Below are positions 1 through 64,000 of a DNA stretch of 64,000 bases, one piece after another. The stretch is from Bacteroidota bacterium (GTDB lineage: Bacteria; Bacteroidota; Bacteroidia; Flavobacteriales_D; Crocinitomicaceae), in assembly GCA_016192075.1 (NCBI GenBank), contig JACPUU010000005.1:1-64000 (forward strand). The letters are read 5' to 3'. The notes beneath the pieces were generated by a model. It had not been told where the DNA came from. It saw only the letters and a program-made list of their open reading frames with translations, and did not search any database. The translations under genes were made by a program, and so were the position numbers. Numbering within the stretch: the stretch's first letter is position 1; each line of letters starts with the position of its first letter.

Positions 1-2134
1 CGGAACGTGGTCTCCAGCAATAGATAATACAGCAACCACTACCTATACCTTTACGCCAACCGCGGGCCAGTGCGCAACCACAACCACACTAACCATTACG
101 GTGAATCCAAATGTAACACCAACATTTGCTGCGGTTGCTCCAATTTGTTCAGGTGATGCATTGGCAGCTTTGCCAACCACATCAATCAATGGAATCACCG
201 GCACCTGGTCACCGGCAATAGATAATACAGCAACCACTACTTATACCTTTACGCCAACCGTGGGTCAGTGTGCAACCACAACCACATTAACCATTACGGT
301 GAATCCGGTTTTCAGCAGTACAGAAAATTTCCAAATTTGTGCCGGATCAAATTATACCTATCCGGACGGAACTACTTCAGTCAATATTGTGGCAGATGAA
401 ACGCATATTTCAGTTCTGGCCGCTATAAATAGCTGTGACAGTTTGGTAACAACAACTATTACTGTTGTAAATTCAATGACGGGTACTGAAAGTGCAGCCA
501 TTTGTTCAGGTTCTGATTACACATTTCCCGATGGAACAATTCATACCGGTATTCTTTCCAACGAATCGTATGTTTCAACACTGACCTCCGTTATGGGTTG
601 TGATAGTTTGGTAACAACCAACATTATTGTTAACCCGGTATATAACCTGGTAGAGAATACACTGATTTGCGAAAACACAACCTACTTTTTTCCGGATGGA
701 TCCAGCCAGGTCATTACTGCAAATACATCGCACATTTCAAATCTCACCACCGCTTTGGGCTGCGATAGTAGTATCACCACCAACATCACCATGACCCCGG
801 TTTACGCAATTACAGAAAATGCAACGGTTTGTGAAAACACCAATTATTTATTTCCAGACGGAACAAACCAGGTTATTACCGCATCGGTTACCCATGTGTC
901 AAGTCTGTTTACCGCTTCTGGCTGTGATAGTGTAGTTACAACAGTGATTACCATGAATCCGGTATATACGGTGACTGAAACAGTGACTATTTGTGATGGT
1001 GACAACTATACTTTCCCTGACGGAACTGTACACGCCGGAATTACAACCAATGAAAATTACACCTCTTTCTTTTCTAGCATTACCGGGTGTGACAGTATTA
1101 TAATTACCATGCTGGAAGTACAGCCTTTACCAAATGTTCTGGCCGGTGCAGATCAGCTGGTGTGTAATGGTGCATCGGTTACACTTTCTGCCACAGGAGC
1201 AGCTACTTATTCATGGAGTGGGGGTGTAGTAAACGGAGTACCGTTTATGCCTACACAGTTGTCACAATCATTTACCGTTACCGGAACAGATAACTTTGGT
1301 TGCCAGAATTCAGACGATGTGTTGGTAGATGTGAATCCGGAACTTTCTCCTTTTTTTACGTCAGATGTTACTGCAGGCTGTGCGCCATTGACGGTGTCAT
1401 TTGAAAATCTGACATCAGGTGGTCAGACCTGTCTTTGGAATTTTGGAGACGGTTCTTATTCATCAGACTGTTCAGGACCTGTTTATACGTATACCAATCC
1501 GGGATCATTTGATGTCACGCTTACCCTTACAGATAATGCTGGTTGTACGTTTACCAATACGCTGTTTGGCTATATTACAGTAGCCGGCACGCCGGATGCT
1601 GCGTTTTATGCTGACCGGTATGTGGTGGATGATTTGGATTCTGAAGTGGATTTTACCAATAATTCAACCGGCGCCAGTTGGTATGAATGGTATTTTGGAG
1701 ATGGTACCGGTACTGATTTTAATGAAAACCCAAGCCACATTTTTCCAACGGTGGCAGAAAATGGTACTTATCTTGTAACCCTGGTGGCTGGTAATTCTCA
1801 GAATTGTATGGATACAGCACAGGCATTAATTACAGTCAATGATGTCATTGTGTTTTACGTACCCAATGTATTTACACCTGATGGAGATAGTTTCAATGAA
1901 ACCTTTCAGCCCGTTTTCACTTCTGGTTTTGATCCGTTCGATTATCACCTGATTATTTTTAACCGCTGGGGAGAACTTATTTTTGAATCATTCAATGCCG
2001 CTGTTGGCTGGAGCGGAACATATTCAGATGAAGGACTTGTGACAGATGATGTGTATGTGTGGAAAATTGAATTCAGGGAGTCCATGTCTGACAAGCGCCA
2101 TGATTACCTGGGGCACGTCACGGTGTTGAAATGA
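1..2134 (+). CDS. Giant T9SS-secreted repeat adhesin, 3' part (gliding-motility C-terminal domain)
   Basis: The reading frame is open from base 2 and has no plausible start, so the gene begins upstream of the window. Visible order: two copies of a 66-residue unit (GTWSPAIDNT...), with a 198-bp period between nt 2 and 200; about five divergent repeats of about 55 residues (each with a YxFPDGT-like and a GCDS motif, nt 308-1120); two PKD-like domains (WNFGDGS and WYFGDGTG, nt about 1330-1850); and a C-terminal domain starting FYVPNVFTPDGD and containing FNRWG, the gliding-motility-associated (CHU_C / type B T9SS) sorting domain. Known for the family: export through T9SS and attachment to or release from the cell surface. 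Inference: an adhesin or extracellular matrix protein. The nearly identical 198-bp units suggest recent internal duplication. The gene ends 125 bp before a hairpin terminator. Confidence 0.9.
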   Translation, partial: GTWSPAIDNTATTTYTFTPTAGQCATTTTLTITVNPNVTPTFAAVAPICSGDALAALPTTSINGITGTWSPAIDNTATTTYTFTPTVGQCATTTTLTITVNPVFSSTENFQICAGSNYTYPDGTTSVNIVADETHISVLAAINSCDSLVTTTITVVNSMTGTESAAICSGSDYTFPDGTIHTGILSNESYVSTLTSVMGCDSLVTTNIIVNPVYNLVENTLICENTTYFFPDGSSQVITANTSHISNLTTALGCDSSITTNITMTPVYAITENATVCENTNYLFPDGTNQVITASVTHVSSLFTASGCDSVVTTVITMNPVYTVTETVTICDGDNYTFPDGTVHAGITTNENYTSFFSSITGCDSIIITMLEVQPLPNVLAGADQLVCNGASVTLSATGAATYSWSGGVVNGVPFMPTQLSQSFTVTGTDNFGCQNSDDVLVDVNPELSPFFTSDVTAGCAPLTVSFENLTSGGQTCLWNFGDGSYSSDCSGPVYTYTNPGSFDVTLTLTDNAGCTFTNTLFGYITVAGTPDAAFYADRYVVDDLDSEVDFTNNSTGASWYEWYFGDGTGTDFNENPSHIFPTVAENGTYLVTLVAGNSQNCMDTAQALITVNDVIVFYVPNVFTPDGDSFNETFQPVFTSGFDPFDYHLIIFNRWGELIFESFNAAVGWSGTYSDEGLVTDDVYVWKIEFRESMSDKRHDYLGHVTVLK

Positions 2135-2207
2135 GGGTGTGGCTATGAGCTGGTGTTTGATAACCTTTTGTTAATGCGGCCATAACGTTCATAACGCAAA
2201 CCTGCCG

Positions 2208-2215
2208 TAAATTTG
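2208..2215 (+). promoter_or_regulatory. Candidate -7 element (TAAATTTG)
   Basis: An exact match to the Bacteroidota -7 consensus TAnnTTTG, between the adhesin stop codon and the terminator at 2260. It would start transcription near 2221, giving a transcript of only about 70 nt with no gene in it. No good TTG -33 element is seen, so support is moderate. Confidence 0.35.
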
Positions 2216-2259
2216 TGTCAGACAAAAAGAAAAACCAACTATACGAACTTTCGAGAGAA

Positions 2260-2296
2260 AGAGGATTCCACACAGTGGGTCCTCTTTTTTGTTTTT
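2260..2296 (+). terminator. Rho-independent terminator after adhesin gene
   Basis: AGAGGA pairs with TCCTCT and CCAC with GTGG around an ACA loop, followed by a run of T broken by one G. A second small hairpin (CTTTC-GAGA-GAAAG, 2248-2261) lies just upstream and overlaps it slightly. It can end the adhesin transcript or a short RNA from the upstream -7 element. Confidence 0.75.
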
Positions 2297-2298
2297 GG

Positions 2299-2748
2299 TT
2301 AATTACCGTGTTTGAGAATCATCCCAATCTGGCCGGCATGATAGGCGGTGTGAGAAACAATACATCCCAATGCTTCTGATTTTGTTTTACTGCCAAATTC
2401 TTTTGTGGTAACCAAAGTATCCCAATCACTGTCTTGTTGCAATTGAACGGCTTTAATTAATACGGCTATACTTTCCGAAGTGTAGATTTTTAGTGCTTGC
2501 AGGTTTGTCCATTCGCCGGTATCTTTTTGAGCAATTACAGTGCTTGCGTGAACTTTTATGTCGGGTAGCTGAAATACATTTTTAGCAAAAAGAAACTCAA
2601 CATCACCAATATGCCGGATTAAAAAGCCAATACTGTTGGGAGCTGGTTCCAGTTTCCGGGTAAGGTCGTTTTCCTGAACCTGGTCCAGCAATTTTGTGAA
2701 ACGTGTTCTGCCTTCAACAAGCAGTTTCAGGTATTGTTCAGTAAACAT
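2299..2748 (-). CDS. DinB-like protein
   Basis: A 149-residue protein of the length and helical pattern of the DinB/YfiT four-helix superfamily. It has the early His in an IRHIGDVE motif and the late HTAYHAGQI motif, whose histidines usually form the metal site. Known members are metal-dependent transferases for thiols, or have no known activity; no specific substrate can be read here. It follows the PhoB-like regulator gene by 21 bp on the same strand, so it is probably cotranscribed with the regulator and porin, but its link to phosphate is unproven. The ATG at 2748 gives the full family length. Confidence 0.8.
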   Translation of the reverse strand: MFTEQYLKLLVEGRTRFTKLLDQVQENDLTRKLEPAPNSIGFLIRHIGDVEFLFAKNVFQLPDIKVHASTVIAQKDTGEWTNLQALKIYTSESIAVLIKAVQLQQDSDWDTLVTTKEFGSKTKSEALGCIVSHTAYHAGQIGMILKHGN

Positions 2749-2769
2749 AAGCAGGCAGGTTTTGAAAGA

Positions 2770-3450
2770 TTAGTACTCAAACTTGTATCCAACACCCTTA
2801 ACGGTTATAATATGCTGGTCGCCGAGTTTTTCACGCAGTTTACGAATGTGCACATCAATGGTGCGGTCACCCACAATTACCTCATCTCCCCAAACAGATG
2901 ACATGATTACGTCACGCAGAAAAACTTTTTCGGGTTTTGACATCAGTAAAGCCAGCAATTCAAATTCTTTGCGAGGCAGGGCAAAGGGTTTACCATCTTT
3001 AATAACCAGGTATTTTTCCTTATCAATTTCAATGGTGTTTTTTGGGTCTGGTGTAGCCGGTACAGCAGATGTTCCTTTTTCTTTCCGGCGCAGCAATGCT
3101 GACAAACGACTGATAAGCAGTTTAGGTTTAATGGGCTTGGTAATATAATCATCAGCCCCGGCATCAAGCCCTGCAATTTGTGAATAGTCTTCACCGCGGG
3201 CTGTCAGAAAACAAATCATGGTAGAAGCTAGTTCGGGCAGTTTGCGCAGTTTTTCACAGGTTTCAATGCCATCCATCACAGGCATCATCACATCCAGTAA
3301 AATCAGGTCGGGCTTATACTGCCGGGCAAGTTCAATGCCGCGCTCCCCGTTATCTGCATCAATTACAATGAACCCTTCTTTTTCAAGATTATACCGTATT
3401 AACAGGCGGATATCAGACTCGTCATCAATGATCAGAATGGAATGACTCAT
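2770..3450 (-). CDS. PhoB/OmpR-family response regulator
   Basis: 226 residues. The receiver domain (about 1-120) has an acidic pair at D9/D10, the phospho-acceptor D53 in LLDVMMP, T83 and K105 in TKP. A winged-helix DNA-binding domain (about 130-226) ends in the typical DVHIRKLREKLG and VKGVGYKFEY motifs. No histidine kinase gene is adjacent. It lies 75 bp downstream of a phosphate-selective-porin-like gene on the same strand and near a Na+/phosphate cotransporter, so a PhoB-like role in phosphate response is a reasonable inference. Sequence alone does not separate PhoB from other OmpR-type regulators. Confidence 0.9.
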   Translation of the reverse strand: MSHSILIIDDESDIRLLIRYNLEKEGFIVIDADNGERGIELARQYKPDLILLDVMMPVMDGIETCEKLRKLPELASTMICFLTARGEDYSQIAGLDAGADDYITKPIKPKLLISRLSALLRRKEKGTSAVPATPDPKNTIEIDKEKYLVIKDGKPFALPRKEFELLALLMSKPEKVFLRDVIMSSVWGDEVIVGDRTIDVHIRKLREKLGDQHIITVKGVGYKFEY

Positions 3451-3525
3451 TGCTTGAATTTTTAGTAAATGTAGCTAAAAATACCTGTTTAACCGATTTA
3501 TTCAACGGCCGCTGAGGTAAACCAA

Positions 3526-4743
3526 TCAAAAATTCAATTGTACCTGAAGCCGTATTAAAGAGCCAAATTCTGCATAATTGGTGGTAAAATCCGTGTATTT
3601 TCTGTCAGAATAAACGTAAACGGCGGTAAGCTCAAAGTTTTTGTAAGGCTGCCATTCTACACCCGCTTCAAACTCACGCACCAGGTAATTTCTGGCATCT
3701 TTTTCTAGTTTTTTTCCACCCTGGTAATATTGGTACCGGGCAAACGGAATGAAGGATTGTTTTTTGATACTGGTTTTGTAACAGAGTGTCACATATCCGC
3801 CTTTGAGCGGTGCAACTTCGATAGAATCTGTCTGGTCATTGTATGTTGGACCCATACCTACGGTATATTCAGCCTGAATACCAAATGGTTTTGGATAAAG
3901 CACAAAACTTCCGGCTGCTCTTTTATCGGTATAATTCAAACTTGAATTTGTTTTGACACCGGTACTCAACAAATCTTTTGGCATAACATACTGCCCGGTA
4001 TAGCCCATAACTGAAAATTCAGTAATCTGGCTCTTGATACGAATTGGGTAAGTCAGCCTGGCTGCTGCGTGCAGTTCATTGTTAAGCTCTACCTTGTTGG
4101 CCGTTTGCCCGTTATAAACACCTACTGAAAACAAACCGTAATTGCCTGAACCTTTCAGGTCATTGTCTATAATCTCTTTATAGGTTTCAATAACTTTTTT
4201 GGGTGTATACATGAAAAAGACACCCATATCACGTTCATTGAATGTACCACTGTTCATTGCATCTGTCCGGTCAATGGTCAAACGCACCTGGCTTGATTGA
4301 AGGTTGTCAAACCCATACGGAATTTTACTTTGCCCAAAACGGAATTTGTAGACATGACTTTTGTCAAGACTCAAATCAATATAAGCATCACGCAGCTGTG
4401 CAAAATGTTGCCCGGTTGCTGAACCTGAACTTACGTTATTGGCAAAATCAGTTTGCATGTAAAAATAAACCCGCGGGTGAACCTGGCCGGATATAACCAG
4501 ACGTGAACGTCTTAAAAAAAGGCCACCGTTGTTTCCCCAGGATTTGTCACACTGATCACAGCGCAGATCAGGGTTGGTTTCTCCCAACCGGTTGTAACGC
4601 ACCTGTGCATACCCTTTTACCGAAATGGCATCATACCATTTTTTGGTTTCTGTTTTTGGTTTTGTGCTGGTTGTGTCTGTCTGTGCTGAAACAATAACTG
4701 AAGCAGACAGGCAAAAAATCAGAAGGGCGCAATTTCGTAACAT
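3526..4743 (-). CDS. Phosphate-selective porin (OprO/OprP-like)
   Basis: About 405 residues. The ATG at 4743 gives a clean signal peptide (MLRNCALLIFCLSASVIVSA, then Q), while the in-frame GTG at 4770 would only add nine residues before it, so 4743 is preferred. The mature protein is rich in alternating aromatic strands (YAQVRYNRLGE, FLRRSRLVISGQVHPRVYFYMQTDF) and ends in QVQLNF, the terminal Phe expected of an outer-membrane beta-barrel. The pattern fits the Porin_O_P family. Inferred role: anion, especially phosphate or polyphosphate, entry across the outer membrane. It is divergent from the Na+/phosphate cotransporter gene and upstream of the response regulator gene. Substrate choice is not proven by sequence. 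Confidence 0.82.
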   Translation of the reverse strand: MLRNCALLIFCLSASVIVSAQTDTTSTKPKTETKKWYDAISVKGYAQVRYNRLGETNPDLRCDQCDKSWGNNGGLFLRRSRLVISGQVHPRVYFYMQTDFANNVSSGSATGQHFAQLRDAYIDLSLDKSHVYKFRFGQSKIPYGFDNLQSSQVRLTIDRTDAMNSGTFNERDMGVFFMYTPKKVIETYKEIIDNDLKGSGNYGLFSVGVYNGQTANKVELNNELHAAARLTYPIRIKSQITEFSVMGYTGQYVMPKDLLSTGVKTNSSLNYTDKRAAGSFVLYPKPFGIQAEYTVGMGPTYNDQTDSIEVAPLKGGYVTLCYKTSIKKQSFIPFARYQYYQGGKKLEKDARNYLVREFEAGVEWQPYKNFELTAVYVYSDRKYTDFTTNYAEFGSLIRLQVQLNF

Positions 4744-4960
4744 TGAATTTTTAGTTTTAAAAAGTGCCACAAAGTTTCATCTTACTTAAGATATAATTTA
4801 CATAAGACATCCTTTCTTAACTGTTTTTTAATATTGAAATGACAAAATTTTAACCTCAGTTTTGCCCCACTTTGCCTTAGTATCAATGAGCTGTAAGCTG
4901 TAATTTTTTTATAAAAAATGCGCTGATTTGGAAAGGACGTTGAACCGATCCGGAATTTTT

Positions 4961-4977
4961 CTTAACCTAATCTTAAC
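4961..4977 (+). promoter_or_regulatory. Pho-box-like direct repeat upstream of cotransporter
   Basis: CTTAAC occurs twice with 11-bp phasing (4961-4966 and 4972-4977), just upstream of a TTTTG at 4984-4988 and the -7 element at 5011. PhoB/PhoP-type regulators bind direct repeats with 11-bp phasing; the TTAACA half-site resembles the PhoP half-site described in Bacillus. Assignment to the nearby regulator is inference. Confidence 0.45.
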
Positions 4978-5010
4978 ATTCGATTTTGGTTAAAGCACAT
5001 ACTATTCTGA

Positions 5011-5018
5011 TATTTTTG
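5011..5018 (+). promoter_or_regulatory. -7 promoter element of cotransporter gene (TATTTTTG)
   Basis: An exact TAnnTTTG, with a TTTTG at 4984-4988 as a possible -33 element (spacer about 22 bp). Predicted start near 5024, leaving a leader of about 17 nt before the GTG at 5041. Confidence 0.6.
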
Positions 5019-5040
5019 GTGGTTCGTCAAAAAACTAGCT

Positions 5041-7152
5041 GTGTTGCGGATTGTTTCGATTGTAGTTTTGCTGCTTCTTTTCACCGGGAATTCCTATGCC
5101 ATAGATACAACACGAATAGTAAATTCAAATCAGGATTTATACAGCAAACGTGATTTTATTCACCTTTCTGCACAAACAAACGGTAACACGGTATTGGTAA
5201 AATGGGCGCTCAGTTATGATGCGTACCAGCATTTGCAGCCGGGTCATTCACTGGATATTCGTTATGCAGAGGAAACAGAGATAAAAGGAATTGAAACCGG
5301 TTTAACCAGTGATCATTGGATTTTAAAATCGGCGATTGCCGTTGAAACAAATGAATTTCAATTAACCGGCCTGAAAGGAGATGTTTCGTATGTGTGCCAG
5401 GTTGGGCTTAATAATGGCCGTGAAACGGTTTGGTCTGAACCGGTTAGCTTCAGAACAGAAGGCGGCTGGGGAATTTTAAGTATACTCATGCTCATAGGCT
5501 CATTGGGTTTATTCCTCTACGGTATGAAAGTGATGAGTGAAGGTGTTCAAAAGGCGGCCGGGCAACGAATGCGGTCTATTTTGAATACCATGACAGCCAA
5601 TCAATTCAAGGGTATTTCAACCGGATTTTTGACCACCGCTCTTATTCAGTCATCCAGCGCAACAACGGTTATGGTGGTGAGTTTTGTCAACGCAGGCCTT
5701 TTGAACCTGAGACAAGCCTTTGGTGTGATTATGGGTGCCAATATAGGCACTACCATTACCAGCTGGCTCATCGTTATTTTTGGTTTTGGAAATTTTAATG
5801 TGTCCACATTTTCCCTTCCGCTTTTTGCCCTCGCAATTCCGTTTGTTTTTTCAGTAAAAAGTCTCCGCAAGTCTGCGGGTGAATTTATTATTGGGTTTGC
5901 GCTGCTGTTCATGGGGCTTGAATTTTTGCAGCAAAGTGTGCCCGATCTGACCAAACAACCTTACATACTGGAGTTAATTCAATCATGGTCAGGGGATGGT
6001 GTTCAATTTGTTTTGATTGCCATTTTGATCGGCACCATAATTACCATGATTATTCAGTCGTCCAGCGCGGCAATGGCAATTACGCTGATACTTTGTAACC
6101 AGGGTTATATACCGTTTGAAATGGCAGCCGGTATGGTTTTGGGTGAAAATATCGGAACCACCATTACAGCTAACCTGGCGGCCCTGGTAGCAAATACAGA
6201 TGCAAAACGGGCTGCGCGGTCACACATGCTTTTTAATGTCATTGGTGTTACCTGGATGATTCTTGTCTTCTCCTGGTTTTTGAAGGGAATTGAATTTGTG
6301 ATGATTCAAACCACCGATTGGACCGCACCGTTTGATGACCCGAAAGGACGGATTATTGCGTTGTCTATTTTGCATTCATCATTCAACATACTCAATGTAC
6401 TCTTGTTAGTCTGGTTCACCAAACCTATTACTAACCTCGCAAGTCGCCTGGTGCGCAAACAGGTGAAAGAGGAAGAGTACCGGCTGGAATATATTCAAAC
6501 CGGCGTTTTGACAACCCCTGAACTGGGCATTCTGGAAGCGCAGAAAGAAGTGGCGAAATATGGAACCATTGCTGCGCGCATGTCTGAATTCACCAAAAAA
6601 TTACTTTCTGAACAGGATAAAAACGAGCAGCAGAAATTGTTTGACCGAATTGAGAAGTACGAAGAAATTACAGATCGTATTGAGCTTGAAATAGGCAATT
6701 ACCTGAGTAAAATTTCAGAAGAAGATTTGTCTGATACCTCATCCAGGCATGTGCGTTCTATGTTGAGCATTAATAATGACCTGGAACGTATAGGTGATAT
6801 CTTTTTTCAGATGTCGAAATCCATTGAACGCAAGGGCGATGAACGCATTTGGTTTACACCTGAACAGCGCAATAACCTGTTGGCTATGTTTGTGCTGGTT
6901 GATGAAGCATTTGTGGTAATGAATGAAAACCTGGAAGGTGAATTCCTGAAAGGGGATTTGCAAAAAGCCATTCGGTGTGAAGAGAAAATAAACGCAAAAC
7001 GCAATGAGTTGCGTTCAGCACATCTTGAAAACATCGAAAAACAAGAGTATAATGTCAAAAGCGGCATGGTTTACAGTGACCTGTTTTCGTCTCTTGAAAA
7101 AATAGGTGATCACATCATTAATGTATCTGAGGCTGTTGCCGGGAAGATGTGA
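5041..7152 (+). CDS. Na+/phosphate cotransporter with extracytoplasmic N-terminal domain and PhoU-like tail
   Basis: 703 residues with a GTG start followed by a signal peptide (about 1-20). Residues about 30-140 form a beta-rich domain resembling fibronectin type III (VKWALSYDAY, SYVCQVGLNNGRETVWSEPVSF). The membrane part has the two inverted Na/Pi repeats with QSSSATT (203-209) and QSSSAA (339-344), and GANIGTT / GENIGTT. From about 490 on there is a helical PhoU-like domain ending RIGDIFFQMSKSIE and EKIGDHIINVSEAV. Inferred function: Na+-driven phosphate uptake at the inner membrane, with the PhoU-like part regulating it. The N-terminal sandwich is an addition to the basic NptA/PNaS plan. 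It is divergent from the porin gene and preceded by a Pho-box-like repeat. Confidence 0.88.
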   Translation: MLRIVSIVVLLLLFTGNSYAIDTTRIVNSNQDLYSKRDFIHLSAQTNGNTVLVKWALSYDAYQHLQPGHSLDIRYAEETEIKGIETGLTSDHWILKSAIAVETNEFQLTGLKGDVSYVCQVGLNNGRETVWSEPVSFRTEGGWGILSILMLIGSLGLFLYGMKVMSEGVQKAAGQRMRSILNTMTANQFKGISTGFLTTALIQSSSATTVMVVSFVNAGLLNLRQAFGVIMGANIGTTITSWLIVIFGFGNFNVSTFSLPLFALAIPFVFSVKSLRKSAGEFIIGFALLFMGLEFLQQSVPDLTKQPYILELIQSWSGDGVQFVLIAILIGTIITMIIQSSSAAMAITLILCNQGYIPFEMAAGMVLGENIGTTITANLAALVANTDAKRAARSHMLFNVIGVTWMILVFSWFLKGIEFVMIQTTDWTAPFDDPKGRIIALSILHSSFNILNVLLLVWFTKPITNLASRLVRKQVKEEEYRLEYIQTGVLTTPELGILEAQKEVAKYGTIAARMSEFTKKLLSEQDKNEQQKLFDRIEKYEEITDRIELEIGNYLSKISEEDLSDTSSRHVRSMLSINNDLERIGDIFFQMSKSIERKGDERIWFTPEQRNNLLAMFVLVDEAFVVMNENLEGEFLKGDLQKAIRCEEKINAKRNELRSAHLENIEKQEYNVKSGMVYSDLFSSLEKIGDHIINVSEAVAGKM

Positions 7153-7180
7153 TTTTTCTCCTTCAGTGTACTTTGAAAAG

Positions 7181-9130
7181 TTACCCCACCCGTATGGAAG
7201 CAGGATTTAAAACAATTCCCTGCATGAGTTTTTCAGCCGTCTGAACCATGGCATTGGTGTCATAGAAGCATTCGTGATACAGTTCATCCTGCGTGCCGTG
7301 GTTAATGAATTTATCCGGAATTCCAAGGCGTACAACCCGGGCTGAATAATTGTGATCTGCCATAAATTCAAGAACAGCAGAGCCCATACCACCCATTACA
7401 CAACCGTCTTCTACGGTAATTACTTTATCAAATTTCGAGAATACTTCGTGCAGCATTAATTCGTCCAGCGGTTTTACAAAACGCATGTCGTAATGCGCGG
7501 CTGAAATGTTTTTTTCAGCAAGTATTTCAATGGCCTGGGTGGTGTAATTTCCAATGGCGCCAATGGTCAAAAAGGCAATGTCAGAACCATTTTTTACCTT
7601 ACGGCCGGTACCAATTTTAATTTCTTTGAACGGGGTTTTCCAGTTGGTCATAACACCGTTTCCGCGTGGGTAGCGAATTGAAAACGGACCTTTATTTTCA
7701 AGCTGGGCCGTATACATGAGGTTGCGCAATTCTTCTTCATTCATTGGTGCTGAAACAATCATGTTGGGGATTGAACGCATGTATGAAAGATCGTATGCAC
7801 CGTGGTGTGTTGCACCGTCAGCACCTACCAGGCCACCGCGGTCAAGACAAAAAACAACGTTGAGATTCTGGAGTGCAACATCATGCACCACCTGGTCATA
7901 CGCACGCTGCATAAACGATGAATAAATGTTGCAGAACGGTACGAGGCCCTGTGTGGCCATACCGGCAGAAAAAGTAACCGCATGCTGTTCAGCAATTCCA
8001 ACATCAAAGGCGCGGTCAGGCATTGCTTTCATCATAATGTTCAGTGAACAGCCTGATGGCATGGCTGGTGTAACACCCATTATTTTAGAATTGGTTTCTG
8101 CCAGCTCTACAATGGTGTGACCAAAAACATCCTGGTATTTGGGAGGTTGTGGTGATTGCGGTACAATTTTAATGATTTCACCGGTTTCTTTATTAAAGAT
8201 TCCCGGGGCATGCCACTGCGTTGCATTACCAGCTTCGGCAGGGGCATAACCTTTGCCTTTTTTGGTAAGAACGTGTAAAATTTTTGGTCCCGGAATGTCT
8301 TTCAGATCCTGCATGATTTTGACCAGTGCAATGGAATCATGCCCGTCAACCGGCCCAAAGTAACGGAAGTTCAGCGATTCAAAATAATTGCTGTGTTTGA
8401 GCAGTGTTCCTTTAAGTGCATTGGAAATTTTTGAAGCAATGGTTTGGGCGTTTGGCCCGAACTTGGAAATTTTCCCCAGCATTTTCCACACGTCATCTTT
8501 AACCTTGTTATAGGTGTGTGAGGTGGTAATATCAATCAGGTATTCTTTCAGCGCACCTACATTGGGGTCAATAGACATGCAGTTGTCATTCAGCACAACC
8601 AGCAGGTTTGTATCCTGCAGGCTGCCCGCGTGATTTAATCCTTCAAAAGCAAGTCCGGCGGTCATGGATCCATCACCGATAACCGCTATGTGATGACGAT
8701 CTGATTTTTGGTAGTTGTTGGCAACAGCCATTCCCAGTGCTCCGGAAATAGACGTGGATGAATGGCCTACACCAAAGGTATCGTATTTGCTTTCACTGCG
8801 TTTTGGAAATCCGCTCAAACCGCCTTTCTGACGGTTGGTGTGAAAAACAGCACGGCGGCCGGTTAAGATTTTATGCCCGTAAGCCTGGTGCCCTACATCC
8901 CATACAAGTTGATCGTCGGGCGTATTAAAGGCATAGTGCAGTGCTACCGTTAATTCCACCACGCCTAAACTGGCTCCAAAATGTGAGTTCCCGATTTCAG
9001 AAATAACATCAATGATGTATTGACGGAGTTCTTCTGAAACCTGCGGAAGCTGATCAATGGTCATCTTGCTGCGCAAATCAGTTGGAAATTCAATTTGAGA
9101 CAAGAGTGGGCCGGCCTGGTAATGCGACAT
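7181..9130 (-). CDS. dxs: 1-deoxy-D-xylulose-5-phosphate synthase
   Basis: 649 residues from the ATG at 9130. Makes DXP from pyruvate and glyceraldehyde 3-phosphate with thiamine diphosphate, the first step of the MEP isoprenoid pathway. Visible: WDVGHQAYGHKILTGRR near the N-terminus, the ThDP motif GDGSMTAGLAFEGLNHAG...NDNCMSI, FRYFGPVDGHD, and the transketolase-like middle with DVGIAEQHAVTFSAGMA, DRGGLVGADGATHHGAYD and IRYPRG. A TTG seven codons upstream (9151) sits inside the -7 promoter element, so it cannot be the start. Length is a little above the usual 620-640. No partner gene of the pathway is adjacent. Confidence 0.97.
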   Translation of the reverse strand: MSHYQAGPLLSQIEFPTDLRSKMTIDQLPQVSEELRQYIIDVISEIGNSHFGASLGVVELTVALHYAFNTPDDQLVWDVGHQAYGHKILTGRRAVFHTNRQKGGLSGFPKRSESKYDTFGVGHSSTSISGALGMAVANNYQKSDRHHIAVIGDGSMTAGLAFEGLNHAGSLQDTNLLVVLNDNCMSIDPNVGALKEYLIDITTSHTYNKVKDDVWKMLGKISKFGPNAQTIASKISNALKGTLLKHSNYFESLNFRYFGPVDGHDSIALVKIMQDLKDIPGPKILHVLTKKGKGYAPAEAGNATQWHAPGIFNKETGEIIKIVPQSPQPPKYQDVFGHTIVELAETNSKIMGVTPAMPSGCSLNIMMKAMPDRAFDVGIAEQHAVTFSAGMATQGLVPFCNIYSSFMQRAYDQVVHDVALQNLNVVFCLDRGGLVGADGATHHGAYDLSYMRSIPNMIVSAPMNEEELRNLMYTAQLENKGPFSIRYPRGNGVMTNWKTPFKEIKIGTGRKVKNGSDIAFLTIGAIGNYTTQAIEILAEKNISAAHYDMRFVKPLDELMLHEVFSKFDKVITVEDGCVMGGMGSAVLEFMADHNYSARVVRLGIPDKFINHGTQDELYHECFYDTNAMVQTAEKLMQGIVLNPASIRVG

Positions 9131-9148
9131 AGAAACGGGTTCTGAAGA

Positions 9149-9156
9149 CAAAAGTA
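9149..9156 (-). promoter_or_regulatory. -7 promoter element of dxs (TACTTTTG on minus strand)
   Basis: An exact TAnnTTTG on the minus strand, placing the transcript start near 9143 and giving a leader of about 13 nt to the ATG at 9130. It overlaps the in-frame TTG at 9151 and so decides the dxs start. No clear -33 TTG was found. Confidence 0.55.
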
Positions 9157-9292
9157 CAAAAACTAACTACTACCTGTAACGTTTTCAGGCCGAAAGTGTT
9201 TGGCCGGGTTAACGTTTTTTGTGATTGTTAACTGATAATGTGCAGGTGCTGAGCTGTTTGTGGAACTATGAGAGGTCCCCACAGCCGGGGAA

Positions 9293-10801
9293 TCAGGCTG
9301 GGTTAATGAGATCAAGCAGCACCAGGTAAAAATCACGTTTTAGCATTTTGGATTTAAGCCAGGCATAGTAACTGATGGCCTGTATATCTTCCTGTGCAAT
9401 GTCAATCCACACAAAAGAGCTTTCCACTTTCTCAATAAATGCAAGGGAATGCACCTGTTCCGGTTTATCAATAAGGCCTTTTACGAGTTTGAGAAAAACA
9501 CCAACACGTTCGTATTTGCGTATTTTCAGCAAATCACGGTGGCTCCGTTCCAGGGCAGTAATGCGGTCATAAGCAATGTCAGATCTTCCCAATTCATATT
9601 GAAAGAAAACCTCAATCAGATTTTTTTTCAGGCGCCACTCAACACCCATTATTTTTTCACACCATTTGTCTGTATGTCCCAGGTTCAGCAAAATTTTATT
9701 GGCCGTTTTATAGTCTTTGAGTTCAAAATAATAAATGGCCAGGTTGAGCTTGGAGTTTAAAATTTCAGGGTTTGTTTTCAGGTCTGACTGGAGCAGCGAT
9801 TCTAAAATAGAAATAGATTCCTGTAAATGACCGCTGAAGTTTTTGCAGGCTGCCTGCAGCATCAGGTAACGTGGTTTGAAAAGGGTATTTAATGATTTAG
9901 TTGTTGTCTGCAGGGCTTCGTTCATCATTTCAAGATATTCCAGGGCATCGGCAAATTTGCGGTTGCGGTAAAGGGTATGGCAGACAAAATAGAGCATGGT
10001 AAAAAATTCTGCGCTGTTGTTTTCAAAAAAATGCGATTTCCTTAGTCGTTTAAAACTGGTTATAACAAATGCTTCAAACGAGTAAAATGTTTTTTCAGCA
10101 AGCACAACGTTGCGGGTAAGAACCACAAAATCATACAGCAGCCTGGGCCGGTTAAAAATGGTATCATCCAGGTCAAAGCGCACCAGCAAGCGGTCAATTA
10201 CTTTTTGCAGATCAAGGTCATGTCCCTGAATTTTTACTTTTTCAAGCTCCCGTTTAACAAGGCTCCCGACAATGCGTAAACGCTCTTCTTCCTGCGCAAA
10301 GCCACTTGCCTTCAGACGCCGCGCAATCAGTTTATCCAGTGAGGTATCTAAAAATTCAGGGTTGAAATGAACAATCTCCAGGTCGTAGATCAATACCAGC
10401 TGCTGGTTCAAATCGGCTTTTACGGCCATATTTTCTGACCGCAGCAAATATTTCCAGGCCAGGGCATTTAACTGGTGATCAAAAAGTGATTTTACCAGGA
10501 TCAGATTTTTGGAAACAAGGTTTTCAACCGACTCATCACGTACGGTACTTTTGCTGTAAATAAAATCATGCAAGTGACGCACCAGGCGTTTGCGGATACT
10601 GTGATACGCATTCTGTGCTTTTTTTTCAGATTTCCGTTCTATAAGTCCGCCCGCTTTTTGAATGCCGCTTTGTTTGGCAATCTGGTTAAACAGCAACAAA
10701 TCTTTCCGGTTTTCCCTGAACCGGCTGCGATGAATAAACTGCCTGAATTCTTTTCGTTCGGTGTCTGAAAAGGACCCTATGATCAAACTCAACTCATCCA
10801 T
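9293..10801 (-). CDS. Hypothetical TPR-like helical protein
   Basis: 502 residues with no signal peptide or membrane segment. It is strongly helical, with an N-terminal basic region (IHRSRFRENRKDLLLF, RKRLVRHLHDFIYSK) and a later region with TPR-like helix pairs (NSKLNLAIYYFELKDYKTANKILLNLG; YLMLQAACKNFSGHLQESISILESLL). I do not recognise a named family. Such cytoplasmic all-helical proteins with degenerate TPRs are common in Flavobacteriales. It is flanked by dxs (same strand, 160 bp away) and a divergent DUF2339 gene. Length, codon use and an exact promoter match support a real gene; the function is unknown. Confidence 0.8.
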   Translation of the reverse strand: MDELSLIIGSFSDTERKEFRQFIHRSRFRENRKDLLLFNQIAKQSGIQKAGGLIERKSEKKAQNAYHSIRKRLVRHLHDFIYSKSTVRDESVENLVSKNLILVKSLFDHQLNALAWKYLLRSENMAVKADLNQQLVLIYDLEIVHFNPEFLDTSLDKLIARRLKASGFAQEEERLRIVGSLVKRELEKVKIQGHDLDLQKVIDRLLVRFDLDDTIFNRPRLLYDFVVLTRNVVLAEKTFYSFEAFVITSFKRLRKSHFFENNSAEFFTMLYFVCHTLYRNRKFADALEYLEMMNEALQTTTKSLNTLFKPRYLMLQAACKNFSGHLQESISILESLLQSDLKTNPEILNSKLNLAIYYFELKDYKTANKILLNLGHTDKWCEKIMGVEWRLKKNLIEVFFQYELGRSDIAYDRITALERSHRDLLKIRKYERVGVFLKLVKGLIDKPEQVHSLAFIEKVESSFVWIDIAQEDIQAISYYAWLKSKMLKRDFYLVLLDLINPA

Positions 10802-10824
10802 TTATAAAATACGGTTTTAATATA

Positions 10825-10832
10825 CAAAACTA
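10825..10832 (-). promoter_or_regulatory. -7 promoter element (TAGTTTTG on minus strand)
   Basis: An exact TAnnTTTG 24 bp upstream of the ATG at 10801, predicting a leader of about 18 nt. The very AT-rich spacer between the two divergent promoters contains a run of ATTAATT repeats. Confidence 0.5.
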
Positions 10833-10922
10833 ATTAATTATTAATTATTTAGTATATATTTAGGCAATTATTAAAAATACGTTTTTTAGTGATTTTGAAT
10901 AGCTTGAATGCCAGTGGCGTTT

Positions 10923-10930
10923 TAGCTTTG
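10923..10930 (+). promoter_or_regulatory. -7 promoter element of DUF2339 gene (TAGCTTTG)
   Basis: An exact TAnnTTTG upstream of the ATG at 10954, with possible -33 TTG words at 10895 and 10904. It lies directly against the in-frame TTG at 10933, which would fall before the predicted transcript start, so the ATG at 10954 is preferred. Confidence 0.5.
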
Positions 10931-10953
10931 ATTTGAATTTTAAATTCATTCTT

Positions 10954-13398
10954 ATGGAAAATGCGTTGATCTTTTTGATCGGATTGGGAATTCTGATTTT
11001 TCTGATTGTAATCAGAAGTGAATTCCTGAAAAAGTTTGAAGTATTGAATAAAAATTTGTTTGCGATACACAAACAACTCCGGCAGCTGGAATCTAAAAAT
11101 GAAACAGCCGGGGTAAAAGAAAAGGCGGTGAATTTTAGTTCGCTGGTTGATACACCGGTGAAAGATAATTCGCTGGATCTGTCGTCACAAAGCCCTGTGG
11201 TGGAAATTCCGCCGGTGAAAGCAGAAACACCAAAAGTTACTCCAAAAGAAGAAACACCGCTGGAGAAATTTCTGAAGCAGGATATTTTGAAAAAAGAGGA
11301 AAAACCAATTCCGGTTGTTAAACCGGCAGAAGTAAAAGTTACGCCGCAACCTGTTTCAGAACCTGTGCAAGCTCAAAAGGCGCCCGCACCAAAATCAGCC
11401 ATTGACGTTGAAAAACTAATTGGTGAAAACTGGCTGAATAAAATTGGTATCGGAATTCTGGTGATCGGAATCGGCTTTTTTGTGAAATACGCAATTGATA
11501 AAAACTGGATAGGTGAGTGGGGTCGCCTGGGTATTGGAATTGCTGCGGCATTGATTATGGTTGGTATTGCACACTGGCTGCGTAAAACGTACCATGCTTT
11601 CAGTTCAGTACTGATTGGCGGTGCCATTGCCACGCTTTATTACACCATTTCCATTGGATATCATGATTACAAATTGTTTTCGCAGCCGGTTGCGTTTTCA
11701 ATTATGACCATTATTACATTGTTTGCTACGGTTATGGCTATCTGGTACAATCGCAGGGAGCTTGCCATTATTGGGCTTGTGGGTGGGTTTACGGCACCGT
11801 TTATGGTTGCCGGTGAAACCAATAATGCTGCTGCATTTTTTACGTATATAGCCATACTGAATACCGGTATGCTTGTTTTGAGTTTCTTCAAAAAATGGAC
11901 CGAACTGAACCGGCTTGCGTTTGTTTTTTCAGCGCTTTACCTCACATCATGGATTCTGATGAACTGGCAGCACCCCGAGAAAATTTTTGGCACCGCTATG
12001 ACCTTCCTTATTTTGTTCTTTGTCCAGTTTTTAACCATGAATCTAACGTACAATGTACTTCGTAAGGTGCATTTTAATACCTGGGAATTTATTCACCTGC
12101 TGGGTATCTCGGCGTTATTTTATGGGTCTGTGATGTATGTACTTCACATGAGCGGACACGGTGATTTGAAAGGCGTATTCACGGTTGCACTGGGTACTTT
12201 GTTTACGGTGTTAACCATTCTTTTCAAGCGAATTCCTGGCTCTGAAAACAACCTGGTGCTGCTGCTTTCAGGTAAAGCAGTTACCTTTTTAACACTGACT
12301 GTTTTTATACAATTCGACGGGTATTATGTAACCCTTTTCTGGGCGTTGGAAGGTGTGATTTTATATTGGCTGGGATCAAAGGCAAAAATGAATCTGCTGA
12401 AAAACACGGCATTACTGGTAACAGGTATTGGTACCCTTTCCTTGTTTATGGTCTGGAGTTTAAATTACCAGGTTCACGATGCGTTGCTGCCGGTTATTTT
12501 CAACACGGCTTTTGCTACCGGAAGTTTTGTATTGCTTTGTTATGCAGCATTGGTTTATCTGATGAAAAAAGATGCGCCTGAAACAAACCTGGTTGGTTTA
12601 AAAGTGTCTTACCTGTCTTTAATTCTGAAATACTGGTTTTTTATAGTCCTGTACCTGGTGTTGTTGCTGGAACTAGTTCACCAGTGTCAGCGCATAGTTG
12701 CATGGGACGCACAGATTCTGGTAATCTGGATTTTCCACCTGGTATACCTGGCGGTGGCACTTGTCCTGGCTAACCTTAAAGGGACAAAACTTGTGCAACA
12801 ATTATTTTTTATGCTTGCTGCGCTATCTATGGTGGTGTATGTTGCAATTGGCAATACGTTTGTGATTGACTTGCGCGATGGTTTATTTTCAGGAAACGGG
12901 TTGAATGGTTTTTACCAGTTGCATTATATAATACCTGTACTTTTTATATGCATGTTGCTGTTGATGCAGAAACTCATTGTACAGTTTTCAGCAGAAGTGC
13001 GTCACCATCACTTTTTCATTACAGCCGCAAGTTTGTTTGGGCTTTACCTGGTTTGTGCTGAAATGGATCACCTGGCTATCCATCAGTTTGCAGAAACGAT
13101 CAATGAAAAATCAGTGATACTGAGACAAACGCAAATTGCCGGCTATACCATTGTGTGGGGTATATATTCGTTCCTGGTTATGATTCTGGGAATGCGTAAA
13201 AAGGCCCGTTCTATCCGCGTCTTTGCGTTGGTAGCGTTTAGTATTACGCTGGTGAAACTGTTTGCGTTTGATATCCGCCATATTTCAGAGGCCGGTAAAA
13301 TTATAGCCTTTATTTCATTGGGTGTTATGCTGCTGGTGGTATCATTTCTGTACCAAAAACTCAAACGAATGATTGTAGACGGAGATGTAGGCGAATAA
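10954..13398 (+). CDS. DUF2339 multi-spanning membrane protein
   Basis: 814 residues from the ATG at 10954. An N-terminal membrane anchor (LIFLIGLGILIFLIVI) is followed by a linker rich in Pro, Lys and Glu (about residues 45-160: many PV/KPAEVKVTP segments). Next comes IGENWLNKIGIGILVIGIGFFVKYAIDKNWIG, the opening motif of the DUF2339 family, and then about twenty hydrophobic segments to the C-terminus. The family is a widespread predicted inner-membrane protein of unknown function, possibly involved in the envelope. The linker suggests a flexible cytoplasmic or periplasmic spacer. The gene stands alone and ends in a strong terminator. Confidence 0.88.
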   Translation: MENALIFLIGLGILIFLIVIRSEFLKKFEVLNKNLFAIHKQLRQLESKNETAGVKEKAVNFSSLVDTPVKDNSLDLSSQSPVVEIPPVKAETPKVTPKEETPLEKFLKQDILKKEEKPIPVVKPAEVKVTPQPVSEPVQAQKAPAPKSAIDVEKLIGENWLNKIGIGILVIGIGFFVKYAIDKNWIGEWGRLGIGIAAALIMVGIAHWLRKTYHAFSSVLIGGAIATLYYTISIGYHDYKLFSQPVAFSIMTIITLFATVMAIWYNRRELAIIGLVGGFTAPFMVAGETNNAAAFFTYIAILNTGMLVLSFFKKWTELNRLAFVFSALYLTSWILMNWQHPEKIFGTAMTFLILFFVQFLTMNLTYNVLRKVHFNTWEFIHLLGISALFYGSVMYVLHMSGHGDLKGVFTVALGTLFTVLTILFKRIPGSENNLVLLLSGKAVTFLTLTVFIQFDGYYVTLFWALEGVILYWLGSKAKMNLLKNTALLVTGIGTLSLFMVWSLNYQVHDALLPVIFNTAFATGSFVLLCYAALVYLMKKDAPETNLVGLKVSYLSLILKYWFFIVLYLVLLLELVHQCQRIVAWDAQILVIWIFHLVYLAVALVLANLKGTKLVQQLFFMLAALSMVVYVAIGNTFVIDLRDGLFSGNGLNGFYQLHYIIPVLFICMLLLMQKLIVQFSAEVRHHHFFITAASLFGLYLVCAEMDHLAIHQFAETINEKSVILRQTQIAGYTIVWGIYSFLVMILGMRKKARSIRVFALVAFSITLVKLFAFDIRHISEAGKIIAFISLGVMLLVVSFLYQKLKRMIVDGDVGE

Positions 13399-13404
13399 AA
13401 CAGA

Positions 13405-13436
13405 AACGGGCGCGAAAAAGGCGCCCGTTTTTTTTA
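13405..13436 (+). terminator. Rho-independent terminator after DUF2339 gene
   Basis: Perfect 9-bp stem AACGGGCGC / GCGCCCGTT with a 7-nt loop, then a run of T. It also lies just beyond the stop of the converging small gene at 13441. Confidence 0.9.
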
Positions 13437-13440
13437 TAGG

Positions 13441-13725
13441 TTAAGATTTAGTTTTGGTGAACCGGTAGGCAATCATCAGCGGCAGCGCTACCAGGCAAAT
13501 AATCAAAATCAATACTCCCTGCACCGTCAGGCTTACTGCGGTTACATTTTCAGCCAGTATGCCGTTTGGAAAGTTCTCTTTATAGAGCAGTGTTTTTAAT
13601 GAAATATCAGCAGTTACCTGCGCCATATTACTGGATATGGTTGCCTGAAACATGGCAGCCGGATAGAAATAAAAGAAAGCAAAAAGTCCGGCGGCGGCAC
13701 CTAAAAAAATCAGAAAAAAGCGCAT
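13441..13725 (-). CDS. Small membrane protein, unknown
   Basis: 94 residues with two hydrophobic segments (about 2-26, FFLIFLGAAAGLFAFFYFYPA, and about 68-88) separated by a soluble loop of about 40 residues. The first could be an uncleaved anchor. No family recognised. An exact -7 promoter element lies 20 bp upstream of the ATG, which supports expression. It is convergent with the DUF2339 gene and shares its terminator region. Confidence 0.65.
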   Translation of the reverse strand: MRFFLIFLGAAAGLFAFFYFYPAAMFQATISSNMAQVTADISLKTLLYKENFPNGILAENVTAVSLTVQGVLILIICLVALPLMIAYRFTKTKS

Positions 13726-13744
13726 AAAAGAACAGAATAGGGTG

Positions 13745-13752
13745 CAAATTTA
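13745..13752 (-). promoter_or_regulatory. -7 promoter element (TAAATTTG on minus strand)
   Basis: An exact TAnnTTTG upstream of the small gene starting at 13725, predicting a leader of about 14 nt. No -33 element at usual spacing was found. Confidence 0.45.
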
Positions 13753-13922
13753 ACCATGTATGTGTGATAGACTATTTTATTTTGCCAAACTTCTGAACCG
13801 TTTAGCCACCCGCGTTTAAAGCAATGGTTACAAAACCGGCTGAAAAGATTTCGGCATTTTTTGCGCACCTTTTCGATTAATCTTCTATATTTAAGGAACT
13901 TAACACTTAAAATCGGACGTTT

Positions 13923-14132
13923 ATGAAAAGTATTGGATTAGGCCTTATGGGAATAGCGGCACTGGCAATGGTGCTGTATTTTATTGACTATGTTCCAACA
14001 TACCTGGAATGGATTTATAAGTGGGGAAATGGAGTAGCGTGGGGTCTTATGGTTGGAATTTTTGCGCTGGGAGGCGTACTGGCTTACCTGGGTATGAAAT
14101 CTGAAAAAACAGACAAACAGTCGCAGGGATAA
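13923..14132 (+). CDS. Small two-helix membrane protein
   Basis: 69 residues with two hydrophobic helices (about 3-26 and 38-57) separated by a short aromatic loop (PTYLEWIYKWGNG), then a charged tail (KSEKTDKQ). No family recognised. It sits alone between a divergent small gene and a convergent bacilliredoxin and is followed at once by a strong terminator, which supports a separate transcript. The upstream 200 bp contains no exact -7 element. Confidence 0.65.
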   Translation: MKSIGLGLMGIAALAMVLYFIDYVPTYLEWIYKWGNGVAWGLMVGIFALGGVLAYLGMKSEKTDKQSQG

Positions 14133-14147
14133 AAAGAATCCGGATAG

Positions 14148-14190
14148 AAACAAAAAGGGGCAGAAAATTTTCCGCCCCTTTTTTGTTTCT
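14148..14190. terminator. Bidirectional terminator between convergent genes
   Basis: AAACAAAAAGGGGC pairs with GCCCCTTTTTTGTTT across a loop of about 12 nt. T-rich on both strands, so it can serve the small membrane protein gene (+) and the bacilliredoxin gene (-). Confidence 0.85.
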
Positions 14191-14204
14191 TTGAACCAGT
14201 ATGG

Positions 14205-14615
14205 TTAACAAAATTCATCGTAAGCCATTGCCAGGTTTTCAGCAATCATTTCAGCTGAGCGGCCTTCAATATGGTGTCGTTCAATAAAATGAACCAGGGT
14301 ACCGTTTTTGAAGAGCCCGATAGAAGGTGATGACGGCGGATACGGTAATGTATATTTCCGCGCCTGCGCCACAGCTTCGCTGTCAACCCCTGCAAAAACA
14401 GTTACCATTTTAGATGGCAGTTTGTTGTGTTTAATAGAGGCCAGAACACCCGGACGCATAGACCCGGCAGCACAGCCACAAACAGAATTGATAACCAGCA
14501 ATACGGTTCCTTCAGTATTTAATGCGGCGTCAACTGCCTGTGGATTTTCAAGACTTTCAAACCCCGCTGAGGTAAGCTGCGCTTTCATGGGGGTGGTTAA
14601 TTCTGGTGGATACAT
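14205..14615 (-). CDS. Bacilliredoxin (BrxA/BrxB, YphP/YqiW family)
   Basis: 136 residues from the ATG at 14615; a start at 14654 would add 13 residues unlike the family. The family motif SVCGCAAGSMRPG carries the redox pair C46-G-C48. YPPSSPSIGLFKNG and the C-terminal histidine-rich HFIERHHIEG match the thioredoxin-like fold of the group. Known role in Firmicutes: removing bacillithiol from oxidised proteins. In Bacteroidota the partner thiol may also be bacillithiol, but the sequence does not show this. Single gene, convergent with a small membrane protein gene. Confidence 0.88.
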   Translation of the reverse strand: MYPPELTTPMKAQLTSAGFESLENPQAVDAALNTEGTVLLVINSVCGCAAGSMRPGVLASIKHNKLPSKMVTVFAGVDSEAVAQARKYTLPYPPSSPSIGLFKNGTLVHFIERHHIEGRSAEMIAENLAMAYDEFC

Positions 14616-14850
14616 AGTATAGAATGTTTTAGTAAACAAGTTAGATTGGTACAAAGTTCGGAAGAATTTATGAATCCGGATTAAAGAATTTCAGTACTTA
14701 ACATACTACAGAATGAACAGGTTATCGGTGCGGTTTATCTGTTCAGAAGCCTGATTACCCTATGACCTGAGCGCAAAACCGGTATCAAAGCAGTCGTTTG
14801 CAAACCAGAAATTTTCCGGGTTGGGTAGTGAAAACAGCCGGTAAATGAAT

Positions 14851-15903
14851 TCAGGCTAGCGGTGTTGATTTTAGAAAACGCTTATTAAAGCGTTGAATGT
14901 TTACTTCGGCATCCAGGGTTTTTTTATCCAGAAAAAAATCAAGGAAATGGTTTGCATAATAAGGCGCCAGCATAACCCCTTTTGTTCCAAGGCCGTTATA
15001 AATAAACGCATTTTTTTGATTGGGATGAACACCCAAAAGCGGTCTGCGGTCAGCAACGGTTGGCCTTATTCCGGCCTGGTGAGAGACAATTTTATACGGG
15101 CAGTCAATTAAATGCTCCAGACGTTCAACCAGGTCAGCTTTACCCTCCACCGTTGTAAAAGGTTCTTTCTGCTCCCAGTTATAGGTGGCACCAACTTTGA
15201 AACGCTTGTTTCCCAATGGTAGTATGAACAGATTTTTGGATACCACATCGTTAAAATGCAATTCGTCCGATTCAATAGTCAGCGTTTCACCGTGTGATGT
15301 TTTCATGGGCAAATAACTGAAAAGCGGGTTGTGAATCACATCAATTCCTTCACAAAAAATGTAGTTGGCTTCAGGGTGCTGCTGCGTAATGGTCCAATTG
15401 GTTTTTTCTTCTGTAAACAGAACTCCGGCCTGCTGAAAATAGTTTTTTGAAAGGTCCAGAAAGGCATTTGTATCCAGGTTTCCAAAGGTGTTTACTTTAC
15501 CCATTCCGTGCGGGATATGAACATGTTCAAACGGTTTGAGTGTGGTATGTTCTATGTATTTTTTGAAGCGGTCGTCGCCCATTTTTGCTGACCAGTTATT
15601 TTCATCTTCGGCGTTGGTGAACGGGTAGTAGATGTTTTTGCCGGATAGCAGCCTGACGTTCAAAAGTTCGCCCACTTTTTCATAGAATGTTTGTGCATAC
15701 GGCATCAACACATCCACATTCCAGCTCCTGGTGAGCCGCTTAAATACAATGGGGTTTGCAAGACCTGCCGCAGTGCGGGTTGAGTGGTTATGGCCCGAAT
15801 CATGCACCACAAATTTCTGATTTCTGAAATGCAACTGCCAGGCAAGCGTGGCTCCGGCTAATCCCCAGCCGATAATGTGATTTTTCTCAAACATATCAGC
15901 CAT
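14851..15903 (-). CDS. FAD-dependent oxidoreductase (DAO family)
   Basis: 350 residues. The N-terminal Rossmann motif IIGWGLAGATLAWQL binds FAD; RTAAGLANPIVFKRLTRSW and the C-terminal GIRPTVADRRPLLGVHP...YNGLGTKGVMLAPYYA are typical of the DAO/glycine oxidase fold and of the MnmC oxidase-like domain. Probable role: oxidation of an amine or amino acid; substrate unknown. Its ATG overlaps the stop of the upstream phosphatase gene by one base (TAATG), so the two are translationally coupled. Nothing in the sequence explains why the two activities are paired. Confidence 0.85.
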   Translation of the reverse strand: MADMFEKNHIIGWGLAGATLAWQLHFRNQKFVVHDSGHNHSTRTAAGLANPIVFKRLTRSWNVDVLMPYAQTFYEKVGELLNVRLLSGKNIYYPFTNAEDENNWSAKMGDDRFKKYIEHTTLKPFEHVHIPHGMGKVNTFGNLDTNAFLDLSKNYFQQAGVLFTEEKTNWTITQQHPEANYIFCEGIDVIHNPLFSYLPMKTSHGETLTIESDELHFNDVVSKNLFILPLGNKRFKVGATYNWEQKEPFTTVEGKADLVERLEHLIDCPYKIVSHQAGIRPTVADRRPLLGVHPNQKNAFIYNGLGTKGVMLAPYYANHFLDFFLDKKTLDAEVNIQRFNKRFLKSTPLA

Positions 15904-17084
15904 TACTTTTCAAAACTAATTTCATTCAGTCCAATTGTATACTCCATCCGCTGGTTGTTTTGAATGTCCCATATTTCCATTGTGATTGTAGGGTCCTCAG
16001 CTTCCCAATCAATTGTCAGCATGCCAAAATGATTTTCCATGACCGGGCCTTCAATACGGTTTTTGTTGGGTGTTGCAAAATGCCAGGTAGAAGAGAGCCC
16101 GCTGGCAGTGATGTCGTAAATAGGATAAAGTCCGGGTGTTTCAAGTTTGGAAATTTCAGCATAGTGAACGTCACCGGTTAAGAACAGCACACCGCTGGCT
16201 TTTGTTTTTTGAATAAGTTCCAGCATGCGTTTTTGTTCGTGTGGAAAGTTGGCCCACGATTCATATCCGTTAAATTCAATGCCGAATTGTGTACCTGAGC
16301 AGATCAACCGCAGATCGGCCGGTTTTAAAAGTTCCTGTTCCAGCCAGGCCCATTGTTCAGCCCCCAGCAGCGTTGAGTCTGTTTGAGAGGAGGTATAAGG
16401 TCCGTAATCCATCTCGTAAAAATAACGTTGATCATTCGCAAACTCACCGCTGTACTGTTTTGGATTGTCTCTGAACGTGCGGTTGTCCAGTAAAATGAGC
16501 TGTAGTTTTTTGCCCTGCGTTTCATACAGGTATGACGTATAAATACCCGCATGCCTGCGACGTTCAGAATCTTCGGGCTCTCCAAAAAAATCCAGAAAAA
16601 GTTCTTTTGACTCTTCTTTTTTCGGATAATGTCTGCCTGCATCATTTTCTCCATAATCGTGATCATCCCAGGTGGCCAGAATTTCAACGCTGTCTTTTAA
16701 ATGCATAAAAGACGGTTTTTGCGCCAGTTGATCGTATTTGGCTTTTAGAACCTGCATGTCACGTGTGTCACCGTAAATGTTGTCACCTAAAAAAATGAAC
16801 AGGTCGGGGTCGTGTTTGACAATGACATCAAAAATGGGCAGGTGATTGTCCTGGTGCCCGCAGGAACCAAAGGCAATTTTGGAAATGTTCTTTTGGAAAC
16901 CAGTACTGTAATTTGTTTCCAGAGACTGTATATTTAATGATTCCGGTTGAAAAGAAGGAGGATTCTTGCAGGCGGTCAAAAAAACAGCAGTGAGTACTAA
17001 AACAACTAACAGGTTTGTTGGTTTGCCGGTTAACAGGTTTGAACAGGTTGTCGGTTTCATTGTTCGATTCGTTCTGAATTTCAT
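15903..17084 (-). CDS. PhoD-like alkaline phosphatase, lipoprotein
   Basis: 393 residues. An N-terminal hydrophobic stretch ending LTAC (Cys39) marks a lipoprotein; the start at 17060 (Met9) is equally possible. Metallophosphatase motifs: FGSCGHQD, FLGDNIYGD, ATWDDHDYGEND, LLDNRTFRDN and FLTGDVHYAE. These are characteristic of PhoD-type phosphodiesterases/phosphatases using Fe/Ca. It would act at the periplasmic or cell-surface side on phosphodiesters or phosphomonoesters. First gene of a coupled pair with an FAD oxidoreductase. It has no visible Pho-box-like repeat upstream, so phosphate regulation is not shown. Confidence 0.9.
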   Translation of the reverse strand: MKFRTNRTMKPTTCSNLLTGKPTNLLVVLVLTAVFLTACKNPPSFQPESLNIQSLETNYSTGFQKNISKIAFGSCGHQDNHLPIFDVIVKHDPDLFIFLGDNIYGDTRDMQVLKAKYDQLAQKPSFMHLKDSVEILATWDDHDYGENDAGRHYPKKEESKELFLDFFGEPEDSERRRHAGIYTSYLYETQGKKLQLILLDNRTFRDNPKQYSGEFANDQRYFYEMDYGPYTSSQTDSTLLGAEQWAWLEQELLKPADLRLICSGTQFGIEFNGYESWANFPHEQKRMLELIQKTKASGVLFLTGDVHYAEISKLETPGLYPIYDITASGLSSTWHFATPNKNRIEGPVMENHFGMLTIDWEAEDPTITMEIWDIQNNQRMEYTIGLNEISFEK

Positions 17085-17141
17085 GATCCGCTGGTGTTTA
17101 ATAAACGGGTATAATAGCGGTTAAAGATACCAAACTCTGAT

Positions 17142-17837
17142 TTACACCCGTGCCGCCAGGGTAGCAATACTTACTTTACAGCCGGGCACAGCCGTTAACA
17201 ATTCGGCCGCGCATGATTCAATGGTGGCCCCGGTGGTCAATACATCATCAACCAGCAGTACATGTTGCTTTTCAAGGAGCTTTGGTTTGACAACGGTAAA
17301 AATAGAACGTACATTTTCATACCGGTCGTATTTGGAAAATTTGGTTTGAGATTCATTGAATGCGTTTCGGATAACATACCTATTATATAGCGGCAGTTCT
17401 AAAACGGCTGAAAGTCCTTCAGCAATGGCCTGACTTTGGTTAAACCCGCGTTTGCGCTCTTTTTTGGGGTGAAGCGGAACGGGTACAATGCAGGTAAGGC
17501 CGTGATCAGCCGGAATGGATTTTGCCAGAACGGTGCCAAAATGCGTTGCAATGCGGGGGCGTGACTTGTATTTGATGGCGTGCAGAATGGTTTGAACGTG
17601 GTTGCCCTTTTGGTAATTGAACAGTGAGTGTACCTGTTCAATGGTGACCCGGCCCCAGAAAAGTTTACTGAGTTTTGTGACATCCTGCTGATTGCCCGTT
17701 ATATACGGTAAATCAAACGCACAGGCCGTGCATACGTGGTATTCGCCCCGCACCAGGTTGGCCTGGCAAATACAGCACAGCTCGGGGTAAATAACCTGTA
17801 GGGTTGACCGCAGCAGATGGTTAAAGGTTTGATTCAT
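17142..17837 (-). CDS. ComF family phosphoribosyltransferase-like protein
   Basis: 231 residues. N-terminal zinc-finger cysteines (CCICQ...CTACAFD), then a type I phosphoribosyltransferase domain with IVPVPLHPKKERKRGFNQSQ and the PRPP-binding loop VLLVDDVLTTGAT. The family (ComF/GntX) functions in DNA uptake or DNA transactions in transformable bacteria; its exact reaction is not known. Monocistronic by position: 57 bp upstream of the phosphatase gene on the same strand, so readthrough is possible. Confidence 0.92.
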   Translation of the reverse strand: MNQTFNHLLRSTLQVIYPELCCICQANLVRGEYHVCTACAFDLPYITGNQQDVTKLSKLFWGRVTIEQVHSLFNYQKGNHVQTILHAIKYKSRPRIATHFGTVLAKSIPADHGLTCIVPVPLHPKKERKRGFNQSQAIAEGLSAVLELPLYNRYVIRNAFNESQTKFSKYDRYENVRSIFTVVKPKLLEKQHVLLVDDVLTTGATIESCAAELLTAVPGCKVSIATLAARV

Positions 17838-18334
17838 TACATGATAGCATTAAAACCGCATCCGGGCGGGTAAAAGTAATTTATATTTTTAAACAGGAAA
17901 GGGTGAATAAATTAACTCTGTTTTTTACTTGATTCGCTATCGAAAAATGGCGTAAATTTCAAGTCAGGTTGGTTCAGATTTTTTTTGACTGATTTTTAAC
18001 AGTTCAAACCTAATCAATGATAAAAATTAATCTGACTTTTTAAAAGATTGGTAGAAATATTTTCTCGGTTTATCAGCAAAATTTTGAAAGTGCTGAAAAT
18101 AGGGGACTTCAAAAATCGAGGCAGAAAGGTTGTTGAAAACTACGAATAGTTTGTTAATCAAATTGACTTGAAAGATCATCGAACTTCATCAAAATTTGAC
18201 AACTTTTGTGGCCCTGCTTTGATGAAAAATTTTTAGCCGGAATCAATCCGGAAATATTTGTGAAGGAAGAATCTGAGTGAGAGTAAAAGATTGAGACCAA
18301 CAGTGCAGGATTAATAACCAAGGAGAAGTAAAAA
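17838..18334. other. AT-rich intergenic region upstream of nrdB
   Basis: 497 bp, very AT-rich, with no coding potential on either strand. No exact TAnnTTTG near nrdB (an AATATTTG near-match lies at about 18252). A short inverted repeat CCGGA-ATCAA-TCCGG is at 18237-18251. No convincing NrdR box was seen. The size suggests a long nrdB leader or complex regulation. Confidence 0.5.
18321..18325 (+). promoter_or_regulatory. Shine-Dalgarno site of nrdB (AGGAG)
   Basis: AGGAG nine bases before the ATG at 18335. Strong Shine-Dalgarno sites are rare in this window and in Bacteroidota, so this one suggests high translation of nrdB. Confidence 0.6.
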
Positions 18335-19312
18335 ATGGCAGCAACAGAACCAATTTTAAAAAAGAGCAACGATCGCTTTGTATTGTTCCCGATTCAACAC
18401 GACGATATCTGGAAATTTTACAAGAAGGCCGAGGCCAGCTTCTGGACTGCTGAAGAAATTGACCTGGCTCAGGATTTGGTTGACTGGAATGAAAAGCTGA
18501 ATGACGACGAACGTCACTTTATCAAACACGTGCTTGCATTTTTTGCCGCGTCAGATGGAATTGTGAATGAAAATCTGGCAGAGAATTTTTTGTCTGAAGT
18601 TCAGTATACCGAGGCTAAATTCTTTTACGGTTTCCAGGTAACAATTGAAAACATTCACTCAGAGACCTATTCACTGCTGATCGATACCTATATCAAAGAT
18701 GGTAAAGACAAAGATTATTTGTTCAATGCCATTGACAACATTCCGTGTGTGAAGAAAAAAGCAGACTGGGCACTGCGCTGGATTGAAGAAGGATCATTTG
18801 CGGAGCGCCTGATTGCATTTGCTGCGGTAGAAGGTATTTTCTTCTCCGGTTCATTCTGCTCTATCTTCTGGCTGAAGAAAAGAGGATTGATGCCAGGTCT
18901 GAGCTTTTCAAACGAATTGATTTCACGTGATGAAGGACTGCATTGTGATTTTGCCTGCTTGCTGTACAATCATCACCTGGTAAATAAATTATCAAAAGAA
19001 ACGGTGACGAAAATTATCACCGATGCCGTTGAGATTGAAAAAGAATTTGTCACAGATGCTATTCCGGTTAAACTGATTGGAATGAATGCTGATCTGATGA
19101 AACAATACATTGAGTTTGTTGCTGACCGCCTGTTGGCAGAACTTGGATGTGACCGTGTATACAATTCCGGTAATCCGTTTGACTTTATGGATATGATCAG
19201 TATTCAGGGAAAAACAAATTTCTTTGAAAAACGGGTAGCTGAATATCAAAAGGCAGGCGTGCTGAACAATACAGAAACCGGCCAGAGTTTTTCACTCAAC
19301 GAAGATTTTTAA
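18335..19312 (+). CDS. nrdB: Ribonucleotide reductase class Ia small subunit
   Basis: 325 residues. Houses the diiron-tyrosyl radical cofactor that lets NrdA reduce ribonucleotides. Visible ligands and radical site: D43 (WTAEEIDL), E105 and H108 (TIENIHSE), Y112 as the radical tyrosine, and the later [16 protein letters not shown]. The core ([34 protein letters not shown]) closely resembles eukaryotic R2 rather than enterobacterial NrdB, as is usual in Bacteroidota. The C-terminus FSLNEDF matches the R1-binding tail. nrdA follows after 69 bp on the same strand. Confidence 0.97.
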
Positions 19313-19381
19313 GAACGAACCAACAACCCCCATAGGTATACGTTGTGCGACTGACGTGTGCCCTAAAAACGAAAAGAGAAT

Positions 19382-21775
19382 ATGTACGTAGTAAAACGAG
19401 ACGGAAGAAAAGAGCCGGTAAAATTTGACAAAATTACCGCCCGCGTTAAAAAATTGTGTTACGGATTAGATCCGATTGTGCAGCCTGAATTAGTTGCCAT
19501 GAAGGTTATTGAGGGGTTGTATGACGGTGTAACTACTTCTGAATTGGATAACCTGGCTGCTGAAGTTGCTGCTTCAAAAACCATTGAACATCCTGATTAT
19601 GCTTTGCTGGCGTCACGTATCTCGGTTTCTAACCTGCACAAAAACACCAAAAAGTCATTCTCTGATACCATTGAAGACCTTTATAAATTCATTGATCCTA
19701 TTACCAATGAAAACGCTTCACTGATTGCTGAAGATGTTTACAACGTGGTAAAAGACAATGCAGAGTATTTTGATTCGGCCATTATTTATGACCGTGATTT
19801 TAAATACGATTATTTCGGGTTTAAAACCCTGGAGCGTTCATACCTGCTTCGCCTGAACGGAGAAATTGTTGAGCGTCCGCAGCACATGCTGATGCGTGTG
19901 GCCGTTGGTATTCACAAACACGATATTGAAGCAGCTGTAAAAACGTACAACTACTTGTCAGAAGGCTGGTTTACACATGCAACACCAACCTTATTCAATT
20001 CCGGTACACCAAAACCGCAAATGTCATCATGCTTTCTGCTGCAAATGAAAGAAGACAGCATTGAAGGAATTTATGATACACTGAAACAGTGTGCACGCAT
20101 TTCCCAGTCTGCCGGTGGTATTGGTTTATCTATTCACAACATCCGCGCAAAAGGATCATACATTAAAGGAACCAACGGCACATCAAACGGAATTGTTCCA
20201 ATGCTGCGCGTATTCAATGACACAGCACGTTATGTAGACCAGGGTGGTGGAAAACGCAAAGGATCGTTTGCTATTTACCTGGAACCATGGCACTCTGATA
20301 TTTTTGATTTACTTGATCTGAAAAAGAATCACGGTAAAGAAGAGCAGCGTGCGCGTGATTTGTTCTACGCCATGTGGATGCCTGATTTGTTCATGAAACG
20401 CGTTGAGTCAAATGAAGACTGGACCCTGATGTGTCCGAATGAATGTCCGGGCTTGTCTGATGCTTACGGTGAAGAGTTTGAAGCACTCTACACCAATTAT
20501 GAAAAACAGGGCATGGGCCGCAAAACTGTAAAGGCGCAGGACCTCTGGTTTAAAATTCTGGAATCACAAATTGAAACCGGTACACCGTATATCGTTTATA
20601 AAGATGCGGCCAACCTGAAATCAAATCAGAAAAACCTGGGTACCATTAAATCATCAAACCTGTGTACTGAAATTCTGGAGTACACCGCACCGGATGAGGT
20701 AGCCGTTTGTAACCTGGGCTCTATTGCACTGCCTAAATTTGTAGATGCTGACACACTGAAATTTGATCACAACAAACTGTTCGAGGTTTCATACCAGTTA
20801 ACGGTAAACCTGAACCGTATCATTGATGAAAATTACTATCCGGTTGAAGAGGCGCGCAATTCAAACATGCGTCACCGCCCGATTGGAATTGGTGTTCAGG
20901 GACTGGCAGATGCGTATATCTTAATGCGTTTTCCGTTTGACTCAGAAGAAGCCCGTCAACTCAATAAAGAAATTTTTGAAACAATTTACTACGCAGCCGT
21001 TACTGCTTCCAAAGACCTTGCTAAAAAAGACGGACCGTATTCAACCTTCAAAGGGTCACCTATTTCACAGGGCATTTTTCAGTTTGACATGTGGAATGTA
21101 AAACCAACCACACGTTGGGAATGGGATGTATTGCGTGAAGAAGTAATGCAGCACGGTGTACGCAATTCATTATTGCTTGCGCCAATGCCAACAGCTTCTA
21201 CCGCACAGATTTTAGGCAACAATGAGTGCTTTGAGCCATACACCTCAAACATTTACACACGCCGCGTATTGTCTGGTGAATTTATTGTGGTAAACAAACA
21301 TTTATTGAAAGACCTCGTTCGTTTGGGATTGTGGAATACCGGCATGAAAAACAAACTGATGGCTTCTAACGGATCTATTCAGAACATCAAAGAAATTCCG
21401 GACGATATCAAAGCACTTTACAAAACAGCGTGGGAAATTTCTCAGAAAGTTTTGATTGATCAGGCTGCTGACCGCGGTGCTTATGTTTGCCAGTCTCAGT
21501 CATTGAACCTGTTCATGGAAAATGCAAACTTTGCAAAACTGACATCGATGCATTTCTATGGCTGGAAAAAAGGACTCAAAACCGGTATGTATTACCTGAG
21601 AACGAAAGCCGCCGCTGATGCTATTAAATTCACGCTGGATAAAGAGGCTAATGCTGTACCAACAGTTGCTGCCACACCAAACGTTGTAACAGTTGAAAAA
21701 TCACAGGCTGAAAAAATGGCTGAAATTGCCTGCTCAATCGACAACAAAGACGATTGTGAAATGTGCTCTGGATAG
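19382..21775 (+). CDS. nrdA: Ribonucleotide reductase class Ia large subunit
   Basis: 797 residues. Catalytic subunit that reduces NDPs to dNDPs. An N-terminal ATP cone ([18 protein letters not shown]..., about 1-90) gives overall activity regulation. Catalytic-barrel motifs: [23 protein letters not shown] with the active cysteine, GVQGLADAY, and [18 protein letters not shown]. The C-terminal CEMCSG carries the redox-relay cysteines. It is of the eukaryote-like type, matching NrdB. Cotranscribed with nrdB. Just after the stop codon lies an imperfect hairpin flanked by a direct repeat, and a strong terminator follows at 21883. Confidence 0.97.
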
Positions 21776-21836
21776 AGCACATTCGCCATTCGTCGCGGCG
21801 CGTTTAGCGACGGACGGGCAAATGTGTTCCGGATAG
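21769..21836. repeat. MITE/REP-like hairpin element flanked by GGATAGA repeats
   Basis: Directly after the nrdA stop codon, CACATT (21778-21783) and AATGTG (21821-21826) enclose a second pair CGTCGC / GCGACG (21791-21796 / 21807-21812), giving a long imperfect hairpin. The whole is bracketed by TGGATAGA at 21769 and CGGATAGA at 21829, resembling a target duplication that includes the nrdA stop. No T-run follows, so it is not an ordinary terminator. Confidence 0.4.
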
Positions 21837-21882
21837 AACGCAGATAATTGAATCCTTAATCTACACCATACAACACAAGAGA

Positions 21883-21914
21883 AACAACCCCGAAACGTCG
21901 GGGTTGTTTTTTTT
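21883..21914 (+). terminator. Rho-independent terminator of nrdBA
   Basis: Perfect 11-bp stem AACAACCCCGA / TCGGGGTTGTT with an AACG loop, followed by nine T. Confidence 0.92.
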
Positions 21915-22063
21915 TGATGGGAGCACCGGTTCTTTGATCACGTCAATAGACCGGAGTGTAAATATGGATTAACGAATAGCAATTTAAGAAGTATGAAATT
22001 TGTTCTGAACTTCATCATTCATTAATCAGCATTCCTTGTTCGATATTTCGTAATTTCGTTCGC

Positions 22064-22747
22064 ATGAAATCCATTCTCCTTCTCCACGGTGCTTTGGGCG
22101 CCAAATCACAGCTTGAACCTTTGAAGAAACTCCTTCAATCAACGTTTGATGTTCATACACTCAATTTTGAAGGCCATGGTGACAGATCCACTGAAAAGGC
22201 ATATTCGATGGATTTATTTGCGCAAAATCTGAAAGATTACCTTGATCAGCACAAGCTAAAAAACATTTTGGTTTTTGGATACAGCATGGGAGGTTATGTG
22301 GCACTGAAACTGGCACAAAAGCATCCGGCGTATTTTGAAAAAATTATTACACTCGGTACTAAGTTTAACTGGACACCGGAATCAGCTGCTGCAGAAGTAA
22401 AAATGCTGGATGCCACTAAAATCCAGGAAAAAGTTCCGGCATTTGCACAGGCCCTTTCAACATTACATACCGCAATTGATTGGAAAATCGTACTGCAAAA
22501 AACCGCCGCTATGATGCTTGACCTTGGAAATGGAAAAGCCATGGCAGATACTGATTTCAGTGCTATTCAGACAACATGTTACATTGGAGTGGGTGACCGT
22601 GATGCCATGGTAAGCCGTGAAGAAACAGAACACGTTGCGGGTTTAATTCCAAATGCGTCTTTTTACCTGCTGGAGAATACGATTCACCCTATTGATAAAT
22701 TGGATTTTGAACGCGTGGTTAAATTGATTGAAGAAAAAACCCCCTAA
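22064..22747 (+). CDS. Alpha/beta hydrolase
   Basis: 227 residues. Start LLLHGALGAKSQ, nucleophile S74 in FGYSMGG, probable acid D in GVGDRDAM (about 193) and His in LENTIHPI (about 209) complete the triad. Single-domain cytoplasmic hydrolase of the small esterase or thioesterase type; the substrate cannot be told. The stop codon lies inside a 15-bp perfect hairpin (22740-22775), so the last residues (KTP) are encoded by the repeat element and the original C-terminus may have been replaced. Confidence 0.85.
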   Translation: MKSILLLHGALGAKSQLEPLKKLLQSTFDVHTLNFEGHGDRSTEKAYSMDLFAQNLKDYLDQHKLKNILVFGYSMGGYVALKLAQKHPAYFEKIITLGTKFNWTPESAAAEVKMLDATKIQEKVPAFAQALSTLHTAIDWKIVLQKTAAMMLDLGNGKAMADTDFSAIQTTCYIGVGDRDAMVSREETEHVAGLIPNASFYLLENTIHPIDKLDFERVVKLIEEKTP

Positions 22748-22775
22748 CCCGGGACTTAAATCCCGGGTTAGGGGG
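22740..22775. repeat. REP-like perfect hairpin at hydrolase 3' end
   Basis: CCCCCTAACCCGGGA and TCCCGGGTTAGGGGG form a perfect 15-bp stem with a CTTAAA loop. It has no T-run (GTGCAATTTTG follows). A weaker hairpin (TGCCC / GGGCA, 22805-22823) lies 30 bp further on, so the convergent gap holds a two-hairpin unit. The GC-rich CCCGGG core resembles palindromic intergenic repeats moved by REP-associated transposases; copy number cannot be assessed here. Confidence 0.6.
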
Positions 22776-22827
22776 GTGCAATTTTGTGAACCTTGGTGGC
22801 ATCATGCCCCAGGGTTGAGGGCAGGTT

Positions 22828-24024
22828 CTATAATTTGAAGGAGATAGGCAACACCATTTCCACATTAACCGGTTTGCCATTTTTTTCACCCGGAATCCAG
22901 TCTGGCATAGCTGATACAACACGCAACGCTTCGTTGTCAAGGTCAGTATGAACACCTCTTTTTACACTGCATTTGGAAATTTTTCCGGTTGATTCAACCA
23001 CGAACGAAATATACACGCTGCCTTCAACCTTATTCTCTTGTGCTGATTTTGGATAGACTATGTTTGTGCCCAGGTAGTTGATCAACGCTTCTTGCCCGCC
23101 TTTAAATTCCGGCATTTTTTCAACGTCGTTTTCAATAAGCCGGTTTGTACCTGACACTGCGTTCAGTTGTGGACTGTGTTCATCCATGGTCCACGAAATT
23201 AAGGCAAAAGCACCTGCTACGAGTGGAAGTGCTAGGGCAAAGGCCCATCTGTTTTTTGTTTTTGTTTTCATACAATGTAGTCGTTTAATCAGTTTGTTTT
23301 TAGCATAAAACTGATTGGTTAATAAATCAGGGTTTGAATTGGTTCCAAGTGAATAAGCCAACAAAAATTCCATATAGCCGGTATGGTGTTTGTTGTACAT
23401 GATCTGGTCCACTTCGAATTCGTGAACGTCAATCAGTTCTTTTTTGAGCAGTATCATGCAAGGGTTAAACCAGCAGAAGCTTTGCATAATTTCAATGGCC
23501 AGAATATCGAAGCTGTGCCTTTTGGCAAAATGAATTTGTTCGTGCTGCAAAATCACCTCTTGCTCGCTGGCTGACAAAGCGGGATTCAACTGCACATAAT
23601 TTAAAAATGAAAAGCAGGTTTCATTTTCAATGCGCACAATTCTGAGGCCCTGGCTATGTTCGGCTTTTACCCTTCTTAACTTAATCAGGATACGGGTTAC
23701 CCTCAAAATCAGGAAAAGGAGTACACTGCCAACCCCCAACCAATAAATCTGCATTAAGGTCGGGTAGAACAAATGGGTATCTGGCGTGGTTTGGGCAGAT
23801 ACTGTGACGGCATCCAACACATAAACAGGCACATGATAAACTGCCGCCTGCAGATTCAGGCTGCTGAATTTAAATGCAAACACCATAAGCACCAATGCCG
23901 GCGCACCAAGCAATGCATACCGGCGTTGCACAAACGAAAGCTGGTTGCGGATCAGAAAATAAAGAATGGTCAGCAGCACCAACAAAACATTGGCTTCGAG
24001 TATATACAGGAGTATACTATCCAT
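22828..24024 (-). CDS. BlaR1-like M56 metallopeptidase fused to a TonB C-terminal domain
   Basis: 398 residues. Three membrane segments in the first 115 residues, then a cytoplasmic zinc-metallopeptidase with HEQIH (161-165) and a further membrane helix (about 260-280). After it, a periplasmic linker and a TonB-type C-terminal domain (IVYPKSAQENKVEGSVYISFVV...) run to the end. M56/BlaR1 proteins sense an envelope signal and cleave the partner BlaI-type repressor. The TonB domain replaces the penicillin-binding sensor of BlaR1. It overlaps the upstream blaI-like gene by 8 bp, so both are made together. Confidence 0.9.
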   Translation of the reverse strand: MDSILLYILEANVLLVLLTILYFLIRNQLSFVQRRYALLGAPALVLMVFAFKFSSLNLQAAVYHVPVYVLDAVTVSAQTTPDTHLFYPTLMQIYWLGVGSVLLFLILRVTRILIKLRRVKAEHSQGLRIVRIENETCFSFLNYVQLNPALSASEQEVILQHEQIHFAKRHSFDILAIEIMQSFCWFNPCMILLKKELIDVHEFEVDQIMYNKHHTGYMEFLLAYSLGTNSNPDLLTNQFYAKNKLIKRLHCMKTKTKNRWAFALALPLVAGAFALISWTMDEHSPQLNAVSGTNRLIENDVEKMPEFKGGQEALINYLGTNIVYPKSAQENKVEGSVYISFVVESTGKISKCSVKRGVHTDLDNEALRVVSAMPDWIPGEKNGKPVNVEMVLPISFKL

Positions 24025-24403
24025 TTTTTTCTTTTTTAATGAGTTTAATTACCTGGTCCAGTTCGTTCAGGTCCATTTTGTTTTCTTTCAGAAAGAAAGA
24101 CAACAGCTGGGTGCTTGAATTGTTGAAGTAATTTTTTTTAAGTGAGTTCAAACGCTGTGATGAATAGGCTTCACGACTGATGGTTGGTGCATATTCGTTG
24201 GATTTTCCATACGTGGTATAGGTCACAAAGCCTTTCTCGCAGAGCACGCGAATGACTGTAAGTACGGTATTGTAGGCCGGCTTAGGATCTTTCAATTGAT
24301 CGTGAATGTCTTTGGCAAACCCTTTACCAATGTTCCAGATGGCCTGCATGATTTGCTCTTCAGCTTTGGTGAGTTCCTTGTTTGGTTCTGTTTTACGTTT
24401 CAT
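24017..24403 (-). CDS. BlaI/MecI-family transcriptional repressor
   Basis: 128 residues. Winged-helix domain at residues about 10-80 (LTKAEEQIMQAIW, YNTVLTVIRVLCEKGFV, YAPTIS), then a helical dimerisation tail. Such repressors bind palindromes in their own promoter and are inactivated by proteolysis by the M56 partner, which is encoded next and overlaps by 8 bp. The promoter upstream has TTG-N20-TACATTTG with a perfect 16-bp palindrome in the spacer, consistent with autorepression. Target genes beyond this operon are not evident. Confidence 0.92.
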   Translation of the reverse strand: MKRKTEPNKELTKAEEQIMQAIWNIGKGFAKDIHDQLKDPKPAYNTVLTVIRVLCEKGFVTYTTYGKSNEYAPTISREAYSSQRLNSLKKNYFNNSSTQLLSFFLKENKMDLNELDQVIKLIKKEKNG

Positions 24404-24422
24404 AATTCCGGTTTGACAAAAA

Positions 24423-24453
24423 CAAATGTATAACTATATTTATAAATATACAA
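24423..24453 (-). promoter_or_regulatory. blaI-like gene promoter (TTG-N20-TACATTTG)
   Basis: On the minus strand, -33 TTG (24451-24453) and -7 TACATTTG (24423-24430) are separated by 20 bp, an ideal Bacteroidota promoter. Predicted transcript start near 24416, 13 nt before the ATG at 24403. Confidence 0.75.
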
Positions 24454-24467
24454 CTATTTTTATAAAT
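24433..24467. promoter_or_regulatory. BlaI-type operator: perfect palindrome plus tandem copy
   Basis: TATATTTATAAATATA (24435-24450) is a perfect 16-bp palindrome filling the promoter spacer. The word ACTATnTTTATAAAT occurs at 24433 and again at 24453, a 20-bp step, giving a second, imperfect site just upstream. Repressor binding here would block RNA polymerase. Binding by the BlaI-like protein is inferred from position. Confidence 0.65.
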
Positions 24468-24549
24468 GTTTAATGATAAAACTAGTTTAATGTTTCGAAA
24501 GCCCTGGTATCAGAGGAGAGTAGCTAATAGATTCAGAGGGGTGGGAATG

Positions 24550-24954
24550 TTACCTGCAATTCATACAAACGCCTGAGCCTTGTATTTCAAGTTGCTTTAT
24601 TTTGAATTTCGGATATTTTATTTGTGGAAAATGATCAAGTTCCAGGCAAAAAATTTCGTTGCAATTATCGCACTTAAAATGTAAATGCTGGTGGTGGTGT
24701 TCATGATCGTGTGAGGCGCATTCATCTTTACACAAGGCCATTTTTTTGATGTCGCCCGGCATGACAATTTCATGAATAAGGCCATTTTCAATAAATGTTT
24801 TCAAGGTCCGGTAAAGCGTAATCCGGTCAAATGTTTCCAGGTTGTTTTCAATCTGGCTTAAATCGATGGCGTTTTTGTATTTCCCGAAAACTTCAAGTAC
24901 ACTCACCCTAAAAGGGGTAACCCGCAAATTTCTGGATCGTAATAAATTTTCCAT
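24550..24954 (-). CDS. Fur-family metalloregulator (possibly Zur-like)
   Basis: 134 residues from the ATG at 24954; the TTG at 24966 is less likely. N-terminal winged helix (LRVTPFRVSVLEVF, DRITLYRTLKTFIENGLIHEI), a His-rich hinge (ASHDHEHHHQHLHFKC), and two CxxC pairs (CDNC and CMNC) forming the structural zinc site. The family represses metal-uptake genes when its metal is bound. The divergent neighbour is a TonB-dependent receptor and a 9-bp dyad lies between them, so it probably controls the receptor and itself. Zinc is the favoured metal on context, but iron or another metal is not excluded. Confidence 0.88.
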   Translation of the reverse strand: MENLLRSRNLRVTPFRVSVLEVFGKYKNAIDLSQIENNLETFDRITLYRTLKTFIENGLIHEIVMPGDIKKMALCKDECASHDHEHHHQHLHFKCDNCNEIFCLELDHFPQIKYPKFKIKQLEIQGSGVCMNCR

Positions 24955-24971
24955 TTCTAAATGCAACAGTA

Positions 24972-24995
24972 TTGCAAATAGTTTTATATTTGCAA
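24972..24995. promoter_or_regulatory. Dyad operator between Fur-like gene and TonB receptor
   Basis: TTGCAAATA-N6-TATTTGCAA, a perfect 9-bp inverted repeat that overlaps the receptor -7 element. A further TGCAA-N5-TTGCA dyad (24962-24976) lies toward the regulator gene. The position suits repression of both genes by the Fur-family protein. Confidence 0.6.
24985..24992 (+). promoter_or_regulatory. -7 promoter element of TonB receptor gene (TATATTTG)
   Basis: An exact TAnnTTTG only five bases before the ATG at 24998, so the transcript would be leaderless or start translation at the next in-frame ATG (25007). Confidence 0.55.
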
Positions 24996-24997
24996 CA

Positions 24998-27280
24998 ATG
25001 TTTCAAATGTACAAACTTATTTTCAAATATACAGCGGGGCTGTTAATGATACTATGGCCGGCTTCAGCACTGACACAAACGCTTACCGGTACAGTATTAA
25101 ATACTGAAAACGGTCAGCCAGTGCCGTACGCCACCATTTATGTAATAGAACTTTCGTCGGGTACATTGACTGACAGCCTTGGCAATTTCAAAATCACCAA
25201 TTTCCCTTCATCACCGGTAACGCTGAAAGTTTCGGCGGTAGGGTTCAACACGGCTCAGACTATTATTACGGGCGGCGCATCTGAAAATAAATTGCAGATC
25301 AGCCTTGAACCGGCACATGTGCATCTGGATGAGGTAGTGGTTTCAGCACCCTTTGGCAGGTTACAGCATGAAAATGTAACCAATGTGGAAATACGGCGGT
25401 TAAATGATCTCAACCGCATACCGGCTACTACATTAAGTGAAGCCATTTCAACCATTCCGGGGGTTTACCAGAGCAGTACCGGAAACGGCATTGGCAAACC
25501 GGTTATTCGCGGCCTTTCCGGAACAAGAGTAGTTACCTACCTGAACGGTTTGCGAATTGAAAACCAGCAATGGGGAGATGATCATGGTATGGGTGTTACC
25601 GCAGTTGGTATTGAAAGTGTAGAAGTAATCAAAGGGCCTGCCTCTCTTTTGTATGGTTCCGATGCCTTGGGGGGTGTTTTGTATTTTGTCAACCAGTCCT
25701 ATTCAAAACTGAACCGGTTTGAAGGGTATTTTCAGACAAAGTTTGAAACAAATGCGCTGGGTGTTACCAGTGAGTTAGGCCTGAAGTGGAATAAAAACGG
25801 ATTTAAATTCAACGTTTTTGCGGGGCAAACCAACCAGGCAGATTATCTTTTACCCAACGGGTATCGTATACAAAACTCGCGGTTTTCAAATACCACACTA
25901 AAAAGTTCAGTGGGCTACAACAAAAAAAACTGGGTAGGCAATCTGCATTATTCGTTTATTCAAAATTACATTGGCATACCGGGAGAGACAGAAGAAGACA
26001 GTATTTACCCGGCACTTTTTTATACCAATGCCGTTACCTGGAGTAAAGGATTGCCTTTTCAAAATGTTACCAATCACTATGTGTCACTTGAAAATAAATT
26101 TTTCTTTTCAAACAGTGAGTTGGAATTTATTGTGGGAAACACCAATAATCACCTGCAGGAACTGGAAGAGAGTTTTACCTTGCCGGGGCTGAATTTAAAA
26201 CTGAATAACAGTACTTATACACTTCGTTATACCATATCGCTGCTAAAAAAACTGGAGGCCATTGTGGGTAGCCAGGGAATGTACCAGGTTAATCAAAATG
26301 GTGCAAACGCAGCGGAAATTCTGATTCCCGACAACCGATCATTTGACGCCGGTTTATATGCGGTGCTTCAGCTGGAATTGCAGAAATGGACTTTTCAGGG
26401 AGGTGCCCGTTTTGACAACCGGAAAATTGCAACCCAGGCTGATTTTAATGGCTTTGAGATTTTTGACCGGTCTTACCAGAGCTATAATTATTCAGCCGGA
26501 TTTGTTTTCAGAAATGATTCAACGGTTTTCAGGTTTAATCTTTCATCCGGCTTTAGGGCTCCGCATACATCTGAACTTTTGTCGAACGGGGTTCATCCCG
26601 GAACCTACCGGTATAACCTGGGCGATCCGGATTTAAGAACAGAGAATGCCACGCAGGCTGATTTTTCAATAGGGGTACATTACGATCACCTGGAACTGGT
26701 GTTTAACCCGTTTTTCAACCAGATAAACAATTACATCTACCTGAACCCGACCGACTCGGTAATCAATGGCTACCAGGTTTTCAAATACTCACAAACCGGC
26801 AAAGCCCAGCTTTTTGGTGGTGATTTAACGCTGCACATACACCCTCATTTTGCACACTGGATTCATTTACAAACCGCATTTTCATACATCTACGGACAGG
26901 ATGAAACCGGTAAAGCACTCCCGTTTATTCCACAGGCACGCATTAACTCACAATTAAAATTTGAATTGCCTGGCAGCCGTAGGTTCAGAATCACAGATGT
27001 AGTTGTGCAGCACAGTTTTTATTTTGGCCAAAACCGGGTAGGGCTGTTTGAAACACCTACAGATGCCTATCATTTGTTTCACCTGGGTATGAATCTTTCC
27101 ATTCACACCAAAGGCAACCCGGTGTTGTTGAACTGTGGTGTCAGAAATGCGCTTAACACAACCTATTTTGACCACCTGTCAAGTCTTAAACAAATCGGGT
27201 TGCCGTTTCCGGGAATTAACGGATACATAAGTTTAAAGTACACCTTTGAACGTAAACTGAAAGAAAAAGCGGAGAGATGA
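24998..27280 (+). CDS. TonB-dependent receptor, possible zinc/metal receptor
   Basis: About 760 residues. Signal peptide ending ASALTQ, then a CarboxypepD_reg-like beta domain (about 30-110: GTVLNTENGQPVPYATIYV), a plug domain (LDEVVVSAPFG, RGLSGTRVVTYLNGLR, SVEVIKGPASLLYGSDALGGV) and a 22-strand-type barrel ending ISLKYTFE. It would import a metal complex across the outer membrane using TonB/ExbBD energy. The divergent Fur-family gene and the shared dyad suggest metal control; the QQWGDDHGMG plug segment is reminiscent of ZnuD-type receptors, a weak hint at zinc. The ATG at 24998 or 25007 is chosen because an upstream extension would overlap the regulator gene and its operator. Confidence 0.88.
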   Translation: MFQMYKLIFKYTAGLLMILWPASALTQTLTGTVLNTENGQPVPYATIYVIELSSGTLTDSLGNFKITNFPSSPVTLKVSAVGFNTAQTIITGGASENKLQISLEPAHVHLDEVVVSAPFGRLQHENVTNVEIRRLNDLNRIPATTLSEAISTIPGVYQSSTGNGIGKPVIRGLSGTRVVTYLNGLRIENQQWGDDHGMGVTAVGIESVEVIKGPASLLYGSDALGGVLYFVNQSYSKLNRFEGYFQTKFETNALGVTSELGLKWNKNGFKFNVFAGQTNQADYLLPNGYRIQNSRFSNTTLKSSVGYNKKNWVGNLHYSFIQNYIGIPGETEEDSIYPALFYTNAVTWSKGLPFQNVTNHYVSLENKFFFSNSELEFIVGNTNNHLQELEESFTLPGLNLKLNNSTYTLRYTISLLKKLEAIVGSQGMYQVNQNGANAAEILIPDNRSFDAGLYAVLQLELQKWTFQGGARFDNRKIATQADFNGFEIFDRSYQSYNYSAGFVFRNDSTVFRFNLSSGFRAPHTSELLSNGVHPGTYRYNLGDPDLRTENATQADFSIGVHYDHLELVFNPFFNQINNYIYLNPTDSVINGYQVFKYSQTGKAQLFGGDLTLHIHPHFAHWIHLQTAFSYIYGQDETGKALPFIPQARINSQLKFELPGSRRFRITDVVVQHSFYFGQNRVGLFETPTDAYHLFHLGMNLSIHTKGNPVLLNCGVRNALNTTYFDHLSSLKQIGLPFPGINGYISLKYTFERKLKEKAER

Positions 27281-27397
27281 AACGGGCAGCCGTAAATGAA
27301 TGAACAGAATACGCACCAATGAATAGATTGGTTCAATTGTATTAGAGTAAAAGGCTGAGAGGGTTGTTTAAAAATGACTCTGTGATTAAAATTTTTC

Positions 27398-27437
27398 CCG
27401 CGGATTGTCGCAGAAAAATGCCGCAGATTGTCGCAGA
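27398..27437. repeat. Tandem 17-bp repeat (CCGCnGATTGTCGCAGA)
   Basis: Two copies, 27398-27414 and 27421-27437, 23 bp apart and differing at one base, in the convergent gap between the receptor and purQ. Similar GCAGATT/CGCAGA words are common intergenic repeats in Bacteroidota. No terminator hairpin was seen in this gap. Confidence 0.55.
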
Positions 27438-27456
27438 TCTTGGATTGAACAGCTTC

Positions 27457-28143
27457 TTAGATATTTGCCAGAATTGATTCAAAAATCAGTTTTCCGTCTG
27501 TATTTCCAAGGTTAGTGTCTGCTGCACGTTCAGGGTGCGGCATCATACCAAATACATTTTTGGTTTTGTTGGTAATACCTGCTATGTTGTTCAGTGCTCC
27601 GTTTGGATTGGCTGCGTCAGTCACATTTCCGGTTTCATCACAGTATTGAAAAATAACCTGGTCGTTGTCGTAAATAGATTTTAGCATGTCATCCGGTGCA
27701 AAAAAGCGGCCTTCACCGTGAGCAATTGGAATTTTATAGGCTTTGCCTGAGTCCAGGCTTTTTGAAATAGGTGCTGTTTTGGAAACCGGTTTCAAAAAAA
27801 CATTTTTACAAATGAATTTTTGGGTGTTGTTATGCAAAAGTGCGCCTTCCAGTAAAGGGGTTTCACAGAGAATCTGAAATCCGTTGCAAACACCCATTAC
27901 GTAACCACCCCGCTGACCATGTGCAATTACTTCCTGCATAATTGGAGAAAAACGGGCAATAGCACCTGAACGCAAATAGTCACCGTATGAAAATCCGCCA
28001 GGTAATACCACAAAATCAACCCCCTTCAGGCCCGTATCTTTATGCCAGAGCCGTTCTACTTTTTGACCAAGCAGGGTGCCCAGTGTATAGATCATGTCTT
28101 CATCGCAATTTGAACCTGGGAAAGTAACGACTCCAAATTTCAT
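27457..28143 (-). CDS. purQ: Phosphoribosylformylglycinamidine synthase subunit I
   Basis: 228 residues. Glutaminase subunit supplying ammonia to PurL for conversion of FGAR to FGAM, step 4 of purine synthesis. Class I amidotransferase triad: C86 in GVCNGF, H203 and E205 in MMPHPERA. The family motif LPGGFSYGDYLRSGAIAR is present. Standing as a separate small subunit implies a separate PurL and PurS elsewhere. No other pur gene is adjacent; purM is about 33 kb away. The ATG at 28143 lies 23 bp after a -7 promoter element. Confidence 0.96.
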   Translation of the reverse strand: MKFGVVTFPGSNCDEDMIYTLGTLLGQKVERLWHKDTGLKGVDFVVLPGGFSYGDYLRSGAIARFSPIMQEVIAHGQRGGYVMGVCNGFQILCETPLLEGALLHNNTQKFICKNVFLKPVSKTAPISKSLDSGKAYKIPIAHGEGRFFAPDDMLKSIYDNDQVIFQYCDETGNVTDAANPNGALNNIAGITNKTKNVFGMMPHPERAADTNLGNTDGKLIFESILANI

Positions 28144-28165
28144 GGATTGATTTTTTAGTGAGCCC

Positions 28166-28173
28166 CAAAGTTA
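28166..28173 (-). promoter_or_regulatory. -7 promoter element of purQ (TAACTTTG on minus strand)
   Basis: An exact TAnnTTTG, predicting a leader of about 17 nt. No obvious purine-repressor dyad or riboswitch fits in so short a leader. Confidence 0.5.
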
Positions 28174-28250
28174 GTTATTCTATCATAAAACAGATTCACG
28201 TATTACGAACAATTCACAACCGGATGCCGTTGTAAAAACAGATCAACCCA

Positions 28251-29210
28251 TCAGGATAAAAAGAGGTTTACCACAGCAGCTATGAACCAGCCGTTTACCA
28301 GTGCTGACGATAGCCGCGGCCTTTCAGCATAAAGCAGCTGCACGCTGATAATAAACCCAAGCGGAATAAGGAAACTGACATAGAGCTGATTGTAGGCATA
28401 CCAGCCGGCGGCAAAGCTAAGGCCTGCCAGCAGCACCGTAAACAAAACAATCTGGCTGATTTTTTTAAAACTGACCAGCTGGCTGCGCATAATGGCAAAA
28501 AAACGCAGTGAACCAAACAGCACGCAAAGTCCCATAGCCAGGTAAGCAACGCTTTCTGAGATTGTCCATACCACATCCGGTGCATCCAGCTTCAGGTCCA
28601 TCCGCTTGATAATGATAGAACCTGTATTCAGGTAATTGAACGTGTAATGATAAAATACGGGCAGGCATAAACCCAGCAGGGCCACCACCCAGTCACGCCA
28701 GATAAACGGACGAATAATTATCAGGCTGATCCAGGGCAGCAATGCAAGTGAAATCATCAGCGGTGAAAAAACAATAGCCAGCCCGAGTAATAATGAACCA
28801 ATAAAAACCAGGTTTTTAGCCGGTTCCTGGCGCTTAAGCTGCAGCAGGCAGGCCAGTCCGCCAATCACAAAAATGTGCGCCAGCAGCAAGGGTGAAAAAG
28901 TAATGCAATCAAGCGTTGCAAGTCCTGTTATATAAATAAACCCGGGCAAAAAAGTGTCTTTGGAGTAAAAGGTATTGCGGTTAAACAGGTGATTCATCTG
29001 GTGAGCGATAAGACTTATTAAGCCACCGGTGAGTATGAAGTTAAGCCAGGGAATATTTTGAATCATTCCAAATAACTCCGTCTGCCAGGTAAAAAAATAG
29101 GTGTTTGGTTCGTAGGGCCTTGAGAAAATACTAAATGATACAAGCCCAGCGATTAAGGGCAATGTAAAAACCGACAAAGGTGTCTTCGACTTATATAAAT
29201 TTACCAGCAC
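28251..29210 (-). CDS. DUF6427-like multi-spanning membrane protein
   Basis: 319 residues with about ten hydrophobic segments and an N-terminus MLVNLYKSKTPLSVFTLP. This and the context next to a small FFYGL...YWMYRQ protein match the DUF6427 family of Flavobacteriales, whose function is unknown. The start is a GTG at 29210; the upstream frame closes at a stop four codons before it, and no other start fits the N-terminus. A near-match to the -7 element (TAATTTTA) lies about five bases before it, so the transcript may lack a leader. Confidence 0.75.
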   Translation of the reverse strand: MLVNLYKSKTPLSVFTLPLIAGLVSFSIFSRPYEPNTYFFTWQTELFGMIQNIPWLNFILTGGLISLIAHQMNHLFNRNTFYSKDTFLPGFIYITGLATLDCITFSPLLLAHIFVIGGLACLLQLKRQEPAKNLVFIGSLLLGLAIVFSPLMISLALLPWISLIIIRPFIWRDWVVALLGLCLPVFYHYTFNYLNTGSIIIKRMDLKLDAPDVVWTISESVAYLAMGLCVLFGSLRFFAIMRSQLVSFKKISQIVLFTVLLAGLSFAAGWYAYNQLYVSFLIPLGFIISVQLLYAERPRLSSALVNGWFIAAVVNLFLS

Positions 29211-29236
29211 CCCGTAAAATTAGTGTAATTTATTAT

Positions 29237-29244
29237 TACATTTG
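29237..29244 (+). promoter_or_regulatory. -7 promoter element (TACATTTG)
   Basis: An exact TAnnTTTG upstream of the small gene at 29265, predicting a leader of about 15 nt. It excludes the in-frame TTG at 29256 as a strong start candidate. Confidence 0.5.
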
Positions 29245-29264
29245 CTCATCAAACTTTGAAGACT

Positions 29265-29456
29265 ATGAGTTCTGCAGATTTTTTTTACGGATTGGGTAGA
29301 GGATTCTATTGGTTATTTGAAAATACCCTTGAACCAACCGGTGAATTGTTTTGGAAAACATGTATGATTGGTGGCTTTGTCGGTTTTGCCTATTGGATGT
29401 ACAGACAGGTTAAATACAATCAGATTGCCAAAAACGACCCAAATCAATTGAAGTAA
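29265..29456 (+). CDS. Small membrane protein (DUF6341-like)
   Basis: 63 residues from the ATG at 29265. Pattern: short amphipathic start with FFYGLGRGFYWLFENTLEP, one transmembrane helix (CMIGGFVGFAYWMYRQV) and a polar tail. This is the layout of the DUF6341 proteins that sit next to DUF6427 genes in Flavobacteriales, which supports the assignment of both. The two genes are divergent here and share a gap of about 50 bp. Function unknown; an interaction between the two membrane proteins is plausible from their conserved pairing. Confidence 0.7.
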   Translation: MSSADFFYGLGRGFYWLFENTLEPTGELFWKTCMIGGFVGFAYWMYRQVKYNQIAKNDPNQLK

Positions 29457-29482
29457 TTTTTTATTCTGATATAAATAAAAAG

Positions 29483-29515
29483 AAACCGTTGTGGAATTTC
29501 CGCAGCGGTTTTTTT
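29483..29515 (+). terminator. Terminator after DUF6341-like gene
   Basis: A 13-bp stem starting AAACCG and ending CGGTTT (with G-T pairs), a 3-nt loop, then a run of T. It overlaps the stop codon of the converging gene at 29514. Confidence 0.85.
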
Positions 29516-29756
29516 ATGTCCGGCTTGAACCGGTTGCTTTGCGCAGATCTTTCAGAAAACCCACTATTTTTTTTCTGAAAACAATAAAGAGAATGATGTA
29601 GGGAATGAGCATGATGTAGAGAATACCGGCATTGATGCCTGAAGCACCTTCCTCTTCCACCTCTTCTTCTGCCACGGCCTTGCACATGGTACACTGGCTA
29701 AAAAGGTCGTGCATAAAGAAAACAAACAAAATCAGCAAATAAAGCCGGTATTTCAT
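29514..29756 (-). CDS. Small exported/membrane protein with CxxC
   Basis: 80 residues. An N-terminal signal-like helix (YLLILFVFFMHDLFS) is followed by QCTMCKAVAEEE, an acidic stretch, a second hydrophobic helix (ILYIMLIPYIILFIVF) and a basic tail. The CxxC just after the signal could be a redox or metal site. No named family recognised. It has its own exact -7 promoter element (29780) and overlaps a terminator at its 3' end. Confidence 0.7.
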   Translation of the reverse strand: MKYRLYLLILFVFFMHDLFSQCTMCKAVAEEEVEEEGASGINAGILYIMLIPYIILFIVFRKKIVGFLKDLRKATGSSRT

Positions 29757-29779
29757 AGCAGGGTAAAATATGCGTACCT

Positions 29780-29787
29780 CAAAGTTA
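29780..29787 (-). promoter_or_regulatory. -7 promoter element (TAACTTTG on minus strand)
   Basis: An exact TAnnTTTG 24 bp upstream of the ATG at 29756; predicted leader about 18 nt. Confidence 0.5.
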
Positions 29788-29872
29788 CAAAATTCCGGCT
29801 GAGTAGATCCTGATATCGGTCAGTTGAAAGATTTCCCCGGGCAAACCAACCCTGAGAACCCAAAAAAGCGTT

Positions 29873-29880
29873 TACTTTTG
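29873..29880 (+). promoter_or_regulatory. -7 promoter element of fbp (TACTTTTG)
   Basis: An exact TAnnTTTG; predicted leader about 27 nt before the ATG at 29913. No -33 TTG at usual spacing. Confidence 0.5.
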
Positions 29881-29912
29881 GGGAATCCTTTCATTCACAA
29901 AAAATCAATCAC

Positions 29913-30908
29913 ATGGAAAATGTAAAAACGCTTGGCGAATTTATTATAGAACAGCAAAGTGATTTTTCAGACTCAACCGGCGAGTTCTCAAGTTTGCTGT
30001 CAGCAATACGGCTGGCCTCCAAGGTTGTTAATCAACAGGTGAACAAGGCAGGTCTGATGTCTCACATTCTGGGCTCTGCGGGTGAGCAGAACATTCAGGG
30101 TGAAGAGCAGCAGAAACTGGATGTTTTTGCCAACAATCAATTTATAAAGGCGCTCGTTGGCCGAAGAGTTATTTGCGGCATTGCTTCTGAAGAAAATGAT
30201 GACTATATCCCTATTAATAACAATGGCCGTTACATTATAGCCATGGATCCATTGGACGGGTCTTCAAACATTGATGTAAACGTTTCTATCGGAACCATTT
30301 TCAGCATTTATCAGCGAATTACGCCAATAGGGCAACAGGTAAGGGCTGAAGATTTTTTACAAAAAGGCACCCGCCAGGTAGCCGCCGGTTACGTGATCTA
30401 TGGTTCATCAACAATGTTGGTTTATACTACGGGCAATGGGGTAAACGGGTTCACGTATGACCCGGGTATCGGGGTTTATTTTCTGTCCCACCCGGATATG
30501 AAAATTCCGGCAGCCGGTAAAATTTATTCAATCAATGAAGGCAATATAAACAAGTGCAGTGCTGGTGTAAAACAGTATGTGGAATATTGTAAACACGTTG
30601 ATGCCGCCACAAAAAGACCTTACACCGGAAGGTATATTGGTTCACTGGTAGCTGATTTTCACCGTAACCTGATCAAGGGTGGAATTTACATGTATCCTGC
30701 TACAACCGATGCTCCAAAAGGGAAATTACGTTTGCTGTATGAATGCAACCCCCTGGCATTTATTGTAGAGCAGGCTGGCGGCAAAGCCAGTGACGGTCAT
30801 CGCAGAATTATGGAAATTGAACCTACGGACCTGCACCAGCGGGTACCATTTTTTGTGGGGTCACAAAGTATGGTTGACAAAGTGGGTGACCTGATCAGCC
30901 AGGAATAA
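29913..30908 (+). CDS. fbp: Class I fructose-1,6-bisphosphatase
   Basis: 331 residues. Hydrolyses fructose 1,6-bisphosphate to fructose 6-phosphate in gluconeogenesis. Motifs: [21 protein letters not shown] (metal ligands), [14 protein letters not shown] (metal site, about residue 110) and [24 protein letters not shown] (substrate site). Length is normal for class I. A lipoprotein gene follows after 33 bp and may be cotranscribed, with one terminator after both. Confidence 0.97.
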
Positions 30909-30941
30909 TTTCACAAAAAAGGTACTTCAAAAACAAACCCT

Positions 30942-31394
30942 ATGAAAAGATCACTGATTGGCTTTGTTGTATTTGTCTCATGCACCGGCGCCCCTGAAAC
31001 AGCGGTGGTTTCTGCTTCAGAAACACTGCCCGATACGGCGGCAGTTATGGAGCAACCAACTGAGCGCAGCTCCTATGAGCAGGGCTGGATCAATTTTAAA
31101 ATTGCCATTGAGGACAAAGACGGGCCCGCGGTGGCTTCTTTCATTGCAACCGAAAGTATTGACGTTGAAGGATTACTGGACATTTTTTCAGACGAAACGT
31201 ATGCGCAGAAACTGCAAAACACCGCCTATGATCAGTTGACAGATACAGTGTGGGAAGGAATAGCCGTAAAAGAATTCAGGGCTGATATTGACTATACCGA
31301 TGAAGACGGGAATTCTTATGAAAGTGCCGTGTTTCTTTATTTTGAAGAGCGTGAAACCAGGCTCAGGCTGATCAATGTAATGATGGCCGGATAA
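30942..31394 (+). CDS. Predicted lipoprotein, unknown
   Basis: 150 residues. Signal peptide with lipobox VFVSC (Cys at about 14), a low-complexity linker (about 15-45) and a compact acidic domain with mixed alpha/beta character (DKDGPAVASFIATESIDVEGLLDIFSD, ESAVFLYFEERETRLRLINVM). The domain looks like a small NTF2- or cystatin-like fold, but this is only an impression. It follows fbp and is closed by a terminator. Confidence 0.7.
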   Translation: MKRSLIGFVVFVSCTGAPETAVVSASETLPDTAAVMEQPTERSSYEQGWINFKIAIEDKDGPAVASFIATESIDVEGLLDIFSDETYAQKLQNTAYDQLTDTVWEGIAVKEFRADIDYTDEDGNSYESAVFLYFEERETRLRLINVMMAG

Positions 31395-31397
31395 TAT

Positions 31398-31432
31398 AAA
31401 AAAAGCTGTCCCCCTACAAGACAGCTTTTTTA
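31398..31432 (+). terminator. Terminator after fbp-lipoprotein unit
   Basis: AAAAAGCTGTC / GACAGCTTTTT, an 11-bp stem with a 9-nt loop. A-rich on one side and T-rich on the other, so active on both strands, facing the converging gene at 31550. Confidence 0.88.
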
Positions 31433-31549
31433 CGCTTCTGATATCAACCGCTGATTGTAACGGGTATGCTTAAACCAATAAAAGCACAGCCAGCCAGTGA
31501 GTCCTATGAGATAGCTCTTTTAGAAGATGAATCAACGATTGTATCGCGT

Positions 31550-31936
31550 TTAAATAACCCTTCGTCTGAAGAGCGTTGTAACCGATGTTGCGATCAGAAA
31601 TACACTGACAACCAGCGCTACAAAAAAGCTGAGTTGTTCAAATACCGGTGAAATAAAATTGGGGTCAGCGTTTAGCATCATGTCAAACCAGGCAATCAGG
31701 GTCATGACAAAAAACACACAATATCCGTATAGCACTGAGCTGAAAACCTCTTTTTTATAACGCATGCGGTTCAGGCTGTAAACACTTATACCAATAACCA
31801 ATGCGTAAGTGAGCAGGTAACTCCATTTTTCTGAGAAGAAAACATTTCCAAGTATAATTAGAAGGACGCCACCCGCTGCACCAAATAACAGGGCCAGCGG
31901 CAGCAATTTGTTAAGTTCTTTTTTCAGGTAATCCAT
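31550..31936 (-). CDS. Four-helix membrane protein, unknown
   Basis: 128 residues from the ATG at 31936 (MDYLKKELNKLLPLALL). The reading frame extends 39 codons further up to 32053, but that part is polar and lacks membrane character, so the shorter form is preferred. Four hydrophobic segments. The arrangement recalls DUF4199-like small membrane proteins, without a firm match. It is convergent with the fbp-lipoprotein unit. No exact promoter element was found upstream. Confidence 0.6.
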   Translation of the reverse strand: MDYLKKELNKLLPLALLFGAAGGVLLIILGNVFFSEKWSYLLTYALVIGISVYSLNRMRYKKEVFSSVLYGYCVFFVMTLIAWFDMMLNADPNFISPVFEQLSFFVALVVSVFLIATSVTTLFRRRVI

Positions 31937-32328
31937 AAGTGTGTCCCTTTCTGTTTGTAATAACGTTTGTAATGGTGAAGTAGTTTGTTTGTTTTGAATT
32001 TTTAGTAATTCTTTAACATTTATTCTACACCAAGTTAACGCCGCTTCATTCAAAAAATTAGTCCCATTGAGTAAACGGTTTGTGCTAACGATTGAACGCC
32101 CGTTTTTTGGGTTTAACCCCTTTGGCCGGACTTGTAAATGAATGTCAAAACGGGCAGCAGGTAACCGGTAAGCCCCCGGGATATGAACTGTTTTGTTTAT
32201 AACTAAAAGATAATCAACGGTTTAATTGTTCATAAATAATACCCGCCGGGCAGTTCAATATTAGCGTCTGTTTTTAAATATTTGTAGTTCGAATAAAAAC
32301 ATAAGATTTACTAAACTATCATCTCTGC
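31937..32328. other. Intergenic region upstream of SET-domain gene
   Basis: 392 bp without a convincing gene. It contains an inverted repeat GCCCGTTTT (32098-32106) / AAAACGGGC (32147-32155) with a 40-nt interior, which could fold as a long hairpin. No exact -7 element; AATATTTG at about 32277 is one mismatch away. Confidence 0.45.
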
Positions 32329-32973
32329 ATGATTCATCCCGATACGGAACTCAGGTTCATTAGCCCGGAAGTAGGCTACGGCGTTGTCGCCAAAAAATTC
32401 ATACCAAAAGGAACAATTACATGGGCACTGGACGAACTTGATCGTGAGTTTACCCCAAAACAGTTTCATGAAATGGATGAAACATATAAAGAAATTCTCG
32501 AGTTCTATTCGTTCCGCAATAACCTGGGAAACTACGTACTCTGCTGGGACAATGCCCGCTTTGTAAACCACAGTTTTAACTCAAACTGCCTCACAACAGC
32601 TTATGATTTTGAAATAGCGATCCGTGATATTGAGCCCGGCGAGCAGCTGACAGATGACTATGGTTACCTGAACATCAGTGAACCTTTCCGCGGTATTGAT
32701 GAAGGCACCAAACGCAAAGTGGTTTATCCGGATGACCTGCTTCGTTACGCACCGGTTTGGGATAAAAAGCTGGTTGCCGGTTTGCAAAAATTCAATGAGG
32801 TGAATCAACCTCTCAAGCGGTTTGTAAAACCAATGGTTCTCAAAAAAATAGACAAAATTGTAAAAGGTGAGTCAGAGATGGATTCTATTCTGACCTGCTA
32901 TTATAATCCAAACGGCAGCGCAAAAGTGGTGCTTGAAAAAGTACACGCCAATGGCACGGCTATGAAGCGCTAG
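32329..32973 (+). CDS. SET-domain protein (predicted lysine methyltransferase)
   Basis: 214 residues. SET fold visible: GYGVVAKKFIPKGTI (N-terminal SET, residues 17-30), the pseudoknot motif FVNHSFNSNC (N80-H81-S82, C87), and GEQLTDDYGY (E105, D110, Y111), which supply the SAM and catalytic residues. After about residue 125 comes a basic helical tail (KRFVKPMVLKKIDKI) without the usual post-SET cysteine cluster. SET proteins modify lysines with SAM; targets in bacteria are mostly unknown. Single gene with its own terminator. Bacterial SET genes are scattered and often explained by transfer from eukaryotes; codon use here does not stand out. Confidence 0.82.
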   Translation: MIHPDTELRFISPEVGYGVVAKKFIPKGTITWALDELDREFTPKQFHEMDETYKEILEFYSFRNNLGNYVLCWDNARFVNHSFNSNCLTTAYDFEIAIRDIEPGEQLTDDYGYLNISEPFRGIDEGTKRKVVYPDDLLRYAPVWDKKLVAGLQKFNEVNQPLKRFVKPMVLKKIDKIVKGESEMDSILTCYYNPNGSAKVVLEKVHANGTAMKR

Positions 32974-33012
32974 AACCTGCACACCCGAACGTTTTCAGTT
33001 TGTACCCATTGA

Positions 33013-33051
33013 AATAACCCAAAAGAAACATCTTTTGGGTTATTTTGTTTT
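33013..33051 (+). terminator. Terminator after SET gene
   Basis: AATAACCCAAAAGA / TCTTTTGGGTTATT, a perfect 14-bp stem with an AACA loop, followed by TTGTTTTT. Confidence 0.9.
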
Positions 33052-33070
33052 TACAGGCCAGGTCACATTT

Positions 33071-33089
33071 TTCTGAAACTGATTCAGAA
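33071..33089. promoter_or_regulatory. Dyad TTCTGAA-N5-TTCAGAA upstream of mfd
   Basis: A perfect 7-bp inverted repeat whose centre is about 20 bp upstream of the mfd -7 element, where the -33 region would be. A possible operator; binding protein unknown. Confidence 0.35.
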
Positions 33090-33098
33090 GAAAGACAC

Positions 33099-33106
33099 TA
33101 TCTTTG
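33099..33106 (+). promoter_or_regulatory. -7 promoter element of mfd (TATCTTTG)
   Basis: An exact TAnnTTTG only five bases before the ATG at 33112, predicting a leaderless or nearly leaderless mRNA. Confidence 0.55.
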
Positions 33107-33111
33107 CAGCC

Positions 33112-36100
33112 ATGAACGTTGAAGAATTTCGTTCAGCGTATGGACGCTCTGAAAAAGTGAGGCAAATCTGTTCTCACCTGGAATCATACAACCCAAAACT
33201 AAATTTACAGGGACTTACAGGATCAGCCAGAACCGTCATTGCCGATGCCGTTATTCAAAACCTCGGAGGCAGTCATTTATTCATTTTACCTGAGAAAGAA
33301 GAAGCCGCTTTTTTTCTGAATGACCTTCAGAATCTTGATCATCTTTCAACATCCATCCTCTTTTTTCCGCACAGCTATAAACGGCCTTACCAATTGGAAG
33401 AAACGGATAATGCCAATGTGGTTTCACGGGCTGAGGTACTGGAGCGCATCAACCGGGGAAATGCTTCTGTTATAGTAACCTATCCTGAAGCCATTTCAGA
33501 AAAAGTAATTACCAAAAAACAATTTGCAAAAAGCATTCTTGAAATTAAAACGGGTGCAACCTATTCCATTGACTTTATCAATGAACTGCTGATTGAATAC
33601 GATTTTGAAAAGGTTGATTTTGTCTATGCTCCGGGTCAGTTTGCCGTCAGGGGTGGAATTGTGGATGTGTTTTCGTTTTCAAACGATGAACCATTCCGGA
33701 TTGAATTTTTTGGAGATGAGGTAGACTCTATCCGAACCTTTGATCCGGTTAACCAGTTGTCCATTAAAACCGTTCAGCGCTTTACCGTGGTGCCCAATAT
33801 CCAGCATCAGAAAACGGAAGAAGTGCGCGAAAGTTTTTTAAATTTTATTGGTGAAAAAACCACTGTCTGGATTAAAGATGCAGACGTGGTTCTGGAAGGC
33901 CTGGATAAAGTCTATCAAAAAGCACTGGAGGCATACAACGCACTGCCTGACTCACCGGTAAAGCATTCACCGCCGGTAGATTTATATCTTGATCACAACC
34001 ATTTTAAAGAACAAATTCAAAAATTTGCGCTGGTTGAATACGGTGACAGGCCATTGCTTTCTGAAACCACATTTCATTTTAACTGTGGTATGCAACCCAG
34101 CTTCAACAAAAATTTTGACCTGTTGATTGAAGATCTGACGGCGCGTAAAAAAGCAAAGTTTGAGAATTTTATTATCTCAAGCCAGCCCAAGCAAATTGAA
34201 CGGTTGTATTCGATTTTTGCAGACCTGAAGGCCAATGTGGAATTTTCCATGTTAACCATTGCGCTGCATGAAGGGTTTATTGACAATGAAATGCGTTTTG
34301 TCTGTTATACGGATCACCAGATTTTTGAGCGGTATCACCGGTTCAGATTGAAAGAGGGATACCGTAAAAACCAACAGGCCCTTACGCTCAAAGAAATTTA
34401 CAACCTGCAGAAAGGTGATTATGTTACACACATTGATCACGGTATCGGGCGTTTTTCAGGACTTGAAATTATTGATGTCAATGGCAAACCGCAGGAGGCT
34501 ATCCGGCTGGTGTATAAAGACAATGATGTGTTGTACGTTTCAATTCACTCATTGCATCGTATCTCTAAATATTCAGGTAAAGACGGTACTGAACCAACTA
34601 TGAACAAAATTGGTTCACAACAGTGGAGCAATGCCAAAAAGAAAACCAAATCCAAAGTCAAGGAAATAGCTTACGATCTGATCAAACTTTATGCTGAACG
34701 TAAAAAGGAAAAAGGATTTGCCTACGCGCCTGACAATTATCTGCAGCATGAACTGGAAGCTTCGTTTATTTATGAAGACACGCCCGATCAGTTAAAAGCA
34801 ACCCTGGCCGTAAAAGAAGATATGGAGGCCGAGGCACCAATGGACCGTCTTATATGCGGCGACGTTGGCTTTGGAAAAACCGAAGTTGCTATAAGGGCCG
34901 CCTTTAAAGCCGTAAATGACAACAAACAGGTTGCCATTTTGGTGCCTACCACCATCTTGTCTATTCAGCATTATAAAACATTCAGCGCCCGTTTAAAAGA
35001 TTTTCCCTGCCGGGTTGATTATGTGAACCGGTTCAAATCACAAAAAAAAATAACCGAAACACTAAAACAGCTTGAAGCCGGTGAAATAGATATTGTAATT
35101 GGCACGCATGCCCTGGTAGGCAAAAATGTAAAGTTTAAAGACCTGGGATTAATCATTATTGATGAAGAACAAAAGTTTGGCGTTGGTGTTAAGGATAAAC
35201 TGAAAACATTACGAACGTCGGTTGATACGCTCACGTTAACAGCAACGCCAATTCCACGAACCCTGCAATTTTCACTGATGGGTGCGCGTGATTTATCAGT
35301 CATTAACACACCGCCGCCAAACCGCCAGCCCGTGGATACCGAAATCATTACCATGAATGAGGTTATTATCCGCGATGCTGTTAGTTATGAAGTGCAGCGC
35401 GGCGGCCAGGTATTTTTCATTCATAACCGCATTCAGAATATTCATGAAGTGGCTGGTATGATTCAGCGGTTGTGCCCGGGCATCCGGGTTGCTGTTGGTC
35501 ATGGTCAGATGGATGGTGAAAAACTCGAAGACATCATGACCGGGTTTATGGAATATGAATACGATGTGCTGGTAGCAACCACAATCATTGAGTCAGGCAT
35601 TGATGTTCCAAACGCCAATACAATCATCATTAACAACGCACAAACATTTGGAATGAGTGATCTGCACCAGATGCGCGGCAGGGTTGGCCGGTCTAACAAA
35701 AAGGCCTTTTGTTACCTCATTACACCTCCCATGCAGCATCTGCCGTCTGATTCCCGCAAACGGCTCGAGGCGGTGGCCCATTTCTCTGACCTGGGATCAG
35801 GATTTAACATTGCCATGCGTGACCTTGATATTCGTGGTGCCGGAAATTTGCTGGGTGGCGAACAATCTGGTTTTATCAATGACATTGGCTTTGAAATGTA
35901 CCAGAAAATTCTGGCTGAAGCTATTCAGGAGCTGCGTGAAAATGAATTCAAGGAACTCTTCCAGGAAGATCCCGACCTGGATGGAAAAGACTTTGTGCAG
36001 GACTGCATTTTTGAAACCGATCTCGAACTCCTGATTCCGGACACGTATGTAAACCAGGTGACAGAACGTTTGGTACTCTACCAGGACCTGGATAATGCTA

Positions 36101-36441
36101 AAAATGACGAAGAACTGGAAAAATTCAAAACGTCTTTGATTGACCGTTTTGGTGCCCTGCCTGAGTCGGTAGAAGCACTTATTTATTCAATGCAGCTGCG
36201 CCGCCTGGCTAAAGAAACCGGTTTCGAAAAACTGGTTATTAAGGGTGGCAAAATGATTGGTTATTTTATTTCAAAATCAGATTCACCGTATTATCAATCT
36301 ACCACTTTTACCAGGGTTCTGAACTTTATTCAAACCAACCCCAAAGATTGTGTGATGAATGAACGCAATGAAAAACTGAGGTTGGTTTTTGAAAATGTGC
36401 GCAGCATTTCAAAGGCGGTTGAAAATCTGAGACGCATTTAG
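33112..36441 (+). CDS. mfd: Transcription-repair coupling factor
   Basis: 1109 residues, a normal family length. Removes RNA polymerase stalled at DNA lesions and recruits the UvrA machinery. Order: UvrB-like N-terminal region (to about 330), the CarD-like RNA-polymerase interaction domain (about 420-490: GDYVTHIDHGIGRFSGLE), the RecG-like translocase with Walker A ICGDVGFGKTE (about 582), DEEQ in IIIDEEQKFGV (about 683), TATPIPRTL and the TRG motif region GRVGRSNKKAFCYL, and the C-terminal TRCF domain. Single gene; its promoter lies directly against the start. Confidence 0.97.
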   Translation: MNVEEFRSAYGRSEKVRQICSHLESYNPKLNLQGLTGSARTVIADAVIQNLGGSHLFILPEKEEAAFFLNDLQNLDHLSTSILFFPHSYKRPYQLEETDNANVVSRAEVLERINRGNASVIVTYPEAISEKVITKKQFAKSILEIKTGATYSIDFINELLIEYDFEKVDFVYAPGQFAVRGGIVDVFSFSNDEPFRIEFFGDEVDSIRTFDPVNQLSIKTVQRFTVVPNIQHQKTEEVRESFLNFIGEKTTVWIKDADVVLEGLDKVYQKALEAYNALPDSPVKHSPPVDLYLDHNHFKEQIQKFALVEYGDRPLLSETTFHFNCGMQPSFNKNFDLLIEDLTARKKAKFENFIISSQPKQIERLYSIFADLKANVEFSMLTIALHEGFIDNEMRFVCYTDHQIFERYHRFRLKEGYRKNQQALTLKEIYNLQKGDYVTHIDHGIGRFSGLEIIDVNGKPQEAIRLVYKDNDVLYVSIHSLHRISKYSGKDGTEPTMNKIGSQQWSNAKKKTKSKVKEIAYDLIKLYAERKKEKGFAYAPDNYLQHELEASFIYEDTPDQLKATLAVKEDMEAEAPMDRLICGDVGFGKTEVAIRAAFKAVNDNKQVAILVPTTILSIQHYKTFSARLKDFPCRVDYVNRFKSQKKITETLKQLEAGEIDIVIGTHALVGKNVKFKDLGLIIIDEEQKFGVGVKDKLKTLRTSVDTLTLTATPIPRTLQFSLMGARDLSVINTPPPNRQPVDTEIITMNEVIIRDAVSYEVQRGGQVFFIHNRIQNIHEVAGMIQRLCPGIRVAVGHGQMDGEKLEDIMTGFMEYEYDVLVATTIIESGIDVPNANTIIINNAQTFGMSDLHQMRGRVGRSNKKAFCYLITPPMQHLPSDSRKRLEAVAHFSDLGSGFNIAMRDLDIRGAGNLLGGEQSGFINDIGFEMYQKILAEAIQELRENEFKELFQEDPDLDGKDFVQDCIFETDLELLIPDTYVNQVTERLVLYQDLDNAKNDEELEKFKTSLIDRFGALPESVEALIYSMQLRRLAKETGFEKLVIKGGKMIGYFISKSDSPYYQSTTFTRVLNFIQTNPKDCVMNERNEKLRLVFENVRSISKAVENLRRI

Positions 36442-36505
36442 AAGGCGGTTCCGTCAGGCGCAGTTATCTTATCTTTCTGAGATTTAAGGAAGCGTCAAAA
36501 AACAG

Positions 36506-36673
36506 TTAGTTTTCAGAAAGTTTATCTTCTGTATCGTTTTCTGAATACGAGTCTTCATCTGCCGGATTATCAGGTTTGGGTTTTGCAGTAAGTACCCTGT
36601 AAAAGAAATACCCGGCTATAAGTGTAATGAGGCCCTGCCAGCCAATCATCATTAGTAATGCACCTGTAGACAT
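36506..36673 (-). CDS. Tiny membrane protein, 55 residues
   Basis: Begins MSTGALLMMIGWQGLITLIA, a single transmembrane helix, followed by a short basic/aromatic stretch and an acidic Pro/Glu/Asp/Ser-rich tail (KPKPDNPADEDSYSENDTED). The MSTGA start and single helix resemble the small subunits that accompany NSS/SSS-type sodium symporters (MetS-like), but no such transporter lies in the window, so function is open. It is the second of two small same-strand genes 15 bp apart, upstream of and codirectional with nothing else; the two-component genes lie on the other side. Confidence 0.5.
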   Translation of the reverse strand: MSTGALLMMIGWQGLITLIAGYFFYRVLTAKPKPDNPADEDSYSENDTEDKLSEN

Positions 36674-36688
36674 GCTGAAAATTCTGGT

Positions 36689-36817
36689 TTAAATAAGCCC
36701 CATTCCCTTGGCAATGAGTGAAAGCAAGCCCAAAACAATAACGGTGAGTAAAAAAATCAAGGTAAGTTTTGCCCCGCGTTCACCCTTAGGTGGAGTTTGT
36801 TGTGAATCATCTTTCAT
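36689..36817 (-). CDS. Tiny membrane protein, 42 residues
   Basis: MKDDSQQTPPKGERGAKLTL... with a charged N-terminus, one transmembrane helix (LTLIFLLTVIVLGLLSLIA) and a short C-terminus KGMGLI. It precedes the 55-residue gene by 15 bp on the same strand, so the pair is probably one transcript. No family recognised. Support: good start and stop, consistent single-helix topology, clean adjacency. It could be a component of a larger complex encoded elsewhere. Confidence 0.5.
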   Translation of the reverse strand: MKDDSQQTPPKGERGAKLTLIFLLTVIVLGLLSLIAKGMGLI

Positions 36818-36898
36818 AAAAAAATCAGTCGTTTAATTGCAAATAACAGCAATCATAGTCCGGCAGCGAAAAAAACGGGATTAGAAAATCCTTAGAAA

Positions 36899-38278
36899 TT
36901 AAATCAGCGGGAACGTAAGTGTGACTTTGGTTCCTTTGTTGGGTTCTGAGATTATGCTGATTTCACCGTTATGAACGCGCACAATTTTTTCTACAATTGA
37001 AAGGCCTACACCGTATCCATTTACATGCCCGGTATTTTTTCCCCTGTAAAAGGGTTCAAAAATATAGGGAAGCTCACTTTTTTCAATTCCTATTCCGGCA
37101 TCGGCAAATTGAACACTCAGCGTTTTCCGGTCTGAGTAAATATCAATTAATACCGCATGATCCGCAGAAAATTTGCAGGCATTGTCCATCAAATTCAAAA
37201 AGCAGGTTTTCAAAAACTGTTTATTGCCCGGTATGGTCAGTTGTTTTTCAGTTTCAGGCAGCTTATGAAGTGTAAGCCTGACCATATAACCCACATTCGC
37301 AATCAGAAATTCATTTTTGGTTTCCCAAACCAAATCATCCAGTCTTACGGGCTCAAGTTTAAATGCGGCGTGATCACTGTCAATTTTGGCAAGAACAAGC
37401 AACCGGTGAGACATTTCGTTTAATCGTTTTATGTCTTCCAGAACTGAGGCAATGACTTTTTCGTAAACATCCATATCTCTTTTGCGCAGCAGTGAAACTT
37501 CCAGTTGAGATGTAATTGCTGTAAGTGGATTTCGTAACTCATGCGAGGCATTAGCAACAAAGGTTTTTTGTGTTGTAAAGGCATGTTCAATACGATCAAG
37601 CAAATGATTGAATGTTATGGCCAGCTGCCCGATCTCATCTTTTTTATTTCCCTCATCAATTCGCAGATTCAGGTTGTTTGCAGAAATGGTGTTGACCTGC
37701 CTGATTACGGTTGAAATGGGTTTCAGCGCCCTGCCGGAAAAAATCCAGCCGGTGATTCCAACAACGATGAGAATAATTACAAAAACAACCACTAAAATGC
37801 GCTGTAGATTTTTGAGATTGTTCAACCCGTATTTGTCTATTGCACAAGCCACCACAACAAATTTTTCAGAATCATTGACGTACTGCAATCCAATAATATC
37901 AATATCACCAATTGATATTTTCTTTTGATTGTGTAAGCTTACCTCTTCCAGAAACTGGTTAAGATCAGGCAGAATTTTAGAAAAATGAATGGTGTCATTA
38001 TTGGTATAAATCTCCCTTTGCTGTGTATCGTAAACTGAAATGTTCTCATAATCCAGGACATCTTTTTTGTTTAAGTCAATTAGCTTCAGCAATGTTGAAT
38101 CTACCTGTTCAACACGAATCAATAAATCAGCAGTTGTATTTGCCCTAGCCTCCAGCCTGGAGAAGAATTCGTCTTTTTGAATTTTGGCTGAGAAAAAATA
38201 AATTGCCAGTAATGCACTTAGTAACAGACTTGCGCTGATAAGAAAAAACTGGATGGTGAGTCTGGCCCTTATTTTCAT
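36899..38278 (-). CDS. Sensor histidine kinase (HAMP-HisKA-HATPase)
   Basis: 459 residues. Two membrane helices (about 8-30 and 160-181) enclose a periplasmic sensor of about 130 residues. HAMP follows (about 182-235), then HisKA with the phospho-acceptor H246 in NASHELRNPL, and a HATPase domain with N box NLMDNACKFS, G1 DAGIGIE and the final NGYGVGLSIVEKI. Its ATG overlaps the stop of the upstream regulator gene by 4 bp, a classical pair. Overall plan is that of the CusS/RprX-like kinases; the signal is not evident. Confidence 0.93.
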   Translation of the reverse strand: MKIRARLTIQFFLISASLLLSALLAIYFFSAKIQKDEFFSRLEARANTTADLLIRVEQVDSTLLKLIDLNKKDVLDYENISVYDTQQREIYTNNDTIHFSKILPDLNQFLEEVSLHNQKKISIGDIDIIGLQYVNDSEKFVVVACAIDKYGLNNLKNLQRILVVVFVIILIVVGITGWIFSGRALKPISTVIRQVNTISANNLNLRIDEGNKKDEIGQLAITFNHLLDRIEHAFTTQKTFVANASHELRNPLTAITSQLEVSLLRKRDMDVYEKVIASVLEDIKRLNEMSHRLLVLAKIDSDHAAFKLEPVRLDDLVWETKNEFLIANVGYMVRLTLHKLPETEKQLTIPGNKQFLKTCFLNLMDNACKFSADHAVLIDIYSDRKTLSVQFADAGIGIEKSELPYIFEPFYRGKNTGHVNGYGVGLSIVEKIVRVHNGEISIISEPNKGTKVTLTFPLI

Positions 38279-38961
38279 TCGCTTTCTTTTAAAATATAAC
38301 CAAATCCATGCACCGTATGAATGAGTTTTTTGGTGAATTTTTTGTCTATTTTGTTTCGCAGGTAATTGACATAAACTTCAATAACGTTGGTGCCGGTATC
38401 AAAATTTATAGACCATACTTTTTCAGCAATTTCTGTTTTTGAAATAACACGTCCCGGATTTTTAACGAAATATTCCATCAGCGCAAATTCCCTTGCCGTT
38501 AGTTGAATATGTTCGTTTTCACGGTGGACTGATTTTGTATCCATATCCAACTCCATGCCGGCAAAACATAGCATGTTTTTAGTGTTATTTGAAAAAAACG
38601 GACGTTTTAGCAATGCCCGCACCCGTGCCAGAAGCTCTTTAAATTCAAAAGGTTTTACCAGGTAATCATCTGCCCCGGCTTCAAAACCAATTACTTTGTC
38701 ATCAATGGTGCCTAAGGCGGTAAGCATCAATATGGGCGATTGTATACCGCTTTTCCGCAGTGTGCTGCAAAGATCAATTCCGTTCATGTTTGGCATGATT
38801 ATGTCAGATATGATAAGGCTGTAACCAGCTGTTAAAGCAAGTTCTAACCCTTTTTTGCCATCAAATGCACAATCTACGCTGTAATGATATTCCTGCAGCC
38901 CCTTTTGGATTGATTCGGCAGTTTTGATTTCATCTTCTATAATTAATATTCTGTCGTTCAT
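38275..38961 (-). CDS. OmpR-family response regulator, partner of adjacent kinase
   Basis: 228 residues. Receiver with D10 in the acidic pair, D53 in IISDIIMPNMNG, and K103 in LVKPF; then a winged-helix DNA-binding domain with LTAREFALMEYFVKNPGRVISK, VNYLRNKIDKKF and HTVHGFGYIL. It overlaps the kinase start by 4 bp. No conserved target gene is adjacent; the divergent neighbour encodes a periplasmic thioredoxin, about 220 bp away, and might be a target, which is inference. Confidence 0.93.
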   Translation of the reverse strand: MNDRILIIEDEIKTAESIQKGLQEYHYSVDCAFDGKKGLELALTAGYSLIISDIIMPNMNGIDLCSTLRKSGIQSPILMLTALGTIDDKVIGFEAGADDYLVKPFEFKELLARVRALLKRPFFSNNTKNMLCFAGMELDMDTKSVHRENEHIQLTAREFALMEYFVKNPGRVISKTEIAEKVWSINFDTGTNVIEVYVNYLRNKIDKKFTKKLIHTVHGFGYILKESE

Positions 38962-39178
38962 TTACCAGTATTGCAGGGGAGCGAAAAGTTGTGGTAAAGG
39001 TCTTAAAAATAGAATCCTGAAAAATTAAAAACTTATTAGAAATTCCGGATCTCCTGGTTTTTTGGATAAACCAAACCGGGTATACGCACATTGAAAATCC
39101 AACCTTTAACCAAATTTTAACAACCGCCGGCACCAACTTTTAGTACCTTTAGTCGTCTATAAGCCAAAGCATTTTCTT

Positions 39179-39697
39179 ATGAAAAACCTGATCACACTAG
39201 CATTACTGGCCATTCTTGCCGTGCCTGCAACTTCAAAGGCCAATGAAACAGCCGGCCTTACCTGGTACACCAACCTGGATTCGGTGGTAACCATTTCCAA
39301 TGAAACCAAAAAACCCATTTTTGGCTTTTTTACCGGCAGTGACTGGTGTGGCTGGTGTATTAAATTGCAAAAAAATGTATTTGCCAAACAGGCGTTTATT
39401 GACTGGGCAAATGAGAGCGTGGTGTTGCTGGAACTTGATTTTCCGCGCAGCGTACCCCAGTCAGACGAATTAAAAACCCAGAATCAGAATTTGCAGCGTG
39501 CTTTTGGCGTTCAGGGATATCCAACCGTTTGGATTTTTACAGCATTGAAAGATGAAGCAACTACTAATTTCAGCCTCACAGCCTGGGGCAAACTTGGGTA
39601 TCCGTCAGGGCCCGATGTGGTTGTTGGAAAAGAAGAAGAAAAATTTCTGGCAGATGCCGCCGCTGTTATGGCAAAAAATCCTGCTAAAACAAATTAA
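39179..39697 (+). CDS. Exported thioredoxin-like protein (CGWC)
   Basis: 172 residues. Signal peptide (about 1-21: LITLALLAILAVPATSKA), then a thioredoxin fold with the redox motif WCGWC (C57, C60) after the strand KPIFGFFTGSD, and the cis-proline strand GVQGYPTVWIF. The TGSDWCGWCIKL context is typical of the DUF255/thioredoxin_7-like periplasmic reductases of Bacteroidota. Probable role: disulfide handling in the periplasm. A near -7 element (TACCTTTA) lies upstream. Confidence 0.87.
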   Translation: MKNLITLALLAILAVPATSKANETAGLTWYTNLDSVVTISNETKKPIFGFFTGSDWCGWCIKLQKNVFAKQAFIDWANESVVLLELDFPRSVPQSDELKTQNQNLQRAFGVQGYPTVWIFTALKDEATTNFSLTAWGKLGYPSGPDVVVGKEEEKFLADAAAVMAKNPAKTN

Positions 39698-39748
39698 GAT
39701 TCCGTTTATTTTTAGTTCAATTGTTGGTTAGTTTTTGACCGCAGCATA

Positions 39749-39973
39749 CTAACTGTGATTTGCAATGGCCTCCAACTGGGCTGTAATTTCTGAGAGTGTT
39801 TCACGAATCATAAAGTGTTGCCGGGTGGTGCAGTGAATCAGCGTGTATGCCGGATTTTCAGCATGCCTTTCTGCTGATACAAGCTCTTCAGGTAAAAGTG
39901 AAATTTGCTGGTTGGTGTTTTCAGCCAGTGTAAGGGTAATTGTTATGCATTCTTTGTTGTTGTCTGCGGGCAT
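39749..39973 (-). CDS. Hypothetical protein, 74 residues
   Basis: Begins MPADNNKECITITLTLAENT and has no signal or membrane segment. Mixed alpha/beta pattern with a final amphipathic helix (ETLSEITAQLEAIANHS). LytTR-like flavour in LIHCTTRQHFMIRETLSEI (a strand-helix pair seen in LytTR domains), though far too short for a full domain. It is divergent from the HTH gene at 40087. Unrecognised. Confidence 0.5.
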   Translation of the reverse strand: MPADNNKECITITLTLAENTNQQISLLPEELVSAERHAENPAYTLIHCTTRQHFMIRETLSEITAQLEAIANHS

Positions 39974-40033
39974 TTCAACAGCTAATACCTTTAAGATCAG
40001 GGATCGGTCACAAATATACTAAAAATACACATA

Positions 40034-40045
40034 ATTGTATACAAT
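40034..40045. promoter_or_regulatory. Palindrome ATTGTATACAAT upstream of HTH gene
   Basis: A perfect 12-bp palindrome about 40 bp upstream of the HTH gene start, in the gap between it and the divergent 74-residue gene. Position and symmetry suit an operator for the HTH protein. Confidence 0.4.
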
Positions 40046-40086
40046 ATGAGCAAAAATATTCACAAAAGTGGGTCGAACTTTGTGAA

Positions 40087-40467
40087 ATGCAACATCGGGG
40101 TGAATTAGTTGAAAAAGTGGTTCGTGAAAGCGGCTATTCCATAACCAGGCTTGCGTCAAAACTTGGCAAAAGCAGACGATGGATGTATCTTGCCTTTGAA
40201 AATAACAACCTTTCAATAGACCTGATTTTGCAAATAGGCGCTATTATTCATCATGATTTTTCAGCAGAAATTAAAGAACTGGCAGCCTATAAACCAAACT
40301 ACACCAGTCAAACGGTTGATGATACAGGTAAATTGATTTCGAATAAGGAATCAGAAGCGGAACAGTGGAAAAATAAATACCTGGATCTTTTGGAAAAATA
40401 CAACCTGCTGTTGCTTGAAAAAACCCAGGCAAAATATCCGTCACTGAGATCCGGTAAAAAGAAATAA
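40087..40467 (+). CDS. HTH DNA-binding protein with coiled-coil tail
   Basis: 126 residues from the ATG at 40087; the frame extends upstream but into a Cys-rich, non-conserved stretch overlapping the divergent gene. The N-terminal helix-turn-helix (GYSITRLASKLGKSRRWMYLAFENNNLSIDLILQIGAIIHHDFS) is XRE-like. A polar linker is followed by a predicted coiled coil (EAEQWKNKYLDLLEKYNLLLLEKTQ). Same general plan as small phage- or element-type regulators common in Bacteroidota. A perfect palindrome 40 bp upstream may be its operator. No neighbouring phage genes are seen. Confidence 0.75.
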   Translation: MQHRGELVEKVVRESGYSITRLASKLGKSRRWMYLAFENNNLSIDLILQIGAIIHHDFSAEIKELAAYKPNYTSQTVDDTGKLISNKESEAEQWKNKYLDLLEKYNLLLLEKTQAKYPSLRSGKKK

Positions 40468-40519
40468 CCCGCCGTTAAAATATCGGGCCCCCTTAATCGT
40501 CTTCATTCAAAAATTGTAC

Positions 40520-41752
40520 ATGCACCGGGCGCTTATCTTTTTTATAGTTATTCTGATTATTGGCGGATTGTTGGAGTTGTATACCTACCGTGGTTTGCGC
40601 TCACGGTGGAATAGCTATTCAGCCTGGTTCAGAATTACCTTAAAAACCGGTTTCTTTTTATTCATGAGTCTGGCTGTGCTTTCAATTTTGCTGATGATCA
40701 CTGCCGGCGGTTATTTTCCGCGCTACATCGCCAATTTTTTCTTTGGTTTTGTGATGATCAATTTTTTTGTAAAACTGGCATTGGCAATGCTGCTGCTGGT
40801 AGATGACCTGCGCAGGCTTGGCATTTTTGCCAGGCGAAAAATGGTGAAAAGCGCAAACCACTCCGCGGGTGAAAAAATAACCCGCTCTGATTTCCTGGTG
40901 AGGGCAGGTGTTATTGCGGCGGCTGTTCCGGCCATATCATACCCGCTGGGTATGTTTATTGGCCCGTATAACTACAAAGTGCGGCGTGAAAAAATTCAGT
41001 TTGCGAAATTGCCTTCAGCCTTCAGAAATTTAAAAATTGTACAGATCTCAGACATTCATGCGGGCAGTTTTTATGATAAAGAAGCCGTGGGCCGCGGCAT
41101 TGATTTGCTGCTGGCTGAAAAGCCCGATGTCATTTTTTTTACCGGTGACCTGGTAAATGATTCGGCTGTTGAAATGACCAATTACATGGATGTGTTTTCA
41201 CGGCTGCAGGCACCCCTGGGTGTTTACTCCATTCTTGGAAATCATGATTACGGTGATTACCGTGACTGGAATTCAGAAGATGAAAAAGCAGCAAACCTTC
41301 AGCGCCTGAAAGAAGTTCACGCTGAACTGGGCTGGCGGTTACTGCTGGACGAACATCTTTACCTGCAAAAAGAGGAAGCAAAAATTGCTGTTATCGGGGT
41401 TCAAAACTGGGGCGCCGGCTTTCACCAGATTGGTGATTTGAAAAAAGCGTATGAGGGTGTTGATGCCCCGGTTAAAATTTTGCTGTCGCACGATCCTACA
41501 CATTGGGATGAGCAGGTGCGGAAAGATTATAAAGACATTGATTTAACCCTGAGCGGGCATACGCACGGCGCTCAAATGGGCATTGAAACACATGGGTTTA
41601 AATGGAGCCCCATTTCATTGCGGTATGAAAAATGGGCCGGTTTATACCAGGAAGAAAATCAGTATTTATATGTCAACCGGGGGTACGGTTTCCTGGGGTA
41701 CCCGGGACGCATTGGTATCTGGCCTGAGATTACAGTTATTGAATTGGTGTAG
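40520..41752 (+). CDS. Membrane-anchored metallophosphoesterase
   Basis: 410 residues from the ATG at 40520 (a TTG lies two codons upstream). Four N-terminal membrane helices (about 1-115), a basic stretch, another hydrophobic segment (LVRAGVIAAAVPAISYPL), then a calcineurin-like phosphoesterase: VQISDIHAGS, FFTGDLVNDS, ILGNHDYGDY, LSHDPTHWD and SGHTHGAQMG supply the dinuclear metal ligands. It resembles the YkuE/YaeI family of membrane-associated phosphoesterases acting on lipid phosphates (e.g. UDP-diacylglucosamine); the substrate is inferred only. Its 3' end overlaps the converging gene by 17 bp. Confidence 0.9.
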   Translation: MHRALIFFIVILIIGGLLELYTYRGLRSRWNSYSAWFRITLKTGFFLFMSLAVLSILLMITAGGYFPRYIANFFFGFVMINFFVKLALAMLLLVDDLRRLGIFARRKMVKSANHSAGEKITRSDFLVRAGVIAAAVPAISYPLGMFIGPYNYKVRREKIQFAKLPSAFRNLKIVQISDIHAGSFYDKEAVGRGIDLLLAEKPDVIFFTGDLVNDSAVEMTNYMDVFSRLQAPLGVYSILGNHDYGDYRDWNSEDEKAANLQRLKEVHAELGWRLLLDEHLYLQKEEAKIAVIGVQNWGAGFHQIGDLKKAYEGVDAPVKILLSHDPTHWDEQVRKDYKDIDLTLSGHTHGAQMGIETHGFKWSPISLRYEKWAGLYQEENQYLYVNRGYGFLGYPGRIGIWPEITVIELV

Positions 41753-42617
41753 ATGCTTTATACGTCACCAGAATTTCGTTGCACGGGGTTGTTGTATAAT
41801 AGGTATACAGTTCACTGAAAAGAAAAGTTCCGCTGATTTTGTCAAACGATTCAATCACTTCTTCAATGCTCATTGTGGTAACATGACAGCATTCCTGGAA
41901 TTTTTTCAACACATCAACCAGCGGTCCTTTTCCGGCTGCTTGCAGCCGCTTGTCGGCCTGATCAAAAAAACTGGCACCCATCCAATACACTGCCGGATAT
42001 TGATGCGCAGCAATTAAACTGTCAGCAACGAAAGGTAAAAGGCTGGTGGTCTCAAAATTTTCTCTGACAGCAGCAATCCGCGCAAGGTTAATAGAGTCTG
42101 TTTGCGCTGGTTTAAGCACTCCGGTTTCAATCATTACCTGCCGGCTCATGTAGGTTGCAAATCCTTCAAAAAACCAGAGATTGGTTTTGCCCAGTTTGGG
42201 TATTGCCAGGTGACTGATTTCATGCGGTGCAATCCAATCCGCTTTTAAATCATCGAGGGAGTAGGAGGGATCAACATAAAAATGCGCTGCATTGATTGAA
42301 TCAGTCCGCGCGGTGTGCCCAAACAAAACGGCTTGAATGGCGCTGTCTTCACGGTGAAAATGATAATATAAATCAAACGGAAATTCACCCAGCACCTTTT
42401 GCGCAGCATCACTGGTAAAACGAATCCATGTTTCCAGTTTCGCCTGCTCCTCTTCTGAAAAAGAGTCTTCGTAAATAAAGGTAACCTGCTGTTCTTTTTC
42501 AGGCATTTTCACAGGCTCGGGGGTAATAGGTACAGGCGGGCCGCAGCCGTCAAGTAGAAAAGAAAAAACAAGCAAAAAAAATACGGAAAAAAGTCGCACT
42601 TTAGTTTCGGAAAACAT
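41736..42617 (-). CDS. Lipoprotein with gluzincin-type metallopeptidase motif
   Basis: 293 residues. Signal peptide with lipobox LDGC. Peptidase motif HEISH followed about 20 residues later by FFEGFATYMS, the HExxH...E gluzincin arrangement (peptidase MA-like). Probable zinc peptidase anchored in the outer membrane or periplasm, substrate unknown. Its start lies inside the end of the upstream gene (42601-43317), with a 17-bp overlap, so the two are coupled and probably function together. It converges on the metallophosphoesterase gene. Confidence 0.78.
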   Translation of the reverse strand: MFSETKVRLFSVFFLLVFSFLLDGCGPPVPITPEPVKMPEKEQQVTFIYEDSFSEEEQAKLETWIRFTSDAAQKVLGEFPFDLYYHFHREDSAIQAVLFGHTARTDSINAAHFYVDPSYSLDDLKADWIAPHEISHLAIPKLGKTNLWFFEGFATYMSRQVMIETGVLKPAQTDSINLARIAAVRENFETTSLLPFVADSLIAAHQYPAVYWMGASFFDQADKRLQAAGKGPLVDVLKKFQECCHVTTMSIEEVIESFDKISGTFLFSELYTYYTTTPCNEILVTYKASTPIQ

Positions 42618-43317
42618 AGGTATCGTACGTTACAAAACAGGCAAAAAGTGTTTTCCATTCCTGCAATGTCGGTGTAAGAATGTACGTGTCAAAACTGCCG
42701 TCAATAATTTCCTGCTCTTCAATCACGTCAGTGCTGCAGGTGGTATCAGAAAAAACAAGTTCTTTGATCTCGGCTCTACTGCCTGAAAACCGGATGTAGA
42801 TCACCGAATAATAACCGTCTGGTTCAGGCGTCACCACCAGGTATTCACCGGCATTGAGGCCTTCAAAAAGGGTAGAGGGCCCGGTTTTCATATTATACAG
42901 GTAGGTTTTGGATGGCACCAGAAAGTAGTAATTTTCACCTTCCAGTGCAGTAGGTATTGAATCAGCCTCACTGACCCCGAATAAATAGCCGTTTCGTACT
43001 TCGTATTTACCCTCTTCACGCACTTGTTCACGGGTAATAAAAAGCAATTTATTTTTTTCAAAATAAATACCTGTTGCATCCACATGCAGGTATTCACCCG
43101 CCGCATTGCGCAGTTGATTTTTTTCGGTTTCTTCCGGTTGATAGGTTTTATAGTAGCTGCTGCTAACGGTAGCAGACTGTTTCAGTACTGTGAGTGATTT
43201 TTCAGTAAAATACACGGAATAGACCTCCTCACCACGGTCAGCAGGATCTGCTTTTTTTTCTTGCGCAAAACCAGGACAGATGCCGAGGAATAGCAGTATA
43301 TTTAACGCCCTTTTCAT
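42601..43317 (-). CDS. Exported beta-rich protein, unknown
   Basis: 238 residues from the ATG at 43317, giving a clean signal peptide (MKRALNILLFLGICPGFAQ). An upstream extension to 43506 would overlap recJ and adds non-signal sequence, so it is rejected. The mature part is beta-rich and polar with no recognised family (YLHVDATGIYFEKNKLLFITREQV, YSVIYIRFSGSRAEIKEL). It is translationally coupled to the gluzincin lipoprotein gene and may be its partner or substrate. Divergent from recJ with only 21 bp between starts. Confidence 0.7.
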   Translation of the reverse strand: MKRALNILLFLGICPGFAQEKKADPADRGEEVYSVYFTEKSLTVLKQSATVSSSYYKTYQPEETEKNQLRNAAGEYLHVDATGIYFEKNKLLFITREQVREEGKYEVRNGYLFGVSEADSIPTALEGENYYFLVPSKTYLYNMKTGPSTLFEGLNAGEYLVVTPEPDGYYSVIYIRFSGSRAEIKELVFSDTTCSTDVIEEQEIIDGSFDTYILTPTLQEWKTLFACFVTYDTYVFRN

Positions 43318-43338
43318 TAATTTAAGTTGATCTAAGGT

Positions 43339-45081
43339 ATGAATAAAAGATGGCTTATCAAAAAACCAGCCAGTCAGCAGTTGATTGCGAAACTGATTGA
43401 AGAAGTTGGTGTAACCCGGCCCATTGCCAATATCATGGCGCAACGGGGTATCAGGTCGTTTGATGAGGCTAAAGCTTTTTTCAGACCTGATTTGAAAAAT
43501 CTGCACAATCCGTTTTTGATGAAAGGCATGTCAGAAGCGGTTGATCGCATTGAGCGGGCCATTGCAGCACATGAAAATATTTTAATTTACGGTGATTATG
43601 ATGTAGACGGAACCACGGCCGTTTCACTGGTGTATGATTACCTGAGCCGTGATTATGGTCAGATAGGGTATTACATTCCTGATCGTTACAAAGAAGGATA
43701 CGGTGTTTCAGATGCTGGTGTTGATTTTGCCATTGATAATTCGTTTGCATTGGTCATTGCGCTTGACTGCGGCATTAAAGAGGTGGATAAAATTGTACGC
43801 GCCAAAGAAAATGGGGTTGATTTTATTGTGTGTGATCACCATACACCCGGTGATGTATTGCCCCCCGCTATTATTCTGAATTCAAAGCAACCGGGGTGTA
43901 CATATCCGTTTAAAGAATTGTCAGGCTGTGGGGTAGGGTTTAAACTGGTGCAGGCGCTGAATGAAATTCGCGGGCGTGAACTGGAGGTAATTTATCCGCT
44001 GCTTGACCTGGTTGTTGTGAGCATTGCAGCAGATGTGGTTTCTATGGTTGGTGAAAACCGCATTCTGGCCTTTCATGGGTTGGAAGTACTGAATAAAAAA
44101 CCGCGGCTGGGTTTTAGCAAATTGCTTCAGTTGGCTAATAAAACGGGTCCCCTTAACATAACGGATGTGGTTTTTATACTGGCTCCCAGAATCAATGCGG
44201 CTGGTCGTATTGCCAGTGGAAATAATGCCGTGCAATTGTTGCTTGCCCAAACTTTTGATGAGGTAAACCAGGTGAGTATTGATATCAATGAACACAATGA
44301 AACGCGGAAAGGATTAGATAAAGAAATTACGGCAGAAGCGCTGACCATCATTGGATCAGACACCTGGATGAAAGCGGCAAAATCAACCGTGGTATTTAAC
44401 CGCAGCTGGCACAAGGGTGTGGTGGGTATTGTTGCATCACGGCTTACTGAAGTTTATTACCGGCCAACCATTGTGCTCACAGAGTCCAATGGTAAAGCAG
44501 TAGGTTCAGCACGCAGCGTATATGGCTATAATATTTACGATGCCATTGATCAGTGTGCTGATTTGCTGGAACAGTTTGGCGGGCATAGTTTTGCTGCCGG
44601 TATGACACTTGCGCTGGAAAATGTTGAACCGTTCCGTCAGAAATTTGACGAGGTAGTTCGCGCCACAATTCCTGAGGCATTATTGATACCGGAAATTCAG
44701 ATAGACGATGAAATTGAATTTCGCGATATCTATGAAAATAAACCCGGCGGTGTGCCTAAATTCTACCGTGTTTTAAACCAGATGGCTCCGTTTGGACCAG
44801 ATAATCCCCGTCCTGTTTTTGTATCACGAAGGGTAACAGTGCTGCCCGGTTCACGGGTGCTAAAAGACGAGCACATTAAGCTGAGCCTGATGCAGGAAGA
44901 GTACCCTGAAATTACCATGGATGCCATTGCATTTGGTATGGCAGACAGTTGGAAAAATATTGATCCGGCAAAACACCCCCATCAGAAAATAGACCTTGTT
45001 TATACCATCGAAGAAAATACCTGGAATGGTATTACCAGTTTGCAGTTGATGGTTAGAGATGTGAAGGTGTCCGCGCGTTAA
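43339..45081 (+). CDS. recJ: Single-stranded-DNA-specific exonuclease
   Basis: 580 residues. 5'-3' ssDNA exonuclease of recombination and repair. DHH motifs: IYGDYDVDGTTAVS (motif I), IALDCGIK, FIVCDHHTPGD (DHH), LVVVSIAADVV; DHHA1 part with GVVGIVASRLTE and LEQFGGHSFAAGMTL. The C-terminal OB-like region is present. Length normal. Its stop overlaps the converging lipoprotein gene by 4 bp. No exact -7 element was found in the short gap to the divergent gene. Confidence 0.97.
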   Translation: MNKRWLIKKPASQQLIAKLIEEVGVTRPIANIMAQRGIRSFDEAKAFFRPDLKNLHNPFLMKGMSEAVDRIERAIAAHENILIYGDYDVDGTTAVSLVYDYLSRDYGQIGYYIPDRYKEGYGVSDAGVDFAIDNSFALVIALDCGIKEVDKIVRAKENGVDFIVCDHHTPGDVLPPAIILNSKQPGCTYPFKELSGCGVGFKLVQALNEIRGRELEVIYPLLDLVVVSIAADVVSMVGENRILAFHGLEVLNKKPRLGFSKLLQLANKTGPLNITDVVFILAPRINAAGRIASGNNAVQLLLAQTFDEVNQVSIDINEHNETRKGLDKEITAEALTIIGSDTWMKAAKSTVVFNRSWHKGVVGIVASRLTEVYYRPTIVLTESNGKAVGSARSVYGYNIYDAIDQCADLLEQFGGHSFAAGMTLALENVEPFRQKFDEVVRATIPEALLIPEIQIDDEIEFRDIYENKPGGVPKFYRVLNQMAPFGPDNPRPVFVSRRVTVLPGSRVLKDEHIKLSLMQEEYPEITMDAIAFGMADSWKNIDPAKHPHQKIDLVYTIEENTWNGITSLQLMVRDVKVSAR

Positions 45082-46412
45082 TAATCACAAACATTCCGAA
45101 ATTGTATAGTGCCGTTACCTTCCACTTCCAGTGTTTGTGTTCCGCTTTCTGTTGAAATGGTAATTTCATTTTTGCCCGCCTCCAGCGGAATGCGGGCAAA
45201 CTGGATTTGTCCCGGCAGTGATTGCCAGCTGCGGGTATCTGCTTTTTCAGTAGCCATGTTGGCAATGTTCATGGCATAACCGGCATAGTCATTTTGTTTG
45301 GCAATTGCCAATTCGCTGATTTTTTTCAGCGTAACACGAATCAGATCCCTGATCATGTTGGTGAGAAAATTGTCTTTTTCAATTTGAAATGCCAGTGCGG
45401 AAATATCCTGTGCCATTTTTAGTTGCACGGGTTGCTGGTTAATGGTTACCGTTGGTTGCTGCCGTAACAAATCACGCGAAACATAGTAGGGGAAAGCCAC
45501 ACGAATGGTGCCCAGGTCAGCCGGGTCAAAATTCGGATTGTTGTTTGAAAAATCATAATCAACCGGAATAACAAGCGTGTTGGACTGAAAGAAAAAACCA
45601 TCGGCATTCTGGTTCAGTGAAAAAAAGTAATTCTGTTCTGCCTTAACCGGTGATAAGCCGCTTTCACAGAATAAAATCAATTCGCCGTTGGGGGCATAAT
45701 CTGCAAGGTATTCGACATCACTTTCATAATAAATACCGCTGCGTTTGGCATTGCGTAAAATGGCCTGTTCCAGGTGATCTGGCTGGTTGTTGTGGTAAAT
45801 ACCGGTTTGATCGCTTTCATACGCCAGTTTCGCATTGCGGTACGCAATAAACGCATTGTTATAATCGCGGTCTGCTTCATAAATCATTCCCATCAGCATA
45901 AATCCGAAAGCATCCTGCGAATATTTTTTGTCTTTTCCCTTTGCAGAAACTTCAAGCGCTTTTTCTTTCAGGTCTAACCGTCGCACCTCCACCAGAGCAT
46001 CTTCCATATTACCCAGTTGAAGGTAATTCAGGCTCTTGTAATAGTGTATCATAATTTGTTCATGATACGCTGCTTTGTAAGGTTGTAAAGACGGGTTTAC
46101 AGTAATGCCAAGTGCCATCTGTGGCAGTGTCTGAAATTCTTCCATCAGCCGGTCAGCCTCATTGAAATAAAGATTGCTTTGCTCAAATTCACCCTTCAGG
46201 TGACAGATTTTTCCCATCTCGAGGTTGAACAAAAGTGCGTTGCGCTCTTTGAGCAGGAATTTGTTCGACCGGATACTTTCTGCTGCTTTGTCGAAATTAC
46301 CATCGATCAGTGCTGTTTCTGCTGCACGGTTTTTGTCGTAGTAGGTAGCACAGCCACCAAGTGTTATGCTTACGAAAAGTACAAAACTGATATGGAGGAT
46401 TTTGTCTGACAT
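45078..46412 (-). CDS. COG3014-like lipoprotein
   Basis: 444 residues from the ATG at 46412. Signal peptide with lipobox ITLGGC. The N-terminal half has TPR-like helical repeats (YYDKNRAAETALIDGNFDKAAESI, YQKSLNYLQLGN-type pairs); the C-terminal half is beta-rich with a final IQFRNVCDY. This matches the COG3014 group, whose genes accompany an LpoB-like gene, as here. A role in envelope or peptidoglycan synthesis is inferred from this context. It is separated from the lpoB-like gene by a terminator hairpin. Confidence 0.8.
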   Translation of the reverse strand: MSDKILHISFVLFVSITLGGCATYYDKNRAAETALIDGNFDKAAESIRSNKFLLKERNALLFNLEMGKICHLKGEFEQSNLYFNEADRLMEEFQTLPQMALGITVNPSLQPYKAAYHEQIMIHYYKSLNYLQLGNMEDALVEVRRLDLKEKALEVSAKGKDKKYSQDAFGFMLMGMIYEADRDYNNAFIAYRNAKLAYESDQTGIYHNNQPDHLEQAILRNAKRSGIYYESDVEYLADYAPNGELILFCESGLSPVKAEQNYFFSLNQNADGFFFQSNTLVIPVDYDFSNNNPNFDPADLGTIRVAFPYYVSRDLLRQQPTVTINQQPVQLKMAQDISALAFQIEKDNFLTNMIRDLIRVTLKKISELAIAKQNDYAGYAMNIANMATEKADTRSWQSLPGQIQFARIPLEAGKNEITISTESGTQTLEVEGNGTIQFRNVCDY

Positions 46413-46473
46413 GTAAAACGCCTGCCTGTGAAGCAAACACGGATTTCAGGATATACCGCTTACCCGGAATTTT

Positions 46474-46518
46474 AAAAAAAAGTCCGCAGTCAACGTTGTG
46501 TAATTGTTAGCTGCGGAC
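46474..46518 (-). terminator. Intra-operon terminator between lpoB-like and COG3014-like genes
   Basis: On the minus strand, GTCCGCAG pairs with CTGCGGAC across a 21-nt loop and is followed by eight T. It lies after the lpoB-like stop codon and before the COG3014-like start, so expression of the latter may be reduced or controlled by attenuation. Confidence 0.7.
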
Positions 46519-46533
46519 GGATTTAATCAGCGA

Positions 46534-47121
46534 TTAGTTCTTTACGTATTTTTTGATCTTTTTGTCACCAATCCATACCACCTCATTGGTCTCCAGGTTG
46601 CTTAATTCAAGGTCAATCTGGTAATAAACCACTTTTTCACGTTTGTAGGCATCAACAATAGAGTTGATAGATCCCTGCATCATGTAATCAGCACCTACTT
46701 CAAGTCCCCATTGTTTCATGGTAGATACAGAGGAGTTCACTTGCTGATCAGCTCTTTCACCGCGCAGTTCTTCACGCTTTTCACCGCCCTGAACAATACG
46801 TACTTTTTTAGATTCAATAAAGGCTCTTTCAATGTCTTTCATGAATGTTTCTGCATCAATGTGCTCATGACTTTTATTGGTAACCATGCCAACAATGATT
46901 ACCGGCTGCTCTTTTTGGGCAGCCATGTGATTTTTCAGCCAGTCTTCAGACAAAGCCTGCTCAATCATTGCGTCTGAAACCATGCGTGAATCCACATCGT
47001 TCCAGCTTCCGCTGATGTCCATTTGCTCTTCCGGATCAACGCGTGCCACACGGTGAAAACAACTTTGTAAACCAAGGATTAAAACGGTACTGATAACGAG
47101 TGTTAGTTGAATGCGTTTCAT
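46534..47121 (-). CDS. LpoB-like penicillin-binding protein activator lipoprotein
   Basis: 195 residues. Signal peptide with lipobox LGLQSC. Sequence PVIIVGMVTNKSHEHIDAETFMKDIERAFIESKKVRIV and DYMMQGSINSIVDAYKREKVVYYQIDLELSNLETNEVVW match the LpoB/PF13036 domain. In enterobacteria, LpoB sits in the outer membrane and stimulates PBP1b. Here the cognate PBP is not in the window. It is the middle gene of a three-gene set with a Tyr-rich protein (22 bp upstream) and a COG3014-like lipoprotein. Confidence 0.87.
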   Translation of the reverse strand: MKRIQLTLVISTVLILGLQSCFHRVARVDPEEQMDISGSWNDVDSRMVSDAMIEQALSEDWLKNHMAAQKEQPVIIVGMVTNKSHEHIDAETFMKDIERAFIESKKVRIVQGGEKREELRGERADQQVNSSVSTMKQWGLEVGADYMMQGSINSIVDAYKREKVVYYQIDLELSNLETNEVVWIGDKKIKKYVKN

Positions 47122-47143
47122 GACTGTGAGGGAATTTTAACGA

Positions 47144-47530
47144 TTAAAAAATAAAAGAGTAAATACCGGCACCATACCAAAGCGGTGCATAGTAAGGTGA
47201 GTAATAGGGCGTGTTATAAACACTTTTAGGGTAGTATGGGTTTGTGCCGTATGAGCAACGGTAGCGTGACTGATACCGCATTTTCTGCAGTTCATCTTTG
47301 CGGTCCTGTTTCTGTTGTTTTACCTCTGCCTTGTGCGTTGTCCAGTCATACGCTTTATAGGTTTGCTGGCTGGTTTGCCCCTGATTGGCAGTTAATTCCT
47401 GACGGTTTTCCATGTAGTAATCCATACTCACTTTGTAGTTTGGATTCTGATCAGGATTGGTTTGCTGGGCAAAAGACCCGGCAGAAAGAAGCAGACCGAG
47501 ACCGGCCATGTATGGGTGTAATTTTTTCAT
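47144..47530 (-). CDS. Small exported Tyr/Gln-rich protein
   Basis: 128 residues from the ATG at 47530 (MKKLHPYMAGLGLLLSAGSFAQQ), which gives a signal peptide; a longer form to 47620 lacks one. The mature part is polar and Gln/Lys-rich, ending in a Tyr/Pro-rich tail (SPYYAPLWYGAGIYSFIF). First gene of the lpoB-like operon by spacing (22 bp). No family recognised; the low-complexity tail hints at an envelope or cell-wall interaction. Confidence 0.65.
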   Translation of the reverse strand: MKKLHPYMAGLGLLLSAGSFAQQTNPDQNPNYKVSMDYYMENRQELTANQGQTSQQTYKAYDWTTHKAEVKQQKQDRKDELQKMRYQSRYRCSYGTNPYYPKSVYNTPYYSPYYAPLWYGAGIYSFIF

Positions 47531-47858
47531 ATCACAATTGTTTTTTATACATCTTGCAAATAGTGTACCAAAATGAGGACTAAAACTATCAAACGGTTTA
47601 GTATCTATAAGTTTTAGCACCTGTTTAAAGAGTGTATTGCAGCAAACAAAGGTTAAAAAATGCCGGCACGCACAGACAAATAGCCGGGTGATGATTCTCA
47701 GGTTGTCTCAGAATAAATATCAGTTGTGTCTGCTGATATACCTATTGGCATGGTTAGCGCATACATTCCTGCACAGCCTTTTTGAATTTTACCTTCCCTC
47801 ATCCCTTTTCCCACTTCCCTCCATATTAACTATCTTTATCCCCTACAAACACAACACC
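47531..47858. other. Intergenic region upstream of hutI
   Basis: 328 bp between the divergent lpoB-operon and hutI starts. A near-match to the -7 element (TATCTTTA, about 47831) lies about 20 bp before the hutI start. A pyrimidine-rich stretch (about 47790-47822) precedes it. An open frame running back to 47637 lacks coding character. Confidence 0.45.
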
Positions 47859-49097
47859 ATGGGTAACATCCTGATCAAAAATATCAAGAGCCTGGCAGGT
47901 ATTCTCGAAGGAAATGCCGCTCCGCTTCGCGGTGAACAATTAGGTAAACTGGAAGTCCTTGAAAATGCCTACCTGGCCATCGAGGACGGAAGAATTGCAG
48001 ATTACGGAAAGATGGAAGATCTGGCCGGAATCACGAACTGGACTGATCTGGAAGTAATAGACGCAGAAGGTAAATTTGTGTTACCTGCTTTTTGTGATTC
48101 ACATACACACCTGGTGTTTGCCGCAACCCGTGAGGGTGAATTTGTAGACCGCATAAATGGCCTGACGTATGAAGAGATTGGCAAAAAGGGCGGCGGTATT
48201 CTCAACTCAGCGCGCCGCCTGGCTGAGATGCCGGAGGAAGAGCTGGTGGCATCTGCGTTGAAGCGGTTAGACCTGGTCAAAAGCCAGGGAACCGGTGCCA
48301 TTGAAATTAAAAGCGGATATGGTTTGTCTGTTGAAGCAGAATTAAAAATGCTGCGTGTGATTCGTACGCTGAAACAAAAATCTGACCTTACCATCAAAGC
48401 CACATTTTTGGGTGCGCACGCATTTCCGCCGGCGTATAAAGAGAACAAGGATGCCTACGTGGATTTAGTCATCAACGAAATGTTGCCGCAGATTCAAAAA
48501 GAAAACCTCGCTGATTACATTGATGTTTTTTGCGAACGCAATTATTTTTCACCCGAGCAGTTGGAGCGTATTTTACAGGCAGGTTTGGAATTTGACCTGC
48601 TGCCTAAAATTCATGTGAACCAGTTTTCTATTTTGGGTGGAGTTGGTATCGGGGTTAAATATGGAGCCATTTCAGTAGATCATTTGGAAGAGCTGGATGA
48701 AAATGACATCATTGAACTGGACCGTTCCAATACCATTGCTACTGCTTTACCAGGCTGCTCCTTCTTTTTGGGAATTCCGTATGCGCCGGTAAGAACAATG
48801 CTCAACAACAACCTTGCGGTTGCTCTTGCAAGCGATTATAACCCGGGTTCAACACCAAGCGGTAACATGCAGTTTGTAAATTCGCTGGCCTGTATTCAAA
48901 TGAAATTAACACCTGAAGAAGCCCTGAACGCAACCACCATTAACGGTGCCTATGCCATGGAATTGGCTCAGGAATTAGGTTCAATTACACGGGGCAAAAA
49001 AGCAAACATTATCATCACTAAAGAAATGCCTTCGCTGCATTATTTACCGTATTCGTTTGGAGAGAATAAAGTGGAGCGGGTGATTTTGTTTAAGTAA
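47859..49097 (+). CDS. hutI: Imidazolonepropionase
   Basis: 412 residues from the ATG at 47859 (MGNILIKNIKSLAGIL). Third enzyme of histidine degradation: hydrolyses imidazolonepropionate to formiminoglutamate. Amidohydrolase motifs: FCDSHTHLVF (metal His pair), EIKSGYGLS, FLGAHAFPPAY, KIHVNQF, and LASDYNPGSTPS (metal Asp). An extension to 47637 would add a non-conserved hydrophobic leader and is rejected. Other hut genes are not adjacent. Three membrane-protein genes follow in tight succession on the same strand. Confidence 0.95.
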   Translation: MGNILIKNIKSLAGILEGNAAPLRGEQLGKLEVLENAYLAIEDGRIADYGKMEDLAGITNWTDLEVIDAEGKFVLPAFCDSHTHLVFAATREGEFVDRINGLTYEEIGKKGGGILNSARRLAEMPEEELVASALKRLDLVKSQGTGAIEIKSGYGLSVEAELKMLRVIRTLKQKSDLTIKATFLGAHAFPPAYKENKDAYVDLVINEMLPQIQKENLADYIDVFCERNYFSPEQLERILQAGLEFDLLPKIHVNQFSILGGVGIGVKYGAISVDHLEELDENDIIELDRSNTIATALPGCSFFLGIPYAPVRTMLNNNLAVALASDYNPGSTPSGNMQFVNSLACIQMKLTPEEALNATTINGAYAMELAQELGSITRGKKANIIITKEMPSLHYLPYSFGENKVERVILFK

Positions 49098-49765
49098 TGT
49101 TTGGTTCGTTTCAATTCAAAATAACAGCAGTTTCGCTGATAGTCACCAACATTTTTTTGATGATAATGGCTATCAGTCTGGATTGGAAAACATACGATCA
49201 GGTAATGGTTTTTTGGTGTGAAAACCTTGTTGTTGGATTTTATACTGCTTTCAAAATTCCTTTTTGCCGCCCGGTTGATGCTGATAAATTAGACCATTAC
49301 CCGGTTCCTCGCAGGTACATAAAAATAGTCATTATCCCGTTTTTTCTGCTCCATTTTTTAATGTTCTGTGCCTTGCACCTTGTTTTGATTCACATGCTTT
49401 TTTATCATGAGGTAGAATCTTATGCTGAGGCTCACAAAGCATTCAGTTTTCCTGAGATCAACCGAACAGCGCTGTTCATTGCTTTTATTGCGTTAATGGT
49501 AAACCACGGGATCTCTTATTTTGTGAACTTTATAAGTAAAAAGGAATATTTAAAATTTAAGATGGATGAGATGATGTTTATTCCCTATAAACGGCTTATA
49601 CTCGGACATTTTGTGGTGTTGGTATTTGGGTTGATTTTGAGTGTGCTGTGGCCTGATTCAGCAACTTTAGTAGCACTCTTTTTTACTGCAAAAATCTGGA
49701 TTGATATAAAGCGGCACCAAGCTGAACATGATAAAAACCCTGATTCCATTTACAGCTGGTTTTGA
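49097..49765 (+). CDS. DUF6498-like membrane protein
   Basis: 222 residues with about six membrane segments. Starts on the last base of the hutI stop (TAATG), so the two are translationally coupled. The FWCENLVVGFYTAFKI motif near the N-terminus and the later GHFVVLVFGLILSV are typical of the DUF6498 family of unknown function. No catalytic motif seen. Its stop overlaps the start of the next small gene (TGATG). Confidence 0.75.
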   Translation: MFGSFQFKITAVSLIVTNIFLMIMAISLDWKTYDQVMVFWCENLVVGFYTAFKIPFCRPVDADKLDHYPVPRRYIKIVIIPFFLLHFLMFCALHLVLIHMLFYHEVESYAEAHKAFSFPEINRTALFIAFIALMVNHGISYFVNFISKKEYLKFKMDEMMFIPYKRLILGHFVVLVFGLILSVLWPDSATLVALFFTAKIWIDIKRHQAEHDKNPDSIYSWF

Positions 49766-49941
49766 TGAAAGCGTTCGGAAGGACAATTTTAGCCATTCTT
49801 TTTGCCCTGGCACTGATTCAGATTCTGGTGGTTGTAAATACAGAAACAAGTTTTAAATTGACTGATTTGAGGCTGGCTTCAATAGCTACGGCTTCTACCG
49901 CATTGTATTATTTTATTTTTGAACGAAAGGGGAAAAAGTAA
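49765..49941 (+). CDS. Small two-helix membrane protein, 58 residues
   Basis: MKAFGRTILAILFALALIQI... with two hydrophobic helices (about 7-25 and 38-51) and a basic C-terminal tail (FERKGKK). Its ATG overlaps the stop codon of the previous gene (TGATG), and the next gene starts one base after its stop, so it is clearly part of the hutI-linked unit. No family recognised. Confidence 0.6.
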   Translation: MKAFGRTILAILFALALIQILVVVNTETSFKLTDLRLASIATASTALYYFIFERKGKK

Positions 49942-49942
49942 A

Positions 49943-50443
49943 ATGCTTAAAAGAACTTCTCCACAAATAAAATCGATTTGGGTTCCAATCCTTTTTGGTA
50001 TTAGTATAACACATGCTTTTTTTGAGTACCAAACGCTGGTATTTAATGAAGTCTTTTTGATTAGTGCTTGCATGATTGCGCTCATGATTTTTCACTTTTA
50101 TTGTACGCAGCAACTTATAGTATATATTATGGCGTTTAAAGAAGAGAGACTAGGGCAGTTTTACAAGCTTGTTTCTGTTTCTTACTGGCCAATAATTTTG
50201 GCCGGACCCGTTTTTAGTTTTTGTTCGGATTCAGGTGGGTTTGCTTTTGGGTTTGATCTGTTCTTTTTTCTGTTTATAGGGTTGTTAATTACATGCCTGT
50301 TGTTTTCCGTATTGGTGCTGTTCAATCAGCTCATGTCCTGGAAATACCTGGCCGGTGTTTTGTTTTTTGAAGTGGCTGTGGGCGCATTAACCATTATTAT
50401 TCCGGTCGTTATTACCCTGATGATTGCCGCAAGACTCCTATAA
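49943..50443 (+). CDS. Five-to-six-helix membrane protein, unknown
   Basis: 166 residues from the ATG at 49943. Hydrophobic segments throughout, with cysteines in helix regions and a short loop FCSDSGGFAFGFD. No family recognised; it may be a distant relative of small Yip1-like or permease-type proteins, which cannot be decided here. Last gene of the hutI-linked unit. The next gene (gldA) begins about 100 bp further on. Confidence 0.65.
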   Translation: MLKRTSPQIKSIWVPILFGISITHAFFEYQTLVFNEVFLISACMIALMIFHFYCTQQLIVYIMAFKEERLGQFYKLVSVSYWPIILAGPVFSFCSDSGGFAFGFDLFFFLFIGLLITCLLFSVLVLFNQLMSWKYLAGVLFFEVAVGALTIIIPVVITLMIAARLL

Positions 50444-50544
50444 AAATCAACAAATCCGTCTTAACTATTTTAACAACGGGCTGTATCCTTTTGCTTAAAA
50501 AACGTTTAACTTCGTAAGATGCATTCACTCAAACCGGAAACAGC

Positions 50545-51447
50545 GTGTCTATAGAAGTAAAAAATGTCTTTAAGTATTACGGCGAACAGGCAGCGCTGAA
50601 CGACGTTTCATTTAAAATTAATTCAGGTGAAATTATTGGTTTTTTAGGGCCTAATGGCGCTGGTAAATCAACCATGATGAAAATTATTACCTGCTTTATT
50701 CCCAAATCAGCCGGTGAGGTGAAAGTCTGCGGCATTAATGTAGATGAAGATTCCATTGAGGTCAGACGAAAAGTAGGTTACCTGCCTGAACACAATCCGC
50801 TTTACCTGGATATGTATGTGAAAGAATACCTTGATTTTACAGCTGGTATTTACAAAATCAAAAACAAAAAACAACGGGTGAATGAAATGGTTTCACTGGT
50901 TGGATTGGATAAAGAACAAAATAAAAAAATAGGTGCACTTTCAAAAGGTTACCGGCAGCGTGTGGGGCTGGCCCAGGCTATTATTCATGATCCTGAAGTG
51001 CTGATTCTCGATGAGCCCACAAGCGGTCTTGACCCAAACCAGCTGGTCGATATCCGCCAGCTCATTATCAACATTGGCAAAACAAAAACCGTAATGCTTT
51101 CAACACATATTATGCAGGAAGTTGAAGCCATTTGTGACCGTGTCATAATTATCAAAGACGGCAAAATTGTAGCTGATGATACCACCGGTCACATGCAGCA
51201 TAAAGATGAAAAAAACCTGACCATTTTTGTGGAGTTTGATCAGGCGGCTACACGCAACCAGCTGAGACAAATTACAAACGTTAAAAATGTCAAAAGTCTC
51301 GATGACAATAAATGGCTCTTTGAAGCCAACAGTGACATTCGGGCTGAAATTGCCAAATATGCACAAAAGAACAACCTGCTGGTATTAACCATGCGCATTG
51401 AAGAAAAGAGCATGGAAGATGTGTTTAAAGAACTGACCAGGGGATAG
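50545..51447 (+). CDS. gldA: Gliding-motility ABC transporter ATP-binding protein GldA
   Basis: 300 residues with a GTG start (MSIEVKNVFKYYGEQ). Walker A GPNGAGKST (about 35-43), signature LSKGYRQRVGLA, Walker B LILDEPTSGLD and the H-loop STHIMQEV. The C-terminal region (about 220-300) is typical of GldA-type ATPases. In Flavobacterium, GldA works with GldF/GldG and is needed for gliding. GldF and GldG are not in the window. A strong terminator follows. Confidence 0.9.
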   Translation: MSIEVKNVFKYYGEQAALNDVSFKINSGEIIGFLGPNGAGKSTMMKIITCFIPKSAGEVKVCGINVDEDSIEVRRKVGYLPEHNPLYLDMYVKEYLDFTAGIYKIKNKKQRVNEMVSLVGLDKEQNKKIGALSKGYRQRVGLAQAIIHDPEVLILDEPTSGLDPNQLVDIRQLIINIGKTKTVMLSTHIMQEVEAICDRVIIIKDGKIVADDTTGHMQHKDEKNLTIFVEFDQAATRNQLRQITNVKNVKSLDDNKWLFEANSDIRAEIAKYAQKNNLLVLTMRIEEKSMEDVFKELTRG

Positions 51448-51489
51448 CCTTTCAAAATCACGCTGAATAGCAATAACCTTAAAAAAACA

Positions 51490-51523
51490 AAAAGCCGGAA
51501 TCATGCAATTCCGGCTTTTCAAT
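51490..51523. terminator. Bidirectional terminator between gldA and converging gene
   Basis: AAAAGCCGGAAT / ATTCCGGCTTTT, a perfect 12-bp stem with a CATGCA loop; A-rich before and T-rich after. Confidence 0.9.
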
Positions 51524-51536
51524 TTTTTGATTCAAA

Positions 51537-52574
51537 CTAGCCTTTAGGTACGTGTTTGTCTGTAAATTTTGAGCCGGCATTATTCCAGTTATCCAGGTAT
51601 TTGGTGCGGCTTGCAGAAAGCTCAGCATTGGTGCTGTTGTATACCCCAACCGATGCATTCATTTCGTTAACTGCTTTGTTGTATCCGTCAACATCCTGCT
51701 GTGTGCGGTTATTTGGTTTGATTGCATCGAAAGACGCTTTGATGGTATTGAAGTTTTCTGTTTTGATAAAATAATCCGTAATCAGCGCCACTTTATTTTC
51801 AGCTTCGTCTTTGTAGAAGGTGAGTATTTCTGTACAGGCAACTACCACCGTATTGTCCCCATTAAAAGATTCTATTTTTTTGAGAAGCTCAAGTCCCTCA
51901 GTTGAAGTAGCAAGCAAGGCATTTTTATTTTGTTCAATGGCGCTCACATCTTTGTTGTTGATAGCCTCAATCAGGTATTTTTCCTGTACGTAGGATTTGA
52001 AAAAAATCAGGTAAAGTACATTGTAATAGTCATAAACTTTATCAGCTGCTTTCATGTTTTCTGAAAGATCATCTGTTGCTGAAACCAGTGTAATGTCATG
52101 CTTTGCGGCAAACGAACGCTGCTGTTCACCCACCATGGCACCGGCCATATTCATTTTTTCATTGGCGGCCTGTTTGGCATTCATGTACGCTTCCATGTCA
52201 TTGTAAGAGCGCTCTGATATTTCTTCCATATCCACAATTTTGGCATAGTCTTCTTTCAGAATCAGGTAGTAGATATTCAAAAACGAAACTACTGAATCAC
52301 GGTAAGACGCATCTCCTTCAAAGCCTTCCATGCGTTTTACCTCATTCATGGCCTGAAAAGTGGTTTGAATTAATGCCGTTCGTTTAGACTCTACTTTTCT
52401 GGCACTTTTGCCGTGCGCTACAGTAGAAGTATATTCCCACATACCCTCCTGGATAGAACGGTATTTAGAAGAGATGGAGTTCATATAATCCAGCGCAGGG
52501 GAATTTTGGGCAAGAGACTTGCCGGAAAAAACGAAGGCGATAAAAAGTGTCGCTACAGACAATAAACGTTTCAT
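51537..52574 (-). CDS. Exported helical protein (LIC11966-like)
   Basis: 345 residues. Signal peptide (RLLSVATLFIAFVFSGKSLAQ) then a long alpha-helical mature part: helical hairpins with many Asn, Lys and Glu, e.g. NSISSKYRSIQEGMWEYTS and YYNVLYLIFFKSYVQEKYLIEAI. The pattern is like the LIC11966 surface-protein family of Bacteroidota and Leptospira, stated with caution. The gene begins 9 bp after the tail-specific protease gene ends, so the two form one transcript, and the protein may be a substrate or partner of the protease. Confidence 0.72.
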   Translation of the reverse strand: MKRLLSVATLFIAFVFSGKSLAQNSPALDYMNSISSKYRSIQEGMWEYTSTVAHGKSARKVESKRTALIQTTFQAMNEVKRMEGFEGDASYRDSVVSFLNIYYLILKEDYAKIVDMEEISERSYNDMEAYMNAKQAANEKMNMAGAMVGEQQRSFAAKHDITLVSATDDLSENMKAADKVYDYYNVLYLIFFKSYVQEKYLIEAINNKDVSAIEQNKNALLATSTEGLELLKKIESFNGDNTVVVACTEILTFYKDEAENKVALITDYFIKTENFNTIKASFDAIKPNNRTQQDVDGYNKAVNEMNASVGVYNSTNAELSASRTKYLDNWNNAGSKFTDKHVPKG

Positions 52575-52583
52575 AAGTTTTGG

Positions 52584-54668
52584 TTATTTTTTTAGATAAT
52601 CGATTAGTACAAGGTAAGCCTGGTTAATGTAAGCATCGGCCTCAACGCGTTTAAGATATTCTTCATTCAGTTCACGGCGGTATGCGTCCATTTTCAGTAT
52701 TTCAAGATCGTAGAGGTTATTTGTTGCGGTGTAGGGGGACTGCTCACTTTCTTCGAGGCTGTATAATTCATCCAGAAATGCGGCATAACCTTGTTCCAGC
52801 AATTGATAGTTTTCAATTTTAAGCGGAATAATTTCAGCACGTTCGTTTACCTGGTTAATAGAGTCAATCAAAAATGCGATGCGGGAAAAATTGCGGTCCT
52901 GTGCTATACGCTGGTTGCCTGATTCAAACAGCGCATCCGGAAAAGCAGAAAACGGGGTATAGTATACTTTTTTCAATACACTGTCTGATGAAAGGGCGTT
53001 TGCATAAGATGATTCTTTATAGTCATACATGTCATAAATATCAGGGAGAATAATATTTGGAACAACTCCTTTGCGCTGATGTGTGGCATTGGTAACGCGG
53101 TAAAATTTGTCGGTGGTTATTTTCAGAAAACCGTAGGTTGGGTCAGCTGTTTCCATGCTGGTAACTCCGGGTGTATAAGCAGGGTCCAGGGGCAAAATAA
53201 TCTGGCTGGATGATTTGCCGTAGGTGGTGCTTCCCACTATAATGGCCCGGTTATAATCCTGCATGGCTGCTGCAAAAAGTTCAGATGCTGAAGCGCTGAG
53301 TCCGTTAACCAGTATAACCAGCGGACCGGTGTAGATAGCTCCTTTATTCATGTCTTTGATAGAGGTAGCTTCACCTGACTTGCTCTGGGTAATAGCCAGC
53401 GGCCCCCAGTCAATAAAAATACCTGCCAGGTCAATGGCTTCTTTCAATGAACCACCCCCGTTGTTGCGCAAATCCAGGATCAGTCCCTGCATGTTTTCTT
53501 TCTGAAGTTTGACAATACATTTGGCAACGTCATTGGCACAGCCTAAACCGGTTCCTTCATCCCAGTCAGTATAAAAATCAGGCAGGGTTATATAACCAAT
53601 GCGCTGATCACCTACTAAAAGCAGGTTTTTGAGAACATCCTCTTCTACGTAAACTTCGCCTTTTGTGAGTTCAACGGTTAACACTTCACCATTGCCTTTT
53701 CGTATTTCCAGCGTCAGTTGACTGGCGGTTGTATTTTCAAACATGATCAGTATTTCATCAATACCGGCAGTGGTCATCTCCAGGTATTGTCCGTCAGAAA
53801 GGCGCAGTGAAAGTACCTGGTCACCTTTATTCAGCTGGTTTGAATTCCAGGCCGGGCTGCCCGGTAAAACACTTTCAATTCGTACAATACCTTTGTCATC
53901 TTCTTCAACTGAAATACCAAAAACCAGGTTTTCTTTGGACAAATCTTCTTCAAAATTTTCTTTTTCAATGTCTGAAAAATAAGTGGTGTGTGGGTCAAAT
54001 TGCGTGGCTATGGCATCGAGGTAATAGGTTGCCAGGTAATTGCTATAACCGGCAGGGTGATCAAGGTATGATTTGATTTCAAAAAACTGGTAGCCAAAAA
54101 CTGCTTTTTGGGCATCAGCTGCTTTACTCAGCAGGTTAGATATGGATTCATGGGCTGCATCAGCAAAATAATCACCGGTAAAAAGTTCATCCAGTACTGC
54201 ATATTTGAGCCATTTGCGCCAGCGTTCTTTAAGCTGGGTATAGTTATCCGCATAGTCAGGATAATCAGCCGGTGCAAAAGACAAGGACTCGTCTTTGGTC
54301 AAATCTGACTTTTCCCGTTCAAGCAGGTGCAGCAGTGAGTCAACTGCCAAAAGCCGGGTTTTAAAAATTGCAGCTGACTTTTCAAAGAGCACAGCTGTTC
54401 TGGATTCCATTTCATCATCAATACCGGTGCTGTATTTACCAAGTTCTTCAATGTCTGATGCCAGAAAATAATACCCGCCCGGATCAATGGCTTCAACATA
54501 ACTGTCAAAAACGGCAGTTGAAAAAGCATCATCCACCGCAACCGGTTTGTAATGAAACTGTTTAACGGTATTCAAAATGGCATGCGATTGCCTTCCGACA
54601 AAACTGGTGGGTTGTGCGCAAAGAATTCCTGACAGGGTCAGAAACGTTAAAAATACATTCAATTTCAC
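52584..54668 (-). CDS. Tail-specific (C-terminal processing) protease, S41 family
   Basis: About 694 residues from a GTG at 54668, which gives a signal peptide (MKLNVFLTFLTLSGILCA, then Q). A GTG at 54749 is upstream of the -7 element and is rejected. N-terminal helical domain, PDZ domain (about residues 215-320), then the S41 core: catalytic Ser is the middle Ser of SASASE, with Asp 11 residues later (AAMQD) and Lys 25 later (TTYGKSS), matching E. coli Prc spacing. A C-terminal DUF3340-like region (NERAEIIPLKIENYQ) completes the Prc plan. Acts on periplasmic proteins by trimming C-terminal tails. Confidence 0.93.
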   Translation of the reverse strand: MKLNVFLTFLTLSGILCAQPTSFVGRQSHAILNTVKQFHYKPVAVDDAFSTAVFDSYVEAIDPGGYYFLASDIEELGKYSTGIDDEMESRTAVLFEKSAAIFKTRLLAVDSLLHLLEREKSDLTKDESLSFAPADYPDYADNYTQLKERWRKWLKYAVLDELFTGDYFADAAHESISNLLSKAADAQKAVFGYQFFEIKSYLDHPAGYSNYLATYYLDAIATQFDPHTTYFSDIEKENFEEDLSKENLVFGISVEEDDKGIVRIESVLPGSPAWNSNQLNKGDQVLSLRLSDGQYLEMTTAGIDEILIMFENTTASQLTLEIRKGNGEVLTVELTKGEVYVEEDVLKNLLLVGDQRIGYITLPDFYTDWDEGTGLGCANDVAKCIVKLQKENMQGLILDLRNNGGGSLKEAIDLAGIFIDWGPLAITQSKSGEATSIKDMNKGAIYTGPLVILVNGLSASASELFAAAMQDYNRAIIVGSTTYGKSSSQIILPLDPAYTPGVTSMETADPTYGFLKITTDKFYRVTNATHQRKGVVPNIILPDIYDMYDYKESSYANALSSDSVLKKVYYTPFSAFPDALFESGNQRIAQDRNFSRIAFLIDSINQVNERAEIIPLKIENYQLLEQGYAAFLDELYSLEESEQSPYTATNNLYDLEILKMDAYRRELNEEYLKRVEADAYINQAYLVLIDYLKK

Positions 54669-54698
54669 AGCGGGTTGGGTTAAATGCTGATTTGGCTG

Positions 54699-54706
54699 CA
54701 AATATA
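54699..54706 (-). promoter_or_regulatory. -7 promoter element of protease gene (TATATTTG on minus strand)
   Basis: An exact TAnnTTTG on the minus strand, predicting transcription from about 54693 and a leader of about 25 nt to the GTG at 54668. It decides between the two GTG candidates. Confidence 0.6.
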
Positions 54707-54942
54707 CACTTTCAGCAAAAGCACCTGTGCGAACCAATTGAATAATCACACATCAGGGTAACATGTTTTTGGAATAATCTGCCCGATAAGGCCTGTGCCC
54801 CCCTTGAATACCGGACTTTATTTAGTTTGTGTCTAAAAAAAGCGGCAGATTTTTTTGAAGTACAAATTCTTTCTGAAAATACACAAATAATAACTACGCC
54901 GGACGAAATAAAACAGAAGCCGGATTAATTCCCTGCAATCAT

Positions 54943-54950
54943 TATCTTTG
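54943..54950 (+). promoter_or_regulatory. -7 promoter element of PASTA operon (TATCTTTG)
   Basis: An exact TAnnTTTG with a predicted leader of about 24 nt before the ATG at 54980. Drives the PASTA, T9SS-cargo and pseudouridine synthase genes. Confidence 0.55.
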
Positions 54951-54979
54951 CCTCTGCAAGCCTAACCTGAGTAGAGTCA

Positions 54980-55756
54980 ATGAAGCGTTTCTTTAAATTT
55001 TTTATCAGCAAACAATACCTCAAACACGTACTGATGATTATCGGCGTGTGGATTTTAATTGTGCTGCTTGAATCATGGTACCTGAAATGGCATACTGATT
55101 TTGGTGAACAAATTGAGGTTCCTTCTTTTTACGGATTGCATGTAGAAGATTTGGATGCGCTCATAGCCGGCAAGGACATTAAGTATGAAATTAAAGATTC
55201 AGTTTACCTGGATGAGTGGCCAAAAGGTACCATTTGCTGGCAATATCCACGGCCAACAGATTCAACCGGCATGTATGTAAAGGCAGGGCGCACCATTCAG
55301 CTTTCTGTTGTTCCAATGACACCCAAAATGCTGGTTATGCCTGATGTGGTAGACATGTCTAAACGAATGGCAGAAACTACCTTAAACTCTATGGGTTTCA
55401 GAACAACCGTTACATTTAAACCCGCACCTGAGGGTAAAGATTTTGTTCTGGGACAGCTTTACAATGGCAAGCCAATTCCGGCCGGAACAATGATTCCCAA
55501 AGGAAGCCGGGTTGAATTGATCGTTGCCAAAGGAAATTCGGGCGAATCTACCCCGCTGCCAAATTTGATTGGTCTCACAATATTACAGGCGCAGGAACGT
55601 TTACAGACTCTCACACTGACTTTATACCCTGAATGTGAATCGTGTGTAACCGAAGCTGATTTTGCAAATGCTGTTATTACCAACCAGAATCCTGCAGGAG
55701 GTGAGGGCGTAAATGTGGCAGCCGGTTCAACAATCACAGTATGGGCAACCAAATAA
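54980..55756 (+). CDS. Membrane-anchored triple PASTA protein
   Basis: 258 residues. N-terminal cytoplasmic/membrane anchor (KHVLMIIGVWILIVLLESWYL, about 15-35), then three PASTA repeats: EVPSFYGLHVEDLDAL, VMPDVVDMSKRMAETTLNSMGF and PLPNLIGLTILQAQERLQTL, each followed by a strand ending in ...QLSVVP, ELIVAKG or TITVWATK. PASTA domains bind peptidoglycan or lipid II in kinases and PBPs; here there is no catalytic domain. In Bacteroidota such proteins are often encoded just before an RluD-like enzyme and D-Ala-D-Ala ligase; here a T9SS cargo gene is inserted before the synthase. Confidence 0.88.
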   Translation: MKRFFKFFISKQYLKHVLMIIGVWILIVLLESWYLKWHTDFGEQIEVPSFYGLHVEDLDALIAGKDIKYEIKDSVYLDEWPKGTICWQYPRPTDSTGMYVKAGRTIQLSVVPMTPKMLVMPDVVDMSKRMAETTLNSMGFRTTVTFKPAPEGKDFVLGQLYNGKPIPAGTMIPKGSRVELIVAKGNSGESTPLPNLIGLTILQAQERLQTLTLTLYPECESCVTEADFANAVITNQNPAGGEGVNVAAGSTITVWATK

Positions 55757-55781
55757 GGTTGGCAGATGTATTTGGATTGAA

Positions 55782-58046
55782 ATGAAATTACTACTCACAA
55801 CCGTTGGTTTCTTTTTTACAGCCGCTTTAACAGCGCAGGATGAGGTCATATCCCCAATTCTCAATAACCCGCATGTTCAGCAAAAAACGCTGAAACTGAA
55901 AGCAGCCGGTAACTCCATCGACAGCACGTTTATTTATAACATTGATACGCTTGATTTGCCGGTTTGGGATGATTTCAGCATCAACAAATTTATGCCCTAT
56001 GATGCCGGTTATGCTGACGCAAACGTTACGTCACAATGGTATTACCGGTTAATGAACAATACCAACACCATTCCACAAAATCCATCGTTCATTTTTTGTG
56101 ACTCAAGCCATGCCTACCATGATTCCATTTCGGTAGTTGGGGGCATTCCAACCACTTCCACCACCTACTTTACAACACCCAACCAGGTATGGGTAAATGA
56201 GTTGAATACATACCCCGTTCAGGGACAATTACGAACACTTTATCAGGAGTGTTATGTTTTGATTGATTCCATTATTGATGGCATTCCCGATCCCGATCAG
56301 GATACTGTTTTTTATACCGGTAGTCCTGACTTTGTGCAAGACTCAGCCAACGTGTTTTTTGTGGATTATACCAATCCAAACACCATTTGGGTTGATATCT
56401 ATGCCTATCACAATTACCGGTATGCCGTTAACCCATGGTCGCTTGGTGTTGCAACACTTGACGGGGTAGATGAAAATGGCTGGCCGTATGACTGGGGTAA
56501 TACCAGTGCCCATGAATCGGCTGATGTGTTGACTTCGCGTCCCATTAACCTGGCGGGCAAAATCAATGTTTACCTTACATTCCTCTACCAGGCTGAAGGG
56601 TATGGCAATGCCCCTGAGGTGGAAGACAGCCTGATTCTGGAATGGTGGCTGCCTGATTCTAATGCGTGGTTTCCAAGTGGCTGGTATACGTTAGGCGCTG
56701 TTACAAACGATGTTTGGGATACTGTACATTACGCGGTGCCAACAGCAGCGCTGGACAACGGTTTCCGCTTCCGCTTCCGCAACTGGGCATCTACCTCTGG
56801 TAACCTGGATCACTGGCACATTGATTATGTAAACCTGAAAGACAATGATTTGCCAACGGTTTCTAATTTCAGTGATCTGGCTATTTCTGAACCCATCCAT
56901 TCCATTCTTGACACCTACACCGCCGTTCCCTGGGATCATTTTATCAATGCCATTGCATCTGAAAAAATGCTGGATGAATTAAAGGTGCGGGTATACAACA
57001 GCAACATTACAGCAACCAATTATGCCAACGGCGGTTTGGAAATAAGGTATGGTGGAATACTTCAGGGAGGCAGTCCGTATGTGCTTGCCAATCCCGGTAT
57101 CACCGGGGAGTGGACCGGTAACTGGGAAGTAGGAATGAACAAATACCCATATGCGCTTGCCAGCAATTATACCTTTGATCAGGGCGTTACAGCCGGGCCG
57201 CAGGCTGCATTTGATATAAAACTCAACATTGATGCTGCCGTAAGCGGGTCCAATATTTACGATGTAAATGATACCACCTACCTTGTTCAGAAATTTGATA
57301 ATTATTACAGTTACGATGATGGTTCTGCTGAGGCGGCTTATGGTATAACCGGCAGTCATGCATTGCTGGCATATAAATTCACGGCTTATGAAGAAGATTC
57401 ATTAACCGGTGTTTTGATGCATTGGGTACCAAGTGTAGATGATCATTCAGACAAAGCATTTCTGTTAACCATTTGGGATGACAATGCCGGCCAGCCCGGG
57501 AATATTATTTACCAGGACGATTATTTTAATACCCACCATCCTGAATACAGCGGGGCTATCAACGGATTCAGGTATTACACCTTTATGAACGGGCAATACG
57601 TTGATGTGCCGCAAACCTTTTATGTTGGTTGGGAACAAATTGAATCAGTCAGCATGAACATTGGGCTTGACTGGAATACAGACAACAGTGATAAAATTTT
57701 CCGCAATACAAGCGGCACCTGGGCAACATCATCGTATGATGCATCTATTCTGATGCGTCCTGTTTTTTCTACGGCGCTGAATTACACCCTGGGTACGGAT
57801 GAGGAAAAGCAGCCGGAAGAAGTAGCTGTGACCGTTTATCCCAATCCCGCTGATGATCAGGTAACTATTCGCATCAATGCCACTGATTTTACAGCAGTAC
57901 TCATTGACATAAGCGGCCGCCGGGTTTTAAGTGTGACCAATGAAACACAGCTTGATCTTTCTGACCTGAATGCAGGTATTTATATCATAGACATACGTGA
58001 CGCAAATGGCGTATCTTTGTACTCAGGTAAACTGATCAAAGAATAA
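55782..58046 (+). CDS. T9SS type A sorted secreted protein
   Basis: 754 residues from the ATG at 55782 (MKLLLTTVGFFFTAALTAQ, signal peptide). Large beta-rich mature region rich in Asn, Tyr and Trp, with an apparent jelly-roll or lectin-like segment (VYLTFLYQAEGYGN...WWLPDSNAWF; FRFRFRNWASTSGNLDHWHIDYVNL). The C-terminus VTVYPNPADDQVTIRI...GRRVLSV...LNAGIYIIDI is the Por_Secre_tail sorting domain. Starts 25 bp after the PASTA gene and its stop overlaps the synthase ATG (TAATG). Substrate or ligand unknown. Confidence 0.9.
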   Translation: MKLLLTTVGFFFTAALTAQDEVISPILNNPHVQQKTLKLKAAGNSIDSTFIYNIDTLDLPVWDDFSINKFMPYDAGYADANVTSQWYYRLMNNTNTIPQNPSFIFCDSSHAYHDSISVVGGIPTTSTTYFTTPNQVWVNELNTYPVQGQLRTLYQECYVLIDSIIDGIPDPDQDTVFYTGSPDFVQDSANVFFVDYTNPNTIWVDIYAYHNYRYAVNPWSLGVATLDGVDENGWPYDWGNTSAHESADVLTSRPINLAGKINVYLTFLYQAEGYGNAPEVEDSLILEWWLPDSNAWFPSGWYTLGAVTNDVWDTVHYAVPTAALDNGFRFRFRNWASTSGNLDHWHIDYVNLKDNDLPTVSNFSDLAISEPIHSILDTYTAVPWDHFINAIASEKMLDELKVRVYNSNITATNYANGGLEIRYGGILQGGSPYVLANPGITGEWTGNWEVGMNKYPYALASNYTFDQGVTAGPQAAFDIKLNIDAAVSGSNIYDVNDTTYLVQKFDNYYSYDDGSAEAAYGITGSHALLAYKFTAYEEDSLTGVLMHWVPSVDDHSDKAFLLTIWDDNAGQPGNIIYQDDYFNTHHPEYSGAINGFRYYTFMNGQYVDVPQTFYVGWEQIESVSMNIGLDWNTDNSDKIFRNTSGTWATSSYDASILMRPVFSTALNYTLGTDEEKQPEEVAVTVYPNPADDQVTIRINATDFTAVLIDISGRRVLSVTNETQLDLSDLNAGIYIIDIRDANGVSLYSGKLIKE

Positions 58047-59110
58047 TGGCTGCGGACGACGAATTGGATTTTGAAGAATCACCAGAAAATGAAACCGAGG
58101 CAGATGAGCTCTATGAGCACTATCATCTGATTGCGGATGTTCAGGATTCTGTCAGAATTGATAAATTTCTGATGGACCGCATTCCCAATGTCTCCCGCAC
58201 CAGGCTTCAGACACTTGCCAAAGCAGATAACCTGATTGTAAACGGCAAACCGGTTAAGCCAAATTACAAAGTGCGTCCAAAAGATGACATTTCCATCGTC
58301 CTTCCATTCCCGGTAAGGGAACTTAAACTCATACCTGAAAATATACCCCTGAATATACTGTATGAAGATGATCAGCTTGTTATTGTAAACAAACCCTCCA
58401 ACATGGTTGTTCACCCGGGTTACGGCAATTACACCGGCACGCTTTTAAACGGGTTGATTTATCATTTTGAATCGCTTCCCAAACAGGATGATTATTATGG
58501 TCGCCCAGGTCTGGTGCATCGTATAGATAAACACACAACCGGTATTTTGGTTGTGGCCAAAACAGAACTGGCCATGTCACACCTGGCCAAACAGTTTTTT
58601 GACAGAACATCTGACCGGCGTTATTATGCACTGGTTTGGGGTGATCTGGAGCAAAATGAAGGGACCATTACCGGGCACATTGGCCGCTCTCAGAAAAACC
58701 GGAAAGCCTTTTGCGTTTACGAAGATGGTTCACACGGCAAGCCGGCTGTAACACATTATAAAGTCATTGAACGATTCAGATATGTAACGCTGGTTGAATG
58801 TAAACTTGAAACCGGCCGCACACACCAGATTCGGGTACATTTTCAACACATCGGGCACCCGCTTTTTCACGATCTTGAATATGGCGGAGACCGCATCATT
58901 AAAGGAACCACTTTTAACAAGTACCGCCAGTTTATTGACAATGCCTTTAAACTGATTCCGGGTCAGGCACTTCACGCCAAAACTTTGGGTTTCAAACATC
59001 CGTCTACCGGTCAATGGATACAATTTGATTCAGAATTGCCCGCAGATTTCCAAAATGTACTCGAGAAGTGGCGGAATTACAGTCAAAATACGCAGGAAAC
59101 ACAGGCTTGA
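58046..59110 (+). CDS. RluA-family pseudouridine synthase (RluD/RluC-like)
   Basis: 354 residues. N-terminal S4 RNA-binding domain (VRIDKFLMDRIPNVSRTRLQTLAKADNLIVNGKPV), then the catalytic domain with D161 in GLVHRIDKHTTG and the later GRTHQIRVHFQHIGHPLFHD. Converts uridine to pseudouridine in 23S rRNA; RluD versus RluC is not decided. Translationally coupled to the upstream T9SS cargo gene by a TAATG overlap. Its usual Bacteroidota neighbour, D-Ala-D-Ala ligase, is absent. Confidence 0.94.
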   Translation: MAADDELDFEESPENETEADELYEHYHLIADVQDSVRIDKFLMDRIPNVSRTRLQTLAKADNLIVNGKPVKPNYKVRPKDDISIVLPFPVRELKLIPENIPLNILYEDDQLVIVNKPSNMVVHPGYGNYTGTLLNGLIYHFESLPKQDDYYGRPGLVHRIDKHTTGILVVAKTELAMSHLAKQFFDRTSDRRYYALVWGDLEQNEGTITGHIGRSQKNRKAFCVYEDGSHGKPAVTHYKVIERFRYVTLVECKLETGRTHQIRVHFQHIGHPLFHDLEYGGDRIIKGTTFNKYRQFIDNAFKLIPGQALHAKTLGFKHPSTGQWIQFDSELPADFQNVLEKWRNYSQNTQETQA

Positions 59111-59199
59111 ATTAATCGCAAAAAATGTGAATAATTAAAAATAATTGTTTATTTTCGCCTCTTAATATTAACTACGCGTATTAAAACTAAAACTATTTT

Positions 59200-61320
59200 A
59201 TGAAGTCAATTAAGTTCTTAGTTACATTAGTTGCTTTGCTGAGTGTGAGTACCGCCGCGATTTCTCAGGCCGAGACCCGGAATTATGCCAAAGAGGCCGA
59301 ACAATTATGGCAAGCCGGAGCCTATTCTGAAGCCGCAGATGCTTATAAAAAAGCCTCTGAGAAAGTTGATCCAAAGAACGATAAGGCGCGTTTGAAAAAA
59401 GCCTACTTCGCTTACATGTCTGCTACATGTTACAAACTTTTACATGACTTCCCTGCTGCCGAGCAGCAGTATGAAAAAGCAATCCTCCTTAAATATTTTG
59501 AAGCTGAGCCTAAAGTTTATTTCTATCTGGCCGAGATGGAAATGGCACAGTGTAAACACGATGAAGCAAAAGAAAATTATCAGAAATACGACAAGCTTGC
59601 TCCTGGTGATCCAATTACCAAAGTGAGAATTCAATCGTGCGAACAGTACAAAGATGCTACGGAGAAAAAACAAACCAAACACCTCATGTCCAATGTAACC
59701 AAATTGAATACACCCCAATTTGATTATGCACAGGTGATTGGCCCAAGAGGTACTGAAATGTATTTCTCTTCATCACGTCCCGGTTCCAGCGGTGAGCTGG
59801 TTGACCCTATTACCGGTCAAAACTACATGGATATCTGGGTAACTACCATTGACAAAAAAAATAACTGGGGTCAGCCGCAACCACTTCCTGCTCCAATTAA
59901 CACTGGTGATAACGAAGGTACCGTATGTTTTGACGGACGTGGAAAAATGATGTTCTTCACCCGTTGCCCATCGCAGGAAAAAATGCGTTTGGGTTGTGAT
60001 ATTTATATGGTTGAGAAAAAAGGTGACAACTGGGATCAACCGGTATTACTTAAATTAAAAGATCACGATTCAACCCACGTAGGACATCCGTGTTTGTCTG
60101 ATGACGGAAAAGCATTGATTTTTGCTTCAAACATGGCCGGTGGTTATGGTGGTTTGGATCTTTGGATCACTACTTATGATAAACGGACAGAATCATGGTC
60201 TTTACCAGTAAATATGGGGCCATCTGTAAATACTCCCGGCAACGATTGTTTCCCAACCTGGGGACCAAACGGAGAACTTTTCTACGCCTCTGACGGAATG
60301 GTTGGTTTAGGAGGTCTTGACATCTACAAAGCTACCCGTGTTGGTACAGAAAATAAATGGGAAAAACCAACTAACCTTGGTTACCCAATGAACTCTTGCC
60401 GTGATGATTACCATATCATTTATACTGAGTCAGGCAAAGTAGAACGTGGTTTCATTTCATCCAGCCGTAACGGTTCAAAAGGAGAAAATTCACAGGATAT
60501 CTGGGATTTCTACTTACCTCCAATCCTGGTTGATGTAGATATCATTGTTTCTGATCAGGAAGAAGGTATTCCAATTGTTGGTGCCAAAGTTATTATCGTT
60601 GGATCTGACGGATCAAACTATGTAATGAATACAGATGCAAACGGACGTATTTCACTGAATCAGAAAGCAGATGGTACCCGTTATGTTGATCCGGGTGTTA
60701 CCTGGACTATTGAAGTGGAGGGCGTGTTGAAAGCTTACCTGGGAACGTCAGATGCTTTCTCAACCGTAGGCGTTGAAACAAATACGCGAATTGTGCGTGA
60801 CCTGAAAGTACTGAACATTAAAAAACCAATTCGTCTGCCTGAAGTTCGTTACGATTTAGGTAAAGCAGATCTGCAGGTAAATGATTCAGTAAACTCAAAA
60901 GATTCCCTGAACTATTTATATGATCTGATGATTGAACACCCTAACCTGATTGTAGAATTGGGTTCACATACAGACAGCCGTGGTAAAGATGCAGCAAACC
61001 TTACATTGTCACAGGCCCGTGCCCAATCATGTATCAATTACCTGGTTCTTGAAAGAGGCTTACCTGCTGAGCGTTTTGTACCAAAAGGATACGGTGAAAC
61101 AACACCATTCACCCTGGTTGAAGTTAAAGCTCCCGGCGATACGGTAAGAACACTGCTTACAGAGGCTGTAATCAATAAATACAAAACCACAGATAAAGCA
61201 ATGTTTGAAAGATTGCACCAGTACAATCGTCGTACTGAATGTAAAATTTTGAGCTTTGATTATGTTCCGAAACCGGGTGAAGGTGTAAAACCTGAAGACG
61301 GCGGAACCGGAGGAAATTAG
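59200..61320 (+). CDS. PorE-like OmpA-family protein (TPR, PD40 propeller, CRD, OmpA)
   Basis: 706 residues. Signal peptide (MKSIKFLVTLVALLSVSTAA, cleavage near AAISQA). TPR region (about 25-140), PD40/WD40-like propeller with repeated DGKALIFASN, GGLDLWITT and GGLDIYKAT blades (about 165-440), a carboxypeptidase-regulatory-like beta domain (about 455-540: GIPIVGAKVIIVGSDG) and an OmpA C-terminal domain (about 575-690: VELGSHTDSRGKDAANLTLSQARAQSC, RRTECKIL). This is the architecture of PorE, a T9SS protein linking the machinery to peptidoglycan. Unlike PorE in Porphyromonas, no lipobox is present. It could also be a more general OmpA-type envelope linker. Confidence 0.83.
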   Translation: MKSIKFLVTLVALLSVSTAAISQAETRNYAKEAEQLWQAGAYSEAADAYKKASEKVDPKNDKARLKKAYFAYMSATCYKLLHDFPAAEQQYEKAILLKYFEAEPKVYFYLAEMEMAQCKHDEAKENYQKYDKLAPGDPITKVRIQSCEQYKDATEKKQTKHLMSNVTKLNTPQFDYAQVIGPRGTEMYFSSSRPGSSGELVDPITGQNYMDIWVTTIDKKNNWGQPQPLPAPINTGDNEGTVCFDGRGKMMFFTRCPSQEKMRLGCDIYMVEKKGDNWDQPVLLKLKDHDSTHVGHPCLSDDGKALIFASNMAGGYGGLDLWITTYDKRTESWSLPVNMGPSVNTPGNDCFPTWGPNGELFYASDGMVGLGGLDIYKATRVGTENKWEKPTNLGYPMNSCRDDYHIIYTESGKVERGFISSSRNGSKGENSQDIWDFYLPPILVDVDIIVSDQEEGIPIVGAKVIIVGSDGSNYVMNTDANGRISLNQKADGTRYVDPGVTWTIEVEGVLKAYLGTSDAFSTVGVETNTRIVRDLKVLNIKKPIRLPEVRYDLGKADLQVNDSVNSKDSLNYLYDLMIEHPNLIVELGSHTDSRGKDAANLTLSQARAQSCINYLVLERGLPAERFVPKGYGETTPFTLVEVKAPGDTVRTLLTEAVINKYKTTDKAMFERLHQYNRRTECKILSFDYVPKPGEGVKPEDGGTGGN

Positions 61321-61337
61321 CGTAAATACAGTATTTC

Positions 61338-61377
61338 AAAAAGCACCTGACCCTTTTATGGTCGGGTGCTTTTTTTA
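61338..61377 (+). terminator. Terminator after PorE-like gene
   Basis: AAAAAGCACC-T-GACC pairs with GGTC-G-GGTGCTTTTT across a 7-nt loop, followed by a run of T. It lies only 17 bp before the purM start. Confidence 0.9.
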
Positions 61378-61393
61378 TTTTCAGACAAGAACC

Positions 61394-62563
61394 ATGGCAG
61401 ACAACAGATATAACTCAAGAGGTGTTTCAGCGGGTAAAGAAGATGTACACAATGCTATTAAAAATGTAGACAAAGGACTTTTTCCGCAGGCATTTTGTAA
61501 GATAATACCCGATTATTTAACCGGTGATGAAAACTATTGCCTGGTGATGCATGCTGATGGTGCGGGAACCAAATCATCACTGGCTTACCTGTATTGGAAA
61601 GAAACCGGTGACACCTCTGTCTGGAAAGGCATTGCACAGGATGCCCTGATTATGAATATTGATGACCTGCTTTGTGTAGGTGCCACTGAAAACATTCTGC
61701 TGTCTTCAACCATTGGCCGCAATAAAAACCTGATTGATGGATCAGTGCTTTCAGCTATTATTAATGGTACTGAAGAATTGCTTGCTGAATTGCGGAATCA
61801 CGGGTTTAACATTTATTCTACCGGCGGTGAAACGGCTGATGTGGGTGACCTGGTGCGTACCATTATTGTTGACTCAACCGTGGTGGCACGTATGAAACGC
61901 AGTGACGTTATTTCCAATCATCAGATTCAGGCCGGTGATGTGATCGTTGGTCTTGAGTCGTTTGGACAAGCCACCTATGAAAAAACATACAACGGCGGCA
62001 TGGGAAGCAATGGGCTTACATCTGCCCGTCACGATGTTTTTGCCAAATACCTGGTTGAAAAATACCCTGAAAGTTTTGACCCGGCCGTACCGGAAGAACT
62101 GGTTTATTCAGGCAGTAAAAAACTCACTGATAAAGTGGCAGATTCACCCGTGGATGCCGGAAAGCTGGTATTGTCACCAACACGTACGTATGCGCCCATT
62201 ATTAAAGCCATATTGGATAAACACCGCTCCAAAATACACGGCATGGTGCATTGCAGCGGTGGCGCTCAAACCAAAGTGCTGCACTTTGTAAACAACCTGC
62301 ACATCGTTAAAGACAACCTGTTTGAAGTTCCGCCTTTATTCAAACTCATCCAGTCAGAATCCAAAACAGACTGGAAAGAAATGTACAAGGTTTTCAATAT
62401 GGGACATCGCATGGAAATTTATTTACCTGAGGCTTTGGCCGCAGAAATAATTGCCATTTCTGAATCGTTCAACGTACGCGCAAAAATTATTGGAAGGTGC
62501 GAAGTGTTCAATGGTAAAAAACTAACCATTCGGTCTGAACACGGCGAATTTATTTATAACTGA
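61394..62563 (+). CDS. purM: Phosphoribosylformylglycinamidine cyclo-ligase (AIR synthase)
   Basis: 389 residues from the ATG at 61394. Closes the imidazole ring in purine synthesis using FGAM and ATP. Motifs: YNSRGVSAGKEDVHNAI, DGAGTKSSLAYLYW, DALIMNIDDLLCVGA, STGGETADVGDLVRT, GLESFGQATYEKTYNGGMGSNGLTSARHD and GMVHCSGGAQTKV. Longer than E. coli PurM (345), as usual in Bacteroidota. Follows a terminator closely and is followed 5 bp after its stop by the TerB-like gene. Confidence 0.95.
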   Translation: MADNRYNSRGVSAGKEDVHNAIKNVDKGLFPQAFCKIIPDYLTGDENYCLVMHADGAGTKSSLAYLYWKETGDTSVWKGIAQDALIMNIDDLLCVGATENILLSSTIGRNKNLIDGSVLSAIINGTEELLAELRNHGFNIYSTGGETADVGDLVRTIIVDSTVVARMKRSDVISNHQIQAGDVIVGLESFGQATYEKTYNGGMGSNGLTSARHDVFAKYLVEKYPESFDPAVPEELVYSGSKKLTDKVADSPVDAGKLVLSPTRTYAPIIKAILDKHRSKIHGMVHCSGGAQTKVLHFVNNLHIVKDNLFEVPPLFKLIQSESKTDWKEMYKVFNMGHRMEIYLPEALAAEIIAISESFNVRAKIIGRCEVFNGKKLTIRSEHGEFIYN

Positions 62564-62568
62564 TTAGT

Positions 62569-63273
62569 ATGCTGGCAATTATTATTTTCGGAACGCGTGG
62601 CGTCAGGTCAACCGTCAGTGAGGGAACCTTTGTGTGTCCGCAGTGTATATCAAACCAGCAATACAAGCATAAAAAAGTGACGCAGTTTTTCACGTTGTAT
62701 TTCATTCCGCTTATTCCCATGGGTAACAAAGGTGAATATGTAGAATGCCTGGGATGCCGCAATACCTATATCACCCGTATTTTGCAAATGCAGCCGACTC
62801 TGGATATTACCGAAAAACAGGCAACGTCAGCAGCTGTGGGGCAGCCCCGGGCTCAGCTAAATACCGGTGCGGTTGATTCAACTGCAGCAATAGAGCCCGA
62901 AAAAGACAAAGTGATTAAAAAACTCTTGATCATGATGATACTGGCCGACGGAAAAGTTGAAAATGCTGAAATTGTTTCGTTCCACCGTATTTATCATGAA
63001 AGTACCGGCCAAACCGTGCGCGATATTTATAAAGAAATGGATGAGGTAAAAGCAGAAAATAAATCACCGCATCAATACCTGAAAGAGGTGGTTCATGGAC
63101 TCAACCAGGAGGGTAAAGAAGCCATTCTGAAAGCCAGCATGCGCATTGCAGCAGCTGACGGAGACATAGATCCAAGCGAGGTAAGAATGGTGGAAAATTT
63201 CGGCAAGGCCCTTGAATTAAAACCGGCTGAAGTTGCAGCCATTATTGAAGAAGCAAAAAATAAACAAGAATAA
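62569..63273 (+). CDS. Zinc-ribbon and TerB-like domain protein
   Basis: 234 residues. N-terminal zinc-ribbon-like cysteines (CPQC and CLGC, residues about 19-70) in a region with KKVTQFFTLYFIPLIPMG, a membrane-associated or amphipathic segment. A linker is followed by a TerB-like helical domain (about 105-230: LIMMILADGKVENAEIVSFHRIYHE, AILKASMRIAAADGDIDPSEVRMV). TerB domains are linked to stress and metal or membrane sensing. It is 5 bp after purM and probably cotranscribed; the function is unknown. Confidence 0.78.
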   Translation: MLAIIIFGTRGVRSTVSEGTFVCPQCISNQQYKHKKVTQFFTLYFIPLIPMGNKGEYVECLGCRNTYITRILQMQPTLDITEKQATSAAVGQPRAQLNTGAVDSTAAIEPEKDKVIKKLLIMMILADGKVENAEIVSFHRIYHESTGQTVRDIYKEMDEVKAENKSPHQYLKEVVHGLNQEGKEAILKASMRIAAADGDIDPSEVRMVENFGKALELKPAEVAAIIEEAKNKQE

Positions 63274-63300
63274 TCCTCCTTCGCTGAAGCTGCGGAGGAT
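63273..63300. repeat. Short hairpin repeat before prfA (ATCCTCC ... GGAGGAT)
   Basis: A 7-bp stem with a 14-nt loop containing TTCGCTGAAGC, right after the TerB-like stop codon. No T-run. The TCGCTGAAGC core is a common intergenic hairpin motif in Bacteroidota. It may be a REP-like repeat; it could also affect the prfA leader. Confidence 0.4.
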
Positions 63301-63314
63301 AAAAGAGCATACCA

Positions 63315-64000
63315 ATGAATGATTTACTAAGAAAACTGGAAGCAATTGCCATTCGTTTTGAAGAGGTTGGCGTAAAAATTACCGATCCGTCCATTATCAA
63401 TGACATGGACCGGTATGTGAAACTGAATAAAGAGTATAAAGATTTGCAGGCAATTGTTGCTGTATACCATGAGTATAAAAAAGTGCTCAGTAACATTGAC
63501 TCAGCCAAGCAAATTCTCAATTCAGATGAAGATGCCGAGATGAAAGAAATGGCAAAAATGGAGCTCGATGAATTAGTGCCCCGGCAAGATGAATTGGAAG
63601 AAGAAATAAAAGTATTACTGATTCCAAAAGACCCTGAAGATGATAAAAACGTCATTCTGGAGGTTCGTGCCGGAACAGGTGGAGACGAGGCCAGCATTTT
63701 TGCCGGTGATTTATACCGCATGTATACCCGCTATTTTGAAACCAAGGGCTGGAAAATAGAACCCTTGAGCGTTACCGAAGGAACGGTGGGTGGTTACAAA
63801 GAGGTTATTATTAAAGTGTCTGGTGAAGAGGTTTACGGAACGTTAAAATACGAAGCCGGTGTGCATCGGGTGCAGCGTGTTCCTGAAACTGAAACACAGG
63901 GGCGTGTACATACATCAGCTGCCACGGTTGCCGTGTTGCCTGAGGTAGAAGAGGTGGATGTCAGTTTGAACCCGGCAGACATTGATTTTCATACATCACG
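63315..64000 (+). CDS. prfA: Peptide chain release factor 1, 5' part
   Basis: The first 228 codons; the reading frame is open to the window edge. Releases peptides at UAA and UAG stop codons. Visible: MNDLLRKLEAIAIRFEEV start, the N-terminal helical domain, then VRAGTGGDEASIFAGDLYRMY and YKEVIIKVSG, EAGVHRVQRVPETETQGRVHTSAATVAV, and the lead-in to the GGQ loop (NPADIDFHTS). The GGQ motif itself lies just past the edge. Starts 41 bp after the TerB-like gene across a small hairpin. Confidence 0.95.
   Translation, partial: MNDLLRKLEAIAIRFEEVGVKITDPSIINDMDRYVKLNKEYKDLQAIVAVYHEYKKVLSNIDSAKQILNSDEDAEMKEMAKMELDELVPRQDELEEEIKVLLIPKDPEDDKNVILEVRAGTGGDEASIFAGDLYRMYTRYFETKGWKIEPLSVTEGTVGGYKEVIIKVSGEEVYGTLKYEAGVHRVQRVPETETQGRVHTSAATVAVLPEVEEVDVSLNPADIDFHTS

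Follow-up and report, generated by a model that had tools for sequence, protein, structure and literature searches.

A BlaI–M56 gene pair with a TonB-type C-terminal domain and predicted paired operator dyads in a Bacteroidota promoter

The window analysed here, 64,000 nucleotides from a Crocinitomicaceae genome (Fluviicola, Crocinitomix; 4.65 Mb in 22 contigs), carries on its minus strand a BlaI/MecI/CopY-type repressor gene, blaI (24017..24403, 128 aa), followed by m56-tonB (22828..24024), which encodes an M56 protease with a TonB C-terminal domain (TonB_C). The two genes overlap by 8 bp (24017–24024), with blaI first, and an M56 gene lies directly 3′ of blaI in all 20 family loci that were fetched. 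A hairpin resembling an intrinsic terminator stands 3′ of m56-tonB on the same strand (22740..22775; 16 pairs, 11 of them G–C, then TTTTTT); it has the strongest stem of the four such sites in the region, a count that is not enriched over shuffled sequence (3.1). No conserved third gene was seen in the operon across the 20 family loci, and both a penicillin-binding domain and a beta-lactamase gene are absent from it. The whole genome encodes two PF03965 proteins and one PF05569 protein above the cut-off. The blaI–m56 layout is common across Bacteroidota and is a variant of the known BlaI/BlaR1-type system.

The repressor belongs to the BlaI/MecI/CopY family by its score against the Penicillinase_R winged-helix profile PF03965 (102.2 bits; cut-off 22.6), and it gives a profile match to MecI (1okr, E = 1.4e-7) as well as to BlaI structures. 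Five of its residues, S102, F103, F104, K106 and E107 (S-F-F-x-K-E), are invariant in the 13 aligned sequences. In the profile alignment, residues N101–F102 of MecI, the MecI cut site, fall on F103–F104, the predicted scissile bond of the window's BlaI. The second product rises barely above the cut-off for M56 (PF05569, 32.2 bits; cut-off 31) and well above that for TonB_C (PF03544, 66.8 bits; cut-off 24.6), so that all three domain assignments behind the BlaI/M56–TonB pair proposed in an earlier note, made on this DNA from the sequence alone, hold at family cut-offs.

Hydropathy predicts four membrane segments in the protease (residues 3–21, 38–56, 96–114 and 262–280), and the catalytic columns of the family place its zinc site, HEQIH, at residues 161–165. 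As in the BlaR1/MecR1 antirepressors, an M56 domain with HExxH lies between membrane segments and its gene is joined to blaI. The C-terminal penicillin-binding sensor domain of BlaR1 and MecR1 is missing from the window protein, and TonB_C (residues 321–398) is found there. Profile comparison matches residues 13–321 to S. aureus BlaR1 (8exp, E = 5.3e-11) and the C-terminus to TonB (5lw8, E = 5.3e-8). An AlphaFold2 model built from 16 sequences is of moderate quality (pLDDT 75.7, pTM 0.58); in Foldseek searches it matched BlaR1 (8exq, 2.0e-4), with a whole-chain superposition rmsd of 20.6, and TonB (6i97, 4.8e-4), with an rmsd of 2.0. The replacement of the beta-lactam sensor by a TonB C-terminal domain, also put forward in the earlier note, is thus upheld by Pfam family, profile match and structural neighbour alike.

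Alignment A3 joins the window protein to 77 of 80 partner proteases. Left out were L098 (cut reading frame), L112 (1211 aa; scanned apart, it contains M56 and four TonB_C domains) and L163, whose called ORF lacks HExxH and whose TonB_C scores 19.6 bits, below the cut-off. H161, E162, H165, E202 and D206 are identical in all 78 aligned proteases. TonB_C was recognized in 70 of the 78 by Pfam and in 73 by a family-built model, which finds one to four copies per protein; the domain is therefore a conserved feature of proteases paired with other blaI genes, a point that the earlier note had proposed to check. According to Pfam, 23 of the 78 contain a TonB-receptor Plug domain, and two have an M23 peptidase domain in the TonB_C position. 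Fusions in the order M56–TonB_C–Plug, for example L101 and L107, combine a TonB domain and a receptor plug domain on one protease, and the proteases of L150 and L160, whose genes adjoin blaI, terminate in an M23 peptidase domain where others have TonB_C.

Upstream of blaI, the minus strand carries the promoter already described in the earlier note, TTG-TATATTTATAAATATAGTTA-TACATTTG with a spacer of 20, which fits the Bacteroidota −33/−7 consensus. Upstream regions of orthologs share, as their conserved element, two AACTA-N6-TAGTT dyads set 20 bp apart; at the level of sequence pattern this gives BlaI two inverted-repeat operators 5′ of its own operon. The window has degenerate copies of both on the minus strand, a distal dyad ATTTATAAAAATAGTT (24452..24467) and a proximal dyad ATTTATAAATATAGTT (24432..24447) within the promoter spacer, each matching 8/10 positions and each with ATTTA as its left half. 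Dyads and promoter interlock: the −33 TTG (24451..24453) overlaps the distal dyad, being in part within its TAGTTG, and a single base separates the end of the proximal dyad from the −7 element TACATTTG (24423..24430), which was placed by sequence and by its register in relatives.

Conservation was assessed in two overlapping sets of upstream regions, with several contigs common to both. The named set began with 80 loci, ten of which had no ATG found, leaving 70; removing nine from the Fluviicola/Crocinitomix group left 61, one of which (L114) nevertheless corresponds to a family genome, G003. The family set comprised 30 loci, reduced to 29 for dyad and anchored counts since L028 has too little sequence. 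AACTA-N6-TAGTT reaches at least 9/10 in 58 of the 70 named upstreams (shuffles, 1.4%); other gaps from 0 to 14 do so in at most 16 of the 70, which favours a gap of 6. TAGTT words stand 20 bp apart in 40/70 named and 18/30 family upstreams. An anchored score combining two dyads 20 bp apart with TAnnTTTG (maximum 26, threshold 19) was at least 19 in 48 of the 61 named loci outside the Fluviicola/Crocinitomix group (shuffles, 0.2%), with 13 below the threshold, and in 29/29 family loci (shuffles, 1.0%). The window itself scores 22 (8, 8 and 6).

The earlier note had placed the operator in a different register within the spacer, in a perfect 16-bp palindrome lying exactly between the two promoter elements. 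This palindrome, TATATTTATAAATATA (24435..24450, minus strand), is indeed perfect and is the only one of its length in the 64-kb window. Dinucleotide shuffles of the whole window contain on average 1.45 (20 shuffles), but only 16 of 2,000 shuffles of the 146-bp intergenic stretch contain one; at least one such palindrome is therefore to be expected in a sequence of 64 kb, but not in the intergenic stretch. It is real, but as a palindrome it is modest evidence. It abuts the TTG, but four base pairs (GTTA) remain between it and TACATTTG, and the slot is filled by the proximal dyad, from whose conserved register the palindrome's centre is displaced by 3 bp. The repeated word ACTATnTTTATAAAT to which the note also pointed does occur twice, 20 bp apart, the second word being the second operator copy. 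The observation was thus largely real, with the operator read in the wrong register.

The family operator could still be TATATTTATAAATATA, centred on TTTA|TAAA and with its own repressor register, a reading that we consider improbable. Its perfection in the window speaks for it, as do its presence in 13/29 family relatives and a gap-0 reading that is high in the family at 9/10 (24/29, beside 14/29 for gap 6, which is found in 29/29 at 8/10). However, 12 of those 13 relatives carry the palindrome in the distal unit, 20 bp further upstream, and only one (L023) has it in the spacer; moreover, both 16-mer copies of the window fall into the AACTA-N6-TAGTT register, and as a palindrome the distal copy is imperfect. 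The earlier note had made its interpretation depend on conservation of the palindrome upstream of orthologous blaI genes, and there it fails, with 0/61 named loci outside the Fluviicola/Crocinitomix group containing it. As a conserved operator the palindrome is ruled out, and the AACTA-N6-TAGTT pair occupies the same slots.

Because the dyad pattern was read off these same upstream sequences, a genome search blind to blaI provides an independent test. Of 395 genomes from the phylum, 40 contain the exact dyad pair, and the reversed control matches none. These matches fall in 41 distinct places, 30 of which were fetched and examined; 28 of the 30 lie upstream of blaI, 15–116 bp before the blaI match, a near-exclusive position. 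The remaining two precede genes that, judging from their protein starts, are presumably an ABC permease and a ribonuclease-G-like protein, the latter a self-complementary case. When the −7 element was added to the exact pair, 198 genomes yielded ten matches (control, 0), nine of them before blaI. Neither the pair nor the pair plus −7 is matched exactly in the genome of the window, because the operator copy there is degenerate. One locus, L189 (= L175; op at 1501), has a perfect pair with −7 before an ABC-permease-like gene and no blaI within 3 kb, and is a possible true target other than blaI.

Searching for operator-like sites elsewhere, which the earlier note had recommended as a route to the regulon, led back to the same operon. 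In the 4.65-Mb genome, the strict word WWYTAWWWWWWTAGTTRT occurs twice, both times at blaI (control, 2), and the looser searches were unenriched: TAGTTRTANNTTTG with at most one mismatch gave 70 matches against 121 in the control, and tandem TAGTT gave 5 against 39. Two of the five matches to TTTATAAATATA are the blaI site. A further three sites match TAGTTRTANNTTTG exactly, including one ahead of a DtxR/MntR-like gene, but were rejected as targets for want of a tandem partner at 20 bp. Neither the strict word nor looser half-sites revealed target genes beyond the blaI operon in this genome, and the blaI–m56 operon is the only target that we predict with confidence. On contig C19 around 131434 (L002 1492–1815) the genome also has an orphan short blaI, which lacks an M56 gene nearby but has relatives in many genomes of the family. 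A 9/10 AACTA-N6-TAGTT dyad ends right before its ATG, but cross-regulation was discarded because no more than 3 of the 21 orphan loci, this one included, reach 9/10 anywhere upstream (shuffles, 1.7%).

We interpret the locus as an autoregulated proteolytic switch of the BlaI/BlaR1 type with a TonB-like sensor, a reading to which we assign a probability of about 0.78; the gene pair, its domains and catalytic residues, and the dyad pair with its conservation and position come directly from the computations, whereas repression, cleavage, topology and signal gating are what we infer. Two BlaI dimers would bind side by side on the AACTA-N6-TAGTT-type dyads, 20 bp or about two helical turns apart, the distal dimer covering the −33 TTG and the proximal dimer filling the spacer and touching the −7 element. 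With BlaI on both dyads, RNA polymerase would therefore be kept off and blaI–m56 repressed. The M56 domain would face the cytoplasm between the third and fourth membrane segments and would be activated when the periplasmic TonB_C meets its signal. Once active, it would cut BlaI in the conserved S-F-F-x-K-E stretch; the membrane protease probably destroys the repressor in this way. Derepression of the operon would then supply more protease and more repressor, making a response that is fast on and self-resetting. A weak M56 profile score is what might be expected if the second protein were mainly TonB-like or structural, with an inactive protease part, and BlaI were a conventional repressor. We regard this as highly improbable, given that the zinc-site residues are unvaried in 78/78 aligned proteases (L163, with no HExxH in its called ORF, is outside the alignment) and that blaI and the protease gene are joined in 20/20 family loci.

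Within the proteolytic switch, what TonB_C senses may be sought at either face of the periplasm. By contacting TonB-dependent receptors or competing with TonB, it could make the protease report an outer-membrane or energised-transport state, which is possible but on balance unlikely. The domain is complete, and its best structural neighbours are TonB domains solved with receptors (FoxA–TonB, 6i97, at the rmsd of 2.0); a Plug domain occurs in 23/78 partner proteases, and in the window a hemin-type receptor gene and a Fur-family gene adjoin blaI. However, the linker from the membrane to TonB_C in the window protein is about 23 residues (281–303), with two prolines in 281–310, rather than the long, often Pro-rich periplasmic linker of TonB energy transducers; it is short for crossing the periplasm and speaks against direct outer-membrane contact by this protein. 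Across 73 proteins the distance from the last membrane segment to the first domain ranges between 30 and 141 residues, so members with long linkers could reach the outer membrane. The membrane histidine of TonB, according to a rule from Proteobacteria, is required for ExbB/ExbD coupling; in the segment before TonB_C the window protein has none, and only 4/78 have one, at the segment edge. Receptor and Fur genes adjoin blaI in only 2/20 family loci, and a functional link between blaI and this neighbourhood was rejected on that count. Transcript data from other Bacteroidota may also fit an outer-membrane link: qPCR showed a 3.09-fold rise of a BlaI-family gene in a mutant of Riemerella with a changed LPS pattern (PMC5294843), where the likeness is at the level of the BlaI family, and excess hemin lowered the expression of a BlaI-family gene of P. 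gingivalis that adjoins an M56 gene (log2 change −1.74; PMC10470040), where it is at the level of the gene families.

Alternatively, TonB_C could be a peptidoglycan or cell-wall sensor near the inner membrane, so that the cell-wall role of BlaR1 would be kept with a different reader domain; this we hold to be rather doubtful. TonB C-terminal domains bind peptidoglycan, the short linker of the window protein suits such a position, and in 2/78 partners an M23 peptidase domain, from a cell-wall hydrolase family, takes the place of TonB_C. BlaI systems of other phyla respond to cell-wall attack (PMC8457756). Set against this, the operon has no penicillin-binding domain or beta-lactamase gene. Broader and quite speculative is the idea of a phylum-wide Bacteroidota switch for envelope surveillance, in which TonB_C gates a BlaI-destroying protease and paired operators lie in the −33/−7 promoter, so that Ton-dependent import would be reported by repressor proteolysis and not by a sigma/anti-sigma relay; the Plug domain after TonB_C in some members could then be a built-in pseudo-ligand. 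Should TonB_C indeed report on import or on cell-wall state, proteolytic switches of the BlaI/BlaR1 kind would thereby gain a new input. For a regulator pair common in Bacteroidota, a phylum with poorly mapped transcription control, the dyad pair offers a concrete and testable operator and promoter layout, and the question of which DNA BlaI binds can now be treated separately from that of what TonB_C senses. Beside blaI, at 24550–25000, a Fur/Zur-like gene (minus strand) and a hemin/ZnuD-like TonB-dependent receptor gene (plus strand) lie back to back, and recurring words of the TTGCAA type (GCAACAGTATTGCAAA, ATTTGCAACAATG) in the gap between them resemble the site of a metal regulator.

Several parts of this arrangement have precedents. 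Chu, Peacock and Vogel reportedly noted in 2007 TonB family members extended at the N-terminus by a MecR1-like region and are said not to have described an operator or regulon; like those proteins, the window protease joins a MecR1-like part to TonB. With BlaI–BlaR1 and MecI–MecR1 of S. aureus the window shares a repressor and an M56 antirepressor protease in one operon, structures of both being matched by profile; unlike theirs, its operon is free of PBP and beta-lactamase genes, its protease ends in TonB_C where theirs bears a beta-lactam-binding domain, and its half-sites are AACTA/TAGTT with a 6-bp gap, compared with the TACA/TGTA given in PMC7253601. Similar half-sites are found in Clostridium thermocellum, for which PMC8457756 reports GTCTAT five bases apart and GACTAT for BlaI_0696 and BlaI_1845, two inverted-repeat pairs with ACTAT half-sites for four protomers, and regulons that, counting each repressor's own operon, comprise three operons and one. 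A half-site of the same kind and a double operator before the own operon are thus common to both systems; the C. thermocellum partners, however, are assumed to be beta-lactam BlaR1 proteins and no Bacteroidota −33/−7 promoter is involved, and the window dyad differs in its gap of 6. CopR/CopY likewise has two operators before the repressor's own operon, the distal one proposed to block the −35 and the proximal one RNA polymerase, but its operator is RNYKACANNTGTMRNY, mostly 24–39 bases apart, and it is metal-controlled and without a protease (PMC7253601). Double operators before BlaI/CopY operons and MecR1–TonB fusions are therefore already known. We found no description of an AACTA-N6-TAGTT pair threaded into a Bacteroidota promoter in the open-licence literature searched, and as far as that literature shows, the dyad pair within the promoter is the new part.

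Some loci depart from the common layout. L158, a metagenome-assembled record filed under Candidatus Aminicenantes, combines a blaI–M56 pair with two perfect dyads at a distance of 20 bp, and its protease fragment shows no TonB_C; transfer or mis-binning could account for it. In L053 (6761–9562) and L095, both of Crocinitomix type, blaI is followed by two tandem M56 genes, the first with a decayed TonB_C. In Sphingobacterium, a predicted lipoprotein gene is a common third gene directly 3′ of the M56 gene, found in 11 named loci (L102, L105, L111, L115, L118, L128, L130, L140, L154, L164 and L167), which suggests lineage-specific outputs.
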